From NCBI GenBank assembly GCA_913055615.1, contig CAJXKK010000031.1, forward strand, positions 1-32,826: a stretch of DNA of 32,826 bases, given 5' to 3'. Source of the DNA: an uncultured Ectothiorhodospiraceae bacterium (lineage in GTDB: Bacteria > Pseudomonadota > Gammaproteobacteria > XJ16 > Halofilaceae). The translations under genes were made by a program, and so were the position numbers. Positions 1 to 32,826 of this stretch are shown here, piece by piece. A model generated the notes under the pieces. That model did no database searches. It saw nothing but the letters and a program-made list of their open reading frames with translations, and was not told the origin of the DNA. Position 1 is the first letter of the stretch. Every line of letters begins with the position of its first letter.

Positions 1-888
1 GGCGTGACGGCCAAGGACGTCATGCTCGCGATCATCGGCCATATCGGCACAGCGGGCGGGACCGGCCACACGATCGAGTTCGCCGGCTCGACCATCCGGC
101 AGCTGTCGATGGAGGGCCGCATGACCATCTGCAACATGGCGATCGAGGCCGGGGCCCGCGCCGGGCTTATGGGCGTCGACGATCACACGATCGATTACAT
201 TGCCGGGCGCCCGTTCGCGCCCACGGGCCAGCTCTGGGAGCAGGCGGTCGCGGACTGGCGCGGCCTGGTCAGTGACGATGACGCGGTATTCGACCGCGAG
301 GTCGTGCTGGACGCCGCGGAGATCGAGCCGCAGGTCACCTGGGGGACGTCGCCCGAGATGGTGGCCCCGATCGGCGCGCTTATCCCGGATCCGGCGAATG
401 AGCCGGACACGGTCAAGGCGCAGGCCATGCAGCGGGCGCTGGAATACCAGGGGCTCGAGCCGGGGGTCCCGATGACCGACATCCGCCCGGACAAGATCTT
501 CATCGGCTCCTGCACCAATGCCCGCATCGAGGATCTGCGCGCCGCGGCGCGCGTGGTCCAGGGCCGACGGATCGCCGATTCGATCAAGCTGGCGATGGTC
601 GTCCCGGGCTCGGGCCTGGTGAAGCGCCAGGCCGAGAGCGAGGGCCTCGACGAGGTCTTCAAGGCCGCCGGCTTTGAATGGCGCGAGCCGGGGTGCTCGA
701 TGTGTCTCGGCATGAACACCGATCGCCTGTCGCCCGGCGAGCGCTGCGCGTCGACCTCGAACCGCAATTTCGAGGGTCGTCAGGGGCAGGGTGGCCGCAC
801 GCACCTGATGAGCCCGGCCATGGCCGCGGGCGCGGCCGTGAGCGGCCATCTGGTCGATGCCCGCACCATGGCGGACCGGAGGCACTGA
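1..888 (+). CDS. leuC: 3-isopropylmalate dehydratase large subunit, 3' part
   Basis: This is the C-terminal 295 codons of LeuC; the reading frame is open to the left edge, so the first ~170 residues of a ~466-residue protein lie outside. LeuC with LeuD isomerises 2-isopropylmalate to 3-isopropylmalate in leucine synthesis, in the cytoplasm, using a [4Fe-4S] cluster. The cluster cysteines are visible: one in [11 protein letters not shown] (about 505-540) and two in GCSMCLGMN (about 691-717). The aconitase-family segment [10 protein letters not shown] follows. The stop is one base before the leuD ATG, so the two are co-transcribed and probably translationally coupled. The GTG at position 4 is an internal codon, not the start. 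Identification is secure. Confidence 0.97.
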
Positions 889-889
889 A

Positions 890-1531
890 ATGGAACCGTT
901 TACCCGTTTTGAGGGGCTGGTCGCGCCGCTGGACCGCTCCAACGTCGATACCGACGCGATCATCCCCAAGCAGTTCCTGAAGTCCGTGCAGCGCACGGGT
1001 TTTGGGCCGAACCTGTTCGATGACTGGCGCTACCTCGACTCGGGGGAGCCGGGCATGGATTCTTACGAACGCCGGGAAAACCCGGACTTCGTGCTTAATC
1101 AGCCGCGCTACCGCGGTGCCGGCATCCTGCTGGCGCGGGAGAATTTCGCCTGCGGCTCATCGCGCGAGCATGCGGTCTGGGCGCTGACCGATTACGGTTT
1201 CCGGGCGGTGATCGCGCCAAGCTTCGCCGATATCTTCTACAGCAACAGCTTCAAGAACGGCCTGCTGCCGGTCCAGCTCGACGCGGAGACGGTCGAACGG
1301 CTGTTCCGCGAGACGCAGGCGAACGAGGGCTACCGCCTGACCGTCGATCTGCGGACCCAGCAGGTGATCACGCCTGACGGCGCGGCGTTCGGCTTTGAGG
1401 TCGATCCGTTCCGGCGCGAGTGCCTGCTCGAGGGCATGGATGATATCGCCCTGACGCTGCAGTACGCCGATGACATCCGGCGCTACGAGGAACGCCGCAA
1501 GGCCGAGGCGCCCTGGCTGTTTGCGGGCTAG
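890..1531 (+). CDS. leuD: 3-isopropylmalate dehydratase small subunit
   Basis: LeuD (213 aa, the usual size) is the swivelling small subunit that completes the active site of isopropylmalate isomerase with LeuC. The start at 890 ([11 protein letters not shown]) matches family N-termini and follows GGAGG at 877-881; an in-frame ATG at 857 would overlap leuC and lacks family similarity. Typical motifs are [14 protein letters not shown] near the N-terminus and [14 protein letters not shown] around residues 87-100. The gene begins one base after the leuC stop. A palindromic element starts exactly at its stop codon, and leuB follows only after ~490 bp, so leuCD and leuB may be separate transcripts or joined by a read-through message. 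Confidence 0.97.
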
Positions 1532-1694
1532 GAGCCTGTCCGGGAAATCTGTGTCGTAGCGAGCGCGTGGCACAGCGAGCAGGTTTTCGCGATCGGGAAA
1601 CGAGCATGGTCGGTCCCATGTGAGTTGAGCGATCGCGGAAAGATGCGGCTGTGGTGCGCGCGCAGTAGGCACATGGTTTCTCGGGCAGGCTCCT
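1530..1694 (+). repeat. MITE-like palindromic element after leuD
   Basis: An 18-bp imperfect terminal inverted repeat (AGGAGCCTGTCCGGGAAA at 1530-1547, and its complement with two mismatches at 1677-1694) bounds a 165-bp stretch. Inside are further nested dyads: TTTCGCGATCG (1585-1595) with CGATCGCG (1630-1637), and CATGG (1605-1609) with CCATG (1616-1620), so most of the unit can fold back on itself. It contains no credible gene. The left end overlaps the leuD stop codon. The form fits a miniature inverted-repeat transposable element; no parent transposase is in the window and I see no clear target duplication. Confidence 0.6.
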
Positions 1695-1776
1695 GGGCGT
1701 TCCGATTGCTGTGGACTGTGCCGGTATCGGACGTCCCCGCCTTATAGCCAGGGGCGCCAAGAGGCTCGCAGATCCA

Positions 1777-1805
1777 TTGCAGGAGCGGCCTTGGCCGCGA
1801 ACCGC
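1777..1805 (+). repeat. REP-like element, forward copy
   Basis: The sequence TTGCAGGAGCGGCCTTGGCCGCGAACCGC contains the perfect hairpin GCGGCC-TT-GGCCGC (1785-1798) after an AGGAG head. It resembles the Pseudomonas-type REP form (TAGGAGCGAGCTTGCTCGCG). With the inverted copy at 1888-1917 it makes a BIME-like pair. The remaining bases of the leuD-leuB gap (1695-2025) hold no gene I can support. Confidence 0.7.
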
Positions 1806-1887
1806 TTTCTGGGAGGCAATGCGCATCGGCGTGCGGGTCGCAGTATCCTGCGTGGCGGTTGATCTGGCGGGTTCGGCGCAGGATGCC

Positions 1888-1917
1888 GGTTCGCGAGCAA
1901 GCTCGCCCCTACGCGGT
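1888..1917 (-). repeat. REP-like element, inverted copy
   Basis: The stretch holds the hairpin GCGAGC-AA-GCTCGC (1893-1906) followed by CCCTAC, which is the reverse complement of the REP head GTAGGGGCGAGC. It is in opposite orientation to the copy at 1777-1805, 82 bp away, and is nearly identical to the copies at 25487 and 25546. Confidence 0.75.
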
Positions 1918-2025
1918 ACTGTCCCGGTCTTGGCGTCGCGCGGGCCCGACAGGCGACTCGGAGCCGAAGACGAATCGTGAAGTTCGTTAAGACAGATCGT
2001 TTTTCACTAGCGTGTTGGAAATATT

Positions 2026-3102
2026 ATGACGCACAAGATCGCGGTATTGCCGGGCGACGGTGTTGGTACGGAGATCGTCGCGGAGGCCGAGAAGCTGCTG
2101 GGCGCGCTCGCGGAGCGTTGCGGCCTCGGCGTCGAACTTGAGCGCGGCGGGATCGGCGGCGCCGCCGTCGATGCGACCGGTTCGCCACTCCCGGAAGCCA
2201 CGCTGGCGCTGTCGCGGGATGCCGACGCCGTTCTGCTGGGTGCCGTCGGCGGCCCGAAATGGGACAATGAGAGTCGTGAGCGCCGCCCCGAGACGGGGCT
2301 GCTGGGGATCCGGCGGGAACTGGCGTTGTTCGCCAATCTGCGCCCGGCGATCCTGTATCCAGAACTCGCTGGCGCATCGAGCCTGCGGCCCGAGCTGGTA
2401 GCCGGGCTGGACATCATGATCGTGCGCGAACTGACCGGCGGTATCTATTTCGGCGAACCGCGCGGCATCGAGACGCTGGATTCGGGCGAGCGCCAAGGCT
2501 ACAACACCCTTGTATACCGCGAGAGCGAGGTGGATCGGATCGTCCGCCGCGCCTTCGAGATCGCGGCGCGCCGCCAGGGCCGGGTGTGCTCCGTGGACAA
2601 GGCCAACGTACTCGAGGTGTCGCAGCTGTGGCGGGAGACCGCCCAGCGGGTACACGCGGAGTACGCGGGGATCGAGCTGTCCCATATGTATGTCGACAAC
2701 GCCGCCATGCAGCTCGTCCGCGACCCGCGGCAGTTCGATGTCGTTGTCACCGGCAACATGTTCGGCGATATCCTCTCGGATTGCGCCGCGATGCTGACCG
2801 GCTCGATCGGCATGCTGCCGTCGGCCTCGCTCGACGAAAACGGCAAGGGCATGTACGAGCCGGTGCATGGCAGCGCGCCCGATATCGCGGGCCGCGGTGT
2901 CGTCAATCCGCTCGCGACGCTGCTTTCGGTCGCCATGATGCTGCGCTACACGCTCGATGAGGCGGCGATGGCCGACCGTGTGGAGGGCGCGGTGGCACGC
3001 GTGATCGCCGCCGGCACCCGCACCGCCGATATCGCCGGCGACGGGGCCGCGGTCTCGACGGCGGCGATGGGCGATGCCGTGGTGGCCGCGCTCGACGCGT
3101 GA
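2026..3102 (+). CDS. leuB: 3-isopropylmalate dehydrogenase
   Basis: LeuB (358 aa, standard length) oxidises and decarboxylates 3-isopropylmalate with NAD+, the third step of leucine synthesis, in the cytoplasm. Visible family motifs are [13 protein letters not shown] (substrate arginine region), [33 protein letters not shown] (catalytic lysine), [10 protein letters not shown] and [15 protein letters not shown] (metal-binding aspartates), and [15 protein letters not shown] near the cofactor site. The ATG at 2026 gives the usual N-terminus ([15 protein letters not shown]); the ribosome site is weak (TTGGA, 2013-2017). The ~490-bp gap before it is filled with repeats, so leuB may have its own promoter, though I cannot point to a convincing one. 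Confidence 0.97.
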
Positions 3103-3182
3103 TGGCCGCTGAACCCCGACGCGTATGATGTAATTGATGTCGGGCACGCAACCCGACCGACAAGGTTACGAGGAATCTGTTC

Positions 3183-4205
3183 ATGGCGAAGAAGTACAAC
3201 GTAGCGGTCGTAGGTGCCACGGGCGCCGTCGGCGAGGTCATTCTGTCGATCCTGGCGGAGCGCGATTTTCCGATCGATGAAATCGTCGCGCTGGCGAGCA
3301 GCCGCTCGGCCGGCAAGGAGGTCGACTTCGGCCGCCGCAAGCTGAGCGTTCAGGATCTGGACGAGTTCGACTTCGCGAATACCGACATCGCCCTGTTCTC
3401 CGCGGGCGGCTCGATATCGGCCGAGCATGCGCCGCGTGCGGCTGCGGCCGGCTGCGTGGTGATCGACAACACTTCGCATTTCCGCCGCGAGCCCGACATC
3501 CCGCTGGTCGTGCCGGAAGTGAACCCGCAGGATGTTGCGGGCTACCGCGAGCGCGGGATCATCGCCAACCCGAACTGCTCGACCGTCCAGATGGTGGTTG
3601 CGCTGAAGCCACTGGACGATGCGGCGACGATCGAACGGATCAACGTCGCCACCTACCAGGCCGTCTCCGGGACCGGCAAGGAAGCGATCGACGAACTGGC
3701 ACAGCAGACCGCGAGTCTCCTCAATGGCCGGCCGGCCGAGGCCTCCGTCTATCCGAAACAGATCGCGTTCAACTGCCTGCCGCACATCGATACGTTCCAG
3801 GACAACGGCTATACGCGCGAAGAGATGAAGATGGTGTGGGAAACCCACCGTATCCTCGGGCGTGAGGACATCGGGGTGAACCCGACCACCGTTCGCGTTC
3901 CCGTTTTCTACGGCCATTCCGAAGCGGTGCACATCGAAACGCGTGAACCGCTTGGCGCCGCGGCCGCGCGCCAGTTGCTGTCGGTCGCGCCCGGGGTTAA
4001 GGTCCTCGACGAGCAGGTGGACGGTGGTTACCCGACGGCGGTTACGGAAGGGGCCGGACAGGACCCTGTTTTCGTTGGCCGGATCCGAGAGGATATCTCG
4101 CATCCGCGCGGGCTCAATCTGTGGGTGGTATCGGACAATGTGCGCAAGGGGGCGGCGCTCAACAGCGTCCAGATTGCGGAACATTTGATAAAAGAGTATA
4201 TATAG
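3183..4205 (+). CDS. asd: Aspartate-semialdehyde dehydrogenase
   Basis: Asd (340 aa) reduces aspartyl-4-phosphate to aspartate semialdehyde with NADPH, the branch point to lysine, diaminopimelate, threonine and methionine. The N-terminal NADP fold carries VGATGAVGEVILSIL, and the nucleophile is Cys132 in NPNCSTVQM. YQAVSGTGKEAIDEL (substrate site) and VPVFYGHSEAVHIE with its catalytic histidine are also present. ATG at 3183 follows AGGA (3171-3174). The length and motifs place it with the shorter, Pseudomonas-type or Gram-positive-type enzymes rather than the longer E. coli form. Its partner in the pathway, lysC, lies 17 kb downstream. The last codons run into an AT-rich stretch that carries the fimV promoter. 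Confidence 0.96.
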   Translation: MAKKYNVAVVGATGAVGEVILSILAERDFPIDEIVALASSRSAGKEVDFGRRKLSVQDLDEFDFANTDIALFSAGGSISAEHAPRAAAAGCVVIDNTSHFRREPDIPLVVPEVNPQDVAGYRERGIIANPNCSTVQMVVALKPLDDAATIERINVATYQAVSGTGKEAIDELAQQTASLLNGRPAEASVYPKQIAFNCLPHIDTFQDNGYTREEMKMVWETHRILGREDIGVNPTTVRVPVFYGHSEAVHIETREPLGAAAARQLLSVAPGVKVLDEQVDGGYPTAVTEGAGQDPVFVGRIREDISHPRGLNLWVVSDNVRKGAALNSVQIAEHLIKEYI

Positions 4206-4218
4206 CGGCCAGTTAAGA

Positions 4219-4252
4219 TCACTTTGTTGAAGTGACTTCTTTAAAGTATATT
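4219..4252 (+). promoter_or_regulatory. Candidate fimV promoter with a dyad over the -35 box
   Basis: TTGTTG (4224-4229) and TATATT (4247-4252) are separated by 17 bp, a good sigma-70 geometry. The -35 box lies within the dyad TCACTT-N5-AAGTGA (4219-4235). The stretch from about 4190 to 4300 is clearly AT-rich against a GC-rich background. A second short dyad, AGTATCTATATACT, is at 4269-4282. Confidence 0.5.
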
Positions 4253-4348
4253 CCAGAAAAACATCCCAAGTATCTATATACTGGGGCAAATTCAGCGAGT
4301 GCGGTCAACGGGTACCGCATCCCGCATCCAGATCAAGGGGCGACCACC

Positions 4349-7300
4349 GTGCGACGACTGGCCCTGGTACCGACCCTCATTGCGGCACTGCTCCTTCCTT
4401 CCGGCGCCCAGGCCCTGGGTCTCGGCGAGATCGAGATCCAGTCCGCCCTCAATCAGCGGCTCGACGCCGAGATCCCCCTGCGGGGCGTTCCGGAGGAGCA
4501 GGGCGATGAGGTCGAGGTCTCCCTTGCGCCCGAAGAGGCCTTCAACAGGGCGGATCTCGGTCGTCCATTTGCACTGACCCGGCTGCGCTTTGCCGTCAAA
4601 CAGCGTGACGGTGGCGGTCACTACGTCCACATCACGAGCCGCGACTCGATTGTCGAACCGTTCCTGAGCTTCCTGATCGAGGTCGATTGGTCGGGTGGCA
4701 ATCTCCTGCGCGAATACACCGTTTTGCTCGACCCGCCGGTCTTTGCCAGCGAGGACGACTCCCAAGGGTCCGGCGGCGGGACGACCGATACGGCACGGAC
4801 CTCCGAGACCAGTGATGAATCCGGCGTCACCGGGGAAATCGAGCGAGAGTCCGAGAGCGCGGGGCGCGAGGCTGACGACGGCGCGGGCCAGACCGGCTCG
4901 GATGAGGACAAGCCCGTATTCCTTGATGTGGAGGAACGCGAAAACCGCGCCCGCGCCGAGGCGGATGAGCAAGTTGCCGGGGAATCCGGCGGCGGCTCGG
5001 CCGGTGCGCCCCAGCAGTATGGGCCGGTCGACGAAGGCGAGACGCTCTGGAGTATCGCGAATCGCCTGAGGTCGGGCGACATGACCGTTCAGCAGATGAT
5101 GATCGCCCTGCTGCGCTACAACCCGGATGCTTTCAGCGGCAACAATATCAATCGCCTGCGCCAGGGCTATGTCCTGCGGGTGCCTGAGTCCGACCGCGTG
5201 CTCGAGGTTTCGGCGCAGCGTGCGCTTGCGCGGGTACGTGAGCAGAACAGCGTGTGGCAGGAACTGCAGGAAGGTTCGCGCTCGCAGACGAGCGTGGCAG
5301 CATCCGACCAGGGCAGTGGCGATGCGGGCGACAGCGGCGAGGGTGCGACCGGCCCGGTGGACCCCGAACTCTCCATTGTAGGTGCCGACGAGGGCGGGGC
5401 CAGCAGCGACGAGGCCGCCTCTGCAACCGGCAGCAGCTCGGACGAAGACAGCGAGAAACTGCAGTTGGCCCAGGAGCAGCTCGAATCGACTCGACTCGAA
5501 AAGGAAGAACTCGAGTCGCGCGTCAACGAACTTGAACAAACCGTTTCGAAGATGGAGAAACTCCTCGAGGTGCGCGATGCGCGACTGAGCGCACTTCAGG
5601 AAGAGCTGCGCGAGCTCGATGGACGTGGGGCCCCGGACGAAGATTCCGATACGGCCGCGGATGACGAGGCCACGGATGACGAATCCGGGACCGCAGTCGC
5701 CAGCGTGGACGACGCGGACGACCAGGGTGGAGACGGCGCCCGCGACGGTGAGTCGGTCGCGGAGAGCGGGGACGGAGACGAGACGGCGGCCGCCGGCGAT
5801 GGCGATGAAGACGGAGAAGCCGGCACGGCCGGGACGGACGGCGGCGCGGGTGACGGCGAGACGCAGGTGGCGACGGATGCCGAGACCACTTCCGATGACC
5901 CGGCTACGGCCGATGCCGCGGACGCGGACGCGGAATCCGACGAAAAGACGGCGAGTGCTGGCGACCAGGCGGACGGCTCCAATATCCCCGAGGACAAACT
6001 GGCGACCGACGCCGATCGGGGGGTGGAAACGACCCGTACGGAGGAGCCACGGGAGACGTGGCTGGATCAGGTCAATGGCGCGTTCGCGGCGGTGACGGGC
6101 ATCTTTGCCGGCGTTGGCGGTGGTCTGCTCGGCGGTCCGCTCGGCCTCGCGCTGGCGGCGGCGATCGTGTTGCTGCTCGGTGGCGGTCTGATCCTCATGC
6201 GTCGGCGTCGCGAAGCGGCCGAATCGGGCGATCTGGATGACTTCGCACCCGGCGACACGAGCAGCGATATCGAACCGATCGACACCGATTCGTCCGGGGA
6301 ATTCGATGCGGGGCCATCGGCGGTCGACGCCGATGACGGTGCCGCACCCTCCACGGATGGGCGGTCGGCGCTGATGGACGAGGAGTTCGACCTCGCCGCG
6401 ATTGAGGGAGAGGAAGCGCCCGATCGCGGTGCAGTGGGTCCGGTCGAGGAGCCGGCGCGTGGTGGTTCCGAAGACGACGAGGCGGAGGCGGACGATACGG
6501 TCGCGGAAGCGGACGTGTATCTCGCCTACGGACTCCATCAACAGGCCGAGGATCTCCTGCGGCTCGCCCTGCGCGAGCACCCCGGAAACGCGGTGTATCA
6601 CGAGAAGCTGCTCGAGACGCTGTATGCGGGCGGCAAGACCGGGGAGTTCATCGAACAGGCGGAGACTTTCCGGGGTGTGGTGGATGGTCCGCAGAACCGC
6701 CTGTGGCAGCGTGTTCTGGCCATGGGCCGCGAACTGGCGCCGGAGCATGCACTGTTCGCGGAGGGCGACACCGAGTACACCACCGCGGATCTGCAGGCCG
6801 CGCGGCCGGCGGAGACCGATCTGGAGCTCGACGACTCCGATGACGAGATCGATTTCGGATTCGATGACGAACCGGAATCACCGTCCAGCAATGACGCAGG
6901 TCCTGCCGGTAATCAGGAGGACGATGAATTCAGCAATACAATGATGCTGGACTCCGCAGACTTCAAAGCGGTCGAAGGCGACGGTGGGCTTTTGGGCCCC
7001 GGGGATGACCGTTCCGGGGCGGACAGCGCGGAGACCCCAGGTCCGGCGAACGCGGATGCCGACGACGAGGAAGGGGATCTGGAGTTCGACCTCGGCGATC
7101 TCGATGGCCTGAGCGGGGATGAAAGCAGCGGTGCAGCCTCGGGGCCGGATACGGGTGCCGGTGGTTCGGACGATATCGAATTCGACCTGGACGAGGGCAC
7201 GGCGACCGGACCGGCGGGCGCCGAATCCGACGAAAGCGTCCGCAGCGGCGGGGAAGCCGACGACGACGCTCTCGATTTCGACCTCGATTTCGAGGAACCG

Positions 7301-8095
7301 GAGAGCCCGAAGGAGGGGCTGGCCGGGATCGACGAGCCCGATTCGCCGCAGACCGAATCACCCGTAGGTGCGGAGAGCGACGACAACGCACTCGATTTCG
7401 ACTTCGATCTCGAGGACACGCCCACGGCTTCGGGCCCAGGCCAGACGGCCGCGCAGGAAACGGCTCCGTCGGAGCCGGCAGGCGGTGACGACGACGAGTC
7501 TCTCGAAATCGGTGATCTCGAGATCGGCGACCTGGAGTCGCTGGACACGGGATCCGAAGAAGCCACGGACTCGGCGGATGCCGGTCTGATGCCGGATCAG
7601 GCGGCCGGCGAAGGGAACGCGAACGAAGCGGACGCATTCGATCTGAGCGATCTGGACAGCGGTCTCGACAGCGGGTTCGAGCAAGGGCCTGAAGAGGCAG
7701 CGGCCGATAAAACCCCTGGCGCATCCGGGAGCGGGACGGCTGGCGCGACGGACGACGATGCGTTCGACCTGAGCGATCTCGATGCCCTCGGCAGCGGGGC
7801 CGAGGACGATGTTGCCTTCAACCTCGATGATTCGGGCACGACCGGATCCGAAGCGCCGGAGACGAGGGCGAGCGGGCCGTCCACTGGTGAATCCGCTGCT
7901 GCCGCGGGCGCTGCCGGCGCTGGGGAAACAGCCGCGGACGAGGACGACGAGTTCGACACCATGCTCGACCTCGCGCGGGCCTATATCGACATGGGTGATC
8001 CGGAGAGCGCCACCAATGCGCTCGAAGAAGTCGCATCCTCGGGCAACGAGCAACAGCGCAGCGAGGCACAGAGCCTCCTCGACAGTGTTCGCTGA
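4349..8095 (+). CDS. fimV: FimV/HubP-like polar hub protein with LysM domain
   Basis: FimV-family proteins anchor to peptidoglycan and inner membrane and organise the cell pole, type IV pili, twitching and chemosensory arrays. The GTG at 4349 (AAGGGG at 4335-4340) gives a proper signal peptide, VRRLALVPTLIAALLLP..AQALG; the frame is open back to 4232 but that part is the promoter region. Order along 1248 residues: periplasmic FimV N-domain (~25-135), acidic linker, LysM (~225-283, YGPVDEGETLWSIANRL), coiled coil (~367-424), very acidic Ala/Asp/Glu linker, membrane helix (~591-616, then RRRRE), cytoplasmic TPR-like helices (~716-765, AYGLHQQAEDLLRLAL), an acidic region with repeated FDL.DLD motifs, and the C-terminal FimV domain (~1201-1248, DTMLDLARAYIDMGD). 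It is long for the family because of the acidic linkers. Neighbour truA fits the usual asd-fimV-truA order. Confidence 0.93.
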   Translation: MRRLALVPTLIAALLLPSGAQALGLGEIEIQSALNQRLDAEIPLRGVPEEQGDEVEVSLAPEEAFNRADLGRPFALTRLRFAVKQRDGGGHYVHITSRDSIVEPFLSFLIEVDWSGGNLLREYTVLLDPPVFASEDDSQGSGGGTTDTARTSETSDESGVTGEIERESESAGREADDGAGQTGSDEDKPVFLDVEERENRARAEADEQVAGESGGGSAGAPQQYGPVDEGETLWSIANRLRSGDMTVQQMMIALLRYNPDAFSGNNINRLRQGYVLRVPESDRVLEVSAQRALARVREQNSVWQELQEGSRSQTSVAASDQGSGDAGDSGEGATGPVDPELSIVGADEGGASSDEAASATGSSSDEDSEKLQLAQEQLESTRLEKEELESRVNELEQTVSKMEKLLEVRDARLSALQEELRELDGRGAPDEDSDTAADDEATDDESGTAVASVDDADDQGGDGARDGESVAESGDGDETAAAGDGDEDGEAGTAGTDGGAGDGETQVATDAETTSDDPATADAADADAESDEKTASAGDQADGSNIPEDKLATDADRGVETTRTEEPRETWLDQVNGAFAAVTGIFAGVGGGLLGGPLGLALAAAIVLLLGGGLILMRRRREAAESGDLDDFAPGDTSSDIEPIDTDSSGEFDAGPSAVDADDGAAPSTDGRSALMDEEFDLAAIEGEEAPDRGAVGPVEEPARGGSEDDEAEADDTVAEADVYLAYGLHQQAEDLLRLALREHPGNAVYHEKLLETLYAGGKTGEFIEQAETFRGVVDGPQNRLWQRVLAMGRELAPEHALFAEGDTEYTTADLQAARPAETDLELDDSDDEIDFGFDDEPESPSSNDAGPAGNQEDDEFSNTMMLDSADFKAVEGDGGLLGPGDDRSGADSAETPGPANADADDEEGDLEFDLGDLDGLSGDESSGAASGPDTGAGGSDDIEFDLDEGTATGPAGAESDESVRSGGEADDDALDFDLDFEEPESPKEGLAGIDEPDSPQTESPVGAESDDNALDFDFDLEDTPTASGPGQTAAQETAPSEPAGGDDDESLEIGDLEIGDLESLDTGSEEATDSADAGLMPDQAAGEGNANEADAFDLSDLDSGLDSGFEQGPEEAAADKTPGASGSGTAGATDDDAFDLSDLDALGSGAEDDVAFNLDDSGTTGSEAPETRASGPSTGESAAAAGAAGAGETAADEDDEFDTMLDLARAYIDMGDPESATNALEEVASSGNEQQRSEAQSLLDSVR

Positions 8096-8196
8096 GGTGT
8101 GGAACCGCAGCCTCTGAGGAGTGCCCGCCGGCACATGGAAGATGGTGGCACCGGTCGCCCGCCAAGCGGTGCGGCGAGCGGCCATAACGCACGCTG

Positions 8197-8985
8197 ATGC
8201 GTATTGCCTGTGTCGTCGAGTACGACGGATCCGGCTTCCGCGGCTGGCAGTCTCAGCGGCACGGCCGGACCGTGCAGGGGGCGCTGGAACAGGCCCTTTC
8301 CACGGTGGCCGCTGAGCCGGTTACGGTCATCTGTGCGGGGCGTACGGACGCCGGTGTGCATGCGACCGGCCAGGTCGTGCATTTCGATACCGCCGCCGAG
8401 CGCCCGGATCGGGCATGGCTGATGGGTACCAACAGCAATCTGCCACGCGATGTCGCCGTTCGCTCCGTGCTGCCGTTGACCCCGCGATTCCACGCCCGCC
8501 ACAGCGCGATTGCGCGGTGCTACCGTTACCTGATCGCCGCGGGACCGGAACGCCCCGCACTGTGGCGCGACCGGGCCGGCTGGAACCATGCGGCGCTCGA
8601 CGCGGCGGCAATGCAGCGGGGCGCACACCACCTGCTTGGCGAGCGCGATTTCAGCGCCTTCCGTTCCGCCGATTGCCAGTCACGCACGCCCATGCGCCGT
8701 GTCGACGACATCACGGTGAGTGAATCATCTGGCTGGGTTCGGATCGACGTAACCGGCAATGCATTCCTGCACAATATGGTGCGCATCATCGCCGGTACGC
8801 TGATCGCGGTCGGTCGCGGCGAGCGCGCGCCCGAGTGGGTGGGTGATGTATTGGCCGCGGGCGACCGCCGCCTGGCCGGCGTGACCGCACGAGCCGAAGG
8901 CCTGTATTTCCTCGGGCCGCGTTATCCTGCCGGCATCGACCTCCCCGTGCCGCGGGCCGACGAGGCCTTTCCACCGGTCGGCTGA
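8197..8985 (+). CDS. truA: tRNA pseudouridine(38-40) synthase
   Basis: TruA converts uridines 38, 39 and 40 in the anticodon stem-loop of many tRNAs to pseudouridine. The 262-residue product has the expected length. The catalytic aspartate is Asp51 in CAGRTDAGVHATGQVVHFD; the opening YDGSGFRGWQSQ, RCYRYLI and GNAFLHNMVRIIAG are family signatures. ATG at 8197 gives the normal N-terminus (MRIACVVEYDG). It follows fimV by 101 bp and precedes trpF by 70 bp, the common gammaproteobacterial order. Nothing unusual is seen. Confidence 0.97.
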   Translation: MRIACVVEYDGSGFRGWQSQRHGRTVQGALEQALSTVAAEPVTVICAGRTDAGVHATGQVVHFDTAAERPDRAWLMGTNSNLPRDVAVRSVLPLTPRFHARHSAIARCYRYLIAAGPERPALWRDRAGWNHAALDAAAMQRGAHHLLGERDFSAFRSADCQSRTPMRRVDDITVSESSGWVRIDVTGNAFLHNMVRIIAGTLIAVGRGERAPEWVGDVLAAGDRRLAGVTARAEGLYFLGPRYPAGIDLPVPRADEAFPPVG

Positions 8986-9055
8986 GTGGTTCACCGTGTT
9001 AAACTGCAAGTGTGGGACAACACCCTAAATCCGCACCCGGGTCGCGAGCGAAATC

Positions 9056-9691
9056 ATGGCGCACACGCGCGTAAAGATCTGTGGCATAACGCGACCCGAT
9101 GATGCCGCTGCTGCGGCCGCGGCGGGCGTCGATGCGATCGGGCTGGTGTTCTATCCACCCAGCCCGCGGGCGGTCGATATAGAGGCCGCCAAAGCCATCA
9201 TCGCGACGCTGCCGCCGTTTGTCACGGCGACCGGGCTGTTTCTTGACGCGGAGCGCGATCGGATCGAATCGGTTCTGGCGGCGGTGCCGCTGGGTCTGCT
9301 GCAGTTCCACGGGCACGAAGATGCGTCGTTCTGCCGCTCGTTCGACCGACCTTACATCAAGGCGGTCGGCATGGCGGACGGGGCCGACCCATCGGAGCTC
9401 GCGCGTGGCTGGCCCGATGCCGGCGGTCTGTTGGCCGACAGCCACCGCCCCGGCGAGGCGGGTGGAACCGGCACGACGTTCGCCTGGGACCGTTTGACCG
9501 GGGACCGCGACTACCGCCTCATCCTGGCCGGTGGGCTCGATCCCGACAACGTGTGCAGTGCCGTGCGCGCGGTCCACCCCGATGCGGTGGACGCCAGCAG
9601 CGGCGTCGAACAATCCCCCGGCCGCAAGGACGTGGCCCGAATCCAGCGTTTCATCGAGGAGGTTCGCCGTGGCGACCGCAACGAAACCTGA
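9056..9691 (+). CDS. trpF: Phosphoribosylanthranilate isomerase
   Basis: TrpF (211 aa) is the TIM-barrel isomerase that makes carboxyphenylaminodeoxyribulose 5-phosphate from phosphoribosylanthranilate in tryptophan synthesis. The N-terminal [11 protein letters not shown] carries the catalytic cysteine, LLQFHGHED and [10 protein letters not shown] are family motifs, and the C-terminal [14 protein letters not shown] binds the phosphate. Here it is a stand-alone gene, not fused to trpC as in E. coli. It overlaps trpB by 23 bp, so the two are translationally coupled. A possible -10 (TAAACT, 9000-9005) lies upstream but no matching -35 is obvious; no leader peptide or attenuator is seen. Confidence 0.97.
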
Positions 9692-10889
9692 GTACGAAGC
9701 CCTGCCCGACGAACGCGGGCATTTCGGCCCCTATGGCGGCACATTCGTCGCCGAGACCCTGATGGCCCCGCTCGCCGAACTGCGGGCGGCCTACGATCAT
9801 CTGCGTGCGGATCCGGAGTTCCGTCGGGAACTGGACTGGACCCTGAAGCATTTCGTCGGCCGGCCGAGCCCGCTGTATTACGCCGAGCGCTGGTCGCAGC
9901 AGCTGGGCGGGGCAAAGGTCTATCTCAAGCGCGAGGACCTGGACCATACCGGCGCGCACAAGATCAACAACACGGTCGGCCAGGCGCTGGTCGCCAAGTA
10001 CATGGGCAAAAAGCGCGTGATCGCGGAGACCGGCGCCGGGCAGCACGGTGTCGCCTCCGCCACGGTCGCCGCGCGTCTCGGCATGGAGTGCGTCGTGTAC
10101 ATGGGTGCCGAGGACGTCGAGCGCCAAAAGAGCAATGTGTTCCGGATGAAGCTGCTGGGCGCCGAGGTGGTCCCGGTGCACTCGGGCGCAAAGACGCTCA
10201 AGGACGCGCTCAACGAAGCGATGCGAGACTGGGTGGCCAACGTCGACACGACCTATTACATCATCGGGACTGTCGCCGGCCCACACCCGTATCCGACGAT
10301 GGTCCGTGATTTCCACTGCGTGATCGGCGACGAGACCCGGGAGCAGATGCTCGAGCAGGAAGGGCATCTCCCTGATGCGCTTGTGGCCTGCGTAGGTGGT
10401 GGCTCCAATGCGATCGGCCTGTTCCATCCCTTCCTCGAGGACAGCGGCGTGCGCATGTATGGCGTCGAGGCCGGTGGCGAGGGGCTCGCCACCGGGCATC
10501 ACGGGGCCCCTCTCGCGGGCGGCCGTCCGGGCGTTCTGCATGGCAACCGGACCTACCTGATGAGCGATGACAGTGGCCAGATTACGGCGACGCACTCGAT
10601 ATCGGCGGGGCTGGATTACCCGGGTGTCGGGCCCGAGCATGCGTGGCTGAAGGATATGGGCCGGGTCGACTATGCCACGGTCGATGACGACGAGGCGCTT
10701 TCCGCCTTCCATGAGCTGACGCGGGTCGAGGGCGTCATGCCGGCACTGGAGACGGCGCACGCCGTGGCGTACGTGAAGAAGCTCGCGCCGACCATGCGAG
10801 GCGACCAGACGATCGTAATCAATCTGTCCGGCCGTGGTGACAAGGATATGGCGACGGTGGCGAAATTCAGCGGGGAGGCGATGGAATGA
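9669..10889 (+). CDS. trpB: Tryptophan synthase beta chain
   Basis: TrpB uses pyridoxal phosphate to join indole with serine. The GTG at 9669 is chosen because GAGGAGG (9656-9662) sits 6 bp upstream and the product, 406 aa, matches family length; the frame stays open further back inside trpF, but that sequence has no TrpB similarity. Lys98 in [10 protein letters not shown] forms the Schiff base, the phosphate loop is VGGGSNAIG, and the C-terminal NLSGRGDKD is typical. The gene starts inside trpF and its stop overlaps the trpA start by 4 bp (ATGA), which favours balanced synthesis of the alpha2-beta2 complex. Confidence 0.97.
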
Positions 10890-11695
10890 GCCGCATCGAG
10901 GCGCGCTTCAGCGAATTGCGCGGCAGCGGCCGCACGGCGCTGATCCCCTATATCACCGCCGGGGACCCGGATCCGGGCCAGACCGTCGGCCTGCTTCATG
11001 GGCTGGTGGAGGCGGGCGCGGACGTGCTCGAACTCGGAGTCCCATTCTCGGACCCGCAGGCGGATGGCCCCGTGATCCAGGATGCCTGTCAGCGCGCTCT
11101 GGCACACCATGTCCGGCTACGCGACGTTCTCGACATGGTGGCCGATTTCCGAGCCACGGACGGCACGACACCGATCGTGCTGATGGGCTACTGCAACCCC
11201 ATCGAGGCCATGGGCACCGAAGCCTTCGCGACCCGTGCCGCCGAGGTCGGGGTCGATGGCGTACTCGTGGTCGATGAGCCGCCCGAGGAAAGCGGCGATC
11301 TCATCCAGGCGCTCGTACAGCGTGACATCGATCCGATCTTCCTGGTCGCACCGACGACCGCGGACGATCGCATGGAAAGGATCTGTACCACCGCGCGTGG
11401 ATTCGTCTACTACGTTTCCCTCAAAGGCGTGACCGGTGCGGCGGCGATGCCCGAGGAGGAAGTGGAGGCCAAGGTCGCGGCGATCCGCGGACATACCGGT
11501 CTGCCGGTCGGCGTCGGCTTCGGCATCCGCGATGCCGAGTCGGCGGCCCGGCTGGGTGCATTCGCGGATGCGGTCGTGGTGGGCTCGGCCATCGTGTCAC
11601 GGATCGCGGAAAATCAACACGATGCGGACGCGATGCGTGCGTCGGTCGGCGAACTCGTCGGCTCCATGCGTGCGGCTCTGGATCGGGTTGCATGA
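10886..11695 (+). CDS. trpA: Tryptophan synthase alpha chain
   Basis: TrpA cleaves indole-3-glycerol phosphate to indole and glyceraldehyde 3-phosphate and passes indole to TrpB through a tunnel. The 269-residue TIM barrel keeps catalytic Glu49 and Asp60 ([14 protein letters not shown]) at the same numbers as the Salmonella enzyme. [10 protein letters not shown] and [11 protein letters not shown] (phosphate site) are also present. Its ATG overlaps the trpB stop by 4 bp. accD follows after 64 bp, as in many proteobacteria. Confidence 0.97.
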
Positions 11696-11759
11696 TCGCG
11701 TGCGGTTGCGCACTGCGTGAATCGCGGCGGTTTATGAATTCCTGCAGGGAGAATGAGCG

Positions 11760-12659
11760 ATGAGCTGGTTTGGACGTCTGATGCCGTCGCGCATCCGCAC
11801 GGAGACGCGCAACAAGGGGAATGTCCCGGAGGGACTGTGGGTCAAGTGCAGCGAATGCGCGGCCGTGCTGTATCGCGCCGAGCTCGCGCGGAATCTCGAT
11901 GTATGTCCCAAGTGCGCGCATCACCGGCGGATTAACGCCCGCACCCGACTCGATCACTTCCTCGACGCGGAGCCGAGGCATGAGATCGGCGCGGGTGTGG
12001 AGCCGATCGATATCCTGCGCTTCCGGGACAGCAAAAAGTACAAGGACCGGCTCTCCCAGGCGCAGCGCGCGACCGGCGAGAAAGACGCGCTGGTGGTGAT
12101 GCAGGGCTGTGTGGAGGAAATGCCGGTCGTCGCCTGTGCCTTTGAATTCGGATTCATGGGCGGTTCGATGGGCTCGGTGGTCGGCGAGAAGTTCGTGCGC
12201 GCCGTCGATGCGGCCATCGACAACGCAGCGCCGCTGATCTGTTTCTCGGCGAGCGGGGGGGCGCGCATGCAGGAGGCGCTGTTCTCGCTGTTCCAGATGT
12301 CCAAGACAAGCGCGGCGCTCGCGCGCCTGTCACGCCACCGGCTGCCCTATGTCTCGGTCCTTACCGATCCCACCATGGGCGGCGTATCGGCCAGTCTCGC
12401 CATGCTCGGCGACCTGCATGTTGCGGAACCCGGCGCGCTGATCGGTTTCGCCGGGCCGCGTGTAATCGAACAGACCGTGCGCGAGAAATTGCCCGAGGGC
12501 TTTCAGCGCGCGGAGTTCCTGGTCGACCACGGTGCCGTGGACCTGATCGTCGACCGCCGCGAGATGCGCAGCCGTCTGGGCGGTGTGCTGGCGATGATGA
12601 CCGGGCGTGCGCCGAAACCGAAGGATCCCGCCCTCGAGATGCTGGAAGAGCCCGCCTGA
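11760..12659 (+). CDS. accD: Acetyl-CoA carboxylase carboxyltransferase beta subunit
   Basis: AccD with AccA forms the carboxyltransferase that moves CO2 from biotin to acetyl-CoA, making malonyl-CoA for fatty acid synthesis. The product is 299 aa. A four-cysteine zinc ribbon is intact: Cys30, Cys33, Cys49 and Cys52 (VKCSEC and VCPKC). The crotonase-type core has [18 protein letters not shown] and [20 protein letters not shown] at 11760 follows a GGGAG site about 10 bp upstream. The AccA partner is not in the window. folC starts 11 bp after the stop. Confidence 0.97.
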
Positions 12660-12670
12660 CCACCCATCGC

Positions 12671-13933
12671 ATGCGTTTCCATTCCCTGGCGGGCTGGCTT
12701 GAGTGGATCGAGGGGCTGCACGCCGTAGCGATCGATCCCGGGCTGGAGCGCACGGCCGCCGTGGGTCGCAGGATGGGGCTGGATCAGCCCGGCGTGCCGG
12801 TGATCACCGTCGCCGGCACCAACGGCAAGGGTTCGGTTTGCGCGTTGCTGGAGTCGATCCTGGCCGCCGCGGGGTACCGTGTCGGGCTTTACACCTCCCC
12901 GCATCTTGCACGGTTCAATGAACGTGTCCGGGTCGGCGGCGCCGAGGCCGGGGACGAAGCGCTCTGCGATGCATTCGACGCCGTCGACCGCGCGCGCGGC
13001 GAAACGAGCCTCTCGTATTTCGAATTCGCCACGCTCGCGGCGCTCGCGCACTTCCGCGCGCGGTCCGCGGACTTCCTGGTCCTTGAGGTCGGGCTGGGCG
13101 GGCGCCTGGATGCGACCAATATCATCGATGCCGATGTGGCGGCGGTCGCCTCGATCGACCGGGACCACGTGGAGTGGCTCGGTTCGGATATCGACGGTAT
13201 CGCCCGCGAGAAGGCGGGGATCGCGCGCCCGGGACGCCCGCTCGTCTGCGGCATGCGTGAGCCGCCAGCCGGCCTGCGGGCACAGGCGGAGGCGATCGGC
13301 GCCGAGTTGCACGGCCGGGGTGTGGGGTTCGATACCGGCCGCGCGGAGGAGCCGGGCTGTTGGACGTGGCAGGGTTTCGGTGAGACGCGATCGGGGCTCC
13401 CTGAACCGGCATTGACGGGTGGTTACCAGCGCGACAACGCCGCGCTCGCACTGGCGGCGCTCGCGGCGATGGACCGGTTGCCGGCGACGGACGTGATCGC
13501 AGCCGGCCTGCGCTCGGTGACGGTGCGCGGTCGATTCGAGTGCCATGACGTAAACGGTGTGGAAGTCATCCTCGATGTCGCCCACAATCCGGCCGCGGCC
13601 GCGGCGCTAGCGGCCACTCTGGATGACCGCCCCGGCCGGGGGCGGACGCTGGCGGTACTCGGGATGTACCGCGACAAGGAGATCGAGGGGGTCATCGCCG
13701 CGCTGCGGGCGGCCGTGGATTGCTGGTACGCGGCAGGTCTGCCACCGCCGCGCGGACTCGGAGGTGACGAAACGGCCGGCGTGCTGCATGGTGTCGGTCT
13801 CGAGGTCGCGGCGACGGCAGCGGATCCGATTACGGGTTACCATAAGGCGCTGGCGGCGGCCGTGCCGGGCGATCGGATCGTCGTGCTCGGTTCGTTCGCC
13901 ACTGTGGCACCGGTGAGCGGGCTTTTCCTATAA
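12671..13933 (+). CDS. folC: Folylpolyglutamate synthase / dihydrofolate synthase
   Basis: FolC adds glutamate to dihydropteroate and then to folates, using ATP. The 420-residue product has the Mur-ligase fold: the P-loop VAGTNGKGSV (about 45-54), YTSPHLARFNERVRV, the metal-binding and folate region LEVGLGGRLDATN, and DVAHNPAAAAALA in the C-terminal domain. ATG at 12671 gives the usual N-terminus (LAGWLEWIEGLH). It sits 11 bp after accD and just upstream of dedD, the accD-folC-dedD-cvpA-purF order of E. coli. A perfect TATAAT overlaps its stop codon. Confidence 0.96.
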   Translation: MRFHSLAGWLEWIEGLHAVAIDPGLERTAAVGRRMGLDQPGVPVITVAGTNGKGSVCALLESILAAAGYRVGLYTSPHLARFNERVRVGGAEAGDEALCDAFDAVDRARGETSLSYFEFATLAALAHFRARSADFLVLEVGLGGRLDATNIIDADVAAVASIDRDHVEWLGSDIDGIAREKAGIARPGRPLVCGMREPPAGLRAQAEAIGAELHGRGVGFDTGRAEEPGCWTWQGFGETRSGLPEPALTGGYQRDNAALALAALAAMDRLPATDVIAAGLRSVTVRGRFECHDVNGVEVILDVAHNPAAAAALAATLDDRPGRGRTLAVLGMYRDKEIEGVIAALRAAVDCWYAAGLPPPRGLGGDETAGVLHGVGLEVAATAADPITGYHKALAAAVPGDRIVVLGSFATVAPVSGLFL

Positions 13934-13934
13934 T
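13929..13934 (+). promoter_or_regulatory. Possible -10 box for dedD-cvpA-purF
   Basis: A perfect TATAAT overlaps the folC stop codon. No good -35 hexamer lies 16-18 bp upstream, so this is only a candidate start for the dedD-cvpA-purF message. Confidence 0.3.
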
Positions 13935-13986
13935 CGGCGCCTTGCCGCGAGCGTCGGCGGTGACACGCGCGGGGATATCTTTTCTC

Positions 13987-14631
13987 TTGGATGCAGCCCT
14001 CAAACAGCGACTGGTCGGCGCCGTGGTGCTGGTGGCGCTGGCCGTGATCTTCCTCCCGATGCTCCTGGACGGATCCGGGGCGCGTGACCGCCTGAACGAG
14101 GACATCGCCATCCCGGAACAGCCCGAAGCACCGGAGTCCCGGCTGGAGCAGGAGGGGGCCGGGTCCGGCGCGGTGGACGGCGATGCGGGCGAGGCGAGCC
14201 TGGCGACCGACGATTACAGGGACGGCGGCACGGATCCCGATGACGGTGCGGACGAACCCGCGCAGGCCGAACCCGAGGCCGATACGGAGGATGAGGCCGC
14301 CGATGCGCCGGCCGCCGAAGAGGAGTCGGGCAGCGATGCAGGGGCGGCCAACGCCGACGCGACGGCGGAAGAGGCCGCGAATGAGGGGCTCCGGCAGGGC
14401 TGGGTCGTCCAGGTCGGGAGCTTCCAGCTCGAGACCAATGCCGTCGTGCTGCGCGATCGGCTGCGTGAGGCGGGTTTCGATGCCAACGCCGAGAAAGTCG
14501 AGACCGACGGCGGCACCGTATGGCGAGTTTTGCTCGGGCCGGTGGCGGAACGCGCAGATGGTGAAGCACTGGAAAGGCGAATCGAGGACCATCGGGGCAG
14601 CGATGCGCTGCTGATGGAATATTCCGGGTAG
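13987..14631 (+). CDS. dedD: DedD-like SPOR-domain cell-division protein
   Basis: DedD is an inner-membrane protein that binds septal peptidoglycan stripped of stem peptides and helps constriction. I place the start at TTG 13987 because the product then begins MDAALKQRLVGAVVLV, as in DedD proteins; a GTG at 13960 and a TTG at 13942 are in frame too. The 214 residues comprise a short cytoplasmic tail, one membrane helix (~9-26, VGAVVLVALAVIFLPMLL), an acidic Ala/Asp/Glu-rich periplasmic linker (~30-135), and a SPOR domain (~138-214; GWVVQVGSFQ, ADGEALERRI). The linker is strongly acidic, like that of FimV. Context between folC and cvpA supports the identity; the start is less sure than the function. 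Confidence 0.85.
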   Translation: MDAALKQRLVGAVVLVALAVIFLPMLLDGSGARDRLNEDIAIPEQPEAPESRLEQEGAGSGAVDGDAGEASLATDDYRDGGTDPDDGADEPAQAEPEADTEDEAADAPAAEEESGSDAGAANADATAEEAANEGLRQGWVVQVGSFQLETNAVVLRDRLREAGFDANAEKVETDGGTVWRVLLGPVAERADGEALERRIEDHRGSDALLMEYSG

Positions 14632-14676
14632 CCGCGGGCGTGCGCGCCTGTCGGTCAGTGGTGCTGGACCCGTTTC

Positions 14677-15171
14677 ATGACCATACTGGACTGGATCATC
14701 GTCGGAATCCTCGTGATATCCGCCGGGATCAGCATCATCCGCGGTTTCGTCAAGGAGGCGATCTCGCTGGCGACGTGGGTGCTGGCCTTCTGGGTCGCGC
14801 TTGCCTTCGCCACGAAGCTCGCGCTCCTGATGCCCGAATCGCTCGAGAGCCCGACACTGCGCTGGGGCGCGGCGGCGGTGACCCTGTTCATGGCGACCCT
14901 GCTGGTCGGGGGACTCACGAATTTCCTGATCTCCACGCTGGTCGAAAAGACCGGCCTGTCCGGTACCGATCGGGCGCTGGGGGTCGTGTTCGGCGCACTC
15001 CGCGGTGTCGCGATCGTGGCCCTGCTTGTCCTGGTGGCAGGGGATACCGCGTTGCGCGAAGAGGGCTGGTGGGTGGACTCTCGCCTGCGCCCATCGTTCG
15101 ACGCCGTGGCAGCGTGGATGCGGGACCATTATCCGGCGGAGATGGCCGAGTCCTTGCTTTCGCAACAGTGA
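14677..15171 (+). CDS. cvpA: CvpA family membrane protein
   Basis: CvpA is a small inner-membrane protein needed for colicin V production in E. coli and for tolerance to envelope stress; its molecular activity is uncertain. The 164-residue product has four predicted membrane helices (about 4-22, 28-48, 66-86 and 103-122), the opening DWIIVGILVISAGISIIRGFV typical of the family, and a soluble C-terminal tail ending MAESLLSQQ. ATG at 14677 follows dedD by 45 bp. Placement directly before purF is the classic arrangement and suggests co-transcription. Confidence 0.9.
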   Translation: MTILDWIIVGILVISAGISIIRGFVKEAISLATWVLAFWVALAFATKLALLMPESLESPTLRWGAAAVTLFMATLLVGGLTNFLISTLVEKTGLSGTDRALGVVFGALRGVAIVALLVLVAGDTALREEGWWVDSRLRPSFDAVAAWMRDHYPAEMAESLLSQQ

Positions 15172-15293
15172 GTCCATAGGTTCCGGTTTCCCGCGTGGCC
15201 TGTCGCGGGGACCGATGGGAACGGTTTTCCATAGCAGGTGGCGCGTCGTAGCGGCGGGAATGGTCCAGCCGGCGGCGCCAAGGGGTTGACGCA

Positions 15294-16802
15294 ATGTGCG
15301 GGATCATCGGAATCGTCGGCCGCGGCCCGGTCAATCAGTTGCTCTACGACGGACTGACGCTGCAGCAGCACCGAGGCCAGGACGCCGCCGGCATCATGAC
15401 CTGCCACGAGGGCAAGCTGTTCATGCGCAAGAGCGTCGGCCTCGTGCGTGACGTCTTCCATACGCGGCACATGATGCGACTGCAGGGCGACATGGGCATC
15501 GGCCACTGCCGCTATCCGACGGCCGGGACCCAGTCGTCGGCCGAGGCGCAGCCGTTCTACGTGAACTCGCCCTATGGCATCGCCATGGCCCATAACGGCA
15601 ACCTCACGAACGCCGGCGAGCTCAAACGCCAGCTGTTCGAGGCGGATCTGCGCCACATCAACACCTCCTCGGACACGGAAGTCCTGCTCAACGTCTTCGC
15701 CCACGAACTCCAGCACCGCGTGACATCGACCCGGCTCGACGCCGACGACGTCTTCGATGCAGTATCGCGCGTCCACGAACGCACCCGCGGCGGCTATGCT
15801 GTGATCACGATGATCGCCGGCCGCGGCATCCTCGCGTTCCGCGATCCCTGGGGCATCCGCCCGGTCGTGCTCGGGCGGCGCGATACGATCATGGGGCCCG
15901 AGTACATGATCGCCTCCGAGAGCGTCGCGCTGGACGCGCTGGGATTCGAGATGGAACGGGATCTGCGCGCCGGTGAGGCGGTGTATATCGAGTCCGACGG
16001 CACGGTCCACAGCCGCGTGTGCGCCGACAACACGGTCCAGGCGCCGTGCCTGTTCGAGTTCGTCTACTTCGCGCGCCCCGATTCCATCATCGACGATGTC
16101 TCGGTCTACAAATCCCGCCTGCGCATGGGCGAGCATCTGGCCGACAAGATCCAGCGCGAGTGGGCGGATCACGACATCGACGTTATTATCCCGATCCCCG
16201 ATACCAGCCGCACCGCGGCGCTCGAGATGGCCAACCGGCTGCGCGTGAAATACCGCGAGGGCTTTATCAAGAACCGCTATATCGGCCGCACATTCATCAT
16301 GCCCGGCCAGCAGCAGCGCCGGAAATCGGTCCGCCAGAAGCTGAACGCGATCGAACTGGAGTTCCGCGGCAAGAACGTGCTGCTGGTGGATGATTCGATC
16401 GTGCGCGGCACCACCTCGCACGAGATCATCCAGATGGCGCGCGACGCGGGCGCCAAGCGCGTCTACATGGCCTCGGCGGCCCCGCCGGTACGCTATCCCA
16501 ACGTCTACGGCATCGATATGCCGGCGGCCGACGAGCTGATCGGCCATGAGCGCACCGAACAAGAGATCGGTACCCGGATCGGGGCGGACTGGATCATCTA
16601 CCAGTCCATCGAGGACCTGATCGAGGCCGTACGCGCGGGCAACACCTCGCTCACGAAGTTCGAGGGCTGCTGCTTCACGGGCGAGTACCTCACCGGCGAC
16701 GTCAATCCCCAATACCTCCGCCAGCTCGAACTCCTGCGCGGCGAAGCCGCCAAATCCGAAGCCCCCGACGGTGAAGAACTCGAGGACGTCGGGATCGGGT
16801 AG
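15294..16802 (+). CDS. purF: Amidophosphoribosyltransferase
   Basis: PurF makes 5-phosphoribosylamine from PRPP and glutamine, the first committed step of purine synthesis. The 502-residue length is standard. Met removal exposes the N-terminal nucleophile Cys (MCGIIGIVG). The glutaminase domain shows [11 protein letters not shown] and [13 protein letters not shown]; the phosphoribosyltransferase domain carries the PRPP loop [20 protein letters not shown] at 15294 follows AAGGGG (15280-15285). No PurR-type operator is evident in the 122-bp gap after cvpA. The gene is followed by ~500 bp of repeats rather than a clear terminator. Confidence 0.97.
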
Positions 16803-16826
16803 GCGGGCTCGCGGGGGCTGGCCGAG

Positions 16827-16861
16827 AAGAACCACGAATGGACACGAATGGACACGAATGG
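16827..16861 (+). repeat. 10-bp-period repeat array, outer left arm
   Basis: The sequence is AAGAACCAC then GAATGG three times, with ACAC between copies, a 10-bp period. It is mirrored by 17143-17179. It opens the gene-free stretch 16803-17312 between purF and recA. Confidence 0.85.
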
Positions 16862-16926
16862 GGCCCGGGCCGCCCATCGGCTTCTGGAGCTTCGCTGTTC
16901 GGGACCCGGCACTTCAACCGAATACT

Positions 16927-16962
16927 GAAGAACCACAGATAAACACAGATAAAAACAGATAA
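16927..16962 (+). repeat. 10-bp-period repeat array, inner left arm
   Basis: It uses the same frame as the outer arm, GAAGAACCAC then three hexamers joined by ACAC or AAAC, but the hexamer is AGATAA. It is mirrored by 17041-17075. Strings of this kind (ACCACAGATAAACACAGA) are dispersed in many environmental bacterial genomes. Confidence 0.85.
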
Positions 16963-17040
16963 AACTGGCTCCGAAGAAAGCGCTACCGCGCGATAATCGC
17001 TGCGACCTTCGAACGCCCCCGGGAGCAACGGTTTTTTGCC

Positions 17041-17075
17041 TTTATCTGTGTCTATCTGTGTTCATCCGTGGTTCC
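17041..17075 (-). repeat. 10-bp-period repeat array, inner right arm
   Basis: Read on the minus strand it is GGAACCAC, GGATGA, ACAC, AGATAG, ACAC, AGATAA. It is the inverted, slightly diverged partner of 16927-16962. Confidence 0.85.
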
Positions 17076-17142
17076 GCATTTTCCACATCTGGCGGCGAAA
17101 AGGTGTCAGCGAAGCTCCTGAAGCTCTTGCAACCGCCAGGCT

Positions 17143-17179
17143 CCATTCGTGTCCATTCGTGTTCATTCGTGATTCTTCC
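17143..17179 (-). repeat. 10-bp-period repeat array, outer right arm
   Basis: Read on the minus strand it is GGAAGAATCAC, GAATGA, ACAC, GAATGG, ACAC, GAATGG. It is the inverted partner of 16827-16861, closing the nested structure about 130 bp before recA. Confidence 0.85.
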
Positions 17180-17230
17180 CCGGTCCCGGTTCGAGGCTCG
17201 CACGCTGGGCGGCGGGATGGCGATTCGGGG

Positions 17231-17259
17231 TTCGATGGAGGCGCTCGGTGTGGGATAAT
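17231..17259 (+). promoter_or_regulatory. Candidate recA promoter
   Basis: TTCGAT (17231-17236) and GATAAT (17254-17259) are spaced by 17 bp. A short GC stem (CCGGG-GGATGA-CCCGG) lies in the leader just downstream. No CTGT-N8-ACAG LexA box overlaps the site. Confidence 0.4.
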
Positions 17260-17312
17260 CCGGGGGATGACCCGGGCGTGGTCCGGGCTGTAAGGCTAAT
17301 GGAGGTTTGCGC

Positions 17313-18362
17313 GTGGATCAGGATCGCAAGAAGGCGCTGAGCGCGGCGCTCGGCCAGATCGAGAAGCAGTTCGGCAAAGGCGCTGTCATGCGCATGGGTG
17401 ACGATTCCGCCGTGCGCAACGTGTCCGTGGTATCGACGGGGTCGCTGTCGCTGGACGTGGCGCTGGGTGTGGGCGGACTGCCCCGCGGGCGGGTCGTCGA
17501 GATCTATGGCCCGGAATCGTCCGGCAAGACCACCATGATGCTGCAGGTGATCGCCGAGTGCCAGAAGGACGGCGGGACCTGTGCCTTTATTGACGCCGAG
17601 CACGCGCTCGATCCGACCTACGCCGAGAAGCTCGGCGTCGACGTCGACGAGTTGCTGGTGTCGCAGCCCGACACGGGCGATCAGGCGCTCGAGATCGCGG
17701 ATATGCTCGTGCGTTCCGGCGCGATCGACATGGTCGTGGTCGACTCGGTCGCGGCGTTGACGCCGAAGGCGGAGATCGAGGGCGAGATGGGCGATTCCCA
17801 TGTCGGCCTGCATGCCCGCCTCATGTCGCAGGCCCTGCGCAAGCTGACCGCCAACATCCAGCGATCGGGCACGATGGTCTGCTTCATCAACCAGATCCGT
17901 ATGAAGATCGGCGTCATGTTCGGCAGTCCGGAGACGACCACCGGCGGCAACGCCCTCAAGTTCTACAGCTCCGTGCGCCTGGATATCCGCCGGATCGGCT
18001 CGATCAAGAAGGGCGAAGAGGTCATCGGCAACGAGACCCGCGTGAAGGTCGTCAAGAACAAAATGGCGCCGCCGTTCCGCCAGGCCGAGTTCGAGATCCT
18101 CTACGGCGAGGGCGTGTCGGTCGAAGGCGAGCTGATCGACCTCGGCGTGAAGAACGCCATCGTCGACAAATCCGGCGCCTGGTACAGCTACAACGGTACG
18201 CGCATCGGGCAGGGCAAGGAGAATGTCCGCAATTACCTGAAGGAACACCCCGAAACCGCGCAGGAGATCGAGCAAAAGCTGCGCGATCTGCTGCTGGCCA
18301 AGCCAGCGAAATCGGGTAAAGAGACCGAGGAGACGGAAGCTGCCGGCTCCGAACAGGGATAA
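17313..18362 (+). CDS. recA: Recombinase A
   Basis: RecA coats single-stranded DNA, drives strand exchange in repair and triggers LexA self-cleavage. The GTG at 17313 is 7 bp after GGAGG (17301-17305), while the TTG at 17307 is too close to it; this gives 349 residues. Walker A is GPESSGKTT at 66-74 with Lys72, as in E. coli. [20 protein letters not shown] (Walker B and loop 1), [14 protein letters not shown] (loop 2) and the LexA-contact region are intact. The C-terminus is Lys/Glu-rich. recX follows after 34 bp. No canonical SOS box is visible upstream, which is unusual for a gammaproteobacterium. Confidence 0.97.
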
Positions 18363-18396
18363 CGACGACCGCGACCCCGAGCTCAATGAGGCCGCC

Positions 18397-18819
18397 GTGC
18401 GCCTGCTCGCGCGCCGCGAGCACGCGGCGGGGGAGCTGGCCGCCAAGCTCGAGCGGCGCGGTTACGGGCGTGATGCGATCGACGCCGAGATCGAGCGCCT
18501 CGCCGCCGAGGGGCTGCAGAGCGACGAGCGGTTCGCGATGCTGTTCGTCGAGCAGCGTGTGGCGCGTGGTGACGGGCCGCTGAAGCTGCGCTCGGCGCTC
18601 GGCGAACGGGGCGTCCAGGGCGACCTCATCGATACGGCGCTGGCGCCTTTCGAAGATGAGTGGACGGCGCTGGCGCGTGATGCGCTGGAGCGCCGCTTCG
18701 GCGTGTTGGCCCCGGATACGCGCGCCGAGCTGTCGAAACGCATGCGTTTCCTGCAGGGGCGCGGCTTCCCCGCCGGGATCATCCGGCGGGTCACCGATTA
18801 CGACAATGCGGATGACTGA
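18397..18819 (+). CDS. recX: Regulatory protein RecX
   Basis: RecX binds RecA filaments and limits their growth. The product (140 aa from GTG 18397) shows the family pattern of three-helix repeats: LLARREHAAGELAAKLERRGY, then LAAEGLQSDERFAMLFVEQRVARG and the C-terminal FLQGRGFPAGIIRRVT. GAGG at 18388-18391 precedes the GTG by 5 bp. The frame upstream (ELNEAAV) still looks RecX-like, so translation could begin a few codons earlier, but no ATG, GTG or TTG is available in frame there. It lies 34 bp after recA and is probably made from its read-through message. alaS starts 24 bp later. Confidence 0.9.
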   Translation: MRLLARREHAAGELAAKLERRGYGRDAIDAEIERLAAEGLQSDERFAMLFVEQRVARGDGPLKLRSALGERGVQGDLIDTALAPFEDEWTALARDALERRFGVLAPDTRAELSKRMRFLQGRGFPAGIIRRVTDYDNADD

Positions 18820-18843
18820 TTACTCCGCGACGGGGACATAACC

Positions 18844-21540
18844 GTGGCAGACGCCGAAATCCGTGACGATACGAACTGGATGGGCAGCGCCGAACTGCGG
18901 CGCCGCTTCCATGAATACTTCGAGCAGCGCGGCCACCGGATCGTGCCGTCCGCGTCGCTCGTGCCCGCGAACGACCCGACCCTGCTGTTCACCAACGCCG
19001 GCATGGTGCAGTTCAAGGATGTGTTCCTTGGCAACGAGCAGCGCGACTACAAAAGGGCGGTAACCAGTCAGCGCTGCGTGCGTGCGGGTGGCAAGCACAA
19101 CGACCTTGAGAACGTTGGTTATACGGCGCGCCATCACACCTTCTTCGAGATGCTCGGCAACTTCAGTTTCGGCGACTATTTCAAGAAGGAAGCGATCGAG
19201 TACGCCTGGGGGCTGCTGACCGAAGAGTTCGGGCTACCCGCCGAGCGCCTGTGGGTCACGGTCTACGTCGACGACGACGAGGCGGCCGACCTGTGGCTGA
19301 ACCATATCGGAATTCCGGAAGAGCGTTTCGCGCGAATCTCCGGGAGCGATAACTTCTGGCAGATGGGTGACACCGGACCCTGCGGCCCCTGCAGCGAGAT
19401 CTTCTACGACCACGGTCCGGGCATTGACGGCGGGCCGCCGGGCACGCCCGACGAGGACGGCGATCGCTACGTCGAGATATGGAATCTCGTGTTCATGCAG
19501 TACGACCGCGACGCGGACGGGACGATGAACCCGCTGCCCGCGCCCTGCGTCGATACCGGCATGGGTCTGGAGCGGATCGCGGCTGTCATGCAGGGCGTGC
19601 ATGACAACTACGGGATCGACCTGTTCCGTCGGCTGCTCGACGCGGTCGCCGACCTGGCGCAGACCGAAGAGCGGGACAACGCCTCGCTGCGGGTCATCGC
19701 CGACCATATCCGCTCCTGCGCGTTCCTGATCGTCGATGGCGTCCTGCCGTCCAACGAAGGTCGCGGCTACGTCCTGCGCCGGATCATCCGCCGGGCGGCG
19801 CGGCATGGCTACCAGCTCGGCCTGCGCGAACCGTTCTTCCACCGCCTCGTCGAGCCGCTGATCCACGAGATGGGCGAGGCGTTTCCGGAACTGGTAGAGA
19901 AGCGCGAACTGGTCGAACGGATGCTCCTCAAGGAAGAGCGGCGATTCCAGGAAACCCTCGCCCAGGGCATGAAACTGCTCGACGACGCCATGTCGGGTTT
20001 GACCCCGCGTGAGGACTACCGCGATACGCCGCCGGACGAAGAGGACGACGACGCGGAGCTGGATCCGGCCTCGACCATCCCCGGGGACGTCGCCTTCGGT
20101 CTGTACGACACCTACGGCTTCCCCTGGGATCTGACCGCCGATATCGCCCGTGAGCATGGCCTGCGGGTCGACCGCGCCGGCTTCAATCGCTGCATGGAAG
20201 AACAGCAGCGTCGCTCGCGTGCCGCGAGCCAGTTCGGGGTGGACCTGTCGTCGGACGTACAGGTCGATGTGAGCAGCGCGTTCAGCGGTTATGAGCGCGA
20301 TGCCGACGAAGGGCGTGTTATCGCGCTCTACCGCGACAACGAGGCCGTCGAGGCGCTGGAGACCGGTGAGGCCGGCATGGTCTTCCTGGATCGGACGCCG
20401 TTCTACGCGGAGGCCGGCGGGCAGGTCGGTGATCGTGGTCGGCTCAACACGGGCGACACCGTGTTCGAGGTCGAGGACACGCGCAGGAAAGGGCAGGCGA
20501 GTGCGCACATCGGCCGTTTGCTCTCCGGGCGACTCGAGATCGGCACACCCGTTCAGGCCAGCATCGATGCCGAGCGCCGCAGTGACACCCGGCGCAATCA
20601 CTCGGCGACACACCTCCTCCACGCGGCGCTGCGCCATGTACTCGGGAACCATGTGCAACAGAAAGGCTCACTGGTGCATCCCGATCACCTGCGCTTCGAC
20701 TTCTCGCACTTCGAGCCGGTCACGCGCGCGCAGCTCGCGGAGATCGAGCGTTTCGTCAACGCGGAGGTCCGGCGCAACAGCCCGGTCGAGGTGCGCGAGA
20801 TGCGCATGGAAGAGGCGGTCGCCGAGGGTGCGATGGCCCTGTTCGGGGAGAAATACGGCGACCAGGTCCGGGTCCTGCGCATCGGGCCGGAATCGCTGGA
20901 ACTGTGCGGCGGCACCCACGTCGACCGTACCGGGGATATCGGACTGTGTCGGGTGCTTTCGGAAACCGGTGTGGCCGCTGGCGTGCGCCGGATCGAGGCG
21001 GTCACCGGGGCGAGGGCCATCGAATCGCTGCAGGCCCAGGACGACCGGCTGCGCCGGATCGCGGAGACCGTCAATGCCGGCCTCGACGAAGTCGAGAACC
21101 GGGTCGAGCAGTTGACCGAGCGCAGCCGCCGGCTGGACAAGGAACTGGAGCAGGCCAAGGCACGGCTGGCCAGCCAGGCGGGCGGCGATCTCGCCGCCCG
21201 GACCGTTGAGATCGATGGCCTGCAGGTGCTGGCCGCGCGACTCGACGATGCCGATTCGAAGACGCTCCGCGAGACCGTTGACGGCCTCAAGGGACGCCTC
21301 GGTGCCGCCGCCGTCGTACTCGCAACGGTCGCGAACGGCAAAGTCCAGCTGGTCGCCGGCGTCACCAACGGGGAGACCGGCCGTATCCGCGCCGGCGATC
21401 TCGTCAATCACGTGGCGGGTTTTGTCGGCGGCAGGGGCGGCGGCCGCCCGGATATGGCCCAGGCCGGGGGGAACGATCCCGCCGGGCTGGATGATGCCCT
21501 CGCTGATGTCCCGCGCTGGGTCCGCGAGCAGCTGGGCTGA
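18844..21540 (+). CDS. alaS: Alanyl-tRNA synthetase
   Basis: AlaS charges tRNA-Ala and edits mischarged Ser and Gly. The 898-residue protein starts at GTG 18844 after GGGGAC. Class II core motifs are in the N-terminal part ([63 protein letters not shown]). The editing domain has the zinc motifs [11 protein letters not shown] and [14 protein letters not shown] coiled segment (~740-780) leads to the C-Ala domain, ending with the Gly-rich [15 protein letters not shown]. It is slightly longer than the E. coli enzyme because of an acidic insertion near residues 385-407 ([13 protein letters not shown]). The recA-recX-alaS order is typical. Confidence 0.97.
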
Positions 21541-21614
21541 ATGTCGCCAGTCGTTCCGAATACGTCTATTCTCGATATCCCTGAAACCGCAGCCACGGGA
21601 GTTTGCGACGCGGT

Positions 21615-22859
21615 ATGAGCCTGTATGTGCAGAAATTCGGCGGCACTTCTGTCGGCACCATTGAGCGCATCGAGCATGTCGCCGATCTCGTAAAGGCCTC
21701 GCGTGAGCAGGGGCATGACGTGGTCGTGGTCGTTTCGGCCATGAGCGGTGAGACCAATCGCCTGATCGATCTCGCGAAGCAGATCATGGCGAAGCCCACA
21801 CCGCGTGAGCTCGACGTACTGATGTCGACCGGGGAGCAGGTCACGATCGCGCTGCTCGCGATGGCACTGGAGAAGCGCGGCTGCCCGGCGCGCTCGTACA
21901 CGGGCGGTCAGGTCGCGGTGCAGACCGACGAGACGCACAACAAGGCCCGGATCAAGAGCGTGGGCCGGGAGCGCATCAATACCGATCTCGCAGCCGGCCG
22001 CGTGGTGGTCGTCGCCGGCTTCCAGGGCGTCGATGCCGCGGGCAATATCACGACCCTCGGGCGCGGCGGTTCCGATACCTCCGCGGTCGCCCTGGCGGCC
22101 GCGCTCAAGGCCGATGAGTGCCAGATCTTCACCGATGTCGACGGGATCTACACCACCGACCCCCGGATCGAGCCCCGCGCCCGCCGTCTCGACCGGGTCA
22201 CGTTCGAGGAGATGCTCGAACTCGCGAGCCTCGGCGCCAAGGTCCTGCAGATCCGCTCGGTCGAGTTCGCCGGCAAGTACAACGTGCCCCTGCGCGTGCT
22301 CTCCAGCTTCCAGGAGAACGCCGGCACCCTGATCACCTATGAGGAGCCCGAAATGGAAGACGCCGTCATTTCCGGCATCGCTTTCAACCGTGACGAGGCG
22401 CAGATCCGCGTCGCCGGCGTACCCGACCAGCCGGGTATCGCCCGCCGGATTATCGGGGCGGTCTCCGATGCCAACATCGAAGTCGACATGATCCTGCAGA
22501 ACGTGGCCTCGGCGGGCGGTATCGCCAACTTCACGTTCACGGTGCACCGCAATGATTACCAGCAGGCGCTGGAACTGGTCCGCGGCGTTACCGAGGAAAT
22601 CGGGGCGGAACGGGTCGATGGCGACGAAAATATCGTCAAGATCTCGCTCGTGGGCGTGGGCATGCGCTCGCATGCAGGTATCGCGAGTCAGATGTTCGAG
22701 GCGCTGGGCAACGAGGGGATCAATATCCACATGATCTCGACCTCCGAGATCAAGATCTCGGTCGTGGTCGACGAGAAGTACCTGGAGCTCGGCGTGCGCG
22801 CCCTGCACGCAGCGTTCGGACTGGACGCTCCGGCGAAGGCCGTGGGAGAATTGAACTAG
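21615..22859 (+). CDS. lysC: Aspartate kinase (alpha subunit)
   Basis: LysC phosphorylates aspartate, feeding Asd and so lysine, threonine and methionine synthesis. The ATG at 21615 gives MSLYVQKFGGTSV, the usual start, and 414 residues; an in-frame TTG at 21603 is less likely. The kinase domain (~1-245) has KFGGTSVG, STGEQVTIALLA, LGRGGSDTSAVALAAAL and FTDVDGIYTTDPR. Two ACT-type domains follow (~255-410; GVPDQPGIARRIIGAV and GVGMRSHAGIASQMFEAL), which bind feedback amino acids. It is a mono-functional enzyme, not fused to homoserine dehydrogenase. It sits between alaS and csrA, as in Pseudomonas-like genomes. Confidence 0.97.
   Translation: MSLYVQKFGGTSVGTIERIEHVADLVKASREQGHDVVVVVSAMSGETNRLIDLAKQIMAKPTPRELDVLMSTGEQVTIALLAMALEKRGCPARSYTGGQVAVQTDETHNKARIKSVGRERINTDLAAGRVVVVAGFQGVDAAGNITTLGRGGSDTSAVALAAALKADECQIFTDVDGIYTTDPRIEPRARRLDRVTFEEMLELASLGAKVLQIRSVEFAGKYNVPLRVLSSFQENAGTLITYEEPEMEDAVISGIAFNRDEAQIRVAGVPDQPGIARRIIGAVSDANIEVDMILQNVASAGGIANFTFTVHRNDYQQALELVRGVTEEIGAERVDGDENIVKISLVGVGMRSHAGIASQMFEALGNEGINIHMISTSEIKISVVVDEKYLELGVRALHAAFGLDAPAKAVGELN
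22353..22859 (+). CDS. Probable internal product of lysC: aspartate kinase beta subunit
   Basis: Within lysC, GAGGAG (22341-22346) lies 6 bp before an in-frame ATG at 22353. Translation from there would give 168 residues comprising just the two ACT domains. In Corynebacterium and Bacillus aspartate kinases, such an in-frame internal start makes the beta subunit of an alpha2-beta2 enzyme. The site falls exactly at the kinase/ACT junction (EEPEMEDAVISGIAFNR). This is inference from position and ribosome site. Confidence 0.5.
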   Translation: MEDAVISGIAFNRDEAQIRVAGVPDQPGIARRIIGAVSDANIEVDMILQNVASAGGIANFTFTVHRNDYQQALELVRGVTEEIGAERVDGDENIVKISLVGVGMRSHAGIASQMFEALGNEGINIHMISTSEIKISVVVDEKYLELGVRALHAAFGLDAPAKAVGELN

Positions 22860-22985
22860 CCTATACGCGTCAGAGAAAAGCAACCAGACCCCCGCAAAGA
22901 GGGGCGGCGCAGGCAATGGACCGGGGTTCGATTGGGAGGTCAATCCCTGCCGATTCGAGGTGAAGACCGACAGGAGTATGAAATC

Positions 22986-23171
22986 ATGCTGATCCTTACG
23001 CGCCGCGTAGGCGAGACCCTTATGGTCGGAGACGAAGTCTCCGTAACCGTGTTGGGGGTCAAGGGAAATCAGGTCCGACTCGGAGTGAATGCCCCGAAAG
23101 ATGTCGCCGTGCATCGTGAAGAGATCTACGAGCGCATCAAGAACGAGCAGGATCCCGTAGACGAGAGCTGA
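22986..23171 (+). CDS. csrA: Carbon storage regulator CsrA/RsmA
   Basis: CsrA is a small dimeric RNA-binding protein that binds GGA motifs in mRNA leaders and controls carbon storage, motility and biofilm genes. ATG at 22986 gives [16 protein letters not shown], the universal N-terminus, and 61 residues; AGGAG (22972-22976) lies 9 bp upstream. The RNA-binding residues (Leu4, Arg6, Arg7 region and [10 protein letters not shown], with Arg44) are present. The frame is open upstream to 22932 but that segment is leader. Its place between lysC and tRNA-Ser(GCU) matches the conserved alaS-csrA-serV locus. Confidence 0.96.
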
Positions 23172-23177
23172 TCCCCC

Positions 23178-23205
23178 GGGGTCACCCGGTTGCCCGGGTG
23201 ACCCC
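23178..23205 (+). other. Strong stem-loop after csrA
   Basis: A 12-bp perfect GC-rich stem (GGGGTCACCCGG with its complement) closes a TTGC tetraloop. No T-run follows, so it is not a classical intrinsic terminator. It could stabilise the csrA 3' end or mark processing between csrA and the tRNA. Confidence 0.6.
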
Positions 23206-23254
23206 ATAGTCTGTAAGCTCTCGATCCCCATCGTTGGTCGCGAGCGAGAACAAC

Positions 23255-23347
23255 GGAGAGATGGCCGAGTGGTCGAAGGCGCTCCCCTGCTAAGGGAGTA
23301 AGGGGTTGATAGCCCCTTCGAGGGTTCGAATCCCTCTCTCTCCGCCA
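23255..23347 (+). tRNA. serV: tRNA-Ser(GCU)
   Basis: A 93-nt tRNA with encoded CCA (23345-23347). The acceptor stem pairs GGAGAGA with TCTCTCC. The anticodon loop CTGCTAA gives anticodon GCT (23289-23291), reading AGC and AGU. A long variable arm (AAGGGGTTGATAGCCCCTT) and the T arm GAGGGTTCGAATCCCTC confirm the class II serine form. In E. coli serV also lies just after csrA. The tRNA 3' end is copied twice downstream, once inverted and once direct. Confidence 0.97.
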
Positions 23348-23350
23348 TAC

Positions 23351-23385
23351 AAAAAAAAGCCCCGCAATCGCGGGGCTTTTTTTTT
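23351..23385 (+). terminator. Bidirectional intrinsic terminator of tRNA-Ser
   Basis: GCCCCGC-AATC-GCGGGGC (23359-23376) is flanked by A8 on the left and T9 on the right, so it can end transcription from either side. Confidence 0.93.
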
Positions 23386-23415
23386 GTATGGCGTAGAGAG
23401 GTGGGCCGAACCCTC
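23386..23415 (-). repeat. Inverted copy of the tRNA-Ser 3' end
   Basis: GTATGGCG.AGAGAG...CGAACCCTC matches the reverse complement of the T arm, acceptor and first downstream bases of tRNA-Ser (about 23 of 30 positions). The terminator therefore lies at the centre of a long imperfect palindrome with tRNA tails on both sides. Confidence 0.75.
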
Positions 23416-23424
23416 CCGGTTCGA

Positions 23425-23574
23425 CTGATTCGCCGGGAGCGAATCAGCGCGAGCGAAGCGACTCCAAAGGACGCGGCCCATGGACGGGCCGCGCACCAAT
23501 CGGCAGGAAAGCCGATTGGCGACGCCGACCAGCGGGAGGCGCCCCGAAGGGGTGGTGGCCATGGATGGCCGCCA
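23425..23574 (+). repeat. tRNA-tail element, two hairpin units (Ser locus)
   Basis: Unit 1 has hairpin H1 CTGATTCGC-CGGGA-GCGAATCAG (23425-23447), the spacer CGCGAGCGAAGCGA.. and hairpin H2 CGCGGCCC-ATGGAC-GGGCCGCG (23472-23493). Unit 2 repeats the plan: H1 CCAATCGGC-AGGAAA-GCCGATTGG (23496-23519), spacer, and H2 TGGTGGCC-ATGGAT-GGCCGCCA (23553-23574, one G-T pair). Spacer and H2 of unit 1 are almost the same as those behind tRNA-Arg (32630-32700). The open reading frames across this stretch are low-complexity translations of the repeats and I do not accept them as genes. Confidence 0.8.
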
Positions 23575-23577
23575 TCT

Positions 23578-23595
23578 ATCCCTCTCTCTCCACCA
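23578..23595 (+). repeat. Direct copy of the tRNA-Ser 3' end
   Basis: ATCCCTCTCTCTCCACCA matches 17 of 18 bases of the tRNA-Ser 3' end at 23330-23347, including CCA. With the tRNA it brackets the 230 bp of terminator, inverted tail and hairpin units, like a pair of attachment sites or target duplications. Confidence 0.8.
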
Positions 23596-23638
23596 ATTCG
23601 CACCCAGCACCAACGGACGAGCTACCAATCCACGCCCC

Positions 23639-23750
23639 GTAGCCCGGATGAAGGCGAAGCCGAAATCCGGGAAGGTTCAGATACACCAGGGCGCCCCGTT
23701 GTATCGGCGTCCCCGGTTCCCCGGATTCCGCGTCACTCCATCCGGGCTAC
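23639..23750 (+). repeat. Palindromic GTAGCCCGGATG element
   Basis: GTAGCCCGGATG (23639-23650) is mirrored by CATCCGGGCTAC (23739-23750), and ATCCGGGAA and CCCCGGATT lie just inside the arms. GTAGCCCGGATGAAG-type strings are widely dispersed in proteobacterial genomes. The 112-bp unit has no gene. From 23751 to 23952 I see only the leader of the amidohydrolase gene. Confidence 0.7.
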
Positions 23751-23952
23751 ATCGCTTCAGCGCAAGAATCGTCCGTCCCCACCTCCCAATCAGCCCCCAA
23801 TCGCAAAAACCGATCAAAAACGCCATCACATTCGTTTGTTCGATAGCCCCGCCACGCCTAATCTGCATCGCAAGTCCCGCAACGGGATGACCCCGCCGTC
23901 CGGCCCCTGCAGTGGCCCGGACCGTGGTACCCGACAACTGGAGGAATCAACC

Positions 23953-25050
23953 GTGATCATCGACTGCGATTGCCACAACTACTGGAGCTCGGCGGAAGTA
24001 CTGCTGCCGTACCTCGATGAATACCACCGCGACTATTTCACGCGCGGCGAGCAGCCGGGGCCGCGCGGCTCGTTCCCCAACGCGAATCGCCCGTGGCTGC
24101 ACCCGGAAGGGTTCAAACGGATGGACATCAATCCGCAGACCCAGGAAGACCATTACCGGGTCATGAAGGAGAAGCATCTCGACGCCTACAGTATCGACTA
24201 CGCGATCATGACGGGCGATGAGGCCATGGAGGCCTCGACGATCGCCAATCCGTTCTATGCCGCCGCCCTGGTGCGGGCGTACAACGACTGGATGATCGAT
24301 GAATGGCTCGCGCGCGACAGCCGCCTGAAGGGGTCGATCATGATCGCGCCCCAGGCGCCGGATCTGGCGGCGCAGGAGATCCGTCGGCTCGGGCACCGCA
24401 GCGACATGGTGCAGGTGCTGGCATCACACGGTGCGGAACGGCCTTACGGAAATCCGTTCTATCATCCGATCTTCGAGGCCTGTGCCGAGGTCGGCCTGCC
24501 GTTCGCGATCCATCTCGGTGGGCAGGGCGGTATCAATACAAACCCGATCGCGGCCGGGCCCACCCGCTACTTCTGGGAGACGCATGCCATCCTCGGCCAG
24601 TCGGCCCAGACCCACGTGGCGAGCATGATCGCCGAGGGCGTGTTCGAGAAATGGCCGGAGCTGTACTTCATCGTCATCGAGTGCGGGGTCGCCTGGGCCG
24701 CACCGATCCTGTGGCGCCTGGACGCCGACTACAAGGCCCTGCGCAAGGAGACGCCCTGGCTCAAGATGCTCCCGAGCGAGTACTTCCGGCGCAATATCCG
24801 TTTCACGACTCAGCCGCTGGAGCAGCCCGAAACCGGGGTCGAACACCTGTGGAGCATCCTGGATGCGATGTACGGCCGCGAGACGCTGATGTTCGCGTCC
24901 GACTACCCGCACTGGGACTACGACGACGTACAGAAACTGCATATCCCGCCGCAGTGGCGCAGCGACGTGCTCGGCAATAACGCCTTGCAGGTCTATCGGC
25001 GTCTGCGCAACAGCAACACGACCGAGGCCGCCGCCGCGGTCACGGCCTGA
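23953..25050 (+). CDS. Amidohydrolase-family metal-dependent hydrolase or decarboxylase
   Basis: This 365-residue protein belongs to the amidohydrolase-2 (COG2159-like) TIM barrels, which include decarboxylases such as ACMSD and gamma-resorcylate decarboxylase. GTG 23953 is chosen because GGAGGAA (23940-23946) lies just upstream and residues 4-8 (DCDCH) form the metal-binding DxH at the barrel start; the frame is open back to 23401 through repeats. Further metal or catalytic residues are in FAIHLGGQGG and FASDYPHWDYDD (Asp and His). It is followed 16 bp later by a small Rieske protein, so the two are probably one operon. The substrate cannot be read from the sequence; an aromatic or heterocyclic carboxylic acid is one possibility. 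Confidence 0.85.
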   Translation: MIIDCDCHNYWSSAEVLLPYLDEYHRDYFTRGEQPGPRGSFPNANRPWLHPEGFKRMDINPQTQEDHYRVMKEKHLDAYSIDYAIMTGDEAMEASTIANPFYAAALVRAYNDWMIDEWLARDSRLKGSIMIAPQAPDLAAQEIRRLGHRSDMVQVLASHGAERPYGNPFYHPIFEACAEVGLPFAIHLGGQGGINTNPIAAGPTRYFWETHAILGQSAQTHVASMIAEGVFEKWPELYFIVIECGVAWAAPILWRLDADYKALRKETPWLKMLPSEYFRRNIRFTTQPLEQPETGVEHLWSILDAMYGRETLMFASDYPHWDYDDVQKLHIPPQWRSDVLGNNALQVYRRLRNSNTTEAAAAVTA

Positions 25051-25066
25051 GGCATCCGGGAGATCG

Positions 25067-25426
25067 ATGATGAATGGACAGGGCATTCACGCCTGCAAGG
25101 CGAGCGAAGTCGCACCCGGGCAACAGAAGATCGTGCGCATCAACAACATGCCGATCGGCATCTTTGAGATCGATGGCGACTATCACGCCATGCTGAACAT
25201 CTGCCCGCACCGTGGTGGTCAGCTCTGTGAAGGCCCGCAGTGCGGGACCGGTATCGATGCCGGAGATTTCGGTATCGAATACGGACGCCGCAACGAACTG
25301 GTCCGTTGTGCGTGGCACGGATGGGAGTTCGATATCCGTACGGGTGAGGCGCTGGCCGATCCGAAGATGAAGGCGAAGACCTTCGATGTATCGATCGACG
25401 GGGACGATCTGTACGTTCACATGTGA
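25067..25426 (+). CDS. Small Rieske [2Fe-2S] protein
   Basis: A 119-residue single-domain Rieske ferredoxin. The cluster ligands are complete: Cys46 and His48 (ICPHRGGQLC) and Cys81 and His84 (RCAWHGWEFD). ATG codons at 25067 and 25070 both follow a GGGAG site; either could be used. There is no oxygenase catalytic domain, so it should act as an electron carrier or regulatory partner. It lies 16 bp after the amidohydrolase gene. The 27-residue stretch between the two ligand pairs contains extra cysteines (Cys54, Cys59). The gene runs convergent with the binding-protein gene at 25700. Confidence 0.88.
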   Translation: MMNGQGIHACKASEVAPGQQKIVRINNMPIGIFEIDGDYHAMLNICPHRGGQLCEGPQCGTGIDAGDFGIEYGRRNELVRCAWHGWEFDIRTGEALADPKMKAKTFDVSIDGDDLYVHM

Positions 25427-25486
25427 TTACGGTCGGCGCGGGGAGGAGGGCGGGGTGGTCGTGATCGCGTTTGGCGGGATCATCAG

Positions 25487-25516
25487 GCGATCGCGAGCAA
25501 GCTCGCTCCCACCGCG
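25487..25516 (-). repeat. REP-like element, inverted copy
   Basis: GCGATCGCGAGCAAGCTCGC then TCCCACC is the reverse complement of a GGTGGGAGCGAGCTTGCTCGCG-type REP. It lies between the convergent Rieske and binding-protein genes and pairs with the copy at 25546-25571. Confidence 0.85.
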
Positions 25517-25545
25517 CCAGACAGGCCCTGTGCGGTGCGGACGTC

Positions 25546-25571
25546 ATGCAGGAGCGAGCTTGCTCGCGATC
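25546..25571 (+). repeat. REP-like element, forward copy
   Basis: ATGCAGGAGCGAGCTTGCTC then GCGATC. It is inverted with respect to 25487-25516, 29 bp away; together they make a BIME-like structure and could fold into one large hairpin. The same family is at 1777 and 1888. Confidence 0.85.
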
Positions 25572-25588
25572 AGATCCACCCGGTGCGG

Positions 25589-25604
25589 CACGATGATCAT
25601 CGTG
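25589..25604 (+). other. Perfect 16-bp palindrome
   Basis: CACGATGATCATCGTG is fully self-complementary. It lies between the REP pair and the hairpin at 25626 in the gap of two convergent genes, so it is not at an obvious promoter. Confidence 0.6.
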
Positions 25605-25625
25605 TGACACAAAGGCGTCGTGGAT

Positions 25626-25647
25626 TCCCGGTTGCGGAAAACCGGGA
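25626..25647 (-). terminator. Stem-loop downstream of the binding-protein gene
   Basis: TCCCGGTT-GCGGAA-AACCGGGA is a perfect 8-bp stem, about 50 bp past the stop of the minus-strand gene. There is no T-run, so its role as a terminator is tentative. Confidence 0.4.
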
Positions 25648-25699
25648 CCCATGGCGGCGGGTGTCGTTGTTCCGGCACCCGTCCGCCAGGTCACGTCGA

Positions 25700-26650
25700 T
25701 CAGCCGCCGTATTCGCTGCGGATGGCCTCGATGCCCGAGCCGCCGTTGGCGCTCTCGATGCCCTCCGCCCACTGCTCGACCACGTCGAGGTTGTCCTCGA
25801 TCCAGTCGCGGGCGACCTTCTGCGGGTCGCGATCCTTGCGGCTGAAGCCGTCGATCCACAGGCTCTGCGCCTCCAGCGGCACCCTGAACTGCTCGAGGAA
25901 CCGCGATGCCTGAGGGTTCTTGTCGGGCCAGCCATCGGCGACGATCGTATAGACAGTCGTCTCCATGCCGGCGAGACGGCCTTGCGGGTCGGCCTCGAGG
26001 AAGCGGATGTCGAAGCGCACGTCCATCCAGTGCGGCTTCCAGCCGTGGAAGACGATGTGTTCCTCCCGGCCGGTTGCCCGGTCGACCTGCGAAAGCATAC
26101 CGGCGGTGCTGCTGGGCGTCACCGTCCAGTCGCCGAGGTCCATGTAGTCCTCGTCGACCGCATCCTGGAACGCACGCGTCATGGCCGCGCCGGCCCCGAT
26201 CGCGAAGATCTCCTTACCGAACTGGTCGCCGTTCTCCACCAGATCTTCGACGCGCTTGATGCCGGCCTCGTACGTGTATGCCGGCACGGCCAGGCCCTGG
26301 ATCGCACCCTCGAGGTTGGCGGCGTGCTGGCGCGCGACGCCGTCATCGAGCAGGGGCTGAACCATGTCCTTGTGTGCCGGCATCCAGGCGCCGAGCGAGA
26401 CGTCGACGTCGTCGCTGCGGATGCCCTGGTAAACGAACTGCGGCTCGAGCTCTTGCAGCTCGGTGGCGTAGCCCATGCTCTCCAGCAGCTGCCGGGCGAC
26501 CTCGGTCTTCACGGTCACGCCCGGCCACGCCTGGATGGCGAAGCGCACCGGCTCGGCCGCGGCCGCGCGCAGCGGCAGCAGGAGCATGGCGGTGATCAAT
26601 ACGGCTGCGCCGATGGCGGCGGCGTTTCGGATCGATCGTTGTCGTTTCAT
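25700..26650 (-). CDS. Betaine-type ABC transporter substrate-binding protein
   Basis: This 316-residue protein is an OpuAC/ProX-family periplasmic binding protein for quaternary amines. The start at 26650 (ATG, after GGGGGA) is followed by a signal peptide: MKRQRSIRN, a hydrophobic stretch (AAAIGAAVLITAMLLLPL) and the cleavage-type RAAAAEP. Tryptophans that could form the cation-binding cage are in IQAWPGV, LGAWMPAHKD and FHGWKPHWMDV. It is 58 bp downstream of, and co-oriented with, gamma-butyrobetaine hydroxylase, so gamma-butyrobetaine, carnitine or another betaine is the likely ligand. No permease or ATPase gene accompanies it here; it must use components encoded elsewhere. Confidence 0.88.
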   Translation of the reverse strand: MKRQRSIRNAAAIGAAVLITAMLLLPLRAAAAEPVRFAIQAWPGVTVKTEVARQLLESMGYATELQELEPQFVYQGIRSDDVDVSLGAWMPAHKDMVQPLLDDGVARQHAANLEGAIQGLAVPAYTYEAGIKRVEDLVENGDQFGKEIFAIGAGAAMTRAFQDAVDEDYMDLGDWTVTPSSTAGMLSQVDRATGREEHIVFHGWKPHWMDVRFDIRFLEADPQGRLAGMETTVYTIVADGWPDKNPQASRFLEQFRVPLEAQSLWIDGFSRKDRDPQKVARDWIEDNLDVVEQWAEGIESANGGSGIEAIRSEYGG

Positions 26651-26708
26651 GGTTATCCCCCATGGTTGTGTCGTCATGTGCGGAAACGATAGAACGCGGT
26701 GTTGGCGG

Positions 26709-27920
26709 TTAGGCCGTCGCGCGTTCCAGAACCCGCTGGCGTGACCGGATCAGGTCACGGTCGAGGTAGGTGCCCTGCAGATGGCGGTGCCCGGTATTCG
26801 GGTCGAACGTATCGCGCCCGTGCAGAACACGGAGATTGTCGAAGGCGATCATCTCGCCCGGGCGCAGCATGAAGCGCAGGGTCCAGGCGGGGTCGCGCAG
26901 CATGCCCCAGAAGCGCCGGTAGGCACGGTAGAACCCGTCCACCTCGGCGGCGGGCAGGCGCAGGGTGTCGCGGATCCAGTTGTTGAAGCGCAGTACGCTC
27001 GGGTTGCCGTTGTCGTCGCAGCCGATCACCGGCCCCCGGTAATGGATATCGGCATTCTCGTCCTGGAAACGGAAGTCGATCCGCGTTTCGGTCAGGATGC
27101 GGTAGGCATCGGGATCGCGATCGCGCAGCGCCCATGCGACGGCCAGCCCATCGGTCAGCGTCGATTCACCGCCCTCAGCCTCGTTGGCCAGGCAATAGAG
27201 CAACTGGAAGTCGGGCGGGCGCTGCCAGTTGGGCAGATCGACGTGCGGTTCCAGCGCGACCGCTGTGTAGGCGGCGTTGTTCGGATCGGGCATCGAGACG
27301 ACATCGAAATGCCGCCCGAAGTTGGTCTCGCGCGGCCAGCCGACGCGTTCGGCCACGCGAATGACCTCACCCGGCTCCGTCGGCCCGTTGCGCAGTAAGG
27401 CGAAACCATAGCGGTCGAGTGCCTGCAGCCAATCGCAGAGACCGGCCTCCGTGTGCATAAAGGCGTGATGGTCCGCCACCGGCAGTGCGTCGGCGATCGC
27501 CGATGTCCAGGGGATTTTGCGATCGACGTCGAGCGGATCGGCCCGGTAGGCGTCGGCGCGCTGGTACAGCCAGCCGGCATCGAACAGGCTTTCGTGAACG
27601 TTGAAGCCGGACATGGCGGGCCATTCGAGGTGGAGTGCGCCGGATGCCGTGAGTGTGACCGCTGGTTCGGGCAGGGTTTCGGGGAGATCGATAATCCGTA
27701 CGAGCCGCTCGCGGGTCCGCGGATGCCGGCACTGGGCACAGGCGCAGTGGTCGCGCAGCCACATCAGCGGGAAATCGGCACGCGTGCCGTCGGCCCAGGT
27801 CAAGCTGACCGCGCCGTGACGGCTTTCCGCGTCCGTGAGGCGTGGCCCGCCTGCATACGGCGCGAGTTCGCCCATATCGACGTTGTCGGGCTGCTCTGTT
27901 GCGAGGGCTTCGGCGGTCAT
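26709..27920 (-). CDS. Gamma-butyrobetaine hydroxylase-like dioxygenase
   Basis: The 403-residue product belongs to the TauD/BBOX family of Fe(II)/2-oxoglutarate dioxygenases; gamma-butyrobetaine hydroxylase makes L-carnitine. ATG 27920 follows AAGGAG by 9 bp; the frame is open further upstream but that part overlaps the promoter. The N-terminal domain (~20-115) has the BBOX zinc motif (RDHCACAQCRHP). The catalytic domain has the iron ligands His226 and Asp228 (EPHVDLPNW) and His367 (RVLHGRD), with an arginine downstream for 2-oxoglutarate. It is transcribed with the betaine-binding protein gene and diverges from a LysR regulator. Trimethyllysine dioxygenase is a related alternative, but bacteria usually carry the butyrobetaine form. 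Confidence 0.88.
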   Translation of the reverse strand: MTAEALATEQPDNVDMGELAPYAGGPRLTDAESRHGAVSLTWADGTRADFPLMWLRDHCACAQCRHPRTRERLVRIIDLPETLPEPAVTLTASGALHLEWPAMSGFNVHESLFDAGWLYQRADAYRADPLDVDRKIPWTSAIADALPVADHHAFMHTEAGLCDWLQALDRYGFALLRNGPTEPGEVIRVAERVGWPRETNFGRHFDVVSMPDPNNAAYTAVALEPHVDLPNWQRPPDFQLLYCLANEAEGGESTLTDGLAVAWALRDRDPDAYRILTETRIDFRFQDENADIHYRGPVIGCDDNGNPSVLRFNNWIRDTLRLPAAEVDGFYRAYRRFWGMLRDPAWTLRFMLRPGEMIAFDNLRVLHGRDTFDPNTGHRHLQGTYLDRDLIRSRQRVLERATA

Positions 27921-27992
27921 GCGGTATGTCTCCTTGCGTCGGGCGTTGATGCGCCGCGCAGTCTGGGCACGGGCCGCGCAGGCGACAAACGA

Positions 27993-28017
27993 ATAATACC
28001 GGGGGAGCGGGTATAAT
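27993..28017. promoter_or_regulatory. Dyad with back-to-back -10 boxes, BBOX/LysR
   Basis: ATAATACC (27993-28000) and GGTATAAT (28010-28017) form an imperfect dyad with a 9-bp centre. The right arm contains TATAAT (28012-28017), a -10 box for the LysR gene; the left arm contains TATTAT read on the minus strand (27998-27993), a -10 box for the hydroxylase gene. No good -35 is seen for either, which fits activation. A LysR binding site here is inference. Confidence 0.5.
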
Positions 28018-28045
28018 TTATTTATATCCTGATTATTGGAAATCC

Positions 28046-28933
28046 ATGTCACGTCGTCTTCCTCCCGCTCAGACGCTGCACGCCTTCGACGCCGCGGCGC
28101 GTCACATGAGTTTCACCGATGCCGCACGCGAACTCGGGGTGACCCAGGCCGCGGTCAGCCAGCGCATACGGCTACTGGAGCACCAACTCGGTCAGACCCT
28201 CTTCCTGCGCCACGCGCGGGGCCTGGAATTGACGGAGGCGGGGCAGGCCTTCGTGCCGGCGGTCACCGAGGCCTTCGAACGCCTGTCGACCGGGATCGCG
28301 GAGGCCTTTGGAACGCCCCGTGACGCCCCGTTGACCGTGCGCACGACACCGGCCTTCGCGGCGCATTGGCTGGCGCCGCGTTTTCATGATTTTCAACGCG
28401 CCCACCCGCAGGTTTCACTGCGGATCACCACGGCGGTCTGGCCGAACGATTTCGATCTCGACGGGGCGGACCTGGAAGTCCGTTACGGACATGGTGACTG
28501 GGACGGTGTCGAGTGCCAGCGCCTCACGCATGAACGGCTGGCTCCGGTGTGCACACCCGCAACCGCGCGTGAACTCCAGGATCCGGAGGACCTCAGCGGC
28601 CGTCATCTGCTGCACGCGGCGGGATTCGCGACCGGCTGGCCGCAGTGGCTCGCCTGGGTCGGGGCCGAGGATCTGCTCGATCGGACCACGCCGCTGATCG
28701 GCGACACGATGGCGGTAGTGCTGGCACTGACCATGCGCGACGCCGGGATCGCGCTCGCGCGCAGCGGATTCGTCGAGACCGCGCTTGCGGAAGGGACGCT
28801 CGTGGCGCCATTCGATCTGTGGCTTGAGACCGACGAGTCCTTCTTCGTTACCCGGGTCGCGGGCCGCGATCCACGCCCGGACGCGCAGATCTTCTGGGAC
28901 TGGCTGGTCGGCCACACGGAAGCGGATACCTGA
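28046..28933 (+). CDS. LysR-family regulator, GcvA-like
   Basis: A 295-residue LysR transcription factor. The N-terminal winged helix-turn-helix (about 5-65) reads TLHAFDAAARHMSFTDAARELGVTQAAVSQRI, the pattern of the GcvA/AmpR subgroup. The effector domain (~90-290) is complete. It is divergent from the gamma-butyrobetaine hydroxylase gene across 125 bp with a shared dyad, so it probably controls that operon and itself, with a betaine or carnitine-related effector as a plausible ligand. The downstream minus-strand reductase gene is convergent with it (25 bp between stops). Confidence 0.9.
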   Translation: MSRRLPPAQTLHAFDAAARHMSFTDAARELGVTQAAVSQRIRLLEHQLGQTLFLRHARGLELTEAGQAFVPAVTEAFERLSTGIAEAFGTPRDAPLTVRTTPAFAAHWLAPRFHDFQRAHPQVSLRITTAVWPNDFDLDGADLEVRYGHGDWDGVECQRLTHERLAPVCTPATARELQDPEDLSGRHLLHAAGFATGWPQWLAWVGAEDLLDRTTPLIGDTMAVVLALTMRDAGIALARSGFVETALAEGTLVAPFDLWLETDESFFVTRVAGRDPRPDAQIFWDWLVGHTEADT

Positions 28934-28958
28934 AGGCGGGGGAACGCCGCTGGCCGCG

Positions 28959-30092
28959 TCAGCAGTCGAGTTCCACGGCGCCGGTCGGGTACGTGCAGCA
29001 GGCGAGCACGTAGCCGGCCGCTTCTTCGTCGTCGCAGATCCCGCCCATGTGCTGCATGTGCGTGTCGCCGGCGGTCTTGAGGACCTTGCAGGAACCGCAT
29101 ACGCCCATCTGGCAGGCGCAGGGGATCCATGCGCCATTGTTCTGCGCCGCCTGCAGCAGGGTCTGTGAGGGCGCACAGGTAAACTCGAGACCGGTGCGGG
29201 CGAGGCGGACCGTGCACCCGGTCTGGACCGGCGTAACTACGTCACCGGCATCGTCGTCGCCCGCGTCGATCGCAGGCTCCGGGTTCTCAGCGGGCGCGGC
29301 AGGCACGGCGGGCGCGACCGGCGGCCCACCCCCGAAACTCTCTTCGTGATATTGCTCGGCGGGCAAACCGAGGCCACCGAGGATGTCGCGCACGGCCTCC
29401 ATGTACGGTTCCGGGCCGCAGGCGAACACGGTGCGCTGCATCAGGTCCGGGACCATCTGCTGGAGCATCGATTCATTCAGCCGACCTCGATAACCGAACC
29501 AGGCCTCGTCGCCGGTGGACTCGCAGGTCACCGACAGCTGCAGTCCATCATTCGCCCGCGCCAGCGCCTCGAGTTCGGGTCGGAAAATGATGTCCTCGGG
29601 CGAACGCGCGGCATGGACGAAGTGGATATCCACGTCCGTGGCCGTGTCATGCAGCCAGCGCAGCATCGACATCACGGGCGTGATGCCGCTGCCGCCCGAC
29701 AGCATGAGGATCCGTTCGCCCGGGCGGTCGACGATATTGAAATCGCCCTGCGGGGCCGAGACGGTCAGGCTGTCGCCGGGACGCAGGTGGTCGTGGAGCC
29801 AATTCGAAACGAGTCCATCAGGTACCCGTTTGACGGTGATGCTAAACGTACAGGGCCGCGAAGGCGTGCTTGAGACCGAGTAGCAGCGCGGCACAGTGAG
29901 GCCGTCGATGACGGGCTCGATGATGACGAACTGGCCGGGTTGGAAATCAAACAGCATCGGCGCCTCCGCCCGGAAGGTGAAGGTGGCGACATCGCGGGTC
30001 TCGGCCTGCACCCGCAGGCAACGCATGGTCATCCGCCCGGTCTTCCATCCGGGCAGGGTGTGGATCGCGGCGGGCTGCAGTGATTCGGTCAT
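28959..30092 (-). CDS. GbcB-like ferredoxin-NAD(P)H reductase fused to [2Fe-2S] domain
   Basis: A 377-residue electron-transfer protein. Residues ~20-125 form the FAD-binding barrel with RCYSVSS; ~130-245 form the NAD(P)H domain (LSGGSGITPVMSML, VFACGPEPYMEAV); an Ala/Pro-rich linker (~255-290) joins a plant-type [2Fe-2S] ferredoxin domain (~290-377) with CQMGVCGSC and a distal cysteine. This is the layout of GbcB, the reductase for glycine betaine monooxygenase, and of related Rieske-oxygenase reductases. The start at 30092 follows GGGAGG by 5 bp. No large Rieske oxygenase subunit (GbcA) is in the window, so the partner is elsewhere or is another enzyme. It diverges from the YeiH gene. Confidence 0.87.
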   Translation of the reverse strand: MTESLQPAAIHTLPGWKTGRMTMRCLRVQAETRDVATFTFRAEAPMLFDFQPGQFVIIEPVIDGLTVPRCYSVSSTPSRPCTFSITVKRVPDGLVSNWLHDHLRPGDSLTVSAPQGDFNIVDRPGERILMLSGGSGITPVMSMLRWLHDTATDVDIHFVHAARSPEDIIFRPELEALARANDGLQLSVTCESTGDEAWFGYRGRLNESMLQQMVPDLMQRTVFACGPEPYMEAVRDILGGLGLPAEQYHEESFGGGPPVAPAVPAAPAENPEPAIDAGDDDAGDVVTPVQTGCTVRLARTGLEFTCAPSQTLLQAAQNNGAWIPCACQMGVCGSCKVLKTAGDTHMQHMGGICDDEEAAGYVLACCTYPTGAVELDC

Positions 30093-30234
30093 TCGGGCCT
30101 CCCGGCTTGACAGGTTGTGCAGGGCGTTCTGAGCCGGGAATTGTATTGACCGCTAAAATCGATTTGGCTGCGTTATCAATCGGTATCGTGAATCGGCCAT
30201 GCGCGTTCGCGATCGTTGCCGCCAGGAGGATCGA

Positions 30235-30321
30235 TTGATCGAATCGGGGAAGCCCGTCAGGCTCCCCGGCTGGCCCGCTAACCCCGGGGAGGGCCGCACA
30301 GCGCTTGCTCCCCTCCCATAG
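30235..30321 (+). CDS. Possible leader peptide upstream of yeiH
   Basis: AGGAGG (30224-30229) lies 5 bp before TTG 30235, opening a 28-codon frame (MIESGKPVRLPGWPANPGEG..) that ends with TAG at 30319-30321. That stop overlaps the ATAGGAGA ribosome site of yeiH. A stem (GGGGAAGCC with GGCTCCCC, 30246-30267) lies within the frame. The arrangement suggests translational coupling, but the peptide has no recognised family. Confidence 0.3.
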   Translation: MIESGKPVRLPGWPANPGEGRTALAPLP

Positions 30322-30331
30322 GAGACCCGTT

Positions 30332-31360
30332 TTGTCGTTGACCGCTGCAGCCACGCGACGCGGATTCGCGCGTTTAAAGGGGTTATGGCCGGGATTGCTG
30401 ACCGCGATCACGATCGCGATGGCGGCCGTGTTCGTGTCGGATCACTACGGCGGACCGACCCTGCTGTACGCGCTGCTGCTGGGCATGGCGTTCAACTTCC
30501 TCGCGCAAGAGGCGCGTACGGCCCCTGGCATCGAGTTCTCGGCCCGGGAGGTACTCCGCGTCGGGGTCGCGTTGCTGGGCGCCCGGATCGGTCTCGAGCA
30601 GATCGGCGGTCTCGGCGCGGGGGGCATCGCGCTCGTGATCGCCACGGTGATCGCGACCGTCATCTTTGGGCGCCTCATGGCGATGGCCTTCGGGCTTAGC
30701 GGGCGTCAGGGGATCCTCACCGGCGGCGCCGTCGGCATCTGCGGTGCCTCGGCCGCGCTCGCGATCGCGGCCGTATTGCCACGCGACGAACACTCCGAAC
30801 GGGACACGCTGTTTACGATCGTCGGTGTAACCACGCTCGGTACGCTGACCATGATTCTCTATCCCCTGGTCTCCTCTGTCGTCGGTCTGGATGAGTGGTC
30901 GGCGGGGCTGTTCCTCGGGGCGACCATTCACGACGTCGCCCAGGTTGTCGGCGCAGGGTACATGGTGTCGGAGACGGCGGGTGATACGGCCACGGTCACG
31001 AAGCTCCTGCGCGTGGCGATGCTCGCGCCGATAGTCCTCGCCATCGCGATGCTCTTTCGCCGCGAGAACGGGCAGCGCGCGGCACACGTACCCTGGTGGC
31101 GACGGCTGCCGTTCCCCCTGTTCCTGGTTGCATTCATCGTGATCGCCGGGCTGAACAGCCTGGGCCTGTTGTCGAACGCCGTCGCCGGCGGGGCAACCGA
31201 GGTGTCGCGCTGGTGCCTGATCTGCGCCATTGCCGCGATCGGCATGAAGACCGATCTGCGTGAGCTCGCCCGTGTGGGCTGGCTCGCCGTTGCCCTTATG
31301 GTCGCGGAGACACTGTTCATGGCGGCGATCGTGCTGGGTTTCGTCGTGGCGTGGCAGTGA
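30332..31360 (+). CDS. YeiH-family (UPF0324) inner-membrane protein
   Basis: A 342-residue polytopic membrane protein of the YeiH family, annotated as putative sulfate exporters; the transported substrate is not well established. TTG 30332 is preferred because GGAGA (30321-30325) lies upstream; an in-frame TTG at 30305 is alternative. About ten hydrophobic segments are visible, with family motifs LLGARIGLEQI, GGAVGICGASAALAIA, GLFLGATIHDVAQVVGAGY and AAIGMKTDLREL. YeiH genes are often next to a LysR gene (YeiE in E. coli); here a LysR gene lies convergent 118 bp downstream. In marine bacteria the family is often linked to sulfonate catabolism, but no such genes are seen here. Confidence 0.88.
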   Translation: MSLTAAATRRGFARLKGLWPGLLTAITIAMAAVFVSDHYGGPTLLYALLLGMAFNFLAQEARTAPGIEFSAREVLRVGVALLGARIGLEQIGGLGAGGIALVIATVIATVIFGRLMAMAFGLSGRQGILTGGAVGICGASAALAIAAVLPRDEHSERDTLFTIVGVTTLGTLTMILYPLVSSVVGLDEWSAGLFLGATIHDVAQVVGAGYMVSETAGDTATVTKLLRVAMLAPIVLAIAMLFRRENGQRAAHVPWWRRLPFPLFLVAFIVIAGLNSLGLLSNAVAGGATEVSRWCLICAIAAIGMKTDLRELARVGWLAVALMVAETLFMAAIVLGFVVAWQ

Positions 31361-31478
31361 AAGTGGCGGCGCTTGCGAGTCCCTCGGATCATTGCCGGCG
31401 CGGACAGGAACCGGCATCGCGCAGATAGGGTTTATTCCGAAAGGTCAGTGGCTTTCGCGTGTCGGGCCGAAGTCCGAC

Positions 31479-32360
31479 CTACGGGTCCCCGGGCGACTCG
31501 GGAATTCCCGGGGCGTTGACGTCCAGAGCCGACAGCAGTGCGAGGGCGTGTTTCACGTTCGGCCGGTAGCGGTGACGGGAGACGTAGGTCGCATACACGG
31601 GCTGGTCGATGATGGGAGCGCCCTCGACCGGGAACAGATCGCCCGAGTCCGTCAGCGGCCGGCTCATGCGCTCCGGCAGATAGGCGATCCCGGGGTGCTG
31701 GCGCAGATAGGCGATCGTCATGTTGCTGAGCCCCATCGACAGGGGCGCATGCTGGAGCTGCGGCAACAGTTCACCGTGGCGCGCCTTGAAGTACGGGCTC
31801 GAGGCGACGAACAGATACGATTCGGGCAGCACGTCTTCCAGTGCACACGGTGTCGTCGTGACCATACTGAAGCGCTCGTCGAAGAGGTAATCGACCGCGA
31901 GTTCCGGACGGTACTCCGGGGTGTAGATGACGGCGACGTCGAGATTGCCGAACACGATCTCGTCGATCATCGCCCGGGAGTAATCCGACTCGACGTGCAC
32001 GGCCGTGTCGCTGAGGGTGCGGCGGAGTTCAGCCACCCAGTCGGTGATAAGCTTGTCCCAGAGACTTACCTGCATCGCGACCCGGAGCTGGCCGTGGTAG
32101 CCGGACGGCATCGCGAGTTCCTGGCGCGCGAGGTTCCAGCCGAGGCGAATATTTACGGCGTAACTCTCGAATTTCTGGCCTTCCGGCGTCAGCTCGGCAC
32201 CACCACGACCGCGCACGAACAGGCGCACGCCGAGTTGCTCTTCGAGTCCGCGGACACGGGCGCTGACCGTCGATTGGGTGATGTGCAGGTTGTCCGCAGT
32301 GCGATTGAAATTCCGCGTCTCGAGGAGATCGAGGAAGGTGTCGAGCATTTCGATGTTCAT
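31479..32360 (-). CDS. LysR-family transcriptional regulator
   Basis: A 293-residue LysR regulator starting at ATG 32360 (MNIEMLDTFLDLLETRNFNR); another ATG four codons later (32348) is possible, and neither has a clear ribosome site. The helix-turn-helix is FNRTADNLHITQSTVSARVRGLEEQLG (about residues 18-44, written in parts here as family pattern). The effector domain follows to the end. The sequence is unlike the GcvA-type regulator at 28046. The gene converges on yeiH, but whether it regulates it is unknown. Upstream lies a palindromic repeat (32415-32536). Confidence 0.88.
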   Translation of the reverse strand: MNIEMLDTFLDLLETRNFNRTADNLHITQSTVSARVRGLEEQLGVRLFVRGRGGAELTPEGQKFESYAVNIRLGWNLARQELAMPSGYHGQLRVAMQVSLWDKLITDWVAELRRTLSDTAVHVESDYSRAMIDEIVFGNLDVAVIYTPEYRPELAVDYLFDERFSMVTTTPCALEDVLPESYLFVASSPYFKARHGELLPQLQHAPLSMGLSNMTIAYLRQHPGIAYLPERMSRPLTDSGDLFPVEGAPIIDQPVYATYVSRHRYRPNVKHALALLSALDVNAPGIPESPGDP

Positions 32361-32414
32361 GGGGGTGGTAGCTCGGTTTAGTCGGGTCGGTACACGACAG
32401 GGTACCAGGGCGGG

Positions 32415-32536
32415 CCGTAGGTTGGGTTGAGCGAAGCGATACCCAACGGTACGAGGGTGATTTTCGACAGCCATCGGCCGAGTCATTGGTGGAATGGCTC
32501 GACGTGTCGGGTTTCCTTCGTCAACCCAACCTACGG
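32415..32536 (+). repeat. Palindromic GTAGGTTGGGTTGA element
   Basis: CCGTAGGTTGGGTTGA (32415-32430) is perfectly mirrored by TCAACCCAACCTACGG (32521-32536), giving a 122-bp unit with 16-bp ends. GTAGGTTGGGTTGAGCGAAG-type sequences are dispersed in many proteobacteria. It has no gene and sits in the upstream region of the minus-strand LysR gene. Confidence 0.8.
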
Positions 32537-32573
32537 TAGTGCGTGGAGATCGGTGCGTTCGGATCCGTGGGTG

Positions 32574-32608
32574 ATGGAAAAGGCCTGCATTGAGCCGGCC
32601 TTTTCCAT
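32574..32608 (-). repeat. Diverged second copy of the tRNA-Arg terminator
   Basis: ATGGAAAAGGCCTGCATTGA then GCCGGCCTTTTCCAT keeps the loop region GCATTGAGCCGGC of the terminator at 32739-32777 in a longer stem. It lies directly behind the direct tail copy, as the true terminator lies behind the true tRNA. Confidence 0.75.
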
Positions 32609-32609
32609 G

Positions 32610-32626
32610 TGGCGCGCCCGGGAGGA
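32610..32626 (-). repeat. Direct copy of the tRNA-Arg 3' end
   Basis: TGGCGCGCCCGGGAGGA is identical to 32778-32794, the complement of the tRNA-Arg acceptor end including CCA. It has the same orientation as the tRNA and is 168 bp away. Confidence 0.9.
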
Positions 32627-32629
32627 CTG

Positions 32630-32700
32630 CGCGGCCCCTCCATGGGCCGCGTCCCTTCGGGACTCGCTTCGCTCGCGCCGATCGGCTTCCTGCCGATCGG
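32630..32700 (-). repeat. tRNA-tail element, one hairpin unit (Arg locus)
   Basis: Read on the minus strand: H1 CCGATCGGC-AGGAA-GCCGATCGG (32700-32678), spacer CGCGAGCGAAGCGAGTCC.., H2 CGCGGCCC-ATGGAG-GGGCCGCG (32651-32630). The plan, stem lengths and loop forms equal those behind tRNA-Ser at 23425-23493, while the H1 stem sequence differs with pairing kept. Confidence 0.8.
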
Positions 32701-32705
32701 TCGAA

Positions 32706-32740
32706 CGGGGGTTCGAATCGAATCTCGCGGACTCGCCAGA
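32706..32740 (+). repeat. Inverted copy of the tRNA-Arg 3' end
   Basis: CGGGGGTTCGAATC (32706-32719) is identical to the T arm of the minus-strand tRNA-Arg read in tRNA sense, and CGCCAGACATAAAAAAG follows as in the tRNA tail. The acceptor part between has diverged. It faces the real tRNA across the shared terminator. Confidence 0.85.
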
Positions 32741-32777
32741 CATAAAAAAGCCGGCATTGAGCCGGCTTTTTTATGTC
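32739..32777 (-). terminator. Bidirectional terminator of tRNA-Arg
   Basis: GCCGGC-ATTGA-GCCGGC with A6/T6 flanks, inside the longer palindrome GACATAAAAAAGCCGGC. It follows the minus-strand tRNA-Arg 3' end directly and works in both directions. Confidence 0.92.
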
Positions 32778-32826
32778 TGGCGCGCCCGGGAGGATTCGAA
32801 CCCCCGACCTCATGGTTCGTAGCCAT
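32778..32826 (-). tRNA. tRNA-Arg(ACG), 3' part
   Basis: The 3' portion of a minus-strand tRNA that runs off the right edge. In tRNA sense the anticodon arm is ATGG-CTACGAA-CCAT with anticodon ACG (complement of 32818-32820), followed by the T arm GGGGGTTCGAATCCTCC, the acceptor strand and encoded CCA. It closely matches E. coli argV from the anticodon loop onward. In E. coli such tRNA-Arg(ACG) genes lie directly behind csrA-serV. Confidence 0.93.

Follow-up and report, generated by a model that had tools for sequence, protein, structure and literature searches.

What is the string of small hairpins that stands behind a tRNA-Ser gene, enclosed by copies of that tRNA's own 3' end, and how did it come to be there? 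The window, meaning the whole 32,826-nucleotide stretch of DNA that was analysed, contains this locus and a second of the same kind behind tRNA-Arg (Table 1). The sequence statements of a preliminary description, which gave the order behind tRNA-Ser as terminator, inverted tail copy, two hairpin units and direct tail copy with 17 of 18 bases identical, all held when coordinates, repeats and shuffles were checked. No match to the direct tail copy occurred in 100 shuffles of the window, the inverted tail has 28-nt arms (including the terminator) that are 89% complementary, and the region downstream of tRNA-Ser folds far better than shuffled sequence (z = -5.6). The duplicated stretch of the tRNA-Ser 3' arm is longer than the direct tail copy itself, and the units divide it, ..GGTTCGA / units / ATCCCTCTCTCTCCACCA, exactly inside the T-loop. 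The tRNA-Arg locus has the same layout, as first described, but with a single unit and the tail of tRNA-Arg. REP-like palindromes also occur in the window at 23639-23750 and at about 32420-32533, starting with GTAGCCCGGATG and GTAGGTTGGGTTGAC; palindromes of the first kind also flank a Y1-transposase gene at another locus of this genome, L061.

Table 1. Features of the tRNA-Ser and tRNA-Arg loci in the window.
Feature	Position	Strand	Basis
csrA, 61 aa, upstream neighbour of tRNA-Ser	22986-23171	+	Pfam PF02599, E 1.9e-25
tRNA-Ser(GCT)	23255-23347	+	ARAGORN; Rfam tRNA, 61 bits
Intrinsic terminator GCCCCGC-AATC-GCGGGGC with T9	23348-23386	+	Inverted repeat I2
Imperfect inverted copy of tRNA-Ser 3' arm	23386-23412	+	Inverted repeat I1; fuller form in sister species L218
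GGTTCGA, T-arm 5' half of the tail copy	23418-23424	+	Sequence; identical junction in tRNA-linked copies
Unit A: H1 9 bp, loop CGGGA; GCGAGCGAAGCGA spacer; TCC-AAA-GGA; H2 8 bp, hexaloop ATGGAC	23425-23495	+	Covariance model R1, 96.4 bits
Unit B: H1 9 bp, loop AGGAAA; CCCCGAAGGGG hairpin; H2 8 bp, hexaloop ATGGAT	23496-23577	+	Covariance model R2, 104.9 bits
Direct tRNA-Ser tail copy ATCCCTCTCTCTCCACCA	23578-23595	+	17/18 identical
Second, diverged tRNA-Arg terminator copy	32576-32609	-	Sequence
Direct tRNA-Arg tail copy GTCCTCCCGGGCGCGCCA	32610-32627	-	Sequence
Unit A behind tRNA-Arg	32628-32700	-	Model R1, 96 bits
Inverted imperfect tRNA-Arg tail copy, last bases GTTCGA	32701-32745	-	Sequence
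Terminator behind tRNA-Arg	32746-32776	-	Sequence
tRNA-Arg 3' part, truncated by the window end	32781-32826	-	Rfam tRNA

Direct tail copies on either side of the units invite comparison with attL and attR, the attachment sites of a lost element whose integrase targeted tRNA genes. The 230 bp between the two tRNA-Ser tail copies, however, contain non-coding hairpins only and no integrase gene, an absence that the preliminary description had recorded; the duplication takes in the 5' part of the T-arm as well, and the units lie inside the T-loop. The identical type of unit at sites away from tRNA genes, described below, largely contradicts an origin as attachment sites, which we consider very improbable.

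Fold of the unit and its junctions

The unit measures 64-82 bp; in its own genome, type A copies are 64-73 nt long and type B copies 79-82 nt. Both types have a 9-bp stem, H1, whose loop contains GGA, together with a small CCC(C)GAAGGG hairpin (CCCGAAGGG) and an 8-bp stem, H2, with an ANGGAY loop. The fold covaries strongly: in an alignment of 100 distinct copies, taken from many genomes, pairing reaches 94.7% of cells, with 421 double-sided changes against 112 in shuffles, figures that are somewhat inflated by fitting of the alignment to the structure. Controls with slid partners gave 33-46% pairing and 36-87 double-sided changes, and an earlier set drawn mostly from copies of the same genus gave the same picture. 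H1 stems are plainly different palindromes from copy to copy.

Covariance models R1 and R2 together place such units at about 33 positions in the 3.0 Mb genome, bearing out the proposal that they form a family of tiny elements. Among the 46 tRNA matches in the genome, nine tRNA genes have a unit (Ser-GCT, Ser-GGA twice, Ser-TGA, Ser-CGA, Glu, Gln, Arg-CCG and the Arg at the window end), each linked unit standing in the tail of its own tRNA at a junction that reads TTCGA/ATCC, or once GTCC. A further unit interrupts the D-loop of a tRNA-Ser (L008), again at a ..CGA/unit/AT.. junction, some 15 (L025-L045) lie at ACACGA/ATG inside a dispersed AACCACGAATGAACACGA / ATGAACACGAATGG repeat, and one lies in a REP-like repeat (L042) at a junction nearly of the ..CGA/unit/AT.. 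form. The dispersed repeat also has a common downstream stretch, GGAGCTTCGCTGA.

In 83 distinct junctions, whose flanks played no part in finding the copies, position -2 is G in 63, position -1 is A in 78 and position +1 is A in 63. Since only about a third of these junctions are tRNA-linked, and more than half of the copies in the genome itself lie away from tRNA tails, the target is GA^A rather than the tRNA end that the preliminary description had proposed; judged by its sequence, the T-loop TTCGA^ATCC is one such site. By our own estimate, rather than by calculation, tRNA loops are far over-represented as sites relative to their share of the genome. The sites range over T-loops, D-loops, anticodon loops, other repeats and protein genes, where the unit lies in frame. 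In one region (L243:2278-17818, genome G138), 12 copies lie within long reading frames; in 11 of the 12 the length is a multiple of 3 and the reading frame runs on through the copy, the frames being mechanical ORFs with a Pfam domain in only one of those scanned. The peptides so encoded include SGANLDSRQAGPEGAASRDG. The same region contains a PglZ-domain gene and resembles a defence island. In another genome the intact gene is preceded by three 217-bp tandem repeats, each a broken tRNA-Ser(CGA) whose anticodon loop holds the unit (L072:1501-2010).

These sites also bear on a second origin suggested at the outset, in which template switching at the tRNA locus built the whole structure from the tRNA itself. 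Template switching may explain the inverted tail copy, which stands beside the terminator hairpin and is more complete in a sister species (L218) than in the window. It cannot yield the inner hairpins, which are not derived from tRNA and are common to copies in other repeats, in ERIC sequences and in rrn spacers, so that for the units themselves this origin is contradicted. Even the inverted acceptor copy is weak outside the genus (above control in 30 of 47 cases among the matches listed, with means of 5.9 against 5.1), and the inverted tail was dropped as a general feature. We regard template switching as an improbable source of the whole.

Distribution and previously described relatives

The element is scattered among many Proteobacteria. 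Model R1 found the unit in 16 of 56 genomes of relatives, and model R3 in 54 of the 143 genomes of an evenly drawn gammaproteobacterial sample. A sample of the phylum gave 30 positive genomes out of 120, of which 23 fall outside the Gammaproteobacteria. The count reaches 41 copies, many of them near-identical, in a single genome (G152). Four units stand head to tail, with a 74-bp period, in a member of a different class of the phylum (L292:79-373). A DNA pattern for the T-loop site matched at least 120 stretches. Among the matches listed, H1 is paired at no fewer than seven of its nine positions in 111 of 131, although a few of those with seven or eight H1 pairs, from actinobacteria and an archaeon, resemble chance matches. 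In other species too the tail is duplicated: among the matches listed, the 16 bases that follow the unit recur upstream exactly in 36 of 81 distinct T-loop units, and at 13 or more of the 16 bases in 47. Searches with one unit consensus gave no match in plasmid records, and in phage records matched only two from Salmonella.

The preliminary description had not recognised the units as a described element. They are nevertheless of the same kind as RtT RNA, the sequences that interrupt ERIC and the spacer that separates rrn terminators T1 and T2, though a much wider variant. RtT of E. coli tyrT (rttR, RF00391) stands behind a tRNA, reads ..GGTTCGA / hairpins with CCCGAAGGG / AATCC..CCA, and closes, like the window copy, with a repeat of that tRNA's 3' end, CCA included. 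T-loop copies that the T-loop pattern picked out in Pantoea (L092, L106) and Nitrococcus (L131) pass the RF00391 cut-off. The window copy does not reach the gathering score and is absent from the RF00391 results at E up to 10, and is therefore called RtT-like rather than RtT.

Cromie et al. and Sharp, both in 1997, reportedly described insertions of about 70 bp inside ERIC sequences. Two copies inside ERIC, one from Salmonella and one from an E. coli plasmid, are placed directly after ..GTGAGCGA or ..GTGAGTGA and have the fold of the window units, and the window element agrees with the ERIC interruptions in its size of about 70 bp, its fold and its junction rule; their host is another repeat, whereas the window copy occupies a tRNA tail. 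The E. coli rrn T1-T2 spacer has the same fold again, with the unit (L213:1503-1574, L216) set in an incomplete 5S rRNA tail copy, AGTAGGA / unit / AACTGCCAGGCATC, instead of a tRNA tail; a copy is present in 3914 of 5426 E. coli genomes, at 1-9 places in each. Model R1, trained only on copies from the genome of the window, finds this spacer at E 8e-6 and the two ERIC copies at 3e-5 and 1.5e-3. Cromie et al. 1997 and Sharp 1997 are cited on ERIC interruptions in PMC3696847.

Two further likenesses are by description or type rather than by compared sequence. Enterobacteria are reported to carry rtT-like elements before gatY, rbfA and cvpA, which resemble rtT, lie in BIMEs and were read as attenuators (PMC2965389). 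The palindromic elements of Rickettsia, a different clade, are likewise small hairpin elements lying in frame in protein genes.

Proposed movement, candidate mobilising enzymes and possible RNA function

The covariance-model search and species comparison proposed in the preliminary description found units behind other tRNAs and, at the csrA/tRNA-Ser locus, numbers that differ among three species of the genus: units A and B in the window, B alone in L218 and none in L219. The preliminary description had named a lack of such variation as grounds for refutation. An exact pair of empty and filled sites with identical flanks was not obtained. Two, one and no units at one locus imply that the element moves or moved recently. 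We read each unit as one copy of a small, non-autonomous element that is mobile, is the same in kind as the enterobacterial RtT and ERIC-interruption sequences and survives in spare tRNA tails, and put the probability of this reading at about 0.7. The element would insert at GA^A, its usual site in tRNA genes being the T-loop (TTCGA^ATCC). An insertion there would kill the tRNA, and the element would persist only in a spare duplicated tail or a spare tRNA copy, which would explain why every tRNA-linked unit is housed in a duplicate, partial or whole, of the tRNA next to it and has that tRNA's tail. The duplication of the tail would precede or accompany the insertion. In the window, unit B may have entered the spare tRNA-Ser tail first and unit A then been placed beside it by the same rule, or the reverse. 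Movement would depend on an enzyme acting in trans on the hairpins, perhaps in single-stranded DNA.

Against the mobile-element reading stands the failure to find a mobilising enzyme. A partner of the Y1 transposase type was sought at the five PF01797 loci of the genome, none of which is flanked by such hairpins, L061 having REP-like GTAG repeats instead. Identity with REP/RAYT or with non-autonomous IS200/IS605 (Y1/HUH) elements was rejected, there being at these five loci no linked Y1 transposase with the unit's hairpins at its ends. In G152, which belongs to another class, copies of a larger repeat that includes the unit stand in inverted orientation on either side of an IS110-family transposase gene at three loci (L263, L268, L274); an IS110-type partner is not claimed, as the larger repeat, and not the unit, seems to go with the IS.

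The near-perfect pairing of the stems across wide divergence, here attributed to a mobile element, could also mean selection on RNA. The unit might be kept for its transcript, an RtT-like trailer with a CCA 3' end that would be released from the tRNA transcript and whose GGA hairpins would bind and titrate CsrA at two sites per unit, in the manner of CsrB/RsmZ. Of 86 distinct copies, 76 present A(N)GGA in H2 on at least four pairs, with C-G as the closing pair in 70, and the H1 loop also carries GGA; to judge from these motifs, the unit has the several GGA motifs in hairpin loops that mark CsrA antagonists of the CsrB/RsmZ type, with the caution that sampling by covariance model favours similar loops. 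A weak similarity to RsmW (32 bits, below the cut-off of 52) points the same way, as do the annotated E. coli rttR, which stops exactly at the CCA of the tail copy, and Northern blots in Actinobacillus that showed RtT RNAs adjoining tRNAs (PMC4986893). A strong terminator, however, separates tRNA-Ser from the units in the window, whereas none is visible in the sequence between tRNA-Tyr and RtT at E. coli tyrT. G-T pairs are hardly commoner in the stems than A-C mismatches (20:14 and 7:5), and a one-stranded RNA is therefore not clearly under selection. E. coli RtT shares the layout but lacks the GGA loops of the window units, copies lie in protein genes, and the unit is absent from a sister species. 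H2 looks like a GGA hairpin of the CsrA/CsrB type and, because of the GGA loops, an RNA function through CsrA is possible, a case weakened by the terminator and the missing wobble preference; retention of the unit for its RNA strikes us as rather unlikely.

A broader proposal is offered tentatively. RtT, the ERIC interruptions, the rrn T1-T2 spacer and the insertions in tRNA loops and, in frame, in protein genes may all belong to one phylum-wide family of mobile hairpins of about 70 bp. Its members would enter GA^A sites through a mechanism not yet described, and their transcripts would be dispersed CsrA-binding hairpins. A literature search, most subscription papers lying outside its reach, found no tRNA-loop insertions or CsrA sponges of this kind.

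The mobile-element reading would unite, as a single mobile family sharing a defined junction, sequences known separately for decades, among them the rrnB T1-T2 stretch that common expression vectors carry. Loci with no, one and two units allow direct testing of movement and of any effect on tRNA expression.
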